A stretch of 64,000 bases of DNA from Fimbriimonadales bacterium (GTDB lineage Bacteria > Armatimonadota > Fimbriimonadia > Fimbriimonadales > GBS-DC): contig BPGO01000007.1 in assembly GCA_026003075.1 (NCBI GenBank), positions 62,001 to 126,000 on the forward strand. Reading direction: 5' to 3'. The notes beneath the pieces are model-generated. The model did no database searches. It saw only the letters and a program-made list of their open reading frames with translations, and was not told where the DNA came from. This document shows positions 1-64,000 of this stretch, piece after piece (positions within the stretch are counted from its first letter, which is position 1; the number at the start of each line of letters is the position of its first letter). Both the position numbers and the translations under genes were made by a program.

Positions 1-858
1 GGATCGGGCTATTCAGACTTCGTGAAGGCAGGAAACCAAGATCATTTGGCAGCGCTTCAGGCGTCCAAGCGTGTGCGTGAGGATAATACGGTTCGCCGTC
101 GCTATGTTATCCCTGGCTCCTCGTTCAAGGGCGCGGTGCGCAGCATCGTGGAAGCGATCACACCCTCGTGCGTACGAGTCGTTCAAAGAAAATATCGCCC
201 TTATCTGCCCCAAGGCTACGGCAGTTGCATATCAGTTGATCACCTCTGTATTGCTTGCCGTCTGTTTGGCGCGCAGGACTACCAAGCCCATATCAGTTTT
301 GAAGACGCAGTCGCCCCCAAGGGGTCTCTGGTGCTTCTCGGCGTCCCCCTGCTCTGGACGCCTGCACGCGGGGGGCGTGGACTACCTAAGTCCTATTTAA
401 ATAATCGTGATAACGCCAAAGGACGCAAGTTTTATCCCCATGCCGATTATGCGAAAGGTGCAGACCCTCGTACATGCATTAAGACAGGCGCCCACATCGA
501 AAACTGGCGGGTGCATTTTCTAAACCTCACTGAGGCGGAGCTTGGGGTGTTGCTCACCGCATTAGGATTGCATCCCAAGTATCAGTTCCCCATCAAAGTC
601 GGTGGCGGCAAACCCGTGGGGTTGGGCAGTATCAAGCTCTCTTTGGACGCGATGCAACTCATTCACAGCGAAGACGCCATCCGCCAAACAGGACGGCTGG
701 GGCAATCGCAACCTCTACAAGGAAACGCATTGCAGGAATACGTGCATCAATTGACCGCGCAGGCGCAGTCCCTTCTGCACGAAAAATCGCTCCAAGAACT
801 CGCGGATATTTTGACGGAGAAAGGTCTCCAGAATACCGCACCTGCTGGTCCGTACTGA
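1..858 (+). CDS. CRISPR-associated RAMP superfamily protein (Csm3/Cmr4-like, type III), 5'-truncated by window edge
   Basis: Frame open upstream of the listed start (GSGYSDFVK...); motifs IPGSSFKGAVRSIVE, CIACRLFG, and Gly-rich KVGGGKPVGLGSIKL, typical of RAMP proteins. Confidence 0.82.
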   Translation, partial: GSGYSDFVKAGNQDHLAALQASKRVREDNTVRRRYVIPGSSFKGAVRSIVEAITPSCVRVVQRKYRPYLPQGYGSCISVDHLCIACRLFGAQDYQAHISFEDAVAPKGSLVLLGVPLLWTPARGGRGLPKSYLNNRDNAKGRKFYPHADYAKGADPRTCIKTGAHIENWRVHFLNLTEAELGVLLTALGLHPKYQFPIKVGGGKPVGLGSIKLSLDAMQLIHSEDAIRQTGRLGQSQPLQGNALQEYVHQLTAQAQSLLHEKSLQELADILTEKGLQNTAPAGPY

Positions 859-868
859 GAGGAGGGAA

Positions 869-1177
869 ATGATGCCAAACTGGGACGCGATTATGAAAGA
901 GGCGAAACGCTTGGAGAATCTGCTGAGGCGGTCGGATATCGACCTCAACGAAGCCGAAAAAGCGCTGGGCTACTATATTTTCAAAGGCTACGATGACGCG
1001 GCGATGGAGCGCTATCTCGAGGAAATGGCAACAAATCCACCCCTTCGCAGCAATCGCACGCAAGGGTACTACAAAGAGCTGAGCCGAGTGTGGCAGCAGT
1101 GGAGCGCGCAGTGCGCGCTCAGCGGCATCGACAAAGCACGCGCCTGGGGCTGGGGCGTGAGAATGGCAAAGTCATAG
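869..1177 (+). CDS. Small alpha-helical protein, possible type III small subunit or accessory (unproven)
   Basis: 102 aa, starts 10 nt after the RAMP stop, preceded by ggaggg; position and size fit a Csm2/Cmr5-like subunit but no diagnostic motif. Confidence 0.4.
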   Translation: MMPNWDAIMKEAKRLENLLRRSDIDLNEAEKALGYYIFKGYDDAAMERYLEEMATNPPLRSNRTQGYYKELSRVWQQWSAQCALSGIDKARAWGWGVRMAKS

Positions 1178-1189
1178 GGGAGGAAGATT

Positions 1190-2485
1190 ATGGAACATGT
1201 TGCGATCCCGCTACGTGAGTTAAGTCCTAGAAAACTCGTGGAATGGGTAGTGCAAAAGATGAACGACGATACCCTACCCTCCGCGATGAAGGCACACCTG
1301 GAAAGCAAGCAAATTACGGACTATGCGTCTCTTGCTTTATGGCTATACCGAGTCTCCAACCCTGCGATAGAAGTTGTTAGCCTCTTTACAAATAACTCGC
1401 TTATTGAGTTTCTTAACGACATAATTATGTCCATATCGGAAGGAAATGTGTTAGAAATTTTTTTCCCCAGCAATAGAACTGTTAGTTTATCGAATACAGA
1501 AGCAAAAGATTTACTAACAACCTACTTCTCAGATTATACAAAAAACTTGTATGAACAATATACCAATTTTCAAACTTTAGGAGTATATCGGGACTTCGTG
1601 AAGATAAAGGAACACCTTAGTGAATTGGAAGGATCTCTTGCTCTCATCAAGCGACTATCTACGAGTCCTAACAGAGAAGATTTTCGGAGTAAATTGGAAG
1701 ATGCTGAGAAGACTGCAATGCGAATAGGAAAACTACTTGAAGAGATTCTGAATAGCTTTTTCTATGTTGTCCGGGAAATCACCATAATATCAAGCAAAGG
1801 TAAAATAGACATATTAAAAAAGTACAAATATCTAAAAAAATCATCTTGGGATTGGTCTACAAAAGAAAAGGTCTTGGACGAATTCATCAAAGACATCAGT
1901 CAAACTGAGGTGGACGACAGCTTACAGATTTTAGCGGGAGTCGTGCGTAATTTCTTGGACGCATACTTAGGGCGAAAAACACAAGAGAGTTTTATGACAG
2001 AAACAATTAGGAAGTGTAGAAACAAAAGCGCACATAGCAAATTAGAACTTCCAGACCTTGAAACAATTTCTCGATCTGTATCAAGCTGCATTCCCCAACT
2101 GGAACCTATGGTACCCCGTTGTTGCCATGTAGTAAGGTCAGAACTATCACCCTGGCTTACAGTTCTCAAGCTACGCATGGAAGACAAGAAGGAACTGGTA
2201 GAAGTTTACTATCCAACAGAACACCTTTTAAAGTATACTTGTTTTGATAAGTATGAAGATATAATAAGAGCGTCAGAAGATATTGATCTACTTCTTGCAC
2301 TCCCTACAGGGTCTTCATCTTATAGTCAATTCTTCTTGGTAAGATACGGCGAAGTTAACAACTATGGAAAGGTGAAATATCAATATTGTTTTGGCTCCCA
2401 AAGTAGCCTGCAGGATCTTGCAATAAAAGTAAAATTGAAGGAAATCCCCTTACTAGAGTACACTCATATCCAGGAAGCTGTTTGA
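1190..2485 (+). CDS. Uncharacterised protein with HEPN-like R-N-x3-H motif (RNKSAH)
   Basis: 431-aa ORF 12 nt downstream of the small ORF with SD ggagga; motif KCRNKSAHSK encoded at about 2012-2041; locally AT-rich. Confidence 0.55.
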   Translation: MEHVAIPLRELSPRKLVEWVVQKMNDDTLPSAMKAHLESKQITDYASLALWLYRVSNPAIEVVSLFTNNSLIEFLNDIIMSISEGNVLEIFFPSNRTVSLSNTEAKDLLTTYFSDYTKNLYEQYTNFQTLGVYRDFVKIKEHLSELEGSLALIKRLSTSPNREDFRSKLEDAEKTAMRIGKLLEEILNSFFYVVREITIISSKGKIDILKKYKYLKKSSWDWSTKEKVLDEFIKDISQTEVDDSLQILAGVVRNFLDAYLGRKTQESFMTETIRKCRNKSAHSKLELPDLETISRSVSSCIPQLEPMVPRCCHVVRSELSPWLTVLKLRMEDKKELVEVYYPTEHLLKYTCFDKYEDIIRASEDIDLLLALPTGSSSYSQFFLVRYGEVNNYGKVKYQYCFGSQSSLQDLAIKVKLKEIPLLEYTHIQEAV

Positions 2486-2581
2486 GAAATAGATCGGAAT
2501 GGCGTACGGGAATCCTGCAAATTGCAGCAGCTAGCAACTCCTTCTGCAGAGTGACTTAGGTTATAATTCTGAACGAAAAAA

Positions 2582-3629
2582 ATGAAATACATCAACGACT
2601 TTCTGCTTCGCCATGAACTACTTCTCTCCATCGGTGTGTTTGGAGTGGCGCAGATGGGGGCGGACATGTTGGCGGATTTGGAGTTAGGCACGGTGGCAGC
2701 GATGGTACGCGGGCTGGGCATTGCGCTGATTGTCGGAATACTGTTTCGAAGCCTGCTGCAGCGCAATCGTCCGATTGATGTGCCGCTGGTGTTCACCGAA
2801 GCCGAGAAGCGTGAGGATGCCCGCGCCCAACTGAAACAGTTCGAGGCACACACACGCACGGAGCGTATCGTGAAGCTACTGGATAGCAGCTCGCCCGTAC
2901 GCGAGGAGGAGCTGTATATCCAATTGCACAAAGTAAGCCAGCTGCGCCAAGCAAACGACTTTACCGTCTGGCGCGACGCACTGACCCAGCTGGTGCGCGA
3001 ATGGGACGAGGAAGTCGACGAGCGGCTCAAACGCTGGATTACAGGGCAGTACCAGGGCGTGGTGTATCATATCAGCCCCGATATTGTGCTGCCTGCGGCG
3101 TTCTACTTGGGTGCGGCGGTAGGGCTACGACGCGATGTGAAGATTTACCAGCGCAATAGTCCCGGCAACTATCACCTTGCAATCGATTTGGCAGGCAACG
3201 CGCGGCGCGTGCTGGAGCCACCGAGTGAAGACATTCCTGGCGTTAAGCAAATTCCTGCCGACGCTATCCCGCCCGAAACGCCCGGCGAACGGCTGATTGT
3301 GCACCTAAGCATCGGCAGGCATTCACCCAATTTTGAGGCACACCCCCGACCACGCGGCGGCGGTCTCCGTCGGCTTCCATTACCCCGAATCGCTACCCCA
3401 TGAAAGGGACTGGCTACCGTATGTGCAAGCACTTGTGCAGCGTGCCAAGCCATGGGTAGAGCGATATAGGCAGATAGATATCTGCTTGGCAGTGCCCCAC
3501 GCGGTCGCGATGGCGCTGGGGATGGCGTTCTCGCGCTCGCCTAAGGTGCGCCTCTGCCATTGGTACGAGGGCACGTACAAGCCTGTTTCGGAGCTGCGCT
3601 GGATTGAGCAGAAGTTGCCGTTCGATTGA
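2582..3629 (+). CDS. 2-TM + SAVED-like domain protein, interrupted by an apparent 1-nt frameshift near 3340-3347
   Basis: ORF 2582-3403 has two N-terminal hydrophobic helices then GVVYHISPDIVLPAAFYLGAAVGLRRDVKIYQ...HLSIGRHSPNFEA; ORF 3333-3629 continues in another frame with HAAAVSVGFHYPE...DICLAVPHAVAMALGMAFSRSPKVRLCHWY, as expected for the second half of a SAVED fold. Confidence 0.62.
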
Positions 3630-3671
3630 AAACTCCCATCCGATTTTTCAGTAGTTTCCCTCCTTGATGAG

Positions 3672-3700
3672 TGAACATTTCGCGAAAAATGGTGTATAAT
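3672..3700 (+). promoter_or_regulatory. Sigma70-like promoter candidate upstream of secreted dockerin-like gene
   Basis: TGAACA (3672-3677), 17-nt spacer, TATAAT (3695-3700). Confidence 0.45.
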
Positions 3701-3770
3701 ACAGGTGCAGGCAATCGGGGAGAAATCTGTCTCAACTCCCCCCAATCTGCTTGCCTGCGAAAGGAGGCTT

Positions 3771-4896
3771 ATGACGATGCATCGAGTGATGACTTTCGGT
3801 GTGGTGAGCGCACTTTTGTGCGCTTCGTTAGCGTTTGCAGGTGACCAGAAGAAGTCGCTACCGCTACAAGAATACGAGGCGAGTCAAATTCAGACCGTCT
3901 CGCCCAAGCGCATGATGAAAGTGCGCTGGGAGAACGGACGCATCATATCCTTATCCCCATGGATCGAGCTGGGCGATTTTGCGCCCGCAGGACCCTGTGA
4001 CCCGAATGAGGTTCTTGTGTTTGACCACGCAGGCGTTGATCCCGCCACAGGTAATCTTGGGAACTCAGTCTGCACAACAAATCGCTTCTATTTCGGCCCC
4101 ACTTATCATAATCCCTACTATGCCAACGATATTCTATCCCTGGTAGACGCTCAATACAACGGCGCGACAGCCAGCTCGTTAACCCATTTATGGTTCTGGA
4201 ATCCTAGCCTGCAGAAATCCTGCGTCGGGCAGCCAGCAGTGCTATGTGATTATCCTAACGCTTGAGGCGTTTGATGCAGAATGCCAGGATATCCACGAAT
4301 CGTCTGGGAATGTGGTTGACGGTGTGATACTGGACTACGGCGTTTTGAATGCTGGCGGTTGGCTCTCTGCGGTTTGTCTGAATTCGATTGGCGGGCTTCA
4401 GCTGCCCTCGCAAGTTGCTGACGACGGCGACCCGGGTACGGATCTGTTGGGTGGCTGGGCTGTGATCTATGCCCAAGCGATTGATACTACGACTGGAGAG
4501 ATCACTTTGGCGTCTGGCGCTCAGCCGTTTCTGTGGCATAACATGCTGAGTACCAATAACGCTGGCGACTCTACCAGCGTCCAGTACGATGACGATAATC
4601 CAACCGATGGAGACCACACCTCACCTGACGAGTGCTATGACTACACCTACGATCTGAGTGGCGCTGGCTGTCCGAACCCCAGCCTTTTGGGTGGAATGAT
4701 GGCGTTCTGGGTGACTTCGAGTTGCACTGCCAGTCCCGACTTGGATGGCAACGGCTGCGTGGATGACGCTGACCTGTTGACTGTGCTGTTCAACTTCGGT
4801 TCGGATGGCAGCGCGGGCGGCGACGCGAACTGCGACGGCATCGTCGACGACGCGGACCTGCTGGATGTGCTGTTCGCCTTTGGCAACGGCTGCTAA
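3771..4896 (+). CDS. Secreted protein with C-terminal dockerin-like EF-hand repeats, apparent 1-nt frameshift near 4228-4231
   Basis: SD aaggagg and signal peptide MTMHRVMTFGVVSALLCASLAFAG in ORF 3705-4265; ORF 4246-4896 continues in another frame and ends with DLDGNGCVDDADLLTVLFNFG and DANCDGIVDDADLLDVLFAFG. Confidence 0.6.
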
Positions 4897-4905
4897 TCTT
4901 TGCAT

Positions 4906-4961
4906 CGCCTCGCTGTGCTCGGGGGGACAGGCGAATCGGTCGTCCTGAGTGCAGCGAGGCG
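4906..4961. repeat. Intergenic inverted repeat CGCCTCGCTG ... CAGCGAGGCG
   Basis: 10-bp perfect inverted repeat between convergent genes. Confidence 0.6.
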
Positions 4962-4962
4962 C

Positions 4963-5775
4963 TCATGCCACCTCACGCATCACGCGCTCCAGTTCTCCCA
5001 GCTGCGTTTTGATACGTGCGTCGTAGATCCCATGCTCGGTTTCAATGATACAGCCCCCCGGATCCACCCGGCGGTCTTCCACAATCTCAATCCCTTCCAC
5101 GCCGTCCACGATATGCAGCAAAGCAGCGCGGTTCTGGCGGATGAGCTCCAGATCTAACGGGTTCACGCGAATACGAATTTGGACGAACCCATGTACGCGG
5201 CGCAGAACATCCCGCACAATGGCAAGCGCATGTTCGGGCTGAAGCTTGAGCTCCTCGCGTACGATTTTGCGAGCGATTTCCAGCACCAGTTCCAGCATCT
5301 GTGTTTCCGCATGCTGGAGGTATTCGTGATATTGTGCTTGAACGCTCTGGATAACCTGCTCCACCTGCGCTCGGAGGTCTGCTACAGTGCGCTGGAGCGC
5401 TTCGTCTACCTGTTGTTGGGCATCTTGTTCGCCGTCGGCGTAGCCCTGTTCGTAGCCGCGCTGGTAGCCTTCGCGGAGCGCTTGTTCGCGGATACGCTCG
5501 GCGTCTTGAATGGCTTGCAGGCGAATCGCCTCCGCTTCGGCGCGGAGGGCGTCTAAGTCCGGGGCGTCCTCGATGTTAGGCGCAGGTCTATATTCGGGAA
5601 AGGGGGGGGTGCCCTCTCGGTGGGCGGAGGGTGGCTTGGAGAATGCGGTTTGCTTGGAGAGGGCGTCGGCTAATTCGGTAAAGCGGGCATGGGTGGAGAC
5701 GCTCGTGCTATGCTGGGCACGGACAGTGTTGTCCGTGTGACGCAGCTCGTCCAGCGTTGGGAAGGGCGATTGCAT
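4963..5775 (-). CDS. fliH: Flagellar assembly protein FliH
   Basis: 270 aa, helical AEAIRLQAIQDAERIREQALREGYQRGYEQGYADGEQDAQQQ and C-terminal ARKIVREEL...VRVNP-like region; directly downstream of fliG. Confidence 0.85.
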   Translation of the reverse strand: MQSPFPTLDELRHTDNTVRAQHSTSVSTHARFTELADALSKQTAFSKPPSAHREGTPPFPEYRPAPNIEDAPDLDALRAEAEAIRLQAIQDAERIREQALREGYQRGYEQGYADGEQDAQQQVDEALQRTVADLRAQVEQVIQSVQAQYHEYLQHAETQMLELVLEIARKIVREELKLQPEHALAIVRDVLRRVHGFVQIRIRVNPLDLELIRQNRAALLHIVDGVEGIEIVEDRRVDPGGCIIETEHGIYDARIKTQLGELERVMREVA

Positions 5776-5776
5776 G

Positions 5777-6793
5777 CTAAATCAACATCTCCTCCTCGCC
5801 GCCGCGTGAAATTACAATCTCGCCCGCCTCTTCCATACGGCGCACGATGCTCACGATACGCTGCTGCGCCTCTTCGACATCGCGCACCCGCACTGGTCCC
5901 ATAAACTCCAGCTCTTCTTTGAGCATGTTCACCGCGCGCTCGGACATGTTGCGGAAGATTTTGTCTTTGAGTGCGTCGCTGGCGCCCTTCAGCGCGAGTG
6001 CGAGTTCCTTCATGTCCACCTCTTTCAGAATCTGTTGGATAGCGCGGTCATCGAGTTGCAGCAGGTCCTCGAAGGTGAACATCAGTTTGCGCACCTCTTC
6101 GGCGAGTTCAGGGTTGTTATCGGTTAGATAGTCGAAGATCGCGCGTTCGGTGTTGCGGTCCACCCACTGGATGACTTCCACAAGCGATTTCACGCCGCCT
6201 GCTGCCGTGAGCTCCTGACTGGCGATGCTGGAAAGTTTGCGTTGGAGCACATTCTCCACACGCCGGATGACTTCGGGGGGTGTGCTGCCCATCGTAGCGA
6301 GCCGTTCGGCGACTTCGGGGCGCAATTCGGGGGGTAGGCTACTCAACACCTGTGCGGCGGCCTGTGGGTCTAAATATGCCAGTACGAGCGCAATTGTCTG
6401 CGGATGCTCATCCTGCAGAAATGTGCTGAGCTGCGAGGGATGCACGCGCTTGATGGAATCGAAGGGCAGGAGTTGCAACGCGCGTGTGAGTTTCTCAAGG
6501 ATGGACGCGGCGCGTTCGGGGCCGTAGGCGCGCTCCAGCAGTTCGCGGGCGTGATCCAAGCCGCCCTCCAGCGCGAGGTTCTGGGCTAAGCAGACTTCAT
6601 AAAACTCCTGAATCACCTGTTGGCGTACCTCTGCAGGCACGCTGCCCAGCCGTGCGATTTCGAGGCTGAGCTCCTCCACTTCCGAATCGTTCAAATGGGG
6701 CAGCACTTTGGAGGCGACCTCCGTGCCCAAAGCCACCAAAATAATCGCCGCTTTCTGCTTGCCTGTCAGTTTCTTCTCGCCCGGTTTGAGCAT
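5777..6793 (-). CDS. fliG: Flagellar motor switch protein FliG
   Basis: 338 aa, LTGKQKAAIILVALG, EHPQTIALVLAYLDPQAAAQVLSSLP, MFTFEDLLQLDDRAIQQILKEVD. Confidence 0.97.
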   Translation of the reverse strand: MLKPGEKKLTGKQKAAIILVALGTEVASKVLPHLNDSEVEELSLEIARLGSVPAEVRQQVIQEFYEVCLAQNLALEGGLDHARELLERAYGPERAASILEKLTRALQLLPFDSIKRVHPSQLSTFLQDEHPQTIALVLAYLDPQAAAQVLSSLPPELRPEVAERLATMGSTPPEVIRRVENVLQRKLSSIASQELTAAGGVKSLVEVIQWVDRNTERAIFDYLTDNNPELAEEVRKLMFTFEDLLQLDDRAIQQILKEVDMKELALALKGASDALKDKIFRNMSERAVNMLKEELEFMGPVRVRDVEEAQQRIVSIVRRMEEAGEIVISRGGEEEMLI

Positions 6794-6817
6794 AGTGTGT
6801 CTCCCCTACACTCCTGT

Positions 6818-8518
6818 TTACGATTTCATCCAGTTCCTGAGGAGCGCTGCGATATGTTCGGGTTTATTATCGGCGAACCGCTGGATTTCCAGCAGTTCCG
6901 GCTGCTGTCGTTCGCGAATCCGCTCTGCAAGTTCTTCCTCTATCACTGAGGGACCACGATGGCGGCGCACAATTACGGGCTTGCCATCTTCCTCGATAAT
7001 CATCACGCCTTCGTCGTCCACGACGGCATTGATGGCGTGTTCGGAGCCGTCGGTAATCGCGCCTGCTGGGCTTGCGCCTTCGCCGCTGATGGCGAGCGTC
7101 CCACCGCCTGGCAGCGCGGCGACTGCTTGCGGTTGTGGCGCAGGGCGACGGATTTGCTTCCCAATCACACGCGCCAAGAAGAAGGTCACAATCAGCAGCA
7201 GAATCACGGGCAGGAACCGCCAGAGCATTGCTTGTCGTTGGGCTGCCTCGCGCGCCGCTTGCTCTTTGGCGGTTTGCTCTGCTTGTGAGGCGTCGAACTT
7301 CACGCGCTGCACGGTCACGATTCGGTTGGGCTGGTTCGGCGCGACGCCGACGGTGGCTTCCAACCAGTTGCGCACGGCGGTCAGGGCTTCATCGGAAACG
7401 CTCTCGTCTACCAGAGTTGCCACGCTGAGGCGCTCAATGCGTCCTGGTGCGCGCACGATATGCTCCACCTGCTTGTTGATTTCGTAGTTGCGCACTCGAT
7501 CCTCGCGGTTGTATTCCCCTGTGCCGCCACCCCCCAATGGCGCGGCGGGATACATCGGGTTCTCCGCGCGGTTGCCTGCGATGCCGGCGGCCCCACCCGA
7601 CGCGGGCAGGTTGCCGCTGAGCCGCTCGGTCTGTTGAGTCTCGCTAATCACTGCGGCGCGGTTCGGGTCTAACGGCTCCACGCGCTGCGCTTGCACCTCC
7701 TCTTTGTCCAGGTTCAGCTCCGCTTGCACCATCACGCTCGATTTGTTGGGTCCCAACACGCGATCCAAGTGCTGTTGGAGTTGGCGGCGCAACTCTTCGG
7801 CATAGGCACGTTCGGCTTCGCGGCGGGTGCGAATCAGTTCGTTCTCTACGGCATACTGATCGCTCCCGTTCCACAACGGGCGGGCTTCGGAATCGACAAC
7901 GGTCACATTTTCGGGTTTCAGCCCCTCCACGCTGTGGCTAACCAGATGCACGATCCCGCGCACTTGGTCGCGGGTGAGCATCGCGTTCGGCTTGAGTGCG
8001 ACCACCACGCTGGCGGTTGGCTCTGTGCGTGCGTCTGCGAAGGGCGAGTCGTTGCCTGGTGTGATATGCACACGCGCGCTCTCAACGGGTTCCAGATGCT
8101 GAATCGTATTCTGCAACTCTTCCTCAAGGGCGATGCGCAGGGTGTTCTGCTCCATCGACTGGGTCATGCCGAAGGGGGTTTTCTCGAGGCGGGCGTAGCC
8201 CGGCGCGCCTGTTTTGGGCAAGCCTTTGGACGCGAGTTCCAGTCGCGCGTTCTCGGCGTGTTCTTGGGGCACTTCAATCACGCTGCCGCCGCCACTGGTG
8301 CGTACGGGGATATTCTTTTCGCGCAGCGCTTGCACCACGGCTGCGGAGTCGGCGGGGCTAAGCCCCGTGTACAGGACGGTATAGGTGGGCGAGCTTGCCC
8401 AGAAACCTAACGCGACAAACAACATGAGCAAGCCCAGCGCACCGCCAATCGAGGCGAAGCGTGTCGTGCGCGGCAGCTCATTCCACCGTTCCCGAAGCCG
8501 ATTCAGCGCGTTCTGCAT
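6818..8518 (-). CDS. fliF: Flagellar M-ring protein FliF
   Basis: 566 aa, YTVLYTGLSPADSAAVVQALREKNIPVRTSGGG, two TM segments. Confidence 0.97.
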   Translation of the reverse strand: MQNALNRLRERWNELPRTTRFASIGGALGLLMLFVALGFWASSPTYTVLYTGLSPADSAAVVQALREKNIPVRTSGGGSVIEVPQEHAENARLELASKGLPKTGAPGYARLEKTPFGMTQSMEQNTLRIALEEELQNTIQHLEPVESARVHITPGNDSPFADARTEPTASVVVALKPNAMLTRDQVRGIVHLVSHSVEGLKPENVTVVDSEARPLWNGSDQYAVENELIRTRREAERAYAEELRRQLQQHLDRVLGPNKSSVMVQAELNLDKEEVQAQRVEPLDPNRAAVISETQQTERLSGNLPASGGAAGIAGNRAENPMYPAAPLGGGGTGEYNREDRVRNYEINKQVEHIVRAPGRIERLSVATLVDESVSDEALTAVRNWLEATVGVAPNQPNRIVTVQRVKFDASQAEQTAKEQAAREAAQRQAMLWRFLPVILLLIVTFFLARVIGKQIRRPAPQPQAVAALPGGGTLAISGEGASPAGAITDGSEHAINAVVDDEGVMIIEEDGKPVIVRRHRGPSVIEEELAERIRERQQPELLEIQRFADNKPEHIAALLRNWMKS

Positions 8519-8524
8519 AGGCTA

Positions 8525-8851
8525 TCACACCTGCAACCGCATTATCTCTTGGTAGGCTTCCAGCACTTTGTTGCGCACCTGCAGCGTCAGTTGAAACGCG
8601 AGGCTGGCGCGCTCCATCGTCAAGACTAGAGTCTGCTCATCCACCGGCTCGCCGCGTGCGAAGCGTTGCGCCAAATCCGCCGATTGCTGTTGGGCGTCGT
8701 TCACCTGCCCGATGACCTCGCGCAGCATCTGTCCGAAGTCAGCGCGGGGCGCGTCGGCTTGTGGGGCTTCAGGCGATTGCAGCCACTTGGGGAGCTGAAT
8801 CTCCCGTATCTCGATGCGCGGCAGGTCTTTGAAGATGCCCTTGATTTCCAT
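8525..8851 (-). CDS. fliE: Flagellar hook-basal body complex protein FliE
   Basis: 108 aa, FGQMLREVIGQVN...LTLQVRNKVLEAYQEIMRLQV. Confidence 0.93.
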   Translation of the reverse strand: MEIKGIFKDLPRIEIREIQLPKWLQSPEAPQADAPRADFGQMLREVIGQVNDAQQQSADLAQRFARGEPVDEQTLVLTMERASLAFQLTLQVRNKVLEAYQEIMRLQV

Positions 8852-8863
8852 CCGTCATCACCT

Positions 8864-9271
8864 CTACACACGCCCGATATCGAGGGTGCGCAGGAACATA
8901 TTCTTCGCAGCGTTGAAGGCTTGGATATTCGCCTCATACGCGCGGCTGGCGGTAATCATGTCAACCATCTCATGCACGATGTCCACATTGGGGTAGGCGA
9001 CATAACCGTTGGCATCGGCGTCGGGGTGCCCAGGTTCGTATACGAGGCGTGGGGGCGTGGCGTCGGCAGCGATTTGCGCCACACGCACACCGCCGGGCAT
9101 GCTGGGCGTCGGCATGATGGGCTGAAAAATGGCGACCTTCCGTTGATACGGTTGTCCGTTGGGGGTGCGGGTCGTGTTCGCATTCGCCAAATTGTCCGCG
9201 ATGAGGTCCATCCGCAACCGTTCGGCGCTCAGTCCGCTGGAGGATACCCGTAGCGTGCTAATCAGTCCCAT
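8864..9271 (-). CDS. flgC: Flagellar basal-body rod protein FlgC
   Basis: 135 aa, ISSSGLSAERLRMDLIADNLANANTTRT-like N-terminus and C-terminal EMVDMITASRAYEANIQAFNAAKNM. Confidence 0.95.
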   Translation of the reverse strand: MGLISTLRVSSSGLSAERLRMDLIADNLANANTTRTPNGQPYQRKVAIFQPIMPTPSMPGGVRVAQIAADATPPRLVYEPGHPDADANGYVAYPNVDIVHEMVDMITASRAYEANIQAFNAAKNMFLRTLDIGRV

Positions 9272-9282
9272 GGTTCACCTCC

Positions 9283-9723
9283 TTATTGAGTTCTGCCCTC
9301 GCGTATTGCGTTGCGCAGTCCCTGGATTTGGCTATTGGCGATTCGGGCGAGCATGGCATAGCGCAGTTCGTTCTCGGCGAGTTGCGCCATTTCATATTCT
9401 GGGTCTATTGTGTTGCCGTCGGTACGCATCGGGGTCGGTTGTGGCATCGGTTGCGCCTCTTGAGGCTGCGCGACAGGCGGCACGGCAAAATGGCGCGGGT
9501 CAGAAACCCGCAGCGGCAGCATACCGGCTTGCATCGCGGTTTGCACGAGACGCGAGGGAGGCGCCTCGCCTTCGGGGAGGTCTAAGCGCACAAAATTCGG
9601 CGTATTGGCATTCGCAAGATTATGCGCCAAAATCTTGTGGCGGGCAGTGGCGCGGTTCATCGCCCGCTCCGCCACTTGCAAGGTTGGCGTGTCCCAAAAA
9701 GTCCGATAGCCTGCAATTCGCAT
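9283..9723 (-). CDS. flgB: Flagellar basal-body rod protein FlgB
   Basis: 146 aa, HKILAHNLANANTPNFVRLD, DPEYEMAQLAENELRYAMLARIANSQ. Confidence 0.93.
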   Translation of the reverse strand: MRIAGYRTFWDTPTLQVAERAMNRATARHKILAHNLANANTPNFVRLDLPEGEAPPSRLVQTAMQAGMLPLRVSDPRHFAVPPVAQPQEAQPMPQPTPMRTDGNTIDPEYEMAQLAENELRYAMLARIANSQIQGLRNAIREGRTQ

Positions 9724-9848
9724 TCTGTTTCACTCCTCTCGCATCCATGCGCACCGCCTCCTTCGTGGCACGGACAGCCATATCCGTGCGCGTGTCCGAT
9801 TATCTCTGCTTGGGCAGTTTCGTCCAAGCAAGAAATCCTGCCTACCGA

Positions 9849-9875
9849 TTATCGGCAGGCGCAGGCGGATTTTTC
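9849..9875 (-). promoter_or_regulatory. Sigma28 (FliA)-like promoter candidate upstream of flgB
   Basis: On the minus strand GAAA-N15-GCCGATAA, close to the TAAA-N15-GCCGATAA consensus, about 126 nt upstream of the flgB start. Confidence 0.45.
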
Positions 9876-9988
9876 ACTGTTGCAGGCATCGCGGGGTGAA
9901 CAGAGCGGTTTGCCATGACAGAAGGGGCATGGGAGTATCAGAAGATCTTCGAGTTGGGGCGAACCCTTCGGCTCGCCCCAGTGCTATT

Positions 9989-11356
9989 TCAGGACTCTAT
10001 CCGCAACATCTCCATCAGGGGCGCGATGTTGGGGTGCTGATCGAGGTTCCAGACGAACTGCAGCACCGTATCTTGCCGTGCGCGGGGCAGCGCCCATTCG
10101 GTCAACACATAGAACTTTGCCTCGACCTCTTCGTCGGTCATCGGGTTCTTGGCGTGCCCGCGTGGGAAGGTGTTCTCTTCGGTGAGCGTGCGTCCATCCT
10201 TGAGATAGACCGTGATGCGGTTTGGAATGCCCTCGGGGTAGCGCGGATCCATCGCGGTATCGTGGCGCACGGTGATTTTACTCACGAACTCCAGCAGCGT
10301 CGGGTCGGTGTAGCGCGCTTCCTCGAAGGTGTCCAGGTCTACCTTACCGTCCATCAGCGTTGCGCCAACGATGTAGGGCAGGCTGTGGTCGGCGGTCTCA
10401 CGGCTTTGGGGGCGCCACTTCTCCGGTTCGCTGCCGATGATGGAATAACACGCTTCGAAGGTGTCGATCTCAATCCGCTCAATCTGGCTGATGTCGCCGC
10501 CGAGTTGTTCGCGCACCGCCAGTGCTGCCCACACTGCACTCTGGGCGTGGTACTCCACGGGATAATACTTGATGTAGGTCTGATTAATCATGAAGCCTCG
10601 CTCCTCTTCGCCGCCGAGTGGCCCCACGGTGAACTCGCCTGACACCTGTTTCATGAACCCCATCTTGCCCTCGAAAATCTCCGATGGTCCGGTCAGCCCG
10701 TGTTTAGCGAGCCAGCTGGCGAACACGGCGTGTCGGCTGGCGTTGGCAAAGGCGCACCCTTTCCATGCGGAGATTTCGCCCACGCGCGTCTGGCGCATTG
10801 CCAAGCCCGATACGCCTGCGATGCTCATCGCGTGGCGCGTGGCGGTTGCGTCCAAGCCCATCAGTCTCGACGCCGCAGCAGACGCCGAGAAGAGTCCGTA
10901 GTTCACATGGTCCCAGCCGCGCGCTCGCAAGCTCGCCGAGTCGCACAGGCGGCACTGAATCTCATAAGCTAACACGGTCGCCAGCAGGGTCTCTTTGCCT
11001 GAGCTGCCTTCCGCCTCGGCAACCGCCAGCACCGCCGCGAGATTGTCGCTGGGGTGGGCAGGCTCCTTGGAAAGGTAGGTATCGTTGTAGTCCAGATAGC
11101 GTATCAGCAAGCCGTTGGCGAACGCAGCCCAATCGGGCGAGGCTTTGTGCGCGGTTCCAATCACAGTCGCGCCGTAGGCGCTGCTCACTTGCGTGGCAAC
11201 GGCACGCACCTGGTGCGCCGTCTCGGAACGCCACGCGCCAAACGCGCACGCAATTGAGTCAATAATCCTGCGTTTCGCCTCGTGAACCGCCTCTTGGGGT
11301 AGCGATTCGTATTTCAGTTCTGTAGCGTAGCGTGCAAAGCGGTCTGCTAAGGTCAT
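9989..11356 (-). CDS. MmgE/PrpD family protein (2-methylcitrate dehydratase-like)
   Basis: MTLADRFARYATELKYESLPQEAVHEAKRRIIDSIACAFGAW...; start placed at ATG 11356 behind an SD (cgtcctcc on plus strand). Confidence 0.9.
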   Translation of the reverse strand: MTLADRFARYATELKYESLPQEAVHEAKRRIIDSIACAFGAWRSETAHQVRAVATQVSSAYGATVIGTAHKASPDWAAFANGLLIRYLDYNDTYLSKEPAHPSDNLAAVLAVAEAEGSSGKETLLATVLAYEIQCRLCDSASLRARGWDHVNYGLFSASAAASRLMGLDATATRHAMSIAGVSGLAMRQTRVGEISAWKGCAFANASRHAVFASWLAKHGLTGPSEIFEGKMGFMKQVSGEFTVGPLGGEEERGFMINQTYIKYYPVEYHAQSAVWAALAVREQLGGDISQIERIEIDTFEACYSIIGSEPEKWRPQSRETADHSLPYIVGATLMDGKVDLDTFEEARYTDPTLLEFVSKITVRHDTAMDPRYPEGIPNRITVYLKDGRTLTEENTFPRGHAKNPMTDEEVEAKFYVLTEWALPRARQDTVLQFVWNLDQHPNIAPLMEMLRIES

Positions 11357-11435
11357 CTTCGTCCTCCGTTTATTCTGTAGATACAGGGGTATTGTACCTG
11401 ACGCTCCGCGTCGCGTGGCAGGGTATCCTATGGGC

Positions 11436-11990
11436 ATGACGCGCGAGGAGGCTTGGCGACTGCTCTGCGAATATACGCAATCCGAGAACTTGCGTCGGCA
11501 CGCGCTGGCGGTGGAAGCCTGTATGCGCTACTATGCCCGTCTGTATGGCGAGGACGAGGAGCTCTGGGGCGTGGTCGGGTTATTGCATGATTTCGACTAC
11601 GAGCGATATCCTTCGCTGGAGGAGCATCCCTTCCGCGGGATGGAGATTCTGCGCGAGCGGGGTGTATCGGAGGTCATCGTTCGCGCTATTGGCGCCCACG
11701 CGAACCATACGGGTATCCCACGCGAAAGCCTGCTGGAGAAAGCCATCTTCGCATGCGATGAAATCTCAGGCTTCGTAATCGCTGTTGCGCTGGTGAAGGG
11801 ACGCACGCTGAGCGCCGTGACGCCCGAATCAGTGCGCAAGCGCATGAAGGAGAAGAGCTTCGCGCGGGGCGTGAACCGCGAAGACCTCCTTCAAGGCGCG
11901 GAAGAGCTGGGCATACCGTTCGATGCACATGTAGCGCATGTGGTCAAGGCGTTGCAGGGGATTGCGCACGAATTAGGCATCAACCCGTGA
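11436..11990 (+). CDS. HD domain-containing hydrolase
   Basis: RHALAVEACM...GLLHDFDYERYP...IGAHANHTG; start 11436 fits a GGTATCCT box 6 nt upstream. Confidence 0.85.
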   Translation: MTREEAWRLLCEYTQSENLRRHALAVEACMRYYARLYGEDEELWGVVGLLHDFDYERYPSLEEHPFRGMEILRERGVSEVIVRAIGAHANHTGIPRESLLEKAIFACDEISGFVIAVALVKGRTLSAVTPESVRKRMKEKSFARGVNREDLLQGAEELGIPFDAHVAHVVKALQGIAHELGINP

Positions 11991-12103
11991 ACCTCGCAGG
12001 GACGCCAACGGACGCCTTCGGGGGACACGGTGAACAGGATGCGACAAGTTTATGACTGGAACGGGGCGTTTGGGTACAATTTCCATTTGAACAAGGAGGT
12101 TGT

Positions 12104-13048
12104 ATGCAGAAGCTACGTGCAGCGATGGTGACGGATGTTGGCGGTATTGGCGATGAGTCGTTTAATGCGTCGGCATGGCGTGGGCTGCAGCGCGCCCAGA
12201 AAGAGCTCGGCGCGGAAGTGCGCTATTTGGAGTCGCGGACTGCCTCGGATTATGTGCGCAATTTGACTACCCTCGCGCGGCAAGGGTTCAATGTGGTGTT
12301 TGCGGTGGGGTTTTTGATGGAGGACGCGCTGGCACGGGTGGCGCCGCGCTTCCCGAAGGTCTATTTTGGCATCGTGGACGGCAGAGCCCCGAACCTGCCC
12401 AACTGTGTCTCGCTGATTTTCAACGAGCAGGAAGGGTCGTTTTTGGTGGGCGCGTTAGCCGGCGCGATGACCAAGACCAACAAAGTAGGGTTCATCGGGG
12501 GGATGAATGTGCCCCTGATCAAAAAGTTCGAGTATGGCTATCGCGCTGGCGTGAAGACGACCAATCCGCGGGCGCAGGTGTTGGTGGGCTACACGGGCAA
12601 CTGGGACGATGTGAACAAGGGGCGCGAGCTGGCGCTGACGCAGTTCAATCAGGGTGCGGATATTATCTATCACGCAGCGGGGCGTTGCGGGGTCGGCGTG
12701 ATTCGCGCGGCGGAGCAGAAAGGCAAGGGCTACTACGCGATTGGTGTGGATAGCGACCAAGACCACCTCGCACCGGGGCGCGTGTTGACCAGTATGATGA
12801 AGCGCGTGGATAACGCCGTGTTCGATGTGTGTCAGCGCGTGGCGAAAGGGCAGTTTCGCAGCGGCACGATTGTGTACGGCGTCAAAGAAAAGGGCGTGGG
12901 ACTTAGCCCGATGCGGTTCACGCGCAAGGTGGTGCCCGAACGGGTAATGGCGACGGTGCGTCGCTTAGAGCAGATGATTGCGCAGGGGCAGATTAAGCCG
13001 CCCTACGATGAGGCAACCTTCAAACGGTTCCAGCCGCCGCGCGTGTAG
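12104..13048 (+). CDS. BMP/Med-family substrate-binding protein, no evident signal peptide
   Basis: AMVTDVGGIGDESFNASAWRGLQRAQKELG..., PKVYFGIVDG, GFIGGMNVPLIKKFEYGYRAGVK; begins at the mature-domain N-terminus; SD aaggagg. Confidence 0.88.
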   Translation: MQKLRAAMVTDVGGIGDESFNASAWRGLQRAQKELGAEVRYLESRTASDYVRNLTTLARQGFNVVFAVGFLMEDALARVAPRFPKVYFGIVDGRAPNLPNCVSLIFNEQEGSFLVGALAGAMTKTNKVGFIGGMNVPLIKKFEYGYRAGVKTTNPRAQVLVGYTGNWDDVNKGRELALTQFNQGADIIYHAAGRCGVGVIRAAEQKGKGYYAIGVDSDQDHLAPGRVLTSMMKRVDNAVFDVCQRVAKGQFRSGTIVYGVKEKGVGLSPMRFTRKVVPERVMATVRRLEQMIAQGQIKPPYDEATFKRFQPPRV

Positions 13049-13087
13049 GGTTCACGGCGCAGGTATAATTTGGTTTGGTGAACCTGC

Positions 13088-14437
13088 ATGCCACGTTATA
13101 AGATTCTCACTTGGGGCTGCCAAATGAACGAGGAAGACTCCGAGCAGATGAGCCTCTATCTGCAGGAGCGTGGCTACGAGCCTGCCGAGACGGTGGAGGA
13201 GGCGGATGTCGTGCTGCTGAATACCTGCTCGGTGCGGCGCAAGCCCGAAGATAAGGTGTTTAGCACGCTGGGCAGCCTGCGCAAACTCAAACAGCGCAAG
13301 CCGAATCTGGTGATTGGCGTCTGCGGCTGTATGGCGCAGCTGCGTGCGGAAGAGATTCGGCAGAAAGCGCCCCATGTGGATATGATTATCGGCACGGCGC
13401 ATGTGGCGCAGGTGGGCGCTTTGGTGGACGAGGTGGTGCAGAAGCGACGCTTAGCGATGCGCCTCGAACTGCCCGAGCGCAAAGGAGCGATTGTCACCGA
13501 CATCCCAGAACGCAAGGTGGATCGCCATCCCAAGCTCAAGGCGTTTGTGCCGATTCAGTACGGGTGCGATAAGTTCTGCACTTTCTGTATCGTACCTATC
13601 ACGCGGGGGCGCGAGCGCAGTCGTCCGACCGCCGATATTCTGGACGAGATACGCAAGCTGGCAGCGCGCGGCACGAAGGAGGTCACGCTTCTGGGGCAGA
13701 CGGTCAACTCGTATGGCAAGAACCTGTTGGAGGGGCGTGTGCCGTTCGCGCGATTGCTGCGGCTAATCAACGATATCGAAGGCATCGAGCGCATCCGCTA
13801 CACCTCGCCCTACCCGCGCGATTTCCGCGATGATCTGATCAACGCGATTGCCGAACTGCCCAAGGTGATGGAGCATGTGCATTTGCCGTTGCAGTCGGGC
13901 GACGATGAAATCCTGAAGGCGATGCGTCGGCTCTACACGGTGGAGCAGTTCGAGGAGATTGTCGCGAAGCTGCGCGAGCGTGTGCCCGGAATCGCGATTA
14001 CAACTGACATCATCGTCGGGTTTCCGGGAGAGACCGACGCGCAGTTTGAGAACACGCTGAAGGTGGTGGAACGCATTCGGTTTGATGGGGCGTATATGTT
14101 CGCCTACAGTCCGCGTCCGGGCACGCCGGCTGCGGCGATGGAGAACCAGATACCGCGCGCGGTGAAGCAGGAGCGTTTGCAGCGGTTGATCGAGTTGCAG
14201 AACCGTATCACTTGCGAAATCAACCAGTCGCAGGTAGGGCGCGTGTTCGAGGTGCTGGTGGAAGGACCGAGCCAGAAAGACCCCACCAAGCTTGCAGGCT
14301 TCACGCGCGAGAATAAGATGATGCACTTCGTCGGCTCGCCTGACTTGATTGGGCGGATTGTGAAGGTTCGCGCTGACGAAGCGCACCTGTGGGGCTTCTA
14401 CGGGACGGTGGTGGAGGCGTCGCCGAAGTGCGCTTAA
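13088..14437 (+). CDS. miaB: tRNA-2-methylthio-N6-dimethylallyladenosine synthase MiaB
   Basis: TWGCQMNEEDSEQM, radical SAM motif YGCDKFCTFCIVPITRGRERSR, C-terminal TRAM-like region. Confidence 0.95.
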   Translation: MPRYKILTWGCQMNEEDSEQMSLYLQERGYEPAETVEEADVVLLNTCSVRRKPEDKVFSTLGSLRKLKQRKPNLVIGVCGCMAQLRAEEIRQKAPHVDMIIGTAHVAQVGALVDEVVQKRRLAMRLELPERKGAIVTDIPERKVDRHPKLKAFVPIQYGCDKFCTFCIVPITRGRERSRPTADILDEIRKLAARGTKEVTLLGQTVNSYGKNLLEGRVPFARLLRLINDIEGIERIRYTSPYPRDFRDDLINAIAELPKVMEHVHLPLQSGDDEILKAMRRLYTVEQFEEIVAKLRERVPGIAITTDIIVGFPGETDAQFENTLKVVERIRFDGAYMFAYSPRPGTPAAAMENQIPRAVKQERLQRLIELQNRITCEINQSQVGRVFEVLVEGPSQKDPTKLAGFTRENKMMHFVGSPDLIGRIVKVRADEAHLWGFYGTVVEASPKCA

Positions 14438-15156
14438 CCCAGCCCGTACACGGGGATGGCTGCGCCGTGGATGGCGCGTGCGGCGGGCGAACAGAGGAAC
14501 ATGATGACTTCGCCTAACGCTTCGGGCGCGACCCAGCGGCTGAAGTCGGCATCGGGACGCGCGGCGCGGTTGGATGGGGTGTCGATCGTGCCCGGCAGCA
14601 CGCAGTTCACATTAATCCCGTACTCTTTGAGTTCTGCAGAAAGCGATTCGGTAAGCCGTATCACGCCTGCTTTGGCGGCGCAGTAGCTGGCGCCACCACC
14701 GAACCCTGATAGTCCTGCCCTGCCCGACACATGCACCACCGCGCCCCCACCCGAACGGATGAGAATCGGTGCGATGGCTCGCGAGACGAGGAACGCCGTG
14801 CGCAGATTAATATCGAGCATCGAGTCCCAATCGTCAATCGGCGTTTCGTGGACGGGCGGCCCTGCTTTGAAGCCGCCGACGGTGTTCACCATGGCATCCA
14901 ACCTGCCGAATCGGTCGTCGATGGCTTGGGCAAGGCGTTCGCAATCTTCGGGGCGTCGGAGGTCGATTCCGCCCATGAGCAGGTGCTGGGGGTCTAACGC
15001 AAGGTCGGCGAACAGTTGGGTGAGCAAGGTGTCATCGCGGGCGCAGAGCGCGAGAGTCGCCCCCGCCTGATGGAACTGGCGGGCGACGACGCGCCCCAGG
15101 GCCCCTGTCGCACCGGTAATCAACACCATCTTGCCTGAAAAATCGAACGATACCAT
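14434..15156 (-). CDS. SDR family oxidoreductase
   Basis: VLITGATGALGRVVARQF, SYCAAKAGVIRLTESLSAEL; start set at MVSFDFSG. Confidence 0.9.
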   Translation of the reverse strand: MVSFDFSGKMVLITGATGALGRVVARQFHQAGATLALCARDDTLLTQLFADLALDPQHLLMGGIDLRRPEDCERLAQAIDDRFGRLDAMVNTVGGFKAGPPVHETPIDDWDSMLDINLRTAFLVSRAIAPILIRSGGGAVVHVSGRAGLSGFGGGASYCAAKAGVIRLTESLSAELKEYGINVNCVLPGTIDTPSNRAARPDADFSRWVAPEALGEVIMFLCSPAARAIHGAAIPVYGLG

Positions 15157-15192
15157 GCCGAAACGCCTCTTTATAGAGTATGCGCTGCGCTT

Positions 15193-15618
15193 TTGGCTTT
15201 CCCGCAATGGCTCCAAGGCTGCCTATATTATAGCGCATACGCTCGCTTGGGGGTGTGGGACGGCGTTGACGGGGTGTTTGGACTGTATCCGTATGCACGG
15301 GTGAACCCGATGCGATGCTATCGCGTTTCTGCTAAACCGCATCCTGTGTTCCGCGGCTATCGCAAAGAGGGGATTTGGTTCCCGAACGCGCCGGATTTCG
15401 TGGTGCTGCGCGAAGCCGAGCTGACCGAAGCGATTCGGGCGTGCCCCTTACTCATCATTGAGGAGGTGAGTTGTGATGAAGCAGACGATTCTCCGTTGGG
15501 CGTGGAGCGCCTTGAAGCCGACTCTGCTAAAGTGGCTCGACGAACGCGCGCTGCGTCTGCCCGCGCATCAACGCGACGCGCTCGCCCAACGCCTGCGCAC
15601 ACCCGTGCAGACGATTGA
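15193..15618 (+). CDS. Phage-like small protein resembling the FluMu N-terminal domain (boundaries uncertain)
   Basis: RVSAKPHPVFRGYRKEGIWFPNAPDFVVLREAELTEAIRACPLLIIEEV; the 3' part overlaps the next ORF by 146 nt and looks non-coding. Confidence 0.45.
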   Translation: MAFPQWLQGCLYYSAYARLGVWDGVDGVFGLYPYARVNPMRCYRVSAKPHPVFRGYRKEGIWFPNAPDFVVLREAELTEAIRACPLLIIEEVSCDEADDSPLGVERLEADSAKVARRTRAASARASTRRARPTPAHTRADD

Positions 15619-15679
15619 ACAGGTGGAGACCGCACTGCGCCAGATGGTGATTTATCACCTGGAACGCTGGAACCCTTAA
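15473..15679 (+). CDS. Small protein, phage-like island
   Basis: 68 aa, SD ggaggtgag upstream; co-directional compact cluster. Confidence 0.5.
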   Translation: MMKQTILRWAWSALKPTLLKWLDERALRLPAHQRDALAQRLRTPVQTIEQVETALRQMVIYHLERWNP

Positions 15680-15693
15680 GGGGGGGGTAAACG

Positions 15694-15969
15694 ATGGACT
15701 GGACGCAACTGATCCCGATTATTAGCGCGCTGGTGGGGTGGGCGTTTCTGCTCACCCGCCAAATCCTGACGCGCATGGATAAACTGGTGGAATCGGCACA
15801 GCGTCAGGAGCAGGCGATTACCGACGAGTTTATCGCTTACCTGCGTGAGAGCGTTGCCCGCACCGAAGCGAGTTATGAGCGTCTAGAGATCGCTCTGGAC
15901 GATGTACGCGACGCGCTGGTGAGCCTGCGCCACGCGATCACGCAGTGGCAGGAAGCCCACAAATCGTAA
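15694..15969 (+). CDS. Small single-TM + coiled-coil protein (holin- or phage accessory-like)
   Basis: IIPIISALVGWAFLL-like TM then long helix; co-directional with connector genes. Confidence 0.5.
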   Translation: MDWTQLIPIISALVGWAFLLTRQILTRMDKLVESAQRQEQAITDEFIAYLRESVARTEASYERLEIALDDVRDALVSLRHAITQWQEAHKS

Positions 15970-15979
15970 GGAGGCTGCG

Positions 15980-16378
15980 ATGCTCACAGTGACCCGTGCT
16001 GCGGTGAAGCGCAAGCTCCGTTTGACGACCAACGAGTACGATTCCGAAATCGACGCGCTGATTGACGAGATGGTGCCTGCCCTGCGCTACGCGATTGACC
16101 CCGAATATCTGAACACGAGCGACGCGGATTTGCTGGCGACTTTGAATCTGGGTGCGCTGGAGGTGGTTGCCGGCGAGATGAGCGCGACGCTCTATCGGGA
16201 GTTGGGTGCGTGGATGGGGTTTCGGCTGGGCTGGCTGCAGGTTGACCCACCCGCGCTGCGAAACCCCCGCGACCCGACGGGGCTGAAGGCGCAAGGCTAT
16301 GCTCGGCTCAAGCCGTTTCTGAAGCGCGACGCGCAGTTGCTGTATCTCTATCGCGAGCGTGAGGAGGGAGCGGAGTGA
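15980..16378 (+). CDS. Phage gp6-like head-tail connector protein
   Basis: TRAAVKRKLRLTTNEYDSEIDALIDEMVPALRYAI, typical connector N-terminus; SD aaggagg. Confidence 0.65.
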   Translation: MLTVTRAAVKRKLRLTTNEYDSEIDALIDEMVPALRYAIDPEYLNTSDADLLATLNLGALEVVAGEMSATLYRELGAWMGFRLGWLQVDPPALRNPRDPTGLKAQGYARLKPFLKRDAQLLYLYREREEGAE

Positions 16379-16680
16379 TTGCGCGTGTCTCGCTAAACTA
16401 TTGGTTGCGTCGCTATGGGGAGTCGTTTCAAGTGGGGGCGCAGAGTTATCGGGGCCTCTTTTTTCAGCCGCCTGGGGGGCTACTGCGCTGGTTTTTCACG
16501 CAGACGGAGCTGGACGCTTTACCGCGTCCGCTCTGGGCTGCGGCGGTCGCCGATAATGTGAACCTGCCCCAAAACACAACGCTCCTGTGGCGGGGTGCAA
16601 CCTATCGCGTCGTGCGCACGGTGGAGTTCCGCTTGAACGACGCGCCTGTGTATCGCCTGATGGTACTCCAGCCCGTGTAA
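16375..16680 (+). CDS. Phage head-closure or tail-adaptor-like small protein
   Basis: 101 aa, overlaps the preceding stop by 4 nt (ATGA-type coupling with GTG start); position after connector. Confidence 0.45.
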   Translation: MIARVSLNYWLRRYGESFQVGAQSYRGLFFQPPGGLLRWFFTQTELDALPRPLWAAAVADNVNLPQNTTLLWRGATYRVVRTVEFRLNDAPVYRLMVLQPV

Positions 16681-16738
16681 TCCGCTGGTATAATATCCGC
16701 GCAGGGACGCGATTGCGTAGGCTCAGAGGGACACGGCG

Positions 16739-17422
16739 TTGACAGCGCAGCACAAACGCGCGGAGTGGGAGGTCGTGATTTTAGGAACGCTGGTGGTGGC
16801 GTTCCTGTTTGCGTACTACTTGCAGCCCTACACGGTGGATTCGCTGCGCTGGCTGGGTATCCAGCGTGATCACGCCGCGCTCCGCGACTGGAACGAGTAT
16901 ATCCTTGTCAGCTCGCTGGGGCTGTTGTGGCTTCCGATTCTGACACTGGCATTTTTTGGCAAGGGGGAGCTGAGCCAGTACGGGTTGGCGCGTGGGGAGG
17001 GCAAGCTCGGTGCGCTCTACGCGCTGCTGATGTACTTGGCGATGCTCCCCCTAATCTTCTATGTGGCGCAGCGCCCCGATTTTCAGCAGTACTATCCCCT
17101 CGACAAGCGCGTATTGACCGACCCGGTGTACGCTGTCTACTTTCAGCTGGCATACGGATACTACCTGTTCTGCTGGGAGTTTTTCTTTCGGGGGTTTTTG
17201 ACCTTCGGGCTGTATCGCTGGATGGGGTGGTGGGGGATTGGACTGCAGGCGGTTGCGTTTGCACTGTTGCATTACGGCAAGCCCGTGCCTGAGGTGATTG
17301 GCTCCTTTTTCGCGGCGATTATTCTCAGCTGGGTCGCGCTGCGTGTGAAGTCGTTTTTGCCGTGCTTCTGGGCGCACTGGGCGGTGCATATGACGCTTGA
17401 GGCGCTGATGATTTTGCGATAG
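16739..17422 (+). CDS. CPBP family intramembrane metalloprotease-like protein
   Basis: Multi-TM; CWEFFFRGFLTFGL and QAVAFALLHYGKPVPEVIGSFFAA motifs. Confidence 0.8.
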   Translation: MTAQHKRAEWEVVILGTLVVAFLFAYYLQPYTVDSLRWLGIQRDHAALRDWNEYILVSSLGLLWLPILTLAFFGKGELSQYGLARGEGKLGALYALLMYLAMLPLIFYVAQRPDFQQYYPLDKRVLTDPVYAVYFQLAYGYYLFCWEFFFRGFLTFGLYRWMGWWGIGLQAVAFALLHYGKPVPEVIGSFFAAIILSWVALRVKSFLPCFWAHWAVHMTLEALMILR

Positions 17423-17439
17423 TCAGGTACAATCCCCCT

Positions 17440-18207
17440 ATGCGAGGTGGACGCATGCGACAAGACATCTGCTGGTGGTGTTTTCAAGGGCGCCTGGAGC
17501 CGAAACGCCTGATCGCTGAAGCGAAACGGATTGGCTATGAGGGCTTTGAACTGGTGCCGGAACCGATGTGGGATCTGGTGAAAGAGGCGGGGCTGAAAAT
17601 CGTAACGCACGGCGGACACGGCACGATTGAGAACGGCATGAACGACCCGCGCAACCACAGCCGCATCGAGGACGAGCTGAAAGCGACGATCGACAAGGCG
17701 GTGAAATACGAGATTCCAATCCTCATCTGTTTTTCGGGCAATCGTCGCGGGCGTTCGGATGAGGAGGGTATCGAAAACACCGTCGCGTGCCTCAAACGGG
17801 TTGCCCCGTATGCCGAGCAGAAAGGCGTGACTCTGGCACTGGAGATACTCAACAGCAAGGTCGATCACCGCGACTATCAGTTCGATAAGATGAGTTGGGG
17901 CGTGCGCGTGGTGGAGTTGGTCAACTCGCCGCGCGTGAAGATTCTGTACGACATTTATCACGCGCAGATTATGGAGGGCGATATTATCCGCACGATTCGC
18001 GCCCACCACGACAAAATTGCTCACTATCACACCGCGGGCAACCCCGGACGCAACGAGATCGACGATACGCAGGAGCTTTATTACCCAGCAATTATGAGAG
18101 CCATTAAAGAGACGGGCTACACAGGCTGGGTGGGTCAAGAGTTTGTACCCAAGGGCGATCCGATTGCGGCGCTGCGCGAGGCGTTTGAACGGTGTCGCGT
18201 GGGTTAA
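17440..18207 (+). CDS. Hydroxypyruvate isomerase-like TIM-barrel protein
   Basis: ICWWCFQGRLEPKRLIAEAKRIGYEGFELVPE, LALEILNSKVDHRDYQFD, ILYDIYHAQIMEGDIIRTI, HYHTAGNPGRNEIDDTQEL. Confidence 0.88.
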   Translation: MRGGRMRQDICWWCFQGRLEPKRLIAEAKRIGYEGFELVPEPMWDLVKEAGLKIVTHGGHGTIENGMNDPRNHSRIEDELKATIDKAVKYEIPILICFSGNRRGRSDEEGIENTVACLKRVAPYAEQKGVTLALEILNSKVDHRDYQFDKMSWGVRVVELVNSPRVKILYDIYHAQIMEGDIIRTIRAHHDKIAHYHTAGNPGRNEIDDTQELYYPAIMRAIKETGYTGWVGQEFVPKGDPIAALREAFERCRVG

Positions 18208-18222
18208 TGGTATAATCCCCGT

Positions 18223-20124
18223 ATGGCACAGTCGTGCGCGTGCGGCAGCGATTGCGCTCGGTCTCGTCGCGAGAACGGGCGAATCGGGGTAGGTCTTGCG
18301 CTTGCGCTGGGCGCCGAGGTCGCCGAGTGGGCAGGGCTTGCAGAAGTGGCGCCTGCGGTGCTGGCAGCGCTGGCGATTGCTCTCGCAGGGCGTGAGGTGC
18401 TTTGGCATGGGCTGCGCGCACTGGTGCAACTGCGCCCGAATATCTATCTCCTGATGACGCTTGCGGGGGCGGGCGCACTCGCGCTGGGCAAATGGAGCGA
18501 GGCGGCGGTCGTGTTGACGCTCTACGCCTTGGCGGAACTGCTGGAGCAACGCGCCGCGGAACGCTCGGAACGGAGCCTGCGCGCCGCGCTGGAACTCGCG
18601 CCGAGCGAGGCGATGGCGCAGAACCCCGACGGCACATGGCAACCGACACCCGTCGCGAAGGTGCATGTCGGACAACGCATCCGAGTCAAACCGGGAGAGC
18701 GAATCCCGTTGGATGGGACGGTGGTGGCGGGCGCGTCGGCGGTCGATGAGTCCCCGATTACTGGGGAGAGCGTTCCGGTTGAAAAGTCCCTTGGCGACAC
18801 GGTGTATGCGGGGTCGCTCAACTTGCACGGCTCGCTGGAGGTGGAGGTCGCTGCCCCTGCCGATGAGACGCTGGTGGCGCATATCGCGCGTACGGTGGCG
18901 CAGGCACAGGCGCGTCGGGCGCGGGTAGACCGTTTTATCGATCGGTTCGCGCGGGTCTACACGCCTCTGATGCTCGGGTTGGCGACAGGGGTGGCGGTGG
19001 CGCCGCCGTTGCTTCTGGGCGCGTCGTTTGCAGAGTGGCTCTATCGCGGGCTGGTGTTTCTGGTGCTGGGGTGCCCGTGCGCTCTGGTGCTTAGCACGCC
19101 CGTCACCTTGCTGAGTGCCCTCTCAGGCTTGGCACGGCGCGGTGCGGTGGTCAAGGGGTCCGTCGTACTGGAGCAGGCGGCGACCCTACGCGCCTTCGCG
19201 TTCGACAAAACGGGCACCCTCACCTACGGCATGCAGCAGGTGGAGGACGCCCGCAGTATGGACAGGCAACCCCTCAAGACCCACCTTGAGGTCGCGCTCA
19301 GCCTCGCGATGCACTCCGAGCATCCGATTGCGGCGGCGATACGCGACTACTGCGTGCAGCATGGGGCGACTGCGCGCCCGTTGGAATCGTTTGAAGCGGC
19401 GCCCGGGTTGGGCATCATGGGCGTGATGGATGGCAAAACTTTTCGCATGGGCAACCACCGTTTTGTGGAGCAGCACAATGCCTGTTCCAAGTCGTTGGAA
19501 TCGCTACTGGAGCAACTGGAGGCCCAGGGTCTCACGACGGTGGTGCTGTTTGACTACCAGCCGCGCGCTGTGTTTGCCCTGCGCGACCAGCTTCGCCCCG
19601 ACGCGCCGCAAGCGATTGCGCAGTTGCATGCGTTGGGGCTGCATACTGTGATGCTGACGGGGGACACCCAAGCCACTGCCGATGCCATCGCGCAGCGCGC
19701 CGGGGTGCGGGAACGCTACGCCGAGCGGTTGCCCCACGAAAAAGCGCAGGCGATTGAAGCGTTGCGCGTGCGATTCGGTCCGGTCGGTATGGCAGGGGAC
19801 GGCATCAACGATGCGCCGGCGCTGGCGACCGCCCAGGTAGGGGTCAGTTTTGCGGAGCGCAGCGCGGACTTAGCCATCGAGGCGGCGGATGTCGCGCTGA
19901 TGCGCCACGATTTGACGCTCATCCCCACCCTGATACGCACAGCGCGCCGCGCGATGGGGATTATCAAGCAAAACATCAGCCTCGTACTCACGGTGCGTGC
20001 GGGGTTTATCGCGCTCGCCATCGCGGGGCAGACAACGCTCTGGATGGCGATTCTGGCAGATATGGGGTTGACCCTGCTGGTCATCGCGAACGGTTGGCGA
20101 GCAGGGCGAGTCGCACGATTTTAG
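18223..20124 (+). CDS. Heavy-metal translocating P1B-type ATPase
   Basis: GCPCALVLSTPV, DKTGTLTYG, GDGINDAPALA; Cys-rich N-terminus MAQSCACGSDC instead of an HMA domain. Confidence 0.93.
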   Translation: MAQSCACGSDCARSRRENGRIGVGLALALGAEVAEWAGLAEVAPAVLAALAIALAGREVLWHGLRALVQLRPNIYLLMTLAGAGALALGKWSEAAVVLTLYALAELLEQRAAERSERSLRAALELAPSEAMAQNPDGTWQPTPVAKVHVGQRIRVKPGERIPLDGTVVAGASAVDESPITGESVPVEKSLGDTVYAGSLNLHGSLEVEVAAPADETLVAHIARTVAQAQARRARVDRFIDRFARVYTPLMLGLATGVAVAPPLLLGASFAEWLYRGLVFLVLGCPCALVLSTPVTLLSALSGLARRGAVVKGSVVLEQAATLRAFAFDKTGTLTYGMQQVEDARSMDRQPLKTHLEVALSLAMHSEHPIAAAIRDYCVQHGATARPLESFEAAPGLGIMGVMDGKTFRMGNHRFVEQHNACSKSLESLLEQLEAQGLTTVVLFDYQPRAVFALRDQLRPDAPQAIAQLHALGLHTVMLTGDTQATADAIAQRAGVRERYAERLPHEKAQAIEALRVRFGPVGMAGDGINDAPALATAQVGVSFAERSADLAIEAADVALMRHDLTLIPTLIRTARRAMGIIKQNISLVLTVRAGFIALAIAGQTTLWMAILADMGLTLLVIANGWRAGRVARF

Positions 20125-21095
20125 ACATCGACCGCTCTCAGGGCTTTCGCCGTCTCTTCAGGTAGGGTGTCGTTGATAAACACGCCTGCGCCCGACTCCG
20201 AGCCTGCAAGATACTTGAGTTTGTCGCGCGTGCGATAGGGTGGGTAGAACTCAATATGGAACTGCCAGTAGGAATGTTCTGCGCCGTCGGTGGGGCGCGG
20301 GTGCTGCGCCATGATGTACGGGAGTGAGAACCCCCAGAGCGCGTCGTAGCGGCGCACGGTGTCTTTCAAAATCCGCGCCAGCCCCGTGATTTCGGCGTCG
20401 GTCAGGTCCAGCAGGTCGCGTCGCGGTTGTTCGGGAACTAAGTAGACCTCATACGGATAGCGGGCGAAAAACGGCACGAAGGCGACCCAGCCCTCGATGT
20501 GCTGTACAATCCGCCTACCGTCTTTCAGTTCGTACTGCGTAATCTCTTGGAGCAAGTTGCCGCCTGTCGCCTCGTAGTGGCGTCGCATTGCGTCCTGCTC
20601 ACGCTCCAGCTTGGGTGGGATAAACGGATAGGCGTAAATTTGTCCGTGGGGGTGGCTGAGCGTCACGCCGATTTCACGCCCCTTGTTCTCGAAGATAAAG
20701 ACATACTGCACTTCGGGGCGTGCGCCGAGCTCTTCGTAGCGCTCGCGCCACACATAGAGGAGCTGTTCGATGCGTTCAACGGGCAGGTCCGCGAGCGTGG
20801 CGTGATGGTCGGGGGTGTACAGCACCACTTCGCACACGCCGTGCGAGGGCAACACGGGCGAGAAAGGCGTGTCGAGCGCGACCGCGGGCGCAGGCGGCTC
20901 GCGTACTAACGAAGGGAAACGGTTCTCGAACACCACAATCTCGTAGGTCGGTTCGGGAACTTCGGTCGGGACGCCGCCGGGCAGGGTCGGGCAGAGCGGG
21001 CAGTATTCTGGCGGTGGGTGAAAAGTGCGCTCTTGACGGTGCGTCGCCGTGATGACCCACTCTTGCAGTAGCGGATGCCAGCGCAGTTCCGACAT
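20121..21095 (-). CDS. galT: Galactose-1-phosphate uridylyltransferase
   Basis: LRWHPLLQEWVITATHRQERTF, CPLCP, VTLSHPHGQIYAYPFIP, WQFHIEFYPP. Confidence 0.92.
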   Translation of the reverse strand: MSELRWHPLLQEWVITATHRQERTFHPPPEYCPLCPTLPGGVPTEVPEPTYEIVVFENRFPSLVREPPAPAVALDTPFSPVLPSHGVCEVVLYTPDHHATLADLPVERIEQLLYVWRERYEELGARPEVQYVFIFENKGREIGVTLSHPHGQIYAYPFIPPKLEREQDAMRRHYEATGGNLLQEITQYELKDGRRIVQHIEGWVAFVPFFARYPYEVYLVPEQPRRDLLDLTDAEITGLARILKDTVRRYDALWGFSLPYIMAQHPRPTDGAEHSYWQFHIEFYPPYRTRDKLKYLAGSESGAGVFINDTLPEETAKALRAVDV

Positions 21096-21120
21096 GGCGT
21101 ACAGAGGATACCCTGCTGAA

Positions 21121-21172
21121 GGGGTTCCTCGCCGGCGCTTTATCGATCACTCCGCGCGAAACGAGGAACCCC
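21121..21172. repeat. Intergenic inverted repeat GGGGTTCCTCG ... CGAGGAACCCC
   Basis: 11-bp perfect inverted repeat in the galT-fadN intergenic region. Confidence 0.6.
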
Positions 21173-21207
21173 GTCGCCAATCGTGCCTGCGGGATCGAAA
21201 CGCCCCC

Positions 21208-23550
21208 TTAGTTCCGCAGGGGCTTGCCCGTCTCCAGCATATGGCGCATGCGATCCCAAGTCTTAGGCTGCTGTGCCAAGTAGCCCACGACCTGAATCTC
21301 CAGGTTGTAGAAGTAGGAGAGGGGCATCTCGGTGGGTTGGCTCAGGTCGCCGCCTGCAAGGACATAGGCAATTTGGGAGGCGACGGTGAAGTCGTGTTCG
21401 GTGATGAAACCACCTCGCTTCAGGTTATGGAGTTCGACGAGCAGTCGGGTCAGCACGGCGTTGCCGTATGCCATCACCTTTGGCTCTTCGGGGGGCGTGT
21501 AGCCCTGCTCGGCAAGGTGCAACACTTCCTGCTTTGCCAGCCACAGGATACGGTCGGGGTTTACCGAGATTTTGTCCACGCCTTTGCGCAGGAAGCCGTA
21601 CTGTTCGCCTTCCAGGGCGCTGGTCGCCACCTTGCCGAAGCCGAGCGTCTCCATCACGCGGCGGATTGCGGGGTATGGGTCGGCGTTCGGGGGCAGGCTG
21701 CTAAGCGCACGATAGAGCATCGTGGAGGTGCCGCCGCCCGCAGGGATAATCCCGACCCCCACTTCGGGCAACCCGATGTAGGTCTCTGCGCTGGCAATCA
21801 CGCGGTCGCAGTGCATCGCCAGCTCGCACCCGCCGCCGAGTGTGTAGCCGAAGGTCGCGGCGACGACGGGCACTTTGGCATAGCGCAGGCGCAAGAGTGA
21901 ATCTTGAAACGCCTTGCCGCCCATTAGCAACTCATCAAAATCGCCCGTGCCGATCATCATCAGAAACAGTTGCAGATTGAAGCCGACAGAGAAATGTTCC
22001 CCAATCCCCGTGACGACCAACCCGACGCCTTCACGCTCGGCACGCTCGGCGCCTTTGTAAAGCATCTCCATCACGCCGGGACCCAGCACATTCATCTTGC
22101 TGTGAATCCCGACGCAGAACACGCCGTCGCCGAGGTCGTACACCGAGGCATCGGCATTGCGCTCCAATTCGGGGCAGTGGCGTGCCATGTTGATGGGCGT
22201 GAGGAACTCTGGGTCAGGGCGATAGGGCGCGACCTGCCCAGCACCGAGCCACACATAAACGGTCGTATCGCCTGTGTCGGCAGTCTCGTAGAACGCGTTG
22301 CGTCCGAAGCGCAGCAGGTTCTGCACGAGTTCGGGAACCTGCATGCCTTCGCGCTCCATGCGTTCGGCGGTCTCGCGCACGCCGAGTGCATCCCAAGTCT
22401 GGAACGGTCCCAACTCACGATTGAAGCCCCACTTGATGGCGTGGTCGATGGCGATGGGGTCGTCGGCGAGGTTGGGGGCGTGCTGTGCGGTGTAGCGCAG
22501 GGTCTCAGCGTGTAATCGCCACAGGAATCGCCCTTCACGGCTATCGTGGTTCACCAAGGCGCGGAGCCGTTCTTCAAGCGGGAGTTTCTCTAATGGCTCC
22601 AAGTGGGGGAACTTCGCCTTCTGGCGCGGGCGATATTCGTAGGTGTTCAAATCCAGCGTTTCGATGCTGCCGTCTTTTTGGCGGCGGTAGAAGCCGGCGC
22701 CGGTCTTCTCGCCCAGCCGACCGTCCGCGAGCATCCGCTGCACGACTTCGGGCAACGCGAAGACACGCTTCTCTTCTTCGGTTTCCAACCGCTCGTGCAG
22801 GTTGCCTGCAACGCTCGCCATCACATCCAGCCCCACGATGTCGGCAAGCCTGAAAGTCGCGCTGCGCGGGTTGCCAATCAGCGGACCCGTGAGCGCGTCC
22901 ACCTCCTCGATGGTCATGCCGAACTCCTGCATCAGCGGGAAGGCGACCATCATCGAGTGCGTGCCGAGTCGGTTCGCGATGAAGCCCGGCGTGTCGCGAG
23001 CAATCACCACGCGCTTGCCCAGCACGCGCTCGGCGAATCGCGCCACGCCCTCCAGAATATCGGGGTCGGTCTCGCGGCGGGGAATAATCTCCAGCAGTTT
23101 CAGATAGCGCGGCGGGTTGAAAAAGTGCGTGCCCAGAAATCGTCGCTTGATGTCCTCGCGGCAATCGTCGCTCATCTCGTGAATCGACAGTCCACTGGTA
23201 TTGGTGGACAGCACGGCGCGGTCGTTCACATAGTCCTGCACGCGCGTCCACAGGTCGCGCTTGATGTCGGGCTTCTCCACAACGGCTTCGATTACCCAGT
23301 CCGCCTCTCTCAGGCGTGGGAAGTCGGTCTCAAAACCGCCAATTTCGATACGGCTTGCCAGTTCGGGCAGGTAAAACGGCGCGGGTTTGAGTTTGCTCAC
23401 GCGCTCCAGCCCCTGCTTTGCCAGCTCTGGCGTCAGGTCTAACAGCAACACTTGCCAGCCGACGTTGGCGAGGTGCGCGGCGATTTGTGCGCCCATCGTG
23501 CCCGCGCCCAGCACGGCGGCTCTGCCTGTGGTGGTGTGTTCATTCAACAT
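21208..23550 (-). CDS. 3-hydroxyacyl-CoA dehydrogenase / enoyl-CoA hydratase fusion (FadN-like)
   Basis: AAVLGAGTMGAQIAAHLANVGWQVLLLD, FLGTHFFNPPRYLKLLEIIP, C-terminal crotonase-like VAATFGYTLGGGCELAMHCD. Confidence 0.94.
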   Translation of the reverse strand: MLNEHTTTGRAAVLGAGTMGAQIAAHLANVGWQVLLLDLTPELAKQGLERVSKLKPAPFYLPELASRIEIGGFETDFPRLREADWVIEAVVEKPDIKRDLWTRVQDYVNDRAVLSTNTSGLSIHEMSDDCREDIKRRFLGTHFFNPPRYLKLLEIIPRRETDPDILEGVARFAERVLGKRVVIARDTPGFIANRLGTHSMMVAFPLMQEFGMTIEEVDALTGPLIGNPRSATFRLADIVGLDVMASVAGNLHERLETEEEKRVFALPEVVQRMLADGRLGEKTGAGFYRRQKDGSIETLDLNTYEYRPRQKAKFPHLEPLEKLPLEERLRALVNHDSREGRFLWRLHAETLRYTAQHAPNLADDPIAIDHAIKWGFNRELGPFQTWDALGVRETAERMEREGMQVPELVQNLLRFGRNAFYETADTGDTTVYVWLGAGQVAPYRPDPEFLTPINMARHCPELERNADASVYDLGDGVFCVGIHSKMNVLGPGVMEMLYKGAERAEREGVGLVVTGIGEHFSVGFNLQLFLMMIGTGDFDELLMGGKAFQDSLLRLRYAKVPVVAATFGYTLGGGCELAMHCDRVIASAETYIGLPEVGVGIIPAGGGTSTMLYRALSSLPPNADPYPAIRRVMETLGFGKVATSALEGEQYGFLRKGVDKISVNPDRILWLAKQEVLHLAEQGYTPPEEPKVMAYGNAVLTRLLVELHNLKRGGFITEHDFTVASQIAYVLAGGDLSQPTEMPLSYFYNLEIQVVGYLAQQPKTWDRMRHMLETGKPLRN

Positions 23551-23707
23551 ATATTTGCCTCCTTAGTACGCACGCGAAATTCGACTCGTTGGTTAAAACT
23601 CCTGCAAGGTGTGGGGATTATACCTGCTGAGCGTGCTGCCTGGGAGGATTTCTGAGATTCCGACAAGTACTTTCTCTCCCCAGAATGCTGGAGCTTCACG
23701 CCCCCCC

Positions 23708-23736
23708 TTGACAAACCCTGAAAAATGTGCTATAAT
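23708..23736 (+). promoter_or_regulatory. Full-consensus sigma70-type promoter for RHS gene
   Basis: TTGACA (23708-23713), 17-nt spacer, TATAAT (23731-23736). Confidence 0.85.
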
Positions 23737-23783
23737 AGGAACGTCCTATGGAGGACAACTTTTTCTGAACGGGAGGTTCAACA

Positions 23784-26700
23784 ATGAAGCTGTCGCTCAG
23801 AACGCTGCGCCGCACAGGGCGCACTTGGGTAGGTAAAACGGTCGCTCTTACGCTGTGTGTCGCGCTGACACTGCCCCCAACCTTCGGCGTCGCCGCTGAA
23901 CTGGAACGCCACCACCCGAAACGGGGGGGGGGGTAAACACTGAACATAGTACCACTGTCAACTGGATCGCACTCGCGAAAACCGCGCTTGCATTTCTCCC
24001 CGCCTATGTTAGCCTCGCTCTCGCTGCAACTCCAGACGACCCCATTACGGGCGACGACGGGGCGATTACTATCGCCGAAGCCAAGCCCTTGCTCTTCCCA
24101 CCTGCGCCGCTGGGCACAGGCACACCCTACCCGTGGCAAGGCGCGTTCCCTGTCCCCTACGGCGTCGTGAACCCCGCCAACGGCAACCTGATGCTCACAT
24201 TCACCCTCACTGGCTGGAGCGGCAAGGGTCCGAATGTGGACTTCACGCTGTTCTATAACCACCAAGACACCCGCTCCACTGAACTCGGCGTCGGCTGGCG
24301 ACACAGCTTCCTCGCGTCCGTGCAAGAAGCAGGCACGGCGGTCTGGATGGGGCGCACCTACCGCTTGGTGCATCTGCACGAACCTGACGGACGCCTGCGT
24401 GTGTACTACTGGAAAGGCAACACGATTAGCGGCGCGGGCGACCCGATGCGCGGCGTGGACGACATTCTGGAGAAACTGGAGGATGGACGGTATCGTCTCA
24501 CGCGGCGCAACCAGATGAAATGGGACTTTGACGCGGCAGGGAAGCTGCAGGCGATTCGCGATTTGCAGGGTCGTGCGCTGACGCTGACCTACAACTCCGA
24601 CGGCACGCTGCAGAAAGTTTCGGACGCTGCGAACCGCGAGCTGCAGTTCACCTACGAGAACGGACGCCTGCGCACGATTACCGACCCGCTGGGGCGCGTG
24701 TGGACGCTGCACTACAACGCAGCGGGGCAACTGGAGCGTATCCAAATGCCTGACCTCGTTTATGAGGGTACCGTGGAAGCGACGAATGTCGGGTTCGAGT
24801 TTGCTTACACCAGCGGCGTGCTGACACAGATTACCGACCTGATGGGGCGCACTGTGAACTTCGCTTACGAAAACGGCGAATGGAAGAGCTTTGCAGCATC
24901 GGGCGGTTTGTCAGGTGGCATGGGCGCGCAGGCGCCCGGCGGCAGCAACCCGTGCAACCTGCAAGGCTTTTCGCGCGTGCGCACCTATGAGGCAGGGGGC
25001 AGCACGGTTTCCTACGCCTACGACGCTTACGGACGCCTCGCTGTGCTGGCGACGCCGCCCAGCGCAACAGGTCAGCCGTGTCGGCACACGCGCTTTGGCT
25101 GGGACGACACGACCTTCCGCATGCTCTGGCGCGAGTCGCCCAGCGGCGCACGCTGGAGTTATGTGTACGATAGTCGCGGGAACGTGCGTGAGATGACTGA
25201 CCCTGCGGGGCGCAAGGTGCGGCTGGGCTGGAACAGCCTGAACCTGCTGGAGTGGGTGCGCGACGATATGACCCCGACGGGCTTTGACCGCCTGCGCTAC
25301 CTCTACTCGCCGGATGGGCAGGGGCGACTGGAGCGCGTGCGTCAACTGGCAGGCGCGCCGCATCGCAACGAGACGCCCACCTACGCCGAGACGGTGCTGC
25401 ACTGGCAGGATGGGCTGCTGGACTATGTGGTGGATGCACGCGGTAAACGCACGGCTGATTATGGCTATGACGAATGGGGGCAACTCACCAGCGTGGCAGA
25501 CGCGCTGGGCAACACCGACAGCAGCACGCGCAACATACTGGGCTGGACGACGCTCAGCACCGACGCCAACGGCAACACGATTACCTATCACTACGACAGT
25601 TGGGGACGGCTGCGCCAGAAAATCACCCCGAACGGAACCGTGACCTACACCTACAACTTGAACGGGCAGATGACCACGATGGTCGACGCAACAGGTAAGA
25701 CCGAGTGGGTCTACAACGCTCAGTCAGGGTTCTTGGAGAGCGAGACGCGCTCGCGCTCAGTGAATGGGCAGTACCAGGTAGTGTGGCAGGTGCGCTACGA
25801 CTACTACCCCACCACTGGGCAGTTGAAAGAGGTGCGCTTGCCCGACAACACTGAGATTGTCTACACCTATAAGTCGTTCACGGGCGAGTTGGAGACGGTA
25901 CAGCGCAACGGCGTTGTGGTCGCCCGCTACGATTACGATGCGTTCGGGCGGCTGCGGATGGTGGAGCGTCCGCGCAACTTTGACGCGGGCGAACGGGTCT
26001 ACTACGACTATCGTCGGGTGAACAACCGTGAGACGGACGAGCTGGAGCGCCTTCGGTATGTGTCGGCGTCGGGGCTGCTCAGTCCGGGCGGTCAAGTGCA
26101 GGAGACCGAGTGGCGTCGCGAGGAGTACACGCGCGACGGCTTGGGGCGCATCCAGCAGGTGCGCGAGTTCTGGAACGGCGCGCTCTATGCGACGGTGGAG
26201 TACACTTACGACCATCAAGGGCAGTTGGTGAAAGAGACGCGCACGCCTGCGGCGGGCGTTCAGACCGCGGCGTACACGATTGAGTACTGGTACGACTTGG
26301 TGGGCAACCGTTTGCAGCGGGTGCGCACGGTGAACGGGCAGACGCGCACGGATGTGCTGACTTACGATGACGCGAACCGTGTGGCGACGTTGAACGGCGT
26401 GGCGTGGCAACACGACGCCAACGGGAATGTGACGACGCGCGTGATGGACGGCGTGAGTTGGACGCTGAGTTATGACGCGCAGGATAATGTGATTAGCATT
26501 CGCCGCTTGGACGCGCCCAGTGGGGTATCCTATGAGTACGACGGTCTGGGGCGGCGGGTGCGCACGGTGGACGGCGTGGCGAACCAAGTGATTGAGTACG
26601 CTTACTCAGGCAGCACGCTGATTGCAGAGCGTCGCGGGAACGAGTGGGTGCCGATGGTGTACGGGTTGAACCTGTTGCAGCGTGGGGTAGTGAACCAGTA

Positions 26701-27394
26701 CTGGAGTTGGCGCGGCGACTTGGTTGCCACCAACGGCGCGAGCCAGCCCGCTCAGCCTGCGCCTGTGTTGGATGCGTTTGGCGACCTTGTATCGGGCAGT
26801 CCCGATGTGTATGCGTGGAACGGCGGTTGGGGCTATCGGTACGAGGTGGGTACGGGCGGCTTAGTCAAGGTCGGCGTGCGCTGGTATGACCCTGAGATTG
26901 GCAGGTTCCTGCAGAAGGATCCGTGGTTGGGGAGTGTGGCTTATCCACCTACACTCAATCGATATACATACTGTGTTAACGATCCCGTAACCCTAATGGA
27001 TTCTCTCGGAGCCACACCAGATTCTGCCGACCAACAGCAAAAATCGGATATCCCGTTACCTAAACTTCCTAGCAATCCCTTCGACCCCCGTATCCCAATC
27101 GGGGATACAGGAACGCACTTCGATCCCAGAACGGGCAGGATAGGAGCGCCGTTTGAGGCGGACCTAGGCGTGGGCAGCATCAAGGGCGAAATCACTTTTC
27201 CCGTTCCTCTGCCAGGTTCGCAACCTTCTCCGCCAACGATTAGTGGAAGTGTATACATCCCAATAATTAAGCAGGATTTAGGCGGTGGTCTCACCTTTGA
27301 GGTAGGAGCAGGGATTAGTGGTTCTTACACACCGCCTGGTCCTCCTCGTTGGTCTTCCCCATATGCCCGAGCAGGACTCAGCTGGAGTTGGTAA
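23784..27394 (+). CDS. RHS/YD-repeat protein with RHS core, 5' end out of frame across a G11 tract
   Basis: SD gggagg, ATG 23784 [50 protein letters not shown]; remaining ORF (open from the G tract to 27394) carries many YD repeats and [17 protein letters not shown]. Confidence 0.85.
23923..23933 (+). repeat. Homopolymeric G11 tract inside RHS 5' coding region
   Basis: acggggggggggg followed by taaac; G9 or G12 would join the signal-peptide frame to the RHS frame. Confidence 0.9.
26614..26932 (+). repeat. RHS core repeat copy 1
   Basis: Near-identical DNA to 28966-29195 and 30506-30809. Confidence 0.92.
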
Positions 27395-27403
27395 GACAGG
27401 GTA

Positions 27404-27430
27404 GGGAGCAGGGAGACCATCCCTGCTCCC
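27404..27430 (+). other. Intergenic hairpin GGGAGCAGGGA-gacca-TCCCTGCTCCC
   Basis: 11-bp perfect stem, 5-nt loop, between RHS stop and next ORF. Confidence 0.75.
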
Positions 27431-27451
27431 CCTTGAGCAGGAGGTACAACA

Positions 27452-28912
27452 ATGATTATGATGACTATGAAGCGAACGCGGAGGACCATAGCTGCATGGC
27501 TGATAATCAGTGGTCTGTTTCAAGTAGTTCACGCACAACTGCTTAGCAAACCGTTAGCTCTTGAGCTTCAGAGCCTTGAGAGATACCAGACGCTTACGGT
27601 TCAAGTAAAAATCAACGGCGTCCCTACCAGATTGTTCGTAAGCAGCCTGCGTTCCGAGCCACTTATTTTGTTCCAACACAGCCTCCAAATGCTGGACATC
27701 AAAGAGGACGGCGGTGAAGAAGTCCCTGTGCGCTCAGTGGAACTGATAGAAAAAACAGGTGGTACAAGCCGACTAAGCGTTGCAAGCGCCCACGTGGTCA
27801 AAATATCCGATGTAGATGCTTATGTGAGCGGCGTTTCGGGTATCTTGGGTGCTGGGTTGTTCGCGATTGCTCCTGTTGAGATCGACTTTGAAACCAACAC
27901 AATGATTCTGCACAGTCGCTCGCTACGGGAACTGATTGACTCCCAACCAGATGAGTGGACTGTGATTCAACTCAAGAAGCTCCGTGATTCGCGCAGTCCA
28001 TTATACAATCTATTGCCGGTTCGACTCTCGGAGAGCTTAACTCTCGATATGATTATAGCGATTGACACGTGGTACTCAAGGATCCCTGCGAAACTCATGG
28101 CTCAAGCGGATTTAGAAGAACTGCATCCGCTGATGGTCAGGTTTCCAAGCACATCATCTTCGTACTACCTGAGAGGTAAGCTCCGAACGGTGCAGGTCGG
28201 CAACCTTTCCCTGAGGAACTTGATTATGGACTTTGATTTGGACGACACTGTGCCTGTGCTTGGGCTGAGTATGTTTTATGCATTTCACCGCCTCATCATA
28301 GACATGCGCACAGGCGAACTGGCTGTGCATCGTTCTTCCGTCAAGCCAGTCGTGCTGGAGGGAGGCTACACGGGTATCTTGCTTGCTCGCGATGCGAAGG
28401 GGCAGATTTATGTCTCTTCTCTGGACTCGCTATCGCCTGCCGATAGAGCAGGACTCGCTATGGGCGATGTTATCACGTCTATTCAAGGAATTCCGATAAG
28501 CGTACTCTCGCTTGCCGAAGCCCAGAAACTGATTCAGGGCTACGAAGGGCGTCCCGTACAAGTGCAAATACTTCGCGAAGGGCAGGTTCGAGAGATACGC
28601 TTTACTCCGGTGTCTTGGTATCGCGGCGAGCTGAAGGATAGGGACTGGGAGTTGGGATATTATGAGTTGGATGGGAAGAGCTACTGGCTCATTCGCCGCT
28701 TAGCTCCTTGGCTACACGCGTTAGGTTTGCGAGTCGGCGACATCGTCACTAAAATTGATGGTTCCGACATGCGCGAGGCCCTTGCTGCGCTGGTATGGAG
28801 TGTGCGTGGACGCGAAATATCCGTTCGGCGTTTGGGCGGCTCGGACACGCTTGATTTCAAGATTCCTGCCGAATCTTCGCAGCCCGACTCCGTCTCCAAG
28901 AGTGGTGATTAG
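27452..28912 (+). CDS. Secreted retropepsin-like and PDZ domain protein
   Basis: Signal peptide; [14 protein letters not shown] and [17 protein letters not shown] retropepsin-like segments; PDZ-like [42 protein letters not shown]. Confidence 0.7.
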
Positions 28913-28916
28913 CGTG

Positions 28917-29621
28917 ATGGTATACAAACTGGGTTTACCCCGACTGAATAAGGCAGGCTACTACAGGAGTTGGCGCGGCGACTTGGTTGCCACCAACGGC
29001 GCGAGCCAGCCCGCTCAGCCTGCGCCTGTGTTGGATGCGTTTGGCGACCTTGTATCGGGCAGTCCCGATGTGTACGCTTGGAACGGCGGTTGGGGCTATC
29101 GGTACGAGGCGGGCACAGGCGGCTTGGTCAAGGTCGGCGTGCGCTGGTATGACCCGACGATTGGCAGGTTCCTGCAGAAGGATCCGTGGCTGGGGGATGT
29201 GCATCAGCCCCTCACGCTGAATGCGTATGGGTATTGTACGAACGATCCCGTGAATTACTTTGACCTTGAAGGCTTTCTGAAGGTCAAGGTGAAGATAAAA
29301 GTGGAAGCCAAGGTGACTATAGAGGCTGGCAGCGGAAGCGTTGTACCTGGTGGGAATACAAAAGTTGAAATAAGCGCCTCTGTGGAGGTAGAGGTTGAGC
29401 TGGAAGGTAAGGACATGGAAGAAATTGGGCGGAAAATCCGAAAGATATGGAAAGAGATGTTAGAACAACTAAAGCAAGATCTAGAGGAGCAAGCACGTGA
29501 GCAGGGGAGGAAGAAGCGTTCTTCTGGATCGCAGCAATCCTCTACACCTAGATTTGTACCCCCACTAAGACCTATGCCAGGAATGGCGGAGCGACTCGGC
29601 AGCGGATGGGTATACCATTAA
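28917..29621 (+). CDS. Orphan RHS C-terminal cassette with different tip domain
   Basis: RHS core from [17 protein letters not shown] to [10 protein letters not shown], then unrelated [17 protein letters not shown]... tip. Confidence 0.75.
28966..29195 (+). repeat. RHS core repeat copy 2
   Basis: Nearly identical to part of copy 1. Confidence 0.92.
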
Positions 29622-29629
29622 TCATAATC

Positions 29630-29654
29630 GGGGAGAGGCTCGTGCCTCCTCCCC
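29630..29654 (+). other. Intergenic hairpin GGGGAGAGGC-tcgt-GCCTCCTCCCC
   Basis: About 10-bp stem with one bulge, between orphan RHS stop and next ORF. Confidence 0.65.
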
Positions 29655-29669
29655 ACTTGGAGGCGGCAG

Positions 29670-30071
29670 ATGATGAAAACCTTGCGAAACCACTGGCACC
29701 TGTTGAGATTCCACATTCTTGTGGGGATATTCGTACTAGGAACAGGCATAATATCGACGACTATCCTGTACGCGCGTCCCAGTGAACAATCTCCTGAAGT
29801 CGCCTACAAGCAAGAGGCGGCTTTCAAAGGAGATGAGAGCGTACAAGTGAAGCGGTTGAAGTATCGTGTCCAAGTTCGGGTTGCTGGCGATGCTGTCTGT
29901 GTGGAAGGAACTGCTGAGGGCGAGATTGCACTTGCCGACCGTTCGTTGAGTGTGGACGAGGTTCTACCGATTGTGCGTGAAGCCGCGAGGGATACTATCG
30001 ATTTTACTGTTGACGAGTGGGCAGCACGAGCAGGCAAGGTGGTTGAACCAGGACATTGTCGACGGAGGTAG
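29670..30071 (+). CDS. Uncharacterised single-TM or exported protein downstream of RHS cassette
   Basis: 133 aa, N-terminal TM HILVGIFVLGTGIISTTILYA, SD ggaggcgg. Confidence 0.5.
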   Translation: MMKTLRNHWHLLRFHILVGIFVLGTGIISTTILYARPSEQSPEVAYKQEAAFKGDESVQVKRLKYRVQVRVAGDAVCVEGTAEGEIALADRSLSVDEVLPIVREAARDTIDFTVDEWAARAGKVVEPGHCRRR

Positions 30072-30078
30072 CGAGTTG

Positions 30079-30414
30079 ATGTTGGGCTTACTTGCAGGAG
30101 TTATTCTGTGTCTGCTATCCATGATCTTGGCTTCGTACCTGGTGAGGCTGCTTTGGCTCTCTTGTGCGGATATCGAGCACCTCACGAGTGAAAGTGCAAC
30201 GCACAATAGGATGTGGTGCCAGTTAGGATCACGCTTTGGTAGAATATGGGCTGCTTTCGTATCGCTGCTGAGTACTTTCGTAGCAGTAATGATGCTTATA
30301 TACCCTCTTGGCTCGCCAGTCAGGTACGCTTTGATAGGTCTATCCATAAGCTTGGCGTTGCTCTCTGTGGTTATTGCGCTTTGGGCAGAGCGTCTCAAGC
30401 AGCAGATGCACTGA
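30079..30414 (+). CDS. Small multi-TM protein downstream of RHS cassette
   Basis: MLGLLAGVILCLLSMILASYLVRLLWLS...; ATG 30079 with SD ggaggtagcgag. Confidence 0.5.
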   Translation: MLGLLAGVILCLLSMILASYLVRLLWLSCADIEHLTSESATHNRMWCQLGSRFGRIWAAFVSLLSTFVAVMMLIYPLGSPVRYALIGLSISLALLSVVIALWAERLKQQMH

Positions 30415-30479
30415 CCTAGCCGAATCCACTGGATGTGAGTACGGATTTTCATTGGTCATTACATCGCGCGGAGGGTATT

Positions 30480-30818
30480 ATGATAGACTGCCATGTCATA
30501 GGCGACACGCTGATTGCAGAGCGTCGTGGGAACGAGTGGGTACCGATGGTGTACGGGTTTGACCTGTTGCAGCGTGGGGCAGTGAACCAGTACTGGAGTT
30601 GGCGCGGCGACTTGGTGGCGACCAACGGCGTGAGCCAGCCCGCTCAACCTGCACCTGTGCTCGATGCGTTTGGCGACCTTGCATCGGGCAGTCCCGAGGT
30701 GTACGCTTGGAACGGCGGTTGGGGCTATCGGTACGAGGCGGGCACGGGCGGCTTGGTCAAAGTCGGCGTGCGCTGGTATGACCCGGCGATTGGCAGGTTC
30801 CTGCAGAAGAATTCGTAG
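30480..30818 (+). pseudogene. Truncated RHS core fragment (copy 3) lacking a tip
   Basis: [30 protein letters not shown]...IGRFLQKNS*; core ends abruptly. Confidence 0.7.
30506..30809 (+). repeat. RHS core repeat copy 3
   Basis: Near-identical to copy 1, lost homology at CTGCAGAAG|AATTCG. Confidence 0.9.
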
Positions 30819-30843
30819 GGAAGCCACAAAGAGGGGGTCAACC

Positions 30844-31035
30844 ATGGTTTACGACACGATAAAGCCTCGTAGGATTGGACGGTGGTGCTTCCCCTATGTG
30901 AAAAGTCGGATTGGGGAGGCATCCCCACCTCTCCAAACCATTGCTCGTGATGTTGACTTATCAAAAGGGTACACTTTTGTGTATATACCACCAAAACATG
31001 CGTCTACTAAGTTCCACTTGGATGTGGCAAATTAG
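30844..31035 (+). CDS. Small uncharacterised protein after RHS copy 3
   Basis: 63 aa, MVYDTIKPRRIGRWCFPYVKSRIGEASPP...; SD gaggggg upstream. Confidence 0.35.
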   Translation: MVYDTIKPRRIGRWCFPYVKSRIGEASPPLQTIARDVDLSKGYTFVYIPPKHASTKFHLDVAN

Positions 31036-31046
31036 GAGGAACGAGA

Positions 31047-31538
31047 ATGAGAACATTATCGCCTGAGAGATATCGTTTCTTGGCGTTCATATGCGCCATT
31101 CTACTTGCCCTCACCGTTGAGCGTGTTTTGGTCTTTTTAGAAGCATTTGCACTCGGAATCGGATGGCGATGGCAGATTCCTGAACCGTATCGGTTTTTGG
31201 GGATCGTGCTTTTGACACTCATCACGCTGTCGGTGGCGACGCGCACGGGATGGCTGCGCCAACTTTGCCAGATGTTCGGAGATTATGATGAGTGCCTTTG
31301 GTATATCGGTAGCTGGTGCTGGGCAATGCTTGCAGGCTTGATAGTGGATAGACTGCTGATCAGGTCGGTCGAACTGCGCTTGGAGACCATAATAATAGTG
31401 TTCGCAGGCAGTCTGCTATACACCTATCTGTTGTTTCGGATAGCGCAGTCGCTGTCCTTGAGGTACAGGGCTTGGAAAAGGAAGGTTTTAGGGGATGACT
31501 GGGAGATTGAGGAGTGCAGGCGTGAAGAAAGCCTCTAA
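31047..31538 (+). CDS. Multi-TM uncharacterised protein
   Basis: 163 aa with about four hydrophobic segments; SD aggagga. Confidence 0.5.
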   Translation: MRTLSPERYRFLAFICAILLALTVERVLVFLEAFALGIGWRWQIPEPYRFLGIVLLTLITLSVATRTGWLRQLCQMFGDYDECLWYIGSWCWAMLAGLIVDRLLIRSVELRLETIIIVFAGSLLYTYLLFRIAQSLSLRYRAWKRKVLGDDWEIEECRREESL

Positions 31539-32205
31539 TAAAGAGGTCCCCTCTGTTTCAAGAGGTGAAAATTTACGCCACCAGCTGCGCTCGGCGCGGC
31601 AGCACCCCGACGCGCTAGTACGGCTGGAAACCATCAAGTGGGCGATTCAAGAAGCAGAGGGGGTTGACCTGACCTCCGAGTTGTTGGAGTTCTTGGGAGA
31701 CCCAGACGAACTCGTCAGAGTAGAAGTTCTGCAAGTGTTGGAAGGCAACAGCGAACCGCAAGTCGTAGTTCATTTACTCGGTTTGGCAGTGGCAGACCCT
31801 GATTGGTTGGTACGCGGTTGGGCAGTGACTTGCCTGAGCTATGCAGAGTATCCTTGGCTAAACGAGTTTCTATGGCGCGTCTACAAACGCGAGACATCGC
31901 ATTTTGTGAAAGTACGCGCGTTGGGAGCGCTTGTGTTTCAGGGAGTTTCTGAGGCAGCGCCTCTGCTGATGCAGTACTTAGCGAGCCAGAACCATCATTT
32001 GGTTATCAACGCGGCTCAGGAGTTAGCAGCGGGAGTAGGGCACTTACCTCAAGACTTGATTAGTCGGTTGCTTGAGTCAATGCGCGAGAGGTTGGAGTAT
32101 TGGCGCAGTCGTTCTGCGTGGGCTATCGTTGAAGCTATCGAGCGAAGCCTGGACGATGTCCGCAAGTGTTTGTCAGGAGATGAACGCGGAGAAACCTGTG
32201 AATAG
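31495..32205 (+). CDS. HEAT-repeat-like protein
   Basis: LLEFLGDPDELVRVEVLQVLEG, VHLLGLAVADPDWLVRGWAVTCLS, FVKVRALGALVFQG. Confidence 0.6.
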   Translation: MTGRLRSAGVKKASNKEVPSVSRGENLRHQLRSARQHPDALVRLETIKWAIQEAEGVDLTSELLEFLGDPDELVRVEVLQVLEGNSEPQVVVHLLGLAVADPDWLVRGWAVTCLSYAEYPWLNEFLWRVYKRETSHFVKVRALGALVFQGVSEAAPLLMQYLASQNHHLVINAAQELAAGVGHLPQDLISRLLESMRERLEYWRSRSAWAIVEAIERSLDDVRKCLSGDERGETCE

Positions 32206-32332
32206 TGTGTACATTCTCCTGTGAGATGAGCATGGGTGGCTTGATTAAAGTTGAGGTATCCTATAGAGGACATTTTAGCCTGGATTACGCTGCCCACTTA
32301 GCGCAGGTCAAGACTGTTCGGTTGATTCCCTG

Positions 32333-32791
32333 ATGCGTAGACAATATACCCTGCTGGAAGAACCACAGGGCGCGGAATATACTGGACTGCTCCGCACCCT
32401 CTCCCGCTTCTGCCAATACGCCCTGTTGGTGGTGCGTCCTGAAATTCCTTTAAGCCCCTATGGGCAAGAAACTTTGCAGGAGTTAGAACAAGATATCGTC
32501 ATCCAAGAAGCGCGTCAGGAGTGGCCTGGCACTCGGCTCTACGGCGGGAACGCCACAGTCTATCTCGTTAGGCTAAGCAGTCGCTCGCTGGAGATCTTGT
32601 GCCAACGCGCTGATCGGTTATATGAGTGGAGCCAACCTTTGCTTCCAGAGGATTTATGCCTGATGCGCACCGAGACGGAGCCGCTACTTGTGAGTATCAG
32701 CCACGAACGCGACGCGTACTTGCTTCTGTCGGACGATGAGAAGCGAGAACTATTGTCTGCCGTGCCGAGTTTTCGTATAGGGGAAGATTGA
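32333..32791 (+). CDS. Uncharacterised immunity-like protein
   Basis: 152 aa; YEWSQPLLPEDLCLMRTETEPLLVSISHERDAYLLLSDDEK, reminiscent of immunity-like proteins near RHS/contact toxins. Confidence 0.4.
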   Translation: MRRQYTLLEEPQGAEYTGLLRTLSRFCQYALLVVRPEIPLSPYGQETLQELEQDIVIQEARQEWPGTRLYGGNATVYLVRLSSRSLEILCQRADRLYEWSQPLLPEDLCLMRTETEPLLVSISHERDAYLLLSDDEKRELLSAVPSFRIGED

Positions 32792-32989
32792 GGGAGCAGA
32801 AAAAGGTGGTCTATACTTAGCGTGTAAAACAGCCTGATTCCGAAAGGCAGGCTCGGTGAGAGGAGGAACATTTTTCAATGAGTGGGATACCTGTCTCTGT
32901 TGAAGAACTCAATCTGCGCTTGTTATAGTGTGTGCGAATGGCAAAGGCTATCGGGTATAATTTAGCCACGCTAAATACAGGAGCCGACG

Positions 32990-33307
32990 ATGTGGCTGAA
33001 GGCTATCCCAACCGAACTATCTGAAAATGAGTTTCGAACTGTGGAGTTGAACGGACAGCGCGTTCTGATTGGTCGGGCATCGAAGGGCTACTTTGCCGTG
33101 CTGGATCAGTGTTCGCATCAGAAGTTGCCGCTCTCGGAGGCGGATGGACTGCCCGGGCGCATCCACCGCGACCTGCTGGAGTGTCCCCATCACGGCGCGC
33201 GGTTCGATCCCTACACAGGGCAGGCGAAAGGTTTGCCCGCCATTCGTCCGATTAAAGCGTTGAAGGTCAAAGAGGAAGACGGCTTTGTGTGGGTAGACTT
33301 AGAGTGA
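32990..33307 (+). CDS. Rieske [2Fe-2S] domain protein
   Basis: DQCSHQKLPLSEAD...LLECPHHGARFDPYTGQAKGLPA (CxH...CxxH). Confidence 0.88.
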   Translation: MWLKAIPTELSENEFRTVELNGQRVLIGRASKGYFAVLDQCSHQKLPLSEADGLPGRIHRDLLECPHHGARFDPYTGQAKGLPAIRPIKALKVKEEDGFVWVDLE

Positions 33308-33325
33308 TTTTGGAGGCGATGGCTT

Positions 33326-34567
33326 ATGGCGACGATGACTTTTAGCATCGATGCAGGCGAGATACGCGGGCAGTTCCCGTTCTTTCAGCCGCATCCTGAG
33401 ATGCGGAGCGTGATTTACCTGGACAACGCCGCCACCACTCAGAAACCTTACGCTGTGATTGAGGCGGTGAGCAACTTCTGGGCGTACCATAACGCGAATG
33501 TGCATCGGGGGGGTCATGGCGCGGGCGCGAAGGCGTCCGAACTCTATGAGGCGGCGCGCGAGCGCGTGGCGAAGTTCCTCAACGCACGCGAACCTGCCGA
33601 AATCGTGTTCACGCGGGGCACAACCGAGGCGATTAACCTGGTCGCCAGCAGCTGGGGCGAGGCGTTCATTCAGCCCGGCGATGAGATTATCGTGACTGAG
33701 ATGGAACACCACGCGAACCTGCTGCCGTGGATGCGCCTCGCAGAGAAAAAGAATGCGAAACTCGTCGTGTGGCGCATCACGGAGGACGGTAGGCTGAATT
33801 TGGACGATCTGCGTACCTTGCTCACGGAACGCACGCGGCTGGTCGCAGTGGCGCATATCTCGAATGTGCTGGGCACGATCAATCCGGTCGCCGAGATTTG
33901 CCGCTTGGCGCACGCGGCAGGGGCGCTCTGTCTGGTGGATGCCGCGCAGAGCGTCGCGCATATGCCCGTCGATGTGCAGGCTATCGACTGCGATTTTCTG
34001 ATGTTCTCCGGGCACAAAGCGTACGGTCCTACGGGAATCGGTGCGCTGTATGCAAAGCGTGCGCTGCTTGAGACGATGCCCCCCTATCAGATGGGCGGCG
34101 GCATGGTGCAGACGGTGAGCTGGGAACGCGTGGTGCTGGCGCCACCCCCTGCGAAGTTTGAAGCGGGCACACCCCCCATCGGCGAAGCGATTGGACTGCA
34201 CGCCGCGTTGGATTTCATCGATTCCATCGGGCGCGACGCCATCGAAGCCTACGAACACGAGTTGACCCAATACGCGCTGGAACGCTTGCAGGAAGTTCCG
34301 GGACTGCGATTGTACGGACCTGTGCCCGACCGCGCGGGCATCTTCGCGTTTACGCTGGAAGATATTCACCCGCACGACATCGCGACGGTGCTGGACACAC
34401 GCGACATTGCGATTCGGTCGGGGCTTCACTGTGCGCATCCGCTGGGCGAGCGACTGGGCGGCTCAACCGCGCGTGCCAGCCTCGCCGTCTACAACGACAC
34501 CGCGCACATCGACGCGCTCATCGAAGGGTTGCATCAGGTACGGAAGGTCTTTGGCTATGCTGGATGA
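33326..34567 (+). CDS. sufS: Cysteine desulfurase SufS
   Basis: VIYLDNAATTQKP, VHRGGHGAGAKAS, FSGHKAYGPTGIGALY, SGLHCAHPLGERLGG. Confidence 0.95.
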   Translation: MATMTFSIDAGEIRGQFPFFQPHPEMRSVIYLDNAATTQKPYAVIEAVSNFWAYHNANVHRGGHGAGAKASELYEAARERVAKFLNAREPAEIVFTRGTTEAINLVASSWGEAFIQPGDEIIVTEMEHHANLLPWMRLAEKKNAKLVVWRITEDGRLNLDDLRTLLTERTRLVAVAHISNVLGTINPVAEICRLAHAAGALCLVDAAQSVAHMPVDVQAIDCDFLMFSGHKAYGPTGIGALYAKRALLETMPPYQMGGGMVQTVSWERVVLAPPPAKFEAGTPPIGEAIGLHAALDFIDSIGRDAIEAYEHELTQYALERLQEVPGLRLYGPVPDRAGIFAFTLEDIHPHDIATVLDTRDIAIRSGLHCAHPLGERLGGSTARASLAVYNDTAHIDALIEGLHQVRKVFGYAG

Positions 34568-34997
34568 ACTGTATCAGGACATTATTTTAGACCACTATCG
34601 CCACCCGCGCGGTCGGGGTGAGCTGGAGCCGCCGAAAATCACACAGGAGGGCTTCAATCCCTCGTGCGGCGACGAGGTGATCCTCGACCTGCGCGTGCAG
34701 GACGGGCGCATCCAAGAGGTGCGGTTCCACGGGCGCGGCTGCTCGATTAGCCAAGCCTCTGCCTCGATGCTGACCGAAGCGGTTAAGGGCAAGACCCTCG
34801 CAGAGGCGCGCGCGCTCATCCAGCAAGTGCTTGCGCTGGTGAAGGGGGAAGCCGAAGGCGACATCGTGACGCTGGGCGACATCGTTGCCTTGGCAGGCGT
34901 GCGCAACTTCCCCGTGCGCGTCAAGTGCGCCACGCTTGCCTGGCACACGCTGGAGGAAGCGCTCAAGCAGGCGGAAACCGCTCCCACCACGGTATAA
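34557..34997 (+). CDS. sufU: Fe-S assembly scaffold-like SufU
   Basis: MLDELYQDIILDHYRHPRGRGELE, NPSCGDEVILDLRV, GCSISQASASMLTEAVKGKT; overlaps sufS by 11 nt. Confidence 0.94.
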   Translation: MLDELYQDIILDHYRHPRGRGELEPPKITQEGFNPSCGDEVILDLRVQDGRIQEVRFHGRGCSISQASASMLTEAVKGKTLAEARALIQQVLALVKGEAEGDIVTLGDIVALAGVRNFPVRVKCATLAWHTLEEALKQAETAPTTV

Positions 34998-35007
34998 TCG
35001 CCTACCG

Positions 35008-35697
35008 ATGTCCGAGTGGGAAACGCTGAACGCCGAGATTGTCGCCTGTAGGCAGTGTCCGCGCCTGGTCGCTTACCGCGAGCAAATAGCGCGCACCCGC
35101 CGCGCCGCGTTCCGCGACTGGAACTACTGGGGGAAGCCCGTGCCAAACTTCGGCGACCCGCAGGCGAAACTGCTCATCGTGGGGCTGGCGCCCGCCGCGC
35201 ACGGGGGCAATCGCACAGGACGAATCTTCACAGGCGACGCTTCGGGCGATTTCCTGTTCGACGCGCTCTACCGAACCGGATTCTGCAACCAGCCGACTTC
35301 CACCCATCGCGACGATGGGCTTGTCCTTTATGAGGTCGCGATCACCGTTGCGGTTCACTGCGCCCCACCCGACAACAAACCCACACGCGAAGAGCAAGCG
35401 CTGTGCTTCCCGTACCTCGTGCGCCTCTATCGCCTGATGCCCCACCTGCGCGGGTTGCTCGCTTTGGGCCAACTGGCGTTCGAGGCGTGCCTCCAGCTGG
35501 CAAAACAGGAGAACTGCCTCATCCCCGACAGACGCTACACCTTTCAACACGGCGCGATTTACGACCTGCGCGACGGCAAATTCCTCGCCAGCAGTTATCA
35601 CCCCAGCGCACGCAACACCTATACGAAACTGCTGACGATGCCGATGATGACGGAGTTGCTTCAGCGCGTGCGCGAGCGGCTGGAGGGACAGGGATAA
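35008..35697 (+). CDS. Uracil-DNA glycosylase family 5-like
   Basis: CRQCPRLVAYRE, LLIVGLAPAAHGGNRTGRIFTGDASGDFL, SSYHPSARNTYT. Confidence 0.88.
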   Translation: MSEWETLNAEIVACRQCPRLVAYREQIARTRRAAFRDWNYWGKPVPNFGDPQAKLLIVGLAPAAHGGNRTGRIFTGDASGDFLFDALYRTGFCNQPTSTHRDDGLVLYEVAITVAVHCAPPDNKPTREEQALCFPYLVRLYRLMPHLRGLLALGQLAFEACLQLAKQENCLIPDRRYTFQHGAIYDLRDGKFLASSYHPSARNTYTKLLTMPMMTELLQRVRERLEGQG

Positions 35698-35752
35698 CCC
35701 CAAAACGGTGCGCCCAACAGGATTTCCATCGGCGATAGCGAACGGGGCTTTT

Positions 35753-36907
35753 ATGTTCGAATCCCAGATGATTTTTCCGCTCAACGGCTGGCACAATCAC
35801 GCTTCCAGCATCGTGGAATGCCCGAACGGCGACCTGTTGGTGTGCTGGTTCAGCGGTTCGGGCGAACGCACGGCGGACGATGTGCAGATTCTGGGCGCGC
35901 GGCGGCGCCGGGGGGCTTCGCGCTGGAGCCAGCCCTTCACGATGGCAGACACCCCCGACTATCCCGATTGTAATCCTGTGCTGTTCATCGACGCGCGCAA
36001 GCGGCTCTGGCTGGTCTGGATTACTGTGCTGAACCACCGCTGGGAAGGCTCGCTGCTTAAATACCGAATCAGCACCGACTACCAGCGTGCCCTTGCGCCG
36101 CGCTGGACGAGGGGTGATGTGCTTCACATCTCGCCCGACGCGCGGTTTGTGGATCAGGTGGAGGCGTGGCTCAAGCGACTGGAGGCGCGTGGGGCGACGC
36201 TACCGCCCGCGCTGCGCCCACGGCTGGAGGTCTACCTACAAACGGTGCGCCAGCACGCAAGCGACGAACTCTCGCGACGACTGGGCTGGATGACGCGCAT
36301 TCCGCCCCTGATTGAAGGCGAGCGCATCATGTTGCCGCTCTACTCGGATGGCTTTAGCTTCTCGCTGGTCGCCATCAGCGACGATTCGGGCGAGCGGTGG
36401 CGCGTGAGTGCGCCGATTCTGGGGGCGGGCGCAGTGCAGCCCAGCCTGCTCCGCCGTCGGGATGGCGCGCTGGTCGCCTACATGCGCGATAACGGACCGC
36501 CGCCAAACCGCGTGTTCGTCGCCTACTCGTATGATAACGGCTCGACTTGGACAGAAGCCGAGAAGACCGAGTTGCCCAATCCCGGCTCCAGCGTCGCGGC
36601 GCTGGCGCTGCGCACGGGCGAGTGGCTCTTAATCGGCAACGACACCGAGCAAGGACGCCACCAGCTTGCCGTGTGGCTCTCGGAAGATGAGGGGCGCAAC
36701 TGGCGCCTCGCAGGGTACCTAGAAAAGGATGAACCCGGACACGGACGCTACGCCTACCCCTGCGCCATTCAGACACGCGACGGAGCGATTCATGTCACCT
36801 ACAGCTACACCTTAGAGCGCGACGACCTCCCCCGCGACGAACGGGGACGCCCCAAACGCAGCGCCATCAAGTGGGTGCGGTTCGACCGCGAGTGGCTCAA
36901 GCGGTGA
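35753..36907 (+). CDS. BNR/Asp-box sialidase-like glycosidase
   Basis: Asp-boxes SDDSGERW, SYDNGSTW, SEDEGRNW; NHASSIVECPNGDLLVCWFSGSGE. Confidence 0.8.
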   Translation: MFESQMIFPLNGWHNHASSIVECPNGDLLVCWFSGSGERTADDVQILGARRRRGASRWSQPFTMADTPDYPDCNPVLFIDARKRLWLVWITVLNHRWEGSLLKYRISTDYQRALAPRWTRGDVLHISPDARFVDQVEAWLKRLEARGATLPPALRPRLEVYLQTVRQHASDELSRRLGWMTRIPPLIEGERIMLPLYSDGFSFSLVAISDDSGERWRVSAPILGAGAVQPSLLRRRDGALVAYMRDNGPPPNRVFVAYSYDNGSTWTEAEKTELPNPGSSVAALALRTGEWLLIGNDTEQGRHQLAVWLSEDEGRNWRLAGYLEKDEPGHGRYAYPCAIQTRDGAIHVTYSYTLERDDLPRDERGRPKRSAIKWVRFDREWLKR

Positions 36908-36969
36908 GTCGGCTCCTCACCCCGTAAGAGGAGGAACCGCGAAGAGGCAAACAGCGCCCAGCAAACGCG

Positions 36970-37923
36970 CTATCGCCGACGCCGCCAAACCAACGCGCCC
37001 AGTCCTAACCCAAGCGCAGTTAGGCTCGCCGGCTCCGGAACCAGCGTACCCTCCGCACGCAGGTTGACCTCGAGATCGACATTCAGTCCAATCTCCTCCA
37101 ACATCAGGTCAAAGATGAGATTCGCGGTGCTGCCCGGAGGCAGAATCGTCGGTAAGCCGAACTCGAACGGGGGCAAATCCAGATTCGGGTTGAAAGTCTG
37201 CGCGAAGTTCAGCGGTTGCAGCGAGGTAATCAGCGCATTGGCGCCACTCACGACCACCTGTCCCTGCAACGGCAGCACGAAGGGCACGGTTTGCGCGAAC
37301 GGGTTGCCCAGTAAGTCAGCGGCGAAGGTCAAGTCCACCTGAACGCCCGCGATGAAGTCATACTGGTCGGGTCCTGTGGGCGTCAGCACACCTGCCCCTC
37401 CACCCGTCTGAACTGCACTGAACTGGCTTAGGTTCACCGTGCCAATCGGGAAGGAGATGCCCTGTGACGGAAGGATGTATGTGGAGGTGGGATTGCGTGT
37501 GCGAAACGACTCGCCTGCGATGGTGAGAGTCACGGGCAACACAGCAGGTCCATTCGCCAAGAAGTTCACCGACAGATTCTCGAAGGTGATGGTGTTTGTA
37601 TTTCCGTCTACCGTTGCTCGGAAGGTTCCGCTGGCTTGCCGGTTGAGGTTCCCGCCGATGGCGGCGCCGAGGCTCACATTCACAGGCACATTCTCCGTTG
37701 GTCCGAACGAGCCGAAAACACCGGGTTTCGTGCGTGTGCCGGTGGGGTTCGTGTCGGGGTCATAGTTGCCGACCAGCGTGCCTTGCGTGCTTGCCGAGAT
37801 GGAGAGATTGCCGCTGATACCGCTGGGCGGCGCGACAACCGTAAAGTCATACATTTGCGCGGAGGCGAGGTGAAGTACCCCGCTCACGCTTGCCAATACC
37901 CCAAAAAGCCTGCTCCCTTTCAT
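36970..37923 (-). CDS. PEP-CTERM sorting domain protein
   Basis: Signal peptide MKGSRLFGVLASVSGVLHLASAQ and C-terminus LVPEPASLTALGLGLGALVWRRRR. Confidence 0.9.
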   Translation of the reverse strand: MKGSRLFGVLASVSGVLHLASAQMYDFTVVAPPSGISGNLSISASTQGTLVGNYDPDTNPTGTRTKPGVFGSFGPTENVPVNVSLGAAIGGNLNRQASGTFRATVDGNTNTITFENLSVNFLANGPAVLPVTLTIAGESFRTRNPTSTYILPSQGISFPIGTVNLSQFSAVQTGGGAGVLTPTGPDQYDFIAGVQVDLTFAADLLGNPFAQTVPFVLPLQGQVVVSGANALITSLQPLNFAQTFNPNLDLPPFEFGLPTILPPGSTANLIFDLMLEEIGLNVDLEVNLRAEGTLVPEPASLTALGLGLGALVWRRRR

Positions 37924-38082
37924 ACTACAAGATACAGACTCAGAAATCGGGCAAAAGCGGACAGACGAATACCCAGATTTAGGTAGATTCGCCTGCCGTT
38001 TGTCATCCACGCGCGAGGGTGTTCGAAAAAAAAAAAATCGAAGGGCGCACATGCAGGTCTGCCCCTACAGGAGGCGTCGGCT

Positions 38083-38110
38083 GTAGGGGCGCACCCGCAG
38101 GTGCGCCCCC
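38083..38110. repeat. REP-like palindrome GTAGGGGCGCACCCGCAGGTGCGCCCCC
   Basis: Perfect GC-rich stem next to further GCCCCTAC-type half-sites. Confidence 0.65.
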
Positions 38111-38165
38111 ATGCAAGGCGTGTCTGCCCCTTGCACAGGGAATTTTCGAACCCCCTCTCCACGCG

Positions 38166-38837
38166 CTAAAACAGTCGCATCTGTTCCTCGCCTTCTGGGA
38201 CGATGGGCTTTGTTTCTTCCATCAGGCGTCGGATTTCCTTGACGCGCTCGCGTGCGGCGGCCAGGTCCTCCACCAGCGAGCGATACGCCTTCTCATACGC
38301 TTCACCCGCCTGACGCAAGATGTACGCGGGATGGAGCGCGGCAATCACCGCAGGCGCGTAGCGATTGCTGAACCACAGCCCACGCTCCTGCATGATTTTG
38401 AAATTTTTGTGAATCAGGGTCGACGCGGATGGCGAGCCGAGACACACAATCACCAGTGGCTTAATCAGGGTGAGTTGCGCATCGATCCAGGGGAAACAGG
38501 CTTGGATTTCGTCGTGCGTTGGGGGGCGGTTCCGCACGCGCCCATTTTCAATCACGCAGGCGCGGCACTTGACAATATTGCAAATGTAGACATGGCGCCG
38601 CGCCATGCCTGCTTCGCGCAGTGCCTTATCGAGCAGCGCGCCTGCCCTTCCGACAAAAGGTCGCCCTGTCGCGTCTTCCTGTTCGCCGGGACCCTCGCCC
38701 ACAATCACCAGCGGCGAGCGCGGGTTGCCCTCGCCAAACACGACATGGGTGCGCGTCTGCGCGAGGGGACAAGCGACGCACTGTTTCGCCTTCGCTTCGA
38801 CCTCCGCCAGCAGCTCCTCAACGGGTCGCTCCGTCAT
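38166..38837 (-). CDS. Uracil-DNA glycosylase family 4-like
   Basis: CVACPLAQTRTHVVFGEGNPRSPLVIVGEGPGEQEDATGRPFVGRAG, YICNIVKCR, LHPAYILRQ. Confidence 0.93.
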   Translation of the reverse strand: MTERPVEELLAEVEAKAKQCVACPLAQTRTHVVFGEGNPRSPLVIVGEGPGEQEDATGRPFVGRAGALLDKALREAGMARRHVYICNIVKCRACVIENGRVRNRPPTHDEIQACFPWIDAQLTLIKPLVIVCLGSPSASTLIHKNFKIMQERGLWFSNRYAPAVIAALHPAYILRQAGEAYEKAYRSLVEDLAAARERVKEIRRLMEETKPIVPEGEEQMRLF

Positions 38838-39336
38838 GGGGTGTATTCACCTCCTGCAGGGCGCGTTGCAGGCGCGCGTAGGTCTCGCTCAGGCTTTCGG
38901 GGAGGACGCGCGTCTCGCCGATGGTCGCCATGAAGTTCGTGTCGCCGTGCCAGCGCGGCACAATATGCAGGTGCAAATGCTCCTCGATCCCCGCTCCAGC
39001 AGCCCGCCCGAGATTGAACCCCACATTGAAGCCGTCGGGACGATACTCACGCTCCAGCGCACGCAGACACAGGCGCATCAGGTTGCCTAAATCCAGCCAT
39101 TCCGCGTCGGTCAGGCTCGCCAAATCGCGCGTGTGGCGGTACGGCGCAATCATCAGATGCCCGCTGGTGTAGGGAAATAGGTTCAGAATCACATAACACT
39201 GCGTAGAGCGCCACAGGATAAGGTTCTGCGCGTCGGCGCCTTCAGCAGGCTTGGCACAAAAGAGACACTCTGCGCTGGGCGTGCCTGCCTCGCGCACATA
39301 CTGCATCCGCCACGGCGCCCACAAACGCTCCTGCAT
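38818..39336 (-). CDS. HIT family hydrolase
   Basis: LWAPWRMQYV, CLFC, EEHLHLHIVPRWHGDTNFM. Confidence 0.92.
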   Translation of the reverse strand: MQERLWAPWRMQYVREAGTPSAECLFCAKPAEGADAQNLILWRSTQCYVILNLFPYTSGHLMIAPYRHTRDLASLTDAEWLDLGNLMRLCLRALEREYRPDGFNVGFNLGRAAGAGIEEHLHLHIVPRWHGDTNFMATIGETRVLPESLSETYARLQRALQEVNTPHDGATR

Positions 39337-39487
39337 AGCACTATTATACCGACTTGTAGGTATAATCGAAGCGCGGCAAGGTGAATATTCCGACTTTCCA
39401 TGCCGATAATTCCCTTGAGCAGGAGACACAGATGGCACGAAAGTTGCTGTGCGATGTACAGGATAGACTCGTACGGGAGGGAAGTTT

Positions 39488-40399
39488 ATGAGAGGGCTTA
39501 TCATTGCTTTGAGCCTGACGCTGTGGGCGTCCGCGCTGGCACAGCGTGTGGAAGGCGCGTACCGCCTCCATCCTGAAGATGTGATTCGTATCCAAGTAGT
39601 CGGGGAACCTGAGTTGTCTGCGCCCCAAATAACGGTGTCACGCGACGGAAAAATCTCGGTGCCGATCATCGGAGAAGTTCAAGCAGGAGGGCTAACCACA
39701 ACCGAGTTAGAACAGCTCATCAGCCGTCGCTATCGGGAGCTGGATATCCTGCGTGAGCCTCGCGTCTCGGTAACGATTCTGCAGTTCCATCGCCCGCGCG
39801 TGTCGATTTTGGGCTTTGTGCAACGGCCGGGCACTTTTGAGTTCAAAGAGGGCGACCGTGTGCTGGACGCCTTGTCGCTGGGGGGCGGGGTGAACCCCGA
39901 ACGCGCTAAACTGGAAGCAGCATGGATGCAGCGTGCTGATGGCACAAAGATTGACCTCAACCTCTACCGCCTGCTCTACGAAGGCGACCTGAGCCAGAAC
40001 TTCTTGCTTCAAGACGGCGACACCATCTATGTACCCGAAGAGACCCAGAACCGCTATTTTGTGGGCGGGCAGGTGAAGCGCCCAGGGCAATACATCTGGC
40101 GTCCCGGACTGACCGTGTTGGACGCGCTCTCGCAAGCCGCGTGGGAAACGGAACGCGCCCGCCTGAGCCAGACTTTCGTGGTGCGCCAGAAACCCGATGG
40201 TAGTGAGGAACGGATTCGGGTGGATGTGGTGCGCCTGCTCAACAGAGCCGATATGAAGCAAAATATCGAGCTGCAGCCAGGTGATGTGGTGTATGTCTCG
40301 GAGACGAACACCCCGAACTTTGATCAGGTATATCGCGCGCTTTCCGTTCTTTGGATTTTGCGTCAGTTGGATTACGGTCGCTCGCTCTGGCGACCGTGA
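39488..40399 (+). CDS. Polysaccharide export/SLBB protein (Wza-like)
   Basis: YRLHPEDVIRIQVVGEPELSA, VSILGFVQRPGTFEF, YFVGGQVKRPGQYIW. Confidence 0.92.
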   Translation: MRGLIIALSLTLWASALAQRVEGAYRLHPEDVIRIQVVGEPELSAPQITVSRDGKISVPIIGEVQAGGLTTTELEQLISRRYRELDILREPRVSVTILQFHRPRVSILGFVQRPGTFEFKEGDRVLDALSLGGGVNPERAKLEAAWMQRADGTKIDLNLYRLLYEGDLSQNFLLQDGDTIYVPEETQNRYFVGGQVKRPGQYIWRPGLTVLDALSQAAWETERARLSQTFVVRQKPDGSEERIRVDVVRLLNRADMKQNIELQPGDVVYVSETNTPNFDQVYRALSVLWILRQLDYGRSLWRP

Positions 40400-40414
40400 G
40401 GGAGGTTTCGCGTT

Positions 40415-42655
40415 ATGAACTTATGGCAAGCAATTAAGCTGCTGAAACGGCGCTGGTGGATTATCGGCTTGATTACGGGCATCGTAACGGGCGTGGTGTT
40501 CGCCTACTACTATTCCCAACCGCGCGAGTGGGAAGGCTTCGCGGTGATCGCAGAGTACCGCTCGCTGCAGGCGAACCGCACCGTGATTTACCCCGACCCC
40601 TACTCGCTCCAGGTTGACCTGATTACACGCCTCCAGAACATCGCCAATGTGGTGGGGAGCTATAGCGTCTTGCTCAGTACTTGGCGCGAGATCAAAGATA
40701 GCGGACAGTGGGAGCCTGCCGAGCGCATTAAGCAAACGGTTCCCCCAAACGAACAAGACTTCGCTGGGGTCGTGGACTTGGTGCGCCGCACAGAAATCAA
40801 ACCCATCCCCAACACCGAGTACCTGAGTATTATCATTAAAACTCAGGGCGATATCGAGGTCGCACCCCGACAGGCGCAATACGCGATGGAGGTTCTCCTA
40901 CGCAAGTTCCAAGAGCAATACAGTGCGCTCAATAGTCAGACCGCGCGCCCCTCGCGTGAGTTCGTGGAGCAGGAATATCAACAGGCGCAGCGCGAGTATG
41001 AGCGTGCCACACGCCAGCTCAGCGAGTACCTCAACCAGAACAAAGATGTCATCCAAGCGCAGAACCAAACGAATATCCTGCTGCAGTCCATCTCACGAGC
41101 GGAGCTGCAGCTGTATGATGCAGAGGTCGCGCGTCAATCGGCAGCAGCGCGACTGGCACGGCTCGCGCAACAACTACGCCAAGAAGAGCGACGCCCCGGC
41201 GGGGGTGAGTACCGCCAGCTGAGTAAAGTCCTGCGCAACAATCCTATTATCCAACAGCTGCAGTCGGAACTGGCACGCGCTCAGAACGACCTGCAAGCCC
41301 AAATTGCGCAAGGACGGGGCGAAAACCACCCCGAAGTGCAGCGCATCAAGGGGCGCATCGAAGAACTGGAGAAACAGTTAGGCGAGCAGCAAGCGATGAT
41401 TCTGGACGCCGAAACCACGGGGGTGAACAACCTCTACGAAGCCCTCAAACGCGACTACCTGCAAGCGATGGTGGAGACCCAAGTCGCCGAGCGGCGCGTG
41501 AACGAACTACGCACCCAACTGGCAGAGATGCGCGCGAAACTCGACGGGCTGCCTGAACGCCAGCGCATTGCCGATGAGCTGACGCTCCGAGTGCAACTGG
41601 CGGAGGGCAAAGTCCGCCTGCTCAAGCAGAAGCTGGACGAAGCGTTGACCCGTGAAAGCGAGCTGCAGACCGCGGGCTTCGTGAAGATTATCGACGGTCC
41701 TGGCGCGCGCCCGGTGGATAAGAACCTGCCGCTGCGTGTGGCGCTCGCGTTTGCATTGAGCCTGATTCTCTCCACAGGGCTGGTGCTCCTGCTGGGGCAG
41801 GTGGATCAGGGGGTCTATACACCCAGTCAAGCGGAGGCGTTGTTTGGCATCCCCGTGATCGCCGCACTGCCCCGCATGACACGCGCCTTACTCTCGCGCG
41901 ACCGAACCGAGCAGACCCCGCTCAGCGCGTCCTATCAGCTCCTCTCCACCAGCCTCATGGAGGCGAATGGCAAGTTAAACGGACCTGCGGTGGCTATCAC
42001 GGGCGCCGACCCCGATGTGGGGCGCACGACGGTCGCCTACAACCTCGCGCTGACCCTCGCTCGCGATGGGGCGCGCGTGGTGCTGATTGACGGCGACATG
42101 CGCAACCCGCAACTGCACCGCCTCGTGCGCGCCGATGTGAACCACCCGGGACTAAGCGACATTCTGCAGGGGAAAGCCTCGCTGGAACAAGCCGTCCAAC
42201 AGACCGCCATCGAGGGACTGGTGTTTATCGGCGCAGGCGCACCGCCAGAGAACCCCATCCGCCTGTTGCGCTCGCCCGAAATGCACCAGTTGCTGGAAAC
42301 CCTCAAAAAAGTGGCAGACTTCATCATCATCGACACGCCGTCTGCTGCTACCTTCGCCGACAGCACGGTCATCGGTTTGGCGGCAGGAAATGTGTTGGTG
42401 GTGCACGCGGCGGGGCAAGGCATGACCGACGCCACACGCGAGATGCTGGCGCGTCTCAAGCAGCATAATGCCAATCTTGTGGGTGTGGTGCTGAACAAGG
42501 TGCGCCTCGATGATAGCGTGGTGTACCGCCACTTCCAGAAGGGCTACCAGCGCGCCTTGAGCGGACGCAACGGCGTCGCCGAACGCGCCGCGCTCCCCGC
42601 TGCGAGCCGCCGTGTGGACGACTCCGAACCCGAACAGACCACCCCACGCGATTGA
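40415..42655 (+). CDS. Wzz/tyrosine-kinase-like exopolysaccharide chain-length regulator
   Basis: N-terminal Wzz TM, coiled-coil, C-terminal AITGADPDVGRTTVAYNLALTLARDGARVVLIDGDMRNP. Confidence 0.92.
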   Translation: MNLWQAIKLLKRRWWIIGLITGIVTGVVFAYYYSQPREWEGFAVIAEYRSLQANRTVIYPDPYSLQVDLITRLQNIANVVGSYSVLLSTWREIKDSGQWEPAERIKQTVPPNEQDFAGVVDLVRRTEIKPIPNTEYLSIIIKTQGDIEVAPRQAQYAMEVLLRKFQEQYSALNSQTARPSREFVEQEYQQAQREYERATRQLSEYLNQNKDVIQAQNQTNILLQSISRAELQLYDAEVARQSAAARLARLAQQLRQEERRPGGGEYRQLSKVLRNNPIIQQLQSELARAQNDLQAQIAQGRGENHPEVQRIKGRIEELEKQLGEQQAMILDAETTGVNNLYEALKRDYLQAMVETQVAERRVNELRTQLAEMRAKLDGLPERQRIADELTLRVQLAEGKVRLLKQKLDEALTRESELQTAGFVKIIDGPGARPVDKNLPLRVALAFALSLILSTGLVLLLGQVDQGVYTPSQAEALFGIPVIAALPRMTRALLSRDRTEQTPLSASYQLLSTSLMEANGKLNGPAVAITGADPDVGRTTVAYNLALTLARDGARVVLIDGDMRNPQLHRLVRADVNHPGLSDILQGKASLEQAVQQTAIEGLVFIGAGAPPENPIRLLRSPEMHQLLETLKKVADFIIIDTPSAATFADSTVIGLAAGNVLVVHAAGQGMTDATREMLARLKQHNANLVGVVLNKVRLDDSVVYRHFQKGYQRALSGRNGVAERAALPAASRRVDDSEPEQTTPRD

Positions 42656-42705
42656 GAATGATTCGGGGGGGCGCGTCGTGTGCCCCCCTTTGAAAGGAGC
42701 TTGTG

Positions 42706-43419
42706 ATGGTTAGCCGACCGAGTACGACGATAGAACGGGCGGCGGGCAAAAGAACGGAGCGCCCGCACGCACCCCCATGTTCGCCCTTTGCAGAGTATAT
42801 CCCAGCGGTTAAAATCCCCCACGCCTTCTGGAAACGGCTCATCGATATCGTCGGCTCCGCATGTGCGCTTATACTCCTGGCGCCCGTGATGCTCCTCATC
42901 GCGTTGCTCATTTGGCTGGAATCGCCCGGACCCGTGCTGTTCCGTCAGATTCGGCTCGGACGCTACGGAAAACCCTTCATCATGTACAAGTTCCGCTCGA
43001 TGCGCAGCAACGCGCAGGAATTGCAACCATTGCTGATGCACATGAATGAAAAGCAAGGCGGCGCGTTCAAAATCAAAGACGACCCCCGCATGACGCGCAT
43101 CGGCAGGTTCATCCGAAAGTACAGCCTCGACGAACTGCCGCAACTGTTTAATGTCCTCAAGGGCGACCTGAGCCTCGTCGGTCCCCGCGCCATGGCGCCC
43201 TACGATGTGAACCGTTTCGACAAATTGGAGTACTATACGCGCTTTGCGGTACCGCAGGGCTGCACAGGGCTGTGGCAAGTCAGTGGGCGCAGCAACTTGA
43301 CTTTCGACGAGTGGATGCGCCTCGACATCTACTATGTGGAAAATATCTCCTTAGGGCTGGATGTTAAAATCCTGCTCCGCACGATACCAGCCATCCTCAA
43401 AGGCGATGGAGCGTACTAA
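42706..43419 (+). CDS. Undecaprenyl-phosphate sugar transferase
   Basis: KRLIDIVGSACALILLAPVM, YKFRSMRSNAQELQ, RIGRFIRKYSLDELPQLFNVLKGDLSLVGPR. Confidence 0.95.
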   Translation: MVSRPSTTIERAAGKRTERPHAPPCSPFAEYIPAVKIPHAFWKRLIDIVGSACALILLAPVMLLIALLIWLESPGPVLFRQIRLGRYGKPFIMYKFRSMRSNAQELQPLLMHMNEKQGGAFKIKDDPRMTRIGRFIRKYSLDELPQLFNVLKGDLSLVGPRAMAPYDVNRFDKLEYYTRFAVPQGCTGLWQVSGRSNLTFDEWMRLDIYYVENISLGLDVKILLRTIPAILKGDGAY

Positions 43420-44359
43420 GCGACGATTTCTGGTGACGGGGGGCGCGGGCTTTATCGGGTCGCACCTCACGCGATTCCTACTCCAGCACGGGCAGGTGCG
43501 TGTGCTGGATGACCTTTCTACAGGTACATTAGACAATCTCCGCGACCTGCTCAGTGAGATCGAGTTTATTCAAGGCAGCGTTGCTGATCCCCACACTGTG
43601 CGCGCGGCGGTAGACGGCTGCGCGATGGTGTTCCATCTGGCGGCGCAGGTTTCCGTGCCTCTCTCGATGGAGTCGCCGACGGAGACTTTCGAGGTGAATG
43701 TGTACAGCACGCAGTTGCTGCTGGAGGCGGCGCGTCAGGGAGGTTGTGAGCGGTTCATTTTTGCCTCATCGGCGGCGGTCTACGGCGAGTCGCCCCGGCT
43801 CCCAAAGCGCGAAGGCATGCACGCAGCGCCCATCTCACCCTACGGCTGGAGCAAGTATTACGGCGAGCTACTCTGCCGAGACTACTGGCGTGTGTTTGGT
43901 GTACCAACCATCAGTTTTCGCTTTTTCAATGTGTACGGACCGCGCCAAAACCCGCGTTCGCAGTACGCCGCCGTCGTACCACGCTGGATTACCGCCGCGC
44001 TGACCGACCGCAAGCCGATTATCTTTGGCGACGGCAAACAGGTGCGCGACTTTGTCTACATCGACGACCTGATTCAGGGCATCTGGCTGGGCGCGACGCA
44101 CCCCAGCGCCGTAGGCAAGGTGTTCAACCTCGCCAGCGGCACGCGCTCCACCCTGCTGGAACTGTTGCACGCCATCGAGCAGGCGGTGGGCTATTCACTA
44201 CAGCCTGAATATCAGCCCCCACGCGCGGGCGACATCCGCCGCTCCTTCGCCGACATTAGCCTCATCCAGCGCACGCTGGGCTACCAACCTCGCTATACCC
44301 TGCAAGAGGGCATACGGCGCACTGTAGAAGCCTATCAGAAGGAGCTGGTCTGCGTATGA
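43406..44359 (+). CDS. NAD-dependent epimerase/dehydratase
   Basis: FLVTGGAGFIGSHLTRFLLQ, SPYGWSKYYGE, FRFFNVYGPRQNP. Confidence 0.93.
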   Translation: MERTKRRFLVTGGAGFIGSHLTRFLLQHGQVRVLDDLSTGTLDNLRDLLSEIEFIQGSVADPHTVRAAVDGCAMVFHLAAQVSVPLSMESPTETFEVNVYSTQLLLEAARQGGCERFIFASSAAVYGESPRLPKREGMHAAPISPYGWSKYYGELLCRDYWRVFGVPTISFRFFNVYGPRQNPRSQYAAVVPRWITAALTDRKPIIFGDGKQVRDFVYIDDLIQGIWLGATHPSAVGKVFNLASGTRSTLLELLHAIEQAVGYSLQPEYQPPRAGDIRRSFADISLIQRTLGYQPRYTLQEGIRRTVEAYQKELVCV

Positions 44360-45255
44360 GCCAGACGCGCGTTGCAGCGAATCCGTTAGGCGTTGGGGTC
44401 GCGCTTATTCAGGCGATGCGCCCGCACCAGTGGATTAAAAATCTGCTGGTGTTCGCCGCGCTGCTGTTCACGGCGCAGTTCACGAATCTCACCCTGCTGT
44501 GGCAGACGGTTGTGGGCTTCTTCGCGCTCTGTTTCACCGCCAGCAGCATCTATCTGGTAAACGATATATTAGACCGCGAGCGCGACCGCCATCACCCCAA
44601 AAAGCAGAACCGTCCGATAGCGTCGGGGCGATTGCCTGTACCCGTCGCGTGGTTGGGGGCGGGGGCATTGCTGGCGTTAGGGCTGGGACTGGCGTTTTGG
44701 CTACGTGTCCCGTTCGGCGTGCTGGTACTGGTGTACGCTCTCCAAAGCACACTCTATACTCTCTATCTCAAGCACATTCCCTTGCTCGATGTGGGCGTGA
44801 TTGCGCTGGGCTTTTTATTGCGGGCGGTGTCGGGCGCGGTGCTGATTGAAGCATCCATCTCACCCTGGCTGATTATCTGTACCTTTTTCTTGGCGCTGTT
44901 TTTAGGTTTCGCGAAACGGCGTCATGAGCTGGTGTCGCTGGGCGAGGACGCCGCCAGCCACCGCAGTGCACTGGGCGACTACTCCGCAAATATGCTGGAG
45001 CATCTGCTCACGATTTGCATGGGGCTGGCGCTGCAATCCTATGCGATTTATGTGATTTTGTCCGAGACGGCGAAAAACCATCCAAACCTCTGGTATACTT
45101 TACCAGTGGTCACTTACGGGTTGTTGCGCTACTTTTTCGTAGTGCATCGGTACGATGCGGGGGGCAGCCCTGAGAAGCTGATTCTGTCTGATAAACACAT
45201 CGCGCTCTCGGTGGTCGTGTGGGGCTTAATCGTGCTATGGGTGATGCGAGGATGA
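44356..45255 (+). CDS. UbiA family prenyltransferase (decaprenyl-phosphate phosphoribosyltransferase-like)
   Basis: MRPHQWIKNLLVFAALLF, YLVNDILDRERDRHHPKKQNRPIASG. Confidence 0.9.
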   Translation: MSQTRVAANPLGVGVALIQAMRPHQWIKNLLVFAALLFTAQFTNLTLLWQTVVGFFALCFTASSIYLVNDILDRERDRHHPKKQNRPIASGRLPVPVAWLGAGALLALGLGLAFWLRVPFGVLVLVYALQSTLYTLYLKHIPLLDVGVIALGFLLRAVSGAVLIEASISPWLIICTFFLALFLGFAKRRHELVSLGEDAASHRSALGDYSANMLEHLLTICMGLALQSYAIYVILSETAKNHPNLWYTLPVVTYGLLRYFFVVHRYDAGGSPEKLILSDKHIALSVVVWGLIVLWVMRG

Positions 45256-45779
45256 GCATGCTACAGAGAACACGCAGGCGCGTACAGACACTCCCGCTTG
45301 GGGTGCGCCAGTTCCTCAAGTTCGCCACTGTGGGGGCAATGAACACCGCGATCGACTGGAGTTTGGCGTTCTTCTTGACCTACTACACCCCCATCCCCCG
45401 CACGCTGGGGGGGGCGTTTGTGAATCTCTCAGGCGCGCCGCTGCGTCCAGAAGCTGCCGCCGTGTGGTTCGCGAAAATCATCTCCTCGGGCACAGCAACC
45501 ATCAACAGTTTCATCTGGAACCGTCGCTGGACTTTTCGCGTGCGTGATAAGCAAGCACGTACGCGCCAGTTCGCGAAGTTTGTCACGGTGAATGTGGTTG
45601 GCATGCTGCTCAACTCCACGATTACCACGCTGCTCATTCGTCCGTTTCTACCGGAACCGCCGCGCATTGTGTTTATGGCGTGCCAGGCGACCGCGACGGC
45701 AATCGTGTTATTTTGGAACTTTTTTATGAACAAATACTGGACTTTCAAAGGCGCATCTGGGGTATCTATAGAATCGTAG
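45252..45779 (+). CDS. GtrA family protein
   Basis: QFLKFATVGAMNTAIDWSLAFFL, SFIWNRRWTFR, FFMNKYWTF. Confidence 0.9.
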   Translation: MSMLQRTRRRVQTLPLGVRQFLKFATVGAMNTAIDWSLAFFLTYYTPIPRTLGGAFVNLSGAPLRPEAAAVWFAKIISSGTATINSFIWNRRWTFRVRDKQARTRQFAKFVTVNVVGMLLNSTITTLLIRPFLPEPPRIVFMACQATATAIVLFWNFFMNKYWTFKGASGVSIES

Positions 45780-45795
45780 ACAGGAGGCGAGAGCG

Positions 45796-46704
45796 ATGGA
45801 TCAGTTCTTACTGGAGTTGAAAAAGCTGCCGCGTCCCCAACCGATACTGGTGGGCGTGGTGCTTGCGTTCCTTGGGATGGTGCTTTATGCCTATCGTGAA
45901 GTGATTGAGTGGTACTGGCTGCCGCGTTGGGGCGACTCGAACGGCTATTATTCGTATGCCTACTTGGTGCCGCCGTTGGCGTTGGTGATGATTTGGATGC
46001 GACGCGAACGGCTATTGCAACTCCAGGCGCAACCGTCGTGGTGGGGGCTTCCGCTCTTCTTGGCGGCGCTGGGTATTCATCTGCTGGGGCACTGGGGTTA
46101 CTCCAGTTGGGTTTCCAGCATGGCGTTCCCGCTCTTCCTGATTGCAGGCAGCCTGCTCCTCTGGGGAACCCAAGTCACGAAGGTCTTGCTGTACCCACTC
46201 CTGTTTCTCTATCTTATGATGCCGATGCCTTCGGTCGTGTTCGACGAGATCACGAACCCCATCCAAGTCTGGTCGACCGATGTCGCTGAAGCGATACTAA
46301 GACCATTTTACAATATTCTGCGGGAAAACCAAGCCACGATTATCATGCCGTCGGGTTATCATTTACTCGTGGGGGTCGAGTGTAGTGGTTTCAAAGTCAC
46401 AATCGCGTTGCTCACTTTTATCCTGTTTTTCTACACGCTGGTGGAGATGCCTTTGTGGAAAAAGTTGATTCTGCCCGCGGCGTTGGTACCGATTGCGATT
46501 ATCTCCAACGGGCTACGAATCGCGCTGATTGGCGTAATGGGTCAGGAATACGGCTCGGAAGCGGCGAAAATCGCGCACGAGGGCTATGAGCTCACCCTGC
46601 CGCTCCTGGGAACTGTCACCATTCCCACAACGGGCGCGTTGGAGATCCTGATCCCGTTTGTGGCGCTGTTTTTGATCGCGAGGTGGTTAGGATGGAAGAG
46701 ATGA
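45796..46704 (+). CDS. Exosortase
   Basis: SGYHLLVGVECSGFKVTIALLTFILFF (catalytic Cys), SNGLRIALIG (Arg), AHEGYE (His). Confidence 0.92.
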   Translation: MDQFLLELKKLPRPQPILVGVVLAFLGMVLYAYREVIEWYWLPRWGDSNGYYSYAYLVPPLALVMIWMRRERLLQLQAQPSWWGLPLFLAALGIHLLGHWGYSSWVSSMAFPLFLIAGSLLLWGTQVTKVLLYPLLFLYLMMPMPSVVFDEITNPIQVWSTDVAEAILRPFYNILRENQATIIMPSGYHLLVGVECSGFKVTIALLTFILFFYTLVEMPLWKKLILPAALVPIAIISNGLRIALIGVMGQEYGSEAAKIAHEGYELTLPLLGTVTIPTTGALEILIPFVALFLIARWLGWKR

Positions 46705-47528
46705 AAATCAGACCCGAAGACAGTGGCACGGACAATCCCGTCCACACAGAGAGTGCCCCTGTCCGTGCAGAAGACGCCGCTCCTCAAGCCGCCAACGGTG
46801 CGCTGGAGGAACAGGCGCCGTTAGGCAAGGACGCTCCGCTCAATGCTCAAGCCACGGTTCCACCAATGGACTGGAAACGGTTCGGCGCGCCGGTTTTTGT
46901 ACTAATGTTCTTGACCGTCGGGCTGGTGTTGGCGATTCAGTTCATGCCGCGCCCGCAGCCCCTCAAGGACGGAAAGACGCTGAACAAAATCCCCGCCACT
47001 TTGGGGGAGTGGACACTCTTGACCGAGTACCCCATGTCCGAGTCGGCGCTGAGAGAGCTTATGCCCGATGAGTATATCGCTCGTGTCTATGTGAACTCGC
47101 GCGGCGACCAGGCAGACCTCTCGATCATCGCAGGCTCGCACACGGGCGCGTTTCACAACCCTCAGGTGTGTTTCCGCGTGCAGGATTGGAGTTTCGAAGA
47201 GACCAGCGAGATTAAGCTTCAGGTTCCGGGCAAGGAGGAACCGATATCGGCGACCTTCGTGCGCTTAGTCGCTTCTGAGGGGCAGAATCGCAAAGCCGTG
47301 GGAATCTACTTCTACTCTACGCCGATGGGGTACCGCACGGATACTTCCTCGGCGCGTATCTTTCTGCTGCTGGCACGCTTAACGGGGATGGACCAGCAAC
47401 GCGCGTACTTTGTGCGGTTCCTAAAAACCTCGCAAGGCGATCCAGAGCGTGACCAGGAGGAGATTAAGCAGTTTGCCGAGCAGGCGTTGGCGGCGATGGC
47501 GCAAACCAATCCCGAAGTGGTGCGATAA
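46692..47528 (+). CDS. EpsI-like exosortase-associated protein
   Basis: IPATLGEWTLLTEYPMSESALRELMPDEYIARVYVNSRGDQADLSIIAGS, HNPQVCFRVQDWSFEE. Confidence 0.85.
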   Translation: MEEMKIRPEDSGTDNPVHTESAPVRAEDAAPQAANGALEEQAPLGKDAPLNAQATVPPMDWKRFGAPVFVLMFLTVGLVLAIQFMPRPQPLKDGKTLNKIPATLGEWTLLTEYPMSESALRELMPDEYIARVYVNSRGDQADLSIIAGSHTGAFHNPQVCFRVQDWSFEETSEIKLQVPGKEEPISATFVRLVASEGQNRKAVGIYFYSTPMGYRTDTSSARIFLLLARLTGMDQQRAYFVRFLKTSQGDPERDQEEIKQFAEQALAAMAQTNPEVVR

Positions 47529-47530
47529 CG

Positions 47531-48418
47531 ATGGCAGCAGAGCGCGTCGTGCTACGGGCAGAGAACATCGAGTCGGCGTTGCACGGCGGCGTCTGCATCG
47601 TGCCAATGCGCTTCACACTGGAGCGTGGTGAGTTGGTCGCACTGTTTGGTCCGTCGGGGGCGGGCAAGAGCCTGCTGCTGGCGTTGATTGCTGGCGAAGT
47701 TGCGTTGGAGGGTGGGCGGCTTGAAGTCGCCGATTTCGCTTTGATGCCCGATTTGCCCGAAGGGCGCGCCCTGCGCAGCACGACACCCTTGAGTTTCCTC
47801 AAGCGTTATGCGCCATCGCTGACGCGCGCGGTGTATATGATCGAGTTGCTGGGGCTGGGTGAACGCATAGAAACCCCGCTCACGGAACTCTCCACTGGGC
47901 AGCGCCATATGCTACGCGTGGGCGGCGCCCTCGTGCAGCAGGCGCCGCTCTACTTGCTGGATGACCCTTTTGAAGGCGCGGACTTCGAACGCCGACGCCG
48001 TCTCTGGAACGAACTGGATGACCGCTGCCGATTCGGTGCAGCGGTTCTGTTCGCCACGCGCGACCCCGCAATCGCCGAACGCGCCGATCGTGTGTTGATG
48101 CTGGACGACGGACGCCTCATCGCCGATGCTGCCCCCGAACACCTCATCGCCGAGCAGGAAGCGACCGAAATCGAAATCGAGGCGCACGACCCAGAACCTC
48201 TCTTGGACGGGTTAGAGGGTATCGACTTACGCATCGAGCAGCTGCCCGATGGCTATCGGCTGCGTCTCTACGCCAGCGACACGCTTGCACTGCGCCTGCT
48301 GCAGGAGGGCTACGGCAACATCCGCGCGATTTATGTCCGCCCGCCTAACTTGGAAGAAGTTTGGCAGTGGCGGCGGCTCAAAGCACGCACCCAGAAAACG
48401 CTACTAAGGCAGGAGTAA
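47531..48418 (+). CDS. ABC-type ATPase
   Basis: Walker A GPSGAGKS, signature LSTGQRH, Walker B YLLDDPF. Confidence 0.85.
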   Translation: MAAERVVLRAENIESALHGGVCIVPMRFTLERGELVALFGPSGAGKSLLLALIAGEVALEGGRLEVADFALMPDLPEGRALRSTTPLSFLKRYAPSLTRAVYMIELLGLGERIETPLTELSTGQRHMLRVGGALVQQAPLYLLDDPFEGADFERRRRLWNELDDRCRFGAAVLFATRDPAIAERADRVLMLDDGRLIADAAPEHLIAEQEATEIEIEAHDPEPLLDGLEGIDLRIEQLPDGYRLRLYASDTLALRLLQEGYGNIRAIYVRPPNLEEVWQWRRLKARTQKTLLRQE

Positions 48419-48421
48419 CGC

Positions 48422-48967
48422 ATGCAACTCAACGAGGAACTTATCGAGAGCCACATCATCTACCGTGGGCGCGTGGTAACACTGCGAATCGATACCGTGC
48501 GCCTGCCCAACGGACGCACCGCACGGCGCGAAATCGTGGAGCATCGCGGCGCAGTGGCGATTGTGCCGTTGCTGAACCCCGAAACCGTGCTGCTCATCCG
48601 CCAATATCGTCAGGCAGTGGGTGAAACGCTGTTGGAAATCCCCGCTGGCACCTTAGAACCCGACGAACCCCCCGAGCGGTGCGCCCGACGCGAACTGGAA
48701 GAAGAGACAGGCTACACCACACGCCAACTGCGCAAACTGTTCAGCCAGTACCTTGCGCCCGGCTATTCGCAGGAAGTGTTGCATGTCTACCTTGCTGAAG
48801 ACCTAACCCCAGTGACGCAACACCTGGACGAGGACGAACTGGTGGAACTCGTGCCCACACCCCTGCGCGAGGTGGAGACCATGATTCTGCAGGGGCACAT
48901 CAAAGACTCGAAGACCATCGCGGGACTGTTGATGACCCTGCGTCTGCGGGAGCGCGGGGAACTCTAA
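48422..48967 (+). CDS. NUDIX hydrolase (ADP-ribose pyrophosphatase-like)
   Basis: [30 protein letters not shown]. Confidence 0.95.
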
Positions 48968-48991
48968 GGCGTTTTCGGCTGGTGCGCTCTT

Positions 48992-49879
48992 TCAGGATGA
49001 TCTGAACTTCGCCAACGCCTGTTTCACAAGGTCGGGTATCTCGCTGGGGGTGTCGGCGATGGGCACGCCCGCGTCGGTAAGGGCAGCGACTTTGGACTGG
49101 GGGCTCCCTTTGCCGCCGGAGATAATCGCGCCCGCGTGTCCCATGCGCTTACCGGGGGGAGCCGTGCGCCCTGAGATAAAGCCCACCACAGGCTTGGTCA
49201 TGTGGTTCTTGATATACTCCGCTGCGATTTCCTCATCCGAGCCACCGATTTCACCCACCAGCACCACCACTTCCGTCTGAGGGTCTGCCTCGAAAAGGGG
49301 CAGCACATCGATAAAGGTGGTGCCAATAATCGGGTCGCCCCCGATACCGACACAGGTGGATTGCCCAATACCCGCCTGCGTCAGGGCATACACAATCTCG
49401 TAGGTAAGCGTACCGCTGCGCGAGACCAGCCCGACATTCCCCTTCTTGAACAACATTCCCGGCATAATGCCTACCTTGCATTCCTCGGCGGTGGTGAGTC
49501 CGGGACAGTTCGGTCCGATGACACGGCTGTTAGTGCAGCGTTTCACATAGCTCATCGCGCGCACCATATCCTGAACGGGGATGCCTTCGGTAATGCACAC
49601 AATCAGTTCCACGCCTGCATCGGCGGCTTCAAGAATTGCGTCGGGAGCGAATGGTGCAGGCACAAAGATACATGACACATTCGCACCGGTTTCACGCACC
49701 GCTTGCTTGACAGTATCAAACACCGGCACGCCCGCCACCGCTTGACCGCCCTTGCCTGGGGTGACGCCCGCAACGACCTTCGTGCCGTATTCGATCATCT
49801 GGCGCGTGTGAAACTCTCCTTCGCGCCCCGTAATACCCTGTACCAGAACTTTCGAATCCGCATTGACCAGAATCGCCAT
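48992..49879 (-). CDS. sucD: Succinyl-CoA synthetase alpha subunit
   Basis: [57 protein letters not shown]. Confidence 0.96.
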
Positions 49880-49936
49880 ACTTCGTCTCCTTCCGATGTC
49901 AGCAAGATTGTACCTGATGGGGGTACACTTCTATAG

Positions 49937-51334
49937 ATGAACGCGGCGATCATCAATCTGGCGTATCTGCTGGCGGTGACTTTGTTTATATTGGGGCTAA
50001 AAGGGTTGTCGCACCCACGCACGGCGGTACGCGGCAATCAGCTCGGCGCAGCGGGAATGCTGATTGCGATTGTGGCGACACTGCTCGACCGACAGGTTCT
50101 GAGTTTTGAGTGGATTCTGCTGGGGTTGGTGATAGGTTCGTTGGTGGGTGCGGTGATGGCGACGCGGGTGGCGATGACCGCGATGCCGCAGATGGTGGCA
50201 CTGTTAAACGGTTTCGGTGGAGCGGCTTCCGCGCTGGTGGCAGGCGCAAACTTGGTGGAAAGTACCTTGCCCGATGCGTCACTCCCTGCGCCCCTGTTCC
50301 AACTCACGATTGCCGCAGCCTTATCAGGACTCATCGGAACAATCACTTTCTGGGGTAGCCTTGTTGCCTTCGCTAAACTGCAGGGGCTAATTAGCGATAA
50401 CCCGCTTCAGGTGAGCTTTCTCCATTATATCAACGGTGTGATGCTGCTTGTCGCGATTGGGTTGGGCGGAATGCTTGCACTCAATCCCGCGGCGCTGGGT
50501 TACTACTGGGCGTTGTTGGTTGTAGCGTCTATCGTGGGGGTGCTCTTGGTGATCCCCATCGGCGGCGCGGATATGCCCGTGGTGATTGCGTTGCTTAACT
50601 CCTACTCGGGGCTTGCCGCGGCGGCGACGGGGTTTGTGCTAAACAATAATGCGCTCATCGTTACAGGGTCGCTGGTCGGCGCGTCGGGCGTCATCCTGAC
50701 TACGATTATGTGCCGCGCGATGAATCGCTCGCTGCGCAATGTGCTGTTTGGGGTGTGGGTTCCATCGGAAACCGGTCCAAAGGCAGAAGATGTGTATGCA
50801 GGTAAAGTAAAAGCCGCCTCGCCCGAAGATGTGGCGTTACTGCTGGAAGGTGCGCGTTATGTGGTGATTGTGCCCGGCTACGGTATGGCAGTTGCGCAGG
50901 CACAACACGCCGTGCGCGACCTGATGCAGATCTTAGAAAAACAAGGAACCACCGTGGAATTCGCCATCCACCCTGTGGCCGGGCGGATGCCTGGACACAT
51001 GAATGTGCTCCTCGCCGAAGCCGATGTACCCTATGACCGCCTTAAGGAGATGGACGAGATTAATCCGCGCTTCGAGCAGGTAGATATAGCAATTGTGATT
51101 GGCGCGAACGATGTGGTCAACCCGCTCGCCCGCACCGACCCCAACAGCCCGATAGCAGGGATGCCCATTCTGGATGTGGACAAAGCACGCAGCGTGGTGG
51201 TCATCAAGCGCAGTCTCAGTCCGGGCTTTGCTGGTATTCCCAACCCGCTGTTTGCCGCTGACAACACGCTGATGCTCTTTGCCGACGCTCGCGAAGGCGT
51301 GCAACAGATTATCGCGGCGCTCAAGGCGAAGTAA
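49937..51334 (+). CDS. pntB: NAD(P) transhydrogenase beta subunit
   Basis: NLAYLLAVTLFILGLKGLSHPRTA, VVIVPGYGMAVAQAQHAVRDL, HPVAGRMPGHMNVLLAEADVPYD, VDKARSVVVIKRSLSPGFAGIPN. Confidence 0.95.
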   Translation: MNAAIINLAYLLAVTLFILGLKGLSHPRTAVRGNQLGAAGMLIAIVATLLDRQVLSFEWILLGLVIGSLVGAVMATRVAMTAMPQMVALLNGFGGAASALVAGANLVESTLPDASLPAPLFQLTIAAALSGLIGTITFWGSLVAFAKLQGLISDNPLQVSFLHYINGVMLLVAIGLGGMLALNPAALGYYWALLVVASIVGVLLVIPIGGADMPVVIALLNSYSGLAAAATGFVLNNNALIVTGSLVGASGVILTTIMCRAMNRSLRNVLFGVWVPSETGPKAEDVYAGKVKAASPEDVALLLEGARYVVIVPGYGMAVAQAQHAVRDLMQILEKQGTTVEFAIHPVAGRMPGHMNVLLAEADVPYDRLKEMDEINPRFEQVDIAIVIGANDVVNPLARTDPNSPIAGMPILDVDKARSVVVIKRSLSPGFAGIPNPLFAADNTLMLFADAREGVQQIIAALKAK

Positions 51335-51352
51335 TGCGGTATAATCTTAAAA

Positions 51353-52561
51353 ATGCCTATCACTATCGAGGACTTGAACGACCTGAAGCGCCTGCTGGAG
51401 GAGCATCCCGACTGGCAGGAGACACTGGCGCGCGCTCTGCTAACGCCTAAAACGCTGTTGAAGATTTTCAAGTCCGATCCGGAGTTGCAAGCGATATTAC
51501 GCGCTGTGATTTTGGGGGAAGAGTTTCTGGAACTGCCCGCCCTCACCCGCGAAGCCATCCAGCGGCTTGGCGCGTTAGAGAGCGTTACAGGCGATTTGGT
51601 GCAACGCACTGGCGCGTTGGAGGAAACCTCGCGCGATACGGTGCAGCGTCTTGGCGCGTTGGAGGAAACTTCGCGCGATACGGTGCGGCGTCTCGGCGCG
51701 TTGGAGGAAACCTCACGCGATACGGTGCAGCGTCTTGGCGCGTTGGAGGAAACCTCACGCGACACGGTGCAGCGTCTTGGCGCGTTGGAGGAAACCTCAC
51801 GCGATACGGTGCAGCGTCTTGGCGCGTTGGAGGAAACCTCGCGCGACACGGTGCAGCGTCTTGGCGCGTTGGAGGAAACCTCACGCGATACGGTGCAGCG
51901 TCTTGGCGCGTTGGAGGAAACCTCGCGCGATACGGTGCAGCGTCTTGGCGCGTTGGAGGAAACCTCGCGCGACACGGTGCAGCGTCTTGGCGCGTTGGAG
52001 GAAACTTCGCGCGATACGGTGCGGCGTCTCGGCGCGTTGGAAGCCGAAGTAAGGGACTTAAAGGAAACCTCGCGTCAAACTATAGAGCGTTTAGACCGCT
52101 TGGAGGCGAGTCATCGCGGCTTGGAGGGACGATTGGCGGGTGAGCAGTATGAGAAGCGGATTCTGCGTTCAGCATGGCGGCTATTCAATGGAGGTGATGG
52201 GGGCAGTCCCGAAGACCGAGCCGTCGCGGAACGGTTGCGGGAGTGGTTAAGCGCGAATCGTGCGCTGGTAGCGCGCATCCACGAAGAGGATGACCCCTAC
52301 CTGAGCGACCTCATCTGGTGGAAAGAAGGGCGTGTGGCGGTGGTGGAGGTCTCGCTCAAGGTGAACGGCGTCGATGTGCAGCGGGCCCATGCCCGTGCGC
52401 AGACACTGCGGGAAGCAGGAGCCGATGCGTTCCCGCTGGTGATTGGTAACGAGTGGGCACACCCCGAATCGCGCGACCTCGCCGAGCAACTCCAAGTCGC
52501 ATGGAAAGTCGGCGACGATATCTCTCAAGGGTATATTAACTTCCGCCGCATGGGGGACTAA
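51353..52561 (+). CDS. Coiled-coil protein with ten 14-aa repeats and C-terminal PD-(D/E)XK-like domain
   Basis: ETSRDTVQRLGALE repeats then SDLIWWKEGRVAVVEVSLKVNGVDVQRAHARAQTLREAGADAFPLVIG. Confidence 0.7.
   Translation: MPITIEDLNDLKRLLEEHPDWQETLARALLTPKTLLKIFKSDPELQAILRAVILGEEFLELPALTREAIQRLGALESVTGDLVQRTGALEETSRDTVQRLGALEETSRDTVRRLGALEETSRDTVQRLGALEETSRDTVQRLGALEETSRDTVQRLGALEETSRDTVQRLGALEETSRDTVQRLGALEETSRDTVQRLGALEETSRDTVQRLGALEETSRDTVRRLGALEAEVRDLKETSRQTIERLDRLEASHRGLEGRLAGEQYEKRILRSAWRLFNGGDGGSPEDRAVAERLREWLSANRALVARIHEEDDPYLSDLIWWKEGRVAVVEVSLKVNGVDVQRAHARAQTLREAGADAFPLVIGNEWAHPESRDLAEQLQVAWKVGDDISQGYINFRRMGD
51623..52042 (+). repeat. Tandem array of ten 42-bp repeats
   Basis: Unit about gaaacctcgcgcgatacggtgcagcgtcttggcgcgttggag. 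Confidence 0.95.
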
Positions 52562-52713
52562 GAGACTATCAGCGAAGCCCCCTGTTCTCCCTCGCTCGCG
52601 AAGTGCGAATTAACTCAAAACCTGTTATTTTCTCTCGTCCGCTCTGCACAGGGGGATGGAATATCATCGTTGGGGAGTTGTATCCTCAAAATACCATACA
52701 GGGAGGTCACTCT

Positions 52714-53229
52714 ATGCGACTGAAGGCATTGGGCGCCGTGGCGGCGCTGATTCTCGTGAGTGTAGCGTGTGCGTCGGTTGTTGCCACACGGGTCGTAGCA
52801 CGTGGCTCTGCGACGAACGATTCGAACCATCGGCTTGAATTCCAGTTCAGTGGATTACATATCAACCACAACGACAATCACCGTTACCTTGGTCAGGGTA
52901 GCTTCGCGTGGAGCGTGAATGGGCGTGTCCAAGCGATGCGCATTCGCTCGATCAGCTCCATTACCGTCGAGGAAACCGCGACTGCCCGTATCGTCACCAT
53001 TACCGGGATCGGGCAACTGGGGCGCTGGGGCTTTACGCCAAGCCGATTCAACAACAACCTGGTTCAGGGTGACTTCAGCGTCACCTTCACCGACAACTTT
53101 GAAGGAAGCGACACCGTGCAGTTCTCCTTCTCTTCAGGACCTGGGTTGAACAGCGTCCAGTACAACTTCTCCGGTCAGGTGCAGTCGGGCAGCATGTTGA
53201 ATGCCCAGCAGTGGACGCTTAGCAGCTAA
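52714..53229 (+). CDS. Secreted protein of unknown function
   Basis: Signal peptide MRLKALGAVAALILVSVACASVVA, beta-rich remainder, SD gggagg. Confidence 0.6.
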   Translation: MRLKALGAVAALILVSVACASVVATRVVARGSATNDSNHRLEFQFSGLHINHNDNHRYLGQGSFAWSVNGRVQAMRIRSISSITVEETATARIVTITGIGQLGRWGFTPSRFNNNLVQGDFSVTFTDNFEGSDTVQFSFSSGPGLNSVQYNFSGQVQSGSMLNAQQWTLSS

Positions 53230-53262
53230 GGGCTTTGATTGAATCAGGGCAGTTCCTCGCCG

Positions 53263-53305
53263 CTCGGAATGACGGGGTGGTGTCAAGACCGCCTGTCATT
53301 CCGAG
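53263..53305. repeat. Inverted repeat CTCGGAATGAC ... GTCATTCCGAG
   Basis: 11-bp perfect inverted repeat upstream of the tRNA. Confidence 0.7.
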
Positions 53306-53335
53306 TCGAAAGCGGGGGGTCGTGCGGTTTTTCCC

Positions 53336-53365
53336 TTGACAACCCGCCTATGCATGTGGTATATT
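53336..53365 (+). promoter_or_regulatory. tRNA-Asn promoter
   Basis: TTGACA (53336-53341), 18-nt spacer, TATATT (53360-53365). Confidence 0.75.
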
Positions 53366-53379
53366 ATTAACGCCGACGC

Positions 53380-53455
53380 TCCTGGGTAGCTCAATGGGCA
53401 GAGCGGGTGGCTGTTAACCACCAGGTTGCAGGTTCGAGTCCTGCCCCAGGAGCCA
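53380..53455 (+). tRNA. tRNA-Asn (anticodon GTT), CCA encoded
   Basis: Cloverleaf with acceptor TCCTGGG/CCCAGGA, anticodon stem-loop GGTGG-CTGTTAA-CCACC, T-loop GGTTCGAGTCC. Confidence 0.97.
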
Positions 53456-53467
53456 GATTTTTTAAGG

Positions 53468-54229
53468 ATGGAACCTCAGCGTCTGCAAAAGTGGCTTGCT
53501 TTTTGCGGCTACGGCTCCCGACGCGCATGCGAACAGCTCATCCAGCAGGGGCGCGTGCAGGTTAACGGTACAACCGCCACTCTTGGTACGAAAGTAGACC
53601 CCGAGCGTGATGTGATCACGGTTGATGGCGTGCGCGTCCAGGCACGGCAGTCATTGGTGTATCTGATGTTGAACAAGCCCCGTGGCTATGTTACCACGCG
53701 CAAAGACCCCCACGCGCCGCGCACGGTGATGCAGTTGCTCAAAGGCGCACCCAAAGGCGTTTTTCCTGTGGGTAGGCTGGATGCTGACTCGGAAGGGCTA
53801 CTGCTTTTCACAAATGATGGGGACTTCGCCAACCGCTTGATGCACCCACGCTACAAACTCCCGAAAACCTATCGCGTGTGGGTCCGCGGCAAGCCTTCAG
53901 AAAAAGCCCTGAACCGCCTCCGAGAGGGGGTTCTGTTGGAGGAAGGCGTCACCGCGCCTGCAATCGTCCGTCTCATTCGTGCGGGAAGCGAGCAAAGCCT
54001 GCTGGAGATGGTACTCCGCGAGGGGCGCAAGCGCCAGATTCGTCGGATGTGTCAGGCGGTGGGGCATCCTGTGCAGCGGCTCGTGCGTATCGCGATTGGC
54101 GACCTGCGCCTGCCGCGTGACCTGCCGCCAGGCAAATGGCGCGCCCTCACCGAAGAGGAATACAACGCACTCCTTCGCCCCTTTGCCGAGGGCGCGACGC
54201 TCACCACTCCAAAACGCTCACCGACATAG
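53468..54229 (+). CDS. RsuA/RluB family pseudouridine synthase
   Basis: LQKWLAFCGYGSRRACEQLIQQGRVQVNG, NKPRGYVTT, PVGRLDADSEGLLLFTNDG. Confidence 0.94.
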   Translation: MEPQRLQKWLAFCGYGSRRACEQLIQQGRVQVNGTTATLGTKVDPERDVITVDGVRVQARQSLVYLMLNKPRGYVTTRKDPHAPRTVMQLLKGAPKGVFPVGRLDADSEGLLLFTNDGDFANRLMHPRYKLPKTYRVWVRGKPSEKALNRLREGVLLEEGVTAPAIVRLIRAGSEQSLLEMVLREGRKRQIRRMCQAVGHPVQRLVRIAIGDLRLPRDLPPGKWRALTEEEYNALLRPFAEGATLTTPKRSPT

Positions 54230-56105
54230 GCGGGAATGTATTACGGATGCGGTTGCCGCCACCGCGGAGCGTGCGCATCGCGATGCCCTTGCTTTTGACG
54301 GTATCTTGCGCCGCGGAGTAATAACGCCAAGAGACCGTGCCGTTCGCGCGTTGCCCCTGTAGGCGAATCTCCGCAGTAATCGGCGTGCTGCGCATTTTGT
54401 TAATCACGAGGAGCCTCCCCCTGCCGCTTGGTGTGCGAACTGCGTAGACCGCGAGCATGGGGTTGTTGCAGTTGACGGCGATGAGCGTGTCCCCAGGGCG
54501 GGCGAATCGGGTGATCAGCTGCGCCGCGAAGAAGGTCGGATACGGCGTGTTGAGTGGGTCGCCCACGCCCGAAGGATAGCCCGCGGCGACAATCCCATAG
54601 TCGCCCCAGTTGCGCCAGCCGTAGAGCAGCGCGCTGTTATTGTTGTTCGCCTCTGCGGAGTTGTGCAGGTCCCACCACACAAACGCATCTGCTCCTGCCA
54701 GAATCGCCCGCGCCCACGAATCCGCCATGTAGAGCGCGTTCACCATACTGGTGGTCTGCTTGCCGGGGTTGTAAGCGACGGAATTGTTCTCGGTCAAAAA
54801 AATCAGGACGTTATCGCCTGCCGCGCCCAGATAGTCGCGCAGTATCTGGCGTGTGCGCGGGATAATCTCGTCCCAGGTGCGCGTGTCGTCCAGCAAGAAG
54901 GCGTCATCTTCGCGTCCGGGCTGCTGCGGGTAGTGGTGCACATCAAAAAAGTCGGGGACAACGCCCAGACTGCTCAGGCGGTTGAGCAGCACGGGTGTCC
55001 AGCCGTTTTGAGTCTGCCCTGTGCGCGGGTTGACCACCGAAAATCGCTGGGGATACTCGGTCTCGCTGAACACACCGACCACACCGACTCGAATCGTAGG
55101 GTCGACGGCTTTCATCAGTTGGATGGCGTCGCGTGCGAAGGAGGCGTAGGTATGCGCGTCATGGCGATTGGGGTAGGTGTCGTATTCCCACGAGCCGTAG
55201 TTCTCATTGCCGATTGCCCAATAACGCACGCCGCCGTTGCGCTGAATGTTGGCATACTGCACCCAGTCGGCGGCTTCTTGGGGCGTGCCCGAACCATAGT
55301 TGACGCAGATAATCTTCTCGGCATTGAGCGAGTTCGCCACGCTCAGGAATCCGTCCGTGTTCGTGCCATAGCTGCCCCCGTAGCGCCGATTGCTATTCGT
55401 GCGCCAGTCATATTCGTTGGAGATAGAGCCTCCGGGATAGCGCATCAGCCCGAATCCAACTTGCTTGAGCAAATTGCGTCGTTCAGAGGTGTTCAGGAAC
55501 CAGTCCCAGCAGGCGACATTGATGCCCAGCATCGGCTTCGTGATGGTGCGTCCCGTGTTGTTGAAGTTCGCTGTTGCGGTTGCGTTCGCGCTCACATTAG
55601 AGCGTATCAGGCGGATGTCGTCCAGATAGAAGGTGGCGACATTCTGCCCCGAAAACTCGCGGAAGTGGATCCCTGTAAGCCGATCGCCTGGGTTGACGCC
55701 CAGCGCACTGAGAGGCGCTTGCACGCGAGTCCACTGATTGGCGGGAATGTTACTCACGAAGTTCGTAATCGGCACAAGGGGACGGTCTACGCCATCGACT
55801 TCGGCGCGGAGATAGAAGCGTGGGTTGCCCGCACTGCCCCCATGCACCCAGAACTCCAGATGGCTGAAACCGTCTACCACAAAGCCGCCGGGGTTTTTGA
55901 ACCAGATAGAGGACCAAGGGTAGAAGTCAACGCGGATCGAGTATTGTCCAGAGCGCACAGGGCTGGTGTTTTGCAAATTGCGGTTCGCCCAAGACCAGTC
56001 TTCCCAGCGCCCTGCAGGATAGTCGCGATAGATTGCCGGGTGTGCGAAATCGTCAGCGTACGCACCTGCCCATAAGCTCAACAAGAGAATCCCGTACCAG
56101 CGCAT
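54201..56105 (-). CDS. Secreted glycoside hydrolase, alpha-L-arabinofuranosidase-like, with N-terminal carbohydrate-binding-like domain
   Basis: Signal peptide; LGINVACWDWFLNTSERRNLLKQVGFGLMRYPGGSISNEYDWRTN; RYWAIGNENYGSWE. Confidence 0.75.
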   Translation of the reverse strand: MRWYGILLLSLWAGAYADDFAHPAIYRDYPAGRWEDWSWANRNLQNTSPVRSGQYSIRVDFYPWSSIWFKNPGGFVVDGFSHLEFWVHGGSAGNPRFYLRAEVDGVDRPLVPITNFVSNIPANQWTRVQAPLSALGVNPGDRLTGIHFREFSGQNVATFYLDDIRLIRSNVSANATATANFNNTGRTITKPMLGINVACWDWFLNTSERRNLLKQVGFGLMRYPGGSISNEYDWRTNSNRRYGGSYGTNTDGFLSVANSLNAEKIICVNYGSGTPQEAADWVQYANIQRNGGVRYWAIGNENYGSWEYDTYPNRHDAHTYASFARDAIQLMKAVDPTIRVGVVGVFSETEYPQRFSVVNPRTGQTQNGWTPVLLNRLSSLGVVPDFFDVHHYPQQPGREDDAFLLDDTRTWDEIIPRTRQILRDYLGAAGDNVLIFLTENNSVAYNPGKQTTSMVNALYMADSWARAILAGADAFVWWDLHNSAEANNNNSALLYGWRNWGDYGIVAAGYPSGVGDPLNTPYPTFFAAQLITRFARPGDTLIAVNCNNPMLAVYAVRTPSGRGRLLVINKMRSTPITAEIRLQGQRANGTVSWRYYSAAQDTVKSKGIAMRTLRGGGNRIRNTFPPMSVSVLEW

Positions 56106-56172
56106 TGGTCGCCTCCGCGTGTCTTGAAACGGTTCAAGGCACGCCTCTATTATAGCCTAAATAGGCGTGGGA

Positions 56173-56814
56173 TTAGTTGGGGGGTGGCGGGAAGTCCAGC
56201 ACCGAGACAGGCACTTCGAAGACCACGCCCGTGCGGGTGTCGGTGACGACGAGCCGCGTCGCGCCACGACTGATGCCCGTCAAGCGTGCGGAGTTGCTGG
56301 TGAGTTTCTGCACCGTCGCTTTGGTGGTGTCGCGCACCGACCACACGAAGTCGGCGCTCACGATGTTGTTCGTCTGCAGGTCGCGCAGGCTGGCGGCGAC
56401 TGTAATCGATTCGTCCACCCAAACTTCGATGGTGGCAGGGTTGGTTTCAATCTGATAGCGGCTGAGGTCATACTGAATTGAACCAACGGAGCCTGCCACA
56501 ATCGTAAACTCTTGCGCCACAACCTGCCCGTTGCTAAGGGTAATCTCCACGCGGATTGTGTGCGTACCGGGCGGGAGCGTAATGCGCTGTGGGTTTTCCA
56601 CCAGTTGCCCGTTCAGATACACGCGAGCGTCGGTGGGTGTGCCCGACACGGCAAGCGAGAAGGTCGAGGTTCCGCCGCCACCGCCTCCACCGCCAGAACA
56701 CGCCAGCAGGCTCAGAACAAAGAGCGCAGTCAGAGCAATCCCTGCAATGCCTGTTTTTCGTTTCATGACACTCCTGCACAATCCCTGCGCGTGAACGATT
56801 GCGTCCTCATTCAC
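56173..56814 (-). CDS. Lipoprotein with Ig-like/PEGA-like domain
   Basis: Lipobox LSLLACSGGGGGGGG, DARVYLNGQLVENPQRITLPPGTHTIRVE. Confidence 0.7.
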   Translation of the reverse strand: MNEDAIVHAQGLCRSVMKRKTGIAGIALTALFVLSLLACSGGGGGGGGTSTFSLAVSGTPTDARVYLNGQLVENPQRITLPPGTHTIRVEITLSNGQVVAQEFTIVAGSVGSIQYDLSRYQIETNPATIEVWVDESITVAASLRDLQTNNIVSADFVWSVRDTTKATVQKLTSNSARLTGISRGATRLVVTDTRTGVVFEVPVSVLDFPPPPN

Positions 56815-56829
56815 TGATTTAGACGCTCC

Positions 56830-58221
56830 TTAAAACTCGGCGTTTCCAGGCGTGCGTGGGAACGGTATGACATCGCGGATGTTCTTCATGCCAGTGATAT
56901 ACATCATCATCCGTTCGAATCCGAGTCCAAAACCGGAGTGGGGTGCGCTGCCATACTTACGCAAGTCCAGATACCACCAGTAGTCTTCCTCGCGCAGCCC
57001 CATCTCGCGGATACGCTGCAGCAACACATCATATCGCTCTTCGCGCTGGCTACCGCCAATAATTTCGCCCACACGCGGAACCAGCACATCCATCGCCCGC
57101 ACGGTGCGCCCATCGTCGTTCAGGCGCATATAAAACGCCTTAATCTCGCGCGGATAGTCCGTTACAATAACGGGTTTCTTAAAATACTCTTCTGTCAGGT
57201 AGCGTTCGTGTTCCGTTTGCAAATCGCTGCCCCACACAGGTGGGAACTCCCAATCGCGCGACGCTCCTTGCAAGATGCGAATCGCCTCCGTGTAGGTGAT
57301 GCGCTCAAAAGGCGACTCAGCCACATGCTGCAGTGTTTGCAACACCGTGTTATCGATGCGTTGGTGGAAAAACTCCAAATCCTCTGCACAGTGATTAAGT
57401 ACATAATTGATAATATACTTTAGGAACTCTTCCGCGAGGTTTGCGTTGTCTTCCAGTTCGTAGAACGCCATTTCAGGCTCAATCATCCAGAACTCAGCGA
57501 GGTGGCGTGGGGTGTTGCTGTTTTCGGCGCGGAAGGTAGGCCCGAAGGTATACACCTTGCCGAACGCCAGCGCGAAAATCTCCGCCTCCAGTTGTCCGCT
57601 CACCGTCAGGTAGGTGGGTTTTCCAAAGAAGTCTTGCGAAAAGTCGATTTTGCCGTTGGGTGTGCGCGGGAGGTTCTCTAAATCGAGCGTGGTGACGCGA
57701 AACATCGCGCCCGCGCCCTCGCAGTCAGAGCCTGTGATAATCGGCGTATGCACATAGAGGAAGTCGCGCTCCTGAAAGAACTGGTGAATGGCGTATGCCA
57801 GCGCGTTGCGCACACGAAACACCGCGCCGAAGGTGTTGCCCCGCACGCGCAGGTGGGCAATCTCACGCAGGTACTCAAACGAGTGCCCCTTTTTCTGCAT
57901 CGGGTAGGTCTCAGGGTCGGCGACGCCGTAGAGGCGCAACTGCTGGAGTTTCAGCTCTACAGGTTGCTTCGGTGCAGGGGACTCGGTCAGCACGCCGACG
58001 GCTTCGATGCACGCGCCGGTTGTGACTTGACGGAGCGTCTCTTCGGGGAGGACGCCCGCTTCGACGACAATCTGCAGGCTCTTGAAGCGTGAGCCGTCGT
58101 TAAGTTCGATAAACGACACGCCTTTCGAATCGCGTCGTGAGCGCACCCAGCCCCGCACCTTGAGCCGACTCCCGATGGGCTGCTCGTATGCCTGCTTCAC
58201 GGAGACCAACTTCGGTTCCAT
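56830..58221 (-). CDS. asnS: Asparaginyl-tRNA synthetase
   Basis: [97 protein letters not shown]. Confidence 0.97.
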
Positions 58222-58343
58222 ACGGTAGGTATTGTACCTGACAGAGGAGGGATGCCGCTTGAAGTGCAACAATCGGTTTGGCGGAGCAGGACTCTCGACT
58301 TCCTCGTTGAAACATCGAACCGCTTGACGGGAGGAGCGTTGCT

Positions 58344-59570
58344 ATGAGGCGCAACTACGGCGCGAACGACACGATCCGAATCGCGATTATCGGGTGCGGC
58401 GGCATCGGACGCCATCATTACAGGCAGTTTGACCGTCTCCGCGGGCAGTGCGAGATTGTGGCGGCGTGTGATGTGTACCAAAAGCAACTGGACGAGTTTC
58501 TTCAGTTAACGGGACGCAGCGATATTGAGCCCTATCGTGATTATCGGCGCATTTTGGAGCGCAAGGACATCGACGCGGTGGTGGTCGCCACGCCCGACCA
58601 CTGGCACGCCAAAATCACGATCGACGCGTGTGAGGCGGGCAAGCATGTGTTTTGCGAAAAGCCTGCCATGCATAACATCGCCGAAGGGCTGGCGATGGTT
58701 CACGCAGCGCGGGAACATAAACGCACGGTTGCCATCGGGTTGCAACAGCGCAGCGGGGAGCATTTCAAAGAGGCGGTGAACATCGTGCGCTCGGGACGGC
58801 TGGGCAAAATCACCACCGTTCACTGCTGGAATGTGGGCAACGAGACGCCCAACGGCATCGGCAACCCACCCGATAGCGACCCACCCCCAGGACTGGACTG
58901 GGACTTCTGGCTCGGACCTGCGCCCAAACGCCCCTATAACCCGAACCGTTGTCTCTATAACTTCCGCTGGTTCTGGGACTACGCAGGGGGTAAAGTGGCG
59001 GACTGGGGCGTTCACCTGATCGATATCGCGCTTTGGGCAATGGGCGAACACAACCCCATCGAAGTCGCCGCCTACGGGGGCAAATTTGCCCTCAATGACA
59101 ATCGCGAAACGCCCGATACGGTCGATTGCCTCTGGAAGTTCAAGGATTGGACACTCGTCTATACGCATCGCGCGGGCAGCGACTACCCCTTGTACGGGCG
59201 TGGTTACGGCACGATGTTTTTCGGCACGAACGGGAGCCTCTATGTGAGCCGTGAGGGACTGGAGATACATCCCGATAAAGAGCGCATCCCTGCCTACAAG
59301 CGTGGCGGCTCGGCGCAGAGTGAACCCCATGCGGAGAACTTTCTGGCAGCCATCCGCGAGGGCGTTCCGCTCGCCGTCGATGTGCTGACGGGCGTGCGCT
59401 CTACGATTGTACCCCTGCTGGGCAATATCGCCTATCGCGTCGGGCGCAGTATCCGATGGGATGCCCAGCGAGCGCAGATTGTGGGCGACCGCGAGGCGAA
59501 CGCGCTGCTCAGTCGCAACTGGCGCGCTCCGTGGGGCATACCGAAACGCTACATTAAACCGATTGAGTAG
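58344..59570 (+). CDS. Gfo/Idh/MocA family oxidoreductase
   Basis: IRIAIIGCGGIGRHHYRQF, VFCEKPAMHNIAEG, GGKVADWGVHLIDIALWAMG. Confidence 0.94.
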   Translation: MRRNYGANDTIRIAIIGCGGIGRHHYRQFDRLRGQCEIVAACDVYQKQLDEFLQLTGRSDIEPYRDYRRILERKDIDAVVVATPDHWHAKITIDACEAGKHVFCEKPAMHNIAEGLAMVHAAREHKRTVAIGLQQRSGEHFKEAVNIVRSGRLGKITTVHCWNVGNETPNGIGNPPDSDPPPGLDWDFWLGPAPKRPYNPNRCLYNFRWFWDYAGGKVADWGVHLIDIALWAMGEHNPIEVAAYGGKFALNDNRETPDTVDCLWKFKDWTLVYTHRAGSDYPLYGRGYGTMFFGTNGSLYVSREGLEIHPDKERIPAYKRGGSAQSEPHAENFLAAIREGVPLAVDVLTGVRSTIVPLLGNIAYRVGRSIRWDAQRAQIVGDREANALLSRNWRAPWGIPKRYIKPIE

Positions 59571-59579
59571 GGCAGCGGG

Positions 59580-59900
59580 TTAGCCGCCCAACTCGCGTGC
59601 GAGCCACTCGGCGAACCCCTCGTTGACACTGGCGAGGGGGAGTTCGCCGATGAACTGCGTGTAGGTGATATGCCGACGCACTACCTGCTCTATCTGCTCG
59701 CGAGCACCCGCGCGCGCTTTGACAATCAGCACGATCTCGGATTCCTGGTGAATTGCGCCCTCCCAAAGATAGGCGCAGGTAATGGGGAACCAGTTCGTGC
59801 AAACGGCGATGTTCTCGCGCAGCAGGTCATAGGCGACCCTCTGCGCCTCCTCAAGCGTGCTAAAAGTCAGGTAGTAAAGCGCAATCGGTTCTGGCTGCAT
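59580..59900 (-). CDS. cutA: Divalent-cation tolerance protein CutA
   Basis: EAQRVAYDLLRENIAVCTNWFPITCAYLWEGAIHQESEIVLIVKA. Confidence 0.9.
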   Translation of the reverse strand: MQPEPIALYYLTFSTLEEAQRVAYDLLRENIAVCTNWFPITCAYLWEGAIHQESEIVLIVKARAGAREQIEQVVRRHITYTQFIGELPLASVNEGFAEWLARELGG

Positions 59901-59934
59901 AGATTATCCGTTCACGGACATCGCATGTCTCCGA

Positions 59935-61248
59935 CTACCGCCGTGTTGACCGACCGCCCCGTACCATACGCTCCACTTCGTTCGGCTCGCGGGGCAGGGC
60001 GCGACTTAGATTCTCAACGCCCGACTCCGTCACCAGGTAGTCGTCCTCGATGCGAATCCCAATTCCCTCGGCAGGGATATACAAGCCCGGTTCGATTGTG
60101 AACACCATGCCGGGCTTGAGAGGGATGTTCGGGTCAAGGTCGTGTACATCCATGCCGAGCATGTGCGACAAGCCATGCACGAAGAACCGATCCAGCGTTT
60201 GCTCGTTGCCGTTCTCGTCTTTGGCGCGGAGTTTATGATTGCGGAAGAATTCCACCACTTTCTGATGCAGTTGTCCCAATGTGATGCCGGGCTTGGCTTC
60301 TTTTTCGGCGTACTTCATCGCGTCCAGCACAGCGACATAGAGTTCGCGTTGTCGTGGGGTGAACTTGCCTGATGCGGGGTAGGTACGGGTGATGTCGGCG
60401 GTGTAGTAGGAGTATTCCGCGCCGATGTCCACCAACACGAGTTCATGCGGCTGTACGCGCCGTTTGTTCGCGTTGTAGTGCAAGATGCATGCGTTCGGTC
60501 CAGAGCCGATAATCATCGGGTAGCCCTCGCGTTCGGAGCCATGTCGTCGGAAGGCTTCCTGCGCTGCGCCTTCCAGTTCATATTCGTAAACACCGGGCGC
60601 GAGCCGAGCAGCAAGAGCGCGATGCCCGGCAATGCTTGCCTGGATCGCCTTGCGCATAAGGGCAATCTCGGCAGGCGATTTCACAACGCGCATCTGCGCC
60701 ATGAGGCGCTCCACGCCGCTGATTTGGGCTTCTGGATTTGCCTCCCGCAGGGTGTCTGCCAGAGCGGTACGCGCAGGGCGATTCACCAGCACGCGCGGAT
60801 GCGTTTTCAGGGCTTCCGCAAGAAACTCCCGCAACGCGCCGCGCTCGCGAATATCCTCGATACCCGACTCACGGCGTGTCTGTTCATTCGGTTCGGGTTG
60901 CGGCCCCTCAAAGAGGCGCGACATCCGCGATTGGCGCGGCAGGAACAGCACCGCCTCGTGCCCCAGTGGGCTGCCCTCTGGTAAAATCACCAGCACGCCG
61001 TTTACTGCCTCCAGCCCTGTCAGATACATAAAGTTGCTGTCTTGACGGAACCGCAGTCGCGTAGGGGGGCTACTCTCACTGGCGAAAATCGCGATTTGGT
61101 CGCTTTCCAGCATCTGGCTCAGTTGGGCACGCCGCTGCGCGTATTCGCTGAGCGGGATGCCCCACAGCGTCGGCGCGTCTGCCACGGCATACAGGCTGCT
61201 CGTCAACAGGATTAGCCACAGTGTCCATCCAAACGAAGCGCGTCGCAT
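59935..61248 (-). CDS. Xaa-Pro aminopeptidase (M24)
   Basis: SNFMYLTG, LVLVDIGAEYSYYTADITRTYPASG, HGLSHMLGMDVHD, GMVFTIEPGLYIP. Confidence 0.94.
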   Translation of the reverse strand: MRRASFGWTLWLILLTSSLYAVADAPTLWGIPLSEYAQRRAQLSQMLESDQIAIFASESSPPTRLRFRQDSNFMYLTGLEAVNGVLVILPEGSPLGHEAVLFLPRQSRMSRLFEGPQPEPNEQTRRESGIEDIRERGALREFLAEALKTHPRVLVNRPARTALADTLREANPEAQISGVERLMAQMRVVKSPAEIALMRKAIQASIAGHRALAARLAPGVYEYELEGAAQEAFRRHGSEREGYPMIIGSGPNACILHYNANKRRVQPHELVLVDIGAEYSYYTADITRTYPASGKFTPRQRELYVAVLDAMKYAEKEAKPGITLGQLHQKVVEFFRNHKLRAKDENGNEQTLDRFFVHGLSHMLGMDVHDLDPNIPLKPGMVFTIEPGLYIPAEGIGIRIEDDYLVTESGVENLSRALPREPNEVERMVRGGRSTRR

Positions 61249-61353
61249 ACCTTACAGTGTACCTGGTGTGCAAGGGGAGAACGCACCTACCTGCACGGGG
61301 TATAATAACAGTCTACAAACACGCTGCAGCGACGGCATCTGAGGGGATCGAGC

Positions 61354-61821
61354 ATGACCGAGATACTCATCACGCCAGAAGGTTACGATCGGCTCAAGCG
61401 CGAGTTGGAGGAACTGAAAACCGTTAAGCGCCGCGAAATCGTGGAGCGCATCAAAGCGGCGCGCGCGTTAGGCGACCTGAGCGAGAATTTTGACTATCAG
61501 GACGCCAAGCGGCAGCAGGCGTTCCTGGAAGGGCGTATCAAGGATTTGGAAACTGTGCTGAGCCGCGCGAAAGTCGTGCCCCGCCCCGACAATGCCAGCG
61601 AAATTGTCCATTTGGGCAGCAAAGTCACTCTCTACGACCTCGAGACAAACAAAGAACGCACCATCACGATTGTCGGTTCGTTTGAAGCCGACCCGTTGCA
61701 AGATATGATTTCCATTCTCTCGCCTCTGGGCGAGGCGTTGCTGGGCAGGGCGGTGAACGAGGAGGTTGTGGTCAATACCCCTAAAGGCGAAGTACGCTAC
61801 CGAGTTGTGCGCATTGAGTAG
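61354..61821 (+). CDS. greA: Transcription elongation factor GreA
   Basis: ITPEGYDRLKRELEELKTVKRREIVERIKAARALGDLSENFDYQDAKRQQAFLEGRI. Confidence 0.96.
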   Translation: MTEILITPEGYDRLKRELEELKTVKRREIVERIKAARALGDLSENFDYQDAKRQQAFLEGRIKDLETVLSRAKVVPRPDNASEIVHLGSKVTLYDLETNKERTITIVGSFEADPLQDMISILSPLGEALLGRAVNEEVVVNTPKGEVRYRVVRIE

Positions 61822-61868
61822 CAGGAATCGATCGGGACACGCCGAACCGTTTCCATAGGAGGCGGACT

Positions 61869-62108
61869 ATGGCACGCGTAACTTTGCTGATTGGTTTGAC
61901 GAACGGGCAAGAGATCGACTGCCCCATCAACTCGCGCGACGAGGCGCAGCAAGTGATTGAGGAACTGCGCCGTTCCGATGACTTGGTGAACCTGCCGGGA
62001 ATCTGTTATATCCGTGCTTCTGGCTCTTCCGAGCTGGGCGCACGGGGGGTGGTGGCGGTACACCCACATCAGGTGGTCTATACGCAGATCTTAGGCGTCG
62101 ATGAGTAG
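61869..62108 (+). CDS. Small uncharacterised protein
   Basis: 79 aa with SD aggaggcgg. Confidence 0.6.
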   Translation: MARVTLLIGLTNGQEIDCPINSRDEAQQVIEELRRSDDLVNLPGICYIRASGSSELGARGVVAVHPHQVVYTQILGVDE

Positions 62109-62147
62109 CATCGGGACACTCTGCCGTGAGGTGGGGCAGGGCAGACA

Positions 62148-64000
62148 CTAATGCCCTGCCCTGCGCAGTTGACACCAAAGGCGCCACAGGTCTGCAAGGG
62201 CGCGCCCATAACGCTCCCATCCGTAGCGTGACTGCCCGTGCGCACGGGGACGATGTTGCACTTCTAATTCCGCCACCTGGTAGCCGAGCCGGTAGGCAAT
62301 CAGCGGCAGATACCGATGATAATCGCGCTCTAACCATGGGATAAGTGCTTGCACCACCTCACGCCGCATGCCCTTGAACCCGCAGTTCGCATCGTGCAGG
62401 GGCAAGCCGAAGAGCCAGCGCAACCCTGTGTTAAACACGCGCGACGCCCACACCTTAAGAAGCGGGTCCCGCCGCTGCTTGCGCCAGCCGACGACCATAT
62501 CCGCCGCACCCGACTGTAGAATCCGAAGCATCGGCGCTACCGCTTCGGGGTTCTCCTGTAAATCGGCGTCGAGGGTGAACAGATATTCGCCCTGCGCGGC
62601 GTTGAAGCCGGTTCGGTACGCGGCGGTTTTGCCCTGCTTGGTGGGATGACGCAGGGGGATCAGGCGCGGTTCGGATTGGTGTGCGGTCTGCAGATACTCC
62701 CAACTCCCGTCCTCACTGCCGTCGTCCACCAAAATCATCTCCCACGCTTGATGGGTTGCCTCTAAGGCGCACTTGCACTGCCGAACCAGTTCGGGCAGGT
62801 TCGCGCGTTCGTTATGGAGGGGCACAATCAGGCTCAGCGTGGGGGGGGTCCATCGGTAGGCTCGCGTTACCTCCAGAGGGGTCTCATAGTCCCGTGTGAA
62901 GCGGAAGGGCGCGTTCGTGCGGATCAGTGCGTAGTAGGCTGCGCCTTCGAAGTCCATCGTGCGCAACGGCACAAACGGCTTCTCCTCGCGCGCACTCAGG
63001 AGCATCGCGTTGCGCTCGAAATCGGGGGGCATTTTGCCTTTGTAGACGCGCTGAGGCACGAGGATCACATCCCCGCGCTGTAGCCCTTCACCTGTAGGCA
63101 ACAGCTTGCGGAAGCCGTGCTGCTCGGCGTAGAACATCCAGCCCCACGACCCTGCATACCATACGCGCTCACCCGCGAACAGTTCAGCGAACTCGCTGGC
63201 GATACGCTTATAGCGGACGGCGTAGTCGTAATCCGCGGCGATCACCATCAGGCTCAACAGCCCTTGAAGTAGTAGCAGGAATGGGCGCTTGCCCACCCGC
63301 GGCGTCAACAGCAGCACGATCGGGGGCAAGGCATACAACAAGTGGCGCATCGCTTGGAAGGGCACGCCCCACACGGCGGCAATCAGCGCCGCCGCCAGCC
63401 AAACACGCAAAAAGGAGTCGGAGCGATTCTCTTCGCGTGGGGAAACCAGCAGCACCGTTCCCAACAGGGCGCCGCCACACACCAGCCAAAACAGCGTCTG
63501 CGCGTAAATCGGTCGCCCCTCGAAGAGCGCGAGATGCCAGTAGATTAGCCCGCCGCAAGTGAACCCCATGAGCGCGGTTTTCCACAGCCAGCCTTGTCCC
63601 AGAGCTTCACGCCAGCGAGGAAGCAGTCCCCACAGGAGCAGTGTGCTTGCGCCCAAACCCACCACGCCAGGTAAAAACTTCGCCTCCCACGGCGCACTGC
63701 CCCTACGCTCCTGCCATAAATAGAGCAGATGTACCTCTCCGTCCGCCCACAGGTTCATTGCAGACCAGAGCGTTAAGGGCAGCATTGCGATGAGCAGCCA
63801 TCCTGCCTGTCGCCACGCACGCCGCTGCAGGGCATAAACCAGCGCGAGCGGTATCCAAAACAGCGCCGTATATTTCGCCAGCCCACTGAGTCCACCCAGT
63901 AGTGCGCCCGCTATCAACCATCGCCGACTGCCCTGCGCCAACCCCTCCACCCAACATGCCAACCCGCTCACAAACAGGGCAAATGCAGGCACATCGCGCA
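62148..64000 (-). CDS. Membrane glycosyltransferase (PMT/GT39-like) fused to GT2 domain, N-terminus beyond window
   Basis: Multi-TM N-terminal half (frame open to window end, RDVPAFALFVSGL...) and C-terminal SLIVPLHNERANLPELV...ILVDDGSEDGS...TLDADLQENPE...GWRKQRRDP. Confidence 0.88.
   Translation of the reverse strand, partial: RDVPAFALFVSGLACWVEGLAQGSRRWLIAGALLGGLSGLAKYTALFWIPLALVYALQRRAWRQAGWLLIAMLPLTLWSAMNLWADGEVHLLYLWQERRGSAPWEAKFLPGVVGLGASTLLLWGLLPRWREALGQGWLWKTALMGFTCGGLIYWHLALFEGRPIYAQTLFWLVCGGALLGTVLLVSPREENRSDSFLRVWLAAALIAAVWGVPFQAMRHLLYALPPIVLLLTPRVGKRPFLLLLQGLLSLMVIAADYDYAVRYKRIASEFAELFAGERVWYAGSWGWMFYAEQHGFRKLLPTGEGLQRGDVILVPQRVYKGKMPPDFERNAMLLSAREEKPFVPLRTMDFEGAAYYALIRTNAPFRFTRDYETPLEVTRAYRWTPPTLSLIVPLHNERANLPELVRQCKCALEATHQAWEMILVDDGSEDGSWEYLQTAHQSEPRLIPLRHPTKQGKTAAYRTGFNAAQGEYLFTLDADLQENPEAVAPMLRILQSGAADMVVGWRKQRRDPLLKVWASRVFNTGLRWLFGLPLHDANCGFKGMRREVVQALIPWLERDYHRYLPLIAYRLGYQVAELEVQHRPRAHGQSRYGWERYGRALADLWRLWCQLRRAGH

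Follow-up and report, generated by a model that had tools for sequence, protein, structure and literature searches.

The 64,000-nucleotide stretch of Fimbriimonadales DNA analysed here (the window; C7:62001-126000) opens with the 3' end of a type III-D CRISPR operon, whose accessory tail consists, with a probability of roughly 60%, of a cyclic oligoadenylate (cOA)-gated membrane effector and a Csx21-linked HEPN-like RNase. The genome comprises 2.6 Mb in 18 contigs and is 84% complete; KatS3mg018, HOT.MAX.079, and JP3_11 (Fimbriimonadales/Armatimonadetes MAGs) belong to the same genus, and HRbin15 to the same family. The initial annotation had proposed four genes at the left edge as a type III effector cassette; this candidate is real and was largely described correctly, but its subtype, Csx21, and the TM-SAVED architecture are already known. 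All four genes, their plus-strand orientation, and their spacings were recovered by an ORF check: the 3' part of a double RAMP gene (1-858), csx21 (869-1177), the gene of a 431-aa protein (1190-2485), and a TM-SAVED gene (2582-3629), separated by 10, 12, and 96 nt. The exception is the SAVED gene, which is split between two ORFs, 2582-3403 and, in another frame, 3333-3629. The same gene order recurs in relatives, so the arrangement is not due to chance. Further downstream, positions 3705-4896 encode a protein of the secreted type that carries a dockerin-like DxDGNGxVDDADLL repeat, shows an apparent frame change, and is unrelated to the operon.

Extension to the left bore out the proposed type III locus. 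The 7 kb next to the window contain, in one direction (+), cas10, csm3, csx10, csm2/cas11, csm3, csm3, and csx19, followed by the RAMP gene. The presence of csx10, csx19, csm2, and several csm3 genes places the operon, whose subtype had been left open, in III-D. Cas10 (PADLOC, 1.5e-31), Csx10 (1e-22), and Csx19 (2e-16) are accompanied by four Csm3-type genes and a Csm2 small subunit (9e-15). The RAMP portion within the window is of the Csm3/Cas7 type (PF03787, 5e-10; PADLOC Csm3, 2e-29), and the whole gene, which starts at C7:61854, 147 nt left of the window, encodes 334 aa (Csm3, 2e-41). Type III-D systems with Csx10 and Csx19 share this set of cas10, csx10, csm2-like cas11, several csm3, and csx19; the present operon differs by the addition of csx21, the HEPN-like gene, and TM-SAVED, and its genome differs by an array without adjacent cas genes and by the absence of a match to the Pfam Cas6 family (PF10040) in the 84%-complete assembly. 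A CRISPR array does exist in the genome, but on another contig (C9:36.86-37.99 kb; 16 copies of the 37-nt repeat GTTGCATCCGCCCTTCAGGGCGGGTGAGGATTGAAAC), where no cas genes were found beside it. The Palm GGDD motif of Cas10 is intact (VIGGDDFSLF), whereas its HD motif is degenerate, with LLHE where LLHD is expected. Retention of GGDD in a Cas10 that lacks a good HD motif is usual for III-D, in which HD domains are rare (3%; PMC11229360), and this combination makes signalling, rather than DNA cleavage, the likely output. Left of the window, L001:3134-3620 holds seven direct repeats at ~52-55 nt spacing with a proline-rich translation, which do not form a CRISPR array.

The 102-aa product, described initially as a small helical ORF, belongs to the known type III-A/III-D-associated family Csx21 (PADLOC, 1e-36). 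Homologues 48-78% identical to it occupy the same position in six relatives, and csx21 without a 431-type gene is found in KatS3mg018 (a complete genome) and Ammonifex; no Csx21 was detected in viral contigs. Several Chloroflexota loci (L078-L083 and L085) encode divergent homologues of ~210-270 aa, composed of a Csx21-like part and an extra part, behind the same RAMP and with no HEPN-like gene following. A second csx21-like gene in Thermoflexales (L084:1687-3096) is directly followed by a gene for a CARF protein, implying that other effectors can fill the slot behind csx21. A search of the open-access literature for Csx21 or TM-SAVED by name gave no text match, and an earlier description elsewhere is possible.

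No PADLOC or NCBIfam profile matched the 431-aa protein; searches with this one sequence yielded next to nothing, and a scan of GTDB genomes with degenerate patterns returned no relative. Since the family is too divergent for a direct scan, csx21 was used as bait, which revealed a gene in the corresponding position in HRbin15 (419 aa), HOT.MAX.079 (423 aa), and DC (~396 aa), as well as in MAG_7 (cut by the contig end), in R1_Bin (truncated), and on a Thermoflexales contig from another phylum, Chloroflexota. A family profile run against 292 genomes of the phylum gave matches at E<=0.001 in six genomes, each directly behind csx21, and gene junctions are tight or overlapping. A match in G134 and a weak one in G123 were inspected and judged to be unrelated. 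Every member of the seven-member alignment starts with an IPLxxFxPxxLxxWL-like motif (IPLxxFxPxxLxxW at 1205-1246, +, in the window), in which W19 is the sole invariant column. The pattern [ILMV]Rxx[RG]NxxxH is present in all five members that cover the site and in none of the 388 background ORFs (250 aa or longer). RNxxxH itself is intact in four of these five, HOT.MAX.079 having GNIFHH (R to G), and in the window protein it reads RNKSAH (R-N-x3-H, residues 277-282; 2018-2035, +), a candidate HEPN active site. As far as the databases and open-access papers searched show, this csx21-linked HEPN-like family is undescribed.

The term HEPN-like reflects the motif and weak profile matches over it. 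In the trimmed region, HEPN_Swt1 matched at 2e-4, DUF4145 at 4e-4, and RiboL-PSP-HEPN at 0.03, and no HEPN profile reached its curated cut-off (22.0 vs 27.5 bits for HEPN_Swt1). The family thus shares with HEPN_Swt1 and DUF4145 the [ILMV]RxxRNxxxH motif on which these matches are centred, but all of them lie below the curated cut-offs, and hhalign of the family core with HEPN_Swt1 domains aligned only the 15 motif columns (P 7.5e-4), which is no proof of a HEPN fold. Two AlphaFold models (pTM 0.41 and 0.59) are helical bundles; three Foldseek searches with these models, regarded as uninformative, retrieved no HEPN fold from the PDB (both models) or a viral library (second model), the best hits being generic helical bundles, and a profile search of PDB sequences gave no real match. 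The initial claim of a new HEPN-like protein therefore stands with respect to the motif, the weak profile matches, and the unprofiled family, but not with respect to a fold match. Moreover, GNIFHH in HOT.MAX.079 shows that the family cannot consist solely of canonical HEPN nucleases. The CARF-HEPN RNases Csx1 and Csm6 share an R-x4-H type motif and the type III linkage. Unlike them, the 431-aa family lacks CARF and lies behind csx21, and the window protein matches no Csx1/Csm6 model; a profile search of it found neither CARF nor any other recognisable cOA sensor.

The fourth gene was matched on both of its pieces by PADLOC profiles (SAVED4--SAVED_TM, 2e-13, on the C-terminal piece; SAVED4--SAVED_LON_TM, 2e-8). 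Its intact relatives (344-348 aa) match the SAVED4 LON_TM/TM models at 1e-16/4e-15 (1e-16 on HRbin15) and reach the Pfam SAVED cut-off (27.2 vs 26.2 bits); PF18134 has no match in the window's own genome. The alignment with the LON_TM model covers nothing before profile position ~196 of 455 and so skips the Lon part, which indicates the absence of a Lon protease domain. SAVED is preceded at the N-terminus by two TM helices, with hydropathy peaks at residues 13-31 (TM1; 2618-2674, +) and 33-60 (TM2; 2684-2761, +). No other part of the protein is as well conserved as TM1 (48% invariant columns vs 15-34% elsewhere), in which E, G, FG, QM, AD, and D are retained, and the conserved charged and polar residues of TM1 favour a role as effector over that of a plain anchor. 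The protein belongs by PADLOC profiles to the same SAVED clade as the type III-linked SAVED4/CRISPR-Lon protein (CalpL), but has two N-terminal TM helices instead of a Lon protease. With the type III membrane effectors Cam1 and Csx23 it shares the predicted nature of a membrane protein that is gated by cOA and has few TM helices, whereas its sensor is SAVED and not a CARF or Csx23 domain. The SAVED-TM architecture is already profiled in PADLOC, and no characterisation of such a protein was found in the open-access literature. In G181 and G183, from another family of the phylum, TM-SAVED lies directly 5' of an HD-type cas10; none was detected in plasmids. The membrane SAVED effector proposed at the outset is thus a two-TM SAVED4 protein linked to type III genes in relatives, with a predicted effector role. 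An intact orphan TM-SAVED gene (L034:5180-6226; 348 aa, 78% identical) lies on a contig of 6.7 kb, where no cas genes are in view, and a fragment of a SAVED C-terminus at the edge of an R1_Bin contig (L111:3868-4032), besides the truncated copy behind csx21, represents either a second copy or a strain mixture.

A survey of relatives showed that the 431-aa family and TM-SAVED each co-occur with type III genes, as had been anticipated, but that TM-SAVED accompanies only part of the HEPN-like loci. The two genes adjoin in four of six loci of the phylum, namely those of the window genome (G000), HRbin15, MAG_7, and R1_Bin; behind the HEPN-like gene, TM-SAVED is intact in HRbin15 and reduced to truncated remnants in MAG_7 and R1_Bin. 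No TM-SAVED was found in the genomes of DC and HOT.MAX.079, both of which carry the HEPN-like gene; of the two partners, Csx21 is hence invariably present and TM-SAVED often, and the idea that the HEPN-like and SAVED genes always occur together was rejected. Conversely, TM-SAVED occurs without the HEPN-like gene in G166, G179, G181, and G183. Elsewhere in the window genome, away from cas operons in view, a CARF-RelE protein (Cami1-like; PADLOC CARF7--CARF_RelE, 1e-117) is encoded at C1:254730-255863 (L108:7731-8864, -). DC and HOT.MAX.079 contain, away from the HEPN-like locus, adjacent but separate genes for CARF and a PIN-like nuclease (L109:5442-7018 and L110:3667-5268), which form a single fusion in the known CARF_PIN profile and here represent a split version in two genes. 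With such other cOA effectors (CARF-RelE and CARF/PIN) in trans, the tail in the window need not be the main effector.

Two alternatives concern the integrity of the locus and of the family. It is highly improbable that the locus is decaying and non-functional with real frameshifts, even though three genes are broken (cas10 once and csx10 several times, L001:10044-14253, and TM-SAVED at ~3343) and the 3' tail is truncated in R1_Bin and MAG_7. The breaks lie mostly at homopolymers, several of them within one 1.2-kb gene, and the protein sequence is well conserved across every one; alignment of TM-SAVED with the 78%-identical intact homologue of G166 (348 aa), for instance, places one extra C in the C5 run at 3343-3347 (+). 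Breaks amid conserved protein sequence point to sequencing indels in the assembly as the likely cause, and the completeness of 84% in 18 contigs, which is lower than that of several genomes of the genus that are broken into far more contigs, also speaks against decay. Only slightly less improbable is that the genes behind csx21 are unrelated and replace each other at one hot spot rather than forming a single family. Most member pairs are indeed near shuffled-level identity, whereas identity in those genome pairs is 46-73% for RAMP and 48-79% for Csx21, and the leave-one-out HMM links of DC (E 0.14-4) and MAG_7 (E 0.12-0.25) are weak. Against replacement by unrelated genes, the leave-one-out HMMs ranked HRbin15, HOT.MAX.079, and Thermoflexales first (E 1e-9, 3e-7, and 2e-4, respectively), and the members have in common the N-terminal motif and the aligned RN site. 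R1_Bin serves as an intermediate (1e-4 to HRbin15 and 3e-20 to the window protein); with it also removed, the window protein scores E=0.1, no better than the top of the background, so the membership of that protein rests on R1_Bin, the motifs, and gene position. The rapid divergence beside conserved cas genes suggests either a phage arms race or repeated replacement.

Two further alternatives concern what the 431-aa protein does. That it is no nuclease but serves the III-D complex, jointly with Csx21, in a structural or adaptor role, and has either a HEPN-like bundle or only a chance motif, is a possible although rather doubtful reading, to which the constant pairing with csx21, the degenerate motif in HOT.MAX.079, and the lack of a confident HEPN profile or fold match would conform. 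However, RNxxxH is kept in four of the five members in spite of near-random overall identity, and such extreme divergence would be unusual for a complex subunit beside a RAMP that is so much better conserved. The other possibility, which appears unlikely, is that TM-SAVED and the HEPN-like protein together make up a single split effector, in which cOA is detected by the membrane SAVED protein, which then frees or activates the RNase, as a Lon-less counterpart of CalpL-CalpT/CalpS. The ordered adjacency of the two genes in four genomes, the overlap of their coding sequences in HRbin15 and MAG_7, their joint damage in R1_Bin, and the lack of a sensor domain in the HEPN-like protein agree with such a pair, whereas the retention of the HEPN-like gene alone in DC and HOT.MAX.079, the four genomes with TM-SAVED alone, and the conserved TM1, which suggests that TM-SAVED is itself an effector, do not.

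Cas10 synthesizes cOA on target recognition in type III systems. Under the preferred reading, a membrane effector beside a Csx21-linked RNase, the crRNA-guided complex would bind invader RNA and Cas10 would make cyclic oligoadenylate. TM-SAVED would bind this signal, most likely cA4 by analogy with CalpL, and assemble via its SAVED domain, whereupon the conserved TM1 may perturb the membrane. Alongside it, the 431-aa protein would most likely act as a HEPN-type RNase controlled via Csx21 or the effector complex, a mode of control proposed because Csx21 is its sole constant partner and no cOA sensor is recognisable in it. The more specific proposal, that Csx21 and the 431-aa family constitute an undescribed, hypervariable RNase arm of III-D systems switched not by a cOA sensor of its own but via the crRNA complex (through Csx21) or via TM-SAVED, is offered as a tentative and rather doubtful one.

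TM-SAVED, with intact relatives in HRbin15 and G166, is a predicted membrane effector that is uncharacterised in the papers found. The known type III HEPN effectors Csx1, Csm6, and Csm6-2 each carry their own CARF sensor. If the proposed RNase role is true, a HEPN-like family that lacks a sensor and is tied to Csx21 would have to be controlled in some other way and would offer a first clue to the function of Csx21, and control of the RNase via the Csx21/crRNA complex or TM-SAVED would represent a new wiring from type III signalling to RNase activity.

Follow-up and report, generated by a model that had tools for sequence, protein, structure and literature searches.

HEPN RNases of type III CRISPR systems have been described as fused to their sensor. 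The HEPN fold consists of two alpha-hairpins, with the conserved motif ending helix 3, and this motif is defined as Rx4-6H with a polar residue (usually N) after the R (PMC3710099). In type III-D systems, Cas10 rarely has an HD nuclease, and these systems are thought to act mainly by cOA signalling (PMC11229360). We analysed a 64,000-nt stretch ("the window", G000:C7:62001-126000) of the 2.6-Mb draft genome of a Fimbriimonadales bacterium, and we propose that one of its ORFs (P0002) encodes a HEPN RNase that serves a type III-D system as an ancillary effector and lacks a recognisable CARF domain (we put the probability at roughly 0.6). Among open-access papers, we found none on Csx21 in type III systems, on HEPN by CRISPRicity, or on type III-D in Armatimonadetes. 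The gene csx21 encodes a small protein associated with types III-A and III-D.

All genes of the operon, which apart from the ORF is conserved, run in one direction, in the order cas10-cas7-csx10-cas11-cas7-cas7-csx19-cas7-csx21-ORF-TM-SAVED. The translation of cas10 (L003:12508-14394) contains the GGDD cyclase motif, and on this motif we predict that Cas10 is cyclase-competent. We suspected at one point that csx10 was frameshifted, which would have suggested a poor assembly, but tblastn with orthologues from other genomes showed that it is intact and open over 15057-16241 in a single frame. The window begins within the last cas7-like (RAMP) gene, whose 3' part lies at 1..858 on the + strand (full gene L003:18854-19858; PADLOC matches to Csm3/Cas7_IIId). 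It is followed on the same strand by csx21 at 869..1177 (PADLOC Csx21, E=1e-36, and synteny) and by the ORF at 1190..2485. The initial annotation placed the ORF next to a RAMP operon; we can now say that it lies inside a type III-D operon, in a slot that recurs across six genomes, as would an ancillary gene. In G172, a CRISPR array (L037:29-1397) with about 21 copies of a repeat (GTTTTTAGCCTACCTGTGAGGGATTGAAAC) lies downstream of the TM-SAVED gene, at a distance of roughly 5 kb. The 20 kb upstream of the window locus showed no comparable array.

The ORF has an ATG start and an open frame of 431 codons, and the RNKSAH sequence that had been noted in it is exactly where reported (R277-N278-K279-S280-A281-H282, at 2018..2035). 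It had also been described as belonging to no known Csx or Csm family, which agrees with our searches: at curated cut-offs there were zero PADLOC or NCBIfam matches, and the Pfam match to HEPN_Swt1 is below threshold. An N-terminal helical domain (residues 1-125, at 1190..1564) was delimited by alignment and shuffle tests; W19 is invariant and a hydrophobic/F...W pattern is common to all six members. Next is a HEPN-like helical region (residues ~127-310, at 1568..2119), as judged by the HEPN_Swt1 match, a local Swt1 profile, and a low-confidence AlphaFold2 model. The C-terminal domain (residues 311-431, at 2120..2482) is of uncertain fold (pLDDT 25-54) and probably contains beta structure. Pfam, PADLOC, and NCBIfam gave no CARF match in this protein, which is a sequence-level result, as the flanking domains are of low confidence in the model. 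We detected no ligand-binding fold in the domains that flank the HEPN region, and these flanks are poorly conserved between members.

The one relative that sequence searches with P0002 turned up was a piece of the N-terminus in G171 (45% over 77 residues), and direct homologue searches of genome contigs, viral contigs (IMG/VR), plasmids, and phages gave no matches. We located the other family members by their synteny with csx21, not by the motif. The named relatives that were found via csx21 come from metagenome-assembled genomes of Fimbriimonadales/Armatimonadota, one of which is complete (KatS3mg018). In all six genomes that contain the ORF (G000, G161, G167, G171, G172, and G175), it is directly after csx21. 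Besides P0002, the full-length members in this slot are P0001 from G161 (423 amino acids), P0003 from G175 (L027; 395 amino acids), and P0004 from G172 (L037; 419 amino acids). The G167 member is cut by contig ends (its N-terminus is on C122 and its probable C-terminus is on C205), and the G171 member is a remnant of 101 amino acids. The complete genome G164 has csx21 with nothing comparable behind it. Shuffle tests link P0002 to the G171 N-terminus (z = 38.6), G171 to P0004 (z = 7.6), P0004 to P0001 (z = 10.9), and P0001 to the N-terminus (z = 16) and the C-terminus (z = 6.4) of the G167 member. P0003 is tied to the family more weakly, by global z of 3-6 plus its position. Weak matches in two other genomes were rejected as chance: the one in G134 (L006) is a different AT-rich ORF of 378 amino acids in a locus where csx21 is absent, and the one in G116 (L020-L021) is a frame with stops that runs over apparent pantothenate genes.

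When P0002 is shuffled, 1.2% of the resulting sequences contain RNxxxH (28% contain R-x4-H alone), and by itself the presence of RNxxxH in the ORF is only mildly unusual. The motif goes beyond chance because it is kept in homologues that were picked by gene order. Three of the four full-length members have it: RNKSAH in P0002, which fits the HEPN definition (Rx4H, with the polar N after R), RNKIAH in L027, and RNAVRH in L037. The fourth, P0001, has IREFGNIFHH, a GNxxxH form in which the R of RNxxxH is missing. The form R-x2-G-N-x3-H is also present in DUF4145 proteins and some Swt1 proteins of the same phylum, and GNxxxH is common in DUF4145. A motif that was not conserved in homologues would have counted against the initial annotation, and this is not what we found. 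Moreover, the three proteins that retain the R, N, and H together are only ~24% identical, which argues for catalytic constraint.

Pfam places residues 192-286 of P0002 in HEPN_Swt1 (PF18731) with E=7.6e-4, at 20.2 bits against a gathering score of 27.5, and P0003 has an independent match to another family of the HEPN clan, DUF4145 (PF13643), with E=1.2e-3. Because E-values of this order also occur with unrelated families (P0002 with DUF643), these sub-threshold matches are weak on their own, so we turned to other Armatimonadota and built phylum-specific profiles from 19 of their Swt1-HEPN domains and 15 of their DUF4145 domains. We searched them against the four proteins, 104 ORFs of at least 200 amino acids (two of them P0002 and P0004 themselves), and 2,000 shuffles. 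The top three matches to the Swt1 profile were P0003 (13.7 bits), P0002 (9.5 bits), and P0004 (5.5 bits), and all three overlap the motif; all other ORFs and all shuffles scored lower than these three (best shuffle, 4.4 bits). These scores are small, but the ranking is a fair test because gene order, not the motif, had led us to P0003 and P0004. With the DUF4145 profile, P0003 ranked first. Sequence searches of the PDB with P0002, P0003, P0004, and the family profile returned noise alone.

The check that had been suggested, AlphaFold plus Foldseek for a HEPN bundle, gave low-confidence models. An AlphaFold2 model of P0002 from five sequences had a mean pLDDT of 54. In this low-confidence model, the motif ends one helix (265-282), before another (287-330), which is the placement described for HEPN (PMC3710099). 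VIA aligned residues 127-314 of the model to HepT chains (Z of 9.5-10.2, rmsd of 2.8-3.8, 106-124 residues), but designed four-helix bundles tied, and Z below 13 may be generic for helical bundles. Foldseek gave no match at E ≤ 0.001. A model of the HEPN region of P0003 from three sequences (pLDDT 57) gave a VIA list without a HEPN entry, which is uninformative at such confidence. Taking the profiles and the motif together, the family is quite probably HEPN, of the Swt1/DUF4145 kind. The earlier description of the ORF as a HEPN-like RNase effector thus gains from the motif in three of four members, the profile matches, and the operon context; it is still a prediction, with models of low confidence.

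The ORF was said to be more AT-rich than its neighbours, and it is: its GC content is 38.7% (37.5% at third codon positions), as compared to 54.7% for cas7, 56.3% for csx21, and 57-61% for the SAVED gene. The same holds for each of the five members of the slot that could be tested (43.3% in G161, 43.0% in G175, 35.6% in G172, and 40-41% for the G167 pieces), which are in GC-rich surroundings (56-61% for csx21). Since all testable members are AT-rich and the cas genes are not, AT-richness is no mark of the arrival of the CRISPR locus, and it is a lasting property of the gene or of repeated replacements at the slot. The idea that the ORF was gained horizontally along with the CRISPR locus is therefore weak, as the slot is also syntenic within one taxonomic family. 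The HEPN gene alone may have been replaced recurrently. Its divergence far outpaces that of its neighbours: HEPN proteins from different genomes share ~24% identity, as compared to 48-78% for csx21, 53-75% for cas7, and 45% for TM-SAVED. Such fast divergence suggests a conflict with viral inhibitors. Repeats were also seen elsewhere in the window and in L003. An ORF of 402 amino acids (window 51353-52561) contains about 10 near-identical 42-nt tandem repeats (14 amino acids, GALEETSRDTVQRL), a coiled-coil-like stretch ahead of a distinct C-terminal domain. Eight copies of a GC-rich tandem repeat of ~55 nt, with 'PLPPRGRG'-like translation, are at L003:5103-5593 and are probably non-coding. A 300-nt direct repeat occurs three times at window 26589-30780 (71-90% identical), within a lower-GC stretch (27-33 kb).

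Behind the ORF is TM-SAVED (2582..3629, + strand), with N-terminal hydrophobic helices and a SAVED domain (PADLOC SAVED4 matches in both halves). In the window, TM-SAVED is frameshifted at a run of C's (~3337-3347), and in the alignment to P0005 one half stops, and the other starts, at a common AHP-D point. As csx10 is intact, this frameshift stands alone; it could be either genuine or an error in the homopolymer. L037 and L086 (genomes G172 and G166) carry intact orthologues, of 344 and 348 amino acids. In G171 the gene is split over two contigs, with the TM stub on C76 and the SAVED end on C101, and in G167 it is a truncated stub. Decay of this sensor gene seems to be recurrent in the genus.

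In the ORF's product, we propose, the N-terminal helical domain is followed by a central HEPN domain (Swt1/DUF4145 kind) whose active site would be RNxxxH, and then by the small C-terminal domain. Most likely it would be a non-specific RNase that is kept inactive at first. On detecting foreign RNA, the Cas10 complex would make a second messenger, and the activated HEPN protein would cleave RNA and so arrest the infected cell. Our confidence differs among these parts. We predict the HEPN fold with strong confidence. We have moderate confidence in RNase activity, because the R, N, and H are conserved, and also in second-messenger control, because Cas10 has the GGDD motif. Control via TM-SAVED, where that gene is present, is weakly suggested. 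As no CARF domain was found, gating would be by a partner (TM-SAVED or Csx21) or by an unrecognised domain of the protein itself. With one gene for a HEPN protein and another for a membrane sensor, this operon of hot-spring Fimbriimonadales would have an unusual layout for a known kind of antiviral effector.

If TM-SAVED senses cOA and directly gates the hypervariable HEPN RNase in trans at the membrane, then the two genes should be seen as one split effector. The HEPN protein has no recognised sensor domain, and TM-SAVED is behind the HEPN gene in four of the six genomes: the genes are co-directional and adjoining in the window and in G172, the frames overlap in G172 (by 14 nt) and with the stub in G167 (by 17 nt), and in G171 the HEPN remnant is beside the separate TM stub. 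However, we did not find a match to TM-SAVED in G161 or G175 (where the contig ends 142 nt past the HEPN gene), the TM-SAVED gene of G166 lacks a HEPN gene directly in front of it, and in the window the HEPN frame is open while TM-SAVED is frameshifted. The pairing is therefore not obligate, and gating exclusively by TM-SAVED is probably not how the HEPN protein works; we regard the split effector as rather doubtful. A somewhat better possibility, albeit short of even odds, is that the two proteins are independent effectors (an RNase and a membrane effector), and that the HEPN protein senses the messenger via its own unrecognised N- or C-terminal domain or via Csx21 or the Cas complex. Several effectors can be present in one type III locus (PMC11229360), and the linkage to csx21 (6/6) is more complete than the linkage to TM-SAVED (4/6). 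The flanking domains of the HEPN protein, with their poor conservation and no detected ligand-binding fold, do not favour this.

The protein might instead be helical and HEPN-like but have little or no catalytic activity, and its function might be structural or regulatory, such as that of an adaptor in the III-D complex. This would fit with the absence of the motif's R in P0001, the very fast divergence outside of the motif, and the low-confidence models, but not with the joint retention of R, N, and H in three otherwise dissimilar proteins, and we consider it unlikely. It is more unlikely still that the ORF is a stand-alone toxin that was acquired horizontally and is beside a CRISPR operon by chance. 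HEPN toxins do show rapid evolution and often occur in conflict systems (PMC3710099), and the gene is AT-rich and hypervariable. Synteny disfavours this, as six genomes, which represent several genera, have the gene in this one slot. Also, its AT-richness is common to all testable members, there is no adjacent MNT antitoxin-like partner, and no homologues were found on plasmids, phages, or IMG/VR contigs.

We return to the ancillary RNase effector of type III-D and compare it to known systems. The Swt1-like/Abi2 HEPN (PF18731) and DUF4145 HEPN (PF13643) proteins share with it an Rx4H motif that has N next to the R and closes a helix at its C-terminal end, and they are the best profile matches of three family members. 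The family differs from them in scoring below the curated cut-offs, in its other flanking domains, and in its fixed position in the III-D operon. HepT of the HepT-MntA system resembles the ORF's product in the VIA alignment of the low-confidence model (127-314), a likeness that is not decisive because designed helical bundles tie; also, there is no adjacent MNT nucleotidyltransferase, and the neighbours in the window and in G172 are csx21 and TM-SAVED. The downstream gene is akin to SAVED4 TM-SAVED and CalpL (Lon-SAVED) by its PADLOC SAVED4 match and N-terminal hydrophobic helices. Unlike CalpL, it is too short to have a Lon domain, and it adjoins a HEPN gene instead of CalpT/CalpS. Like the ORF, the Csm6/Csx1 CARF-HEPN RNases have a HEPN-type motif and are encoded by ancillary genes of type III loci with a GGDD Cas10. 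In the ORF's product, however, sequence profiles detect no CARF domain, and a separate TM-SAVED gene is often behind it. A hypervariable HEPN protein that has no recognisable sensor and is always by csx21, and often by a membrane SAVED protein, would mean that sensor and effector are separable or that it has an unrecognised sensor domain. The family also gives csx21 a candidate partner. A split effector, if true, would differ from the fused CARF-HEPN or SAVED-effector proteins that have been described for type III systems.
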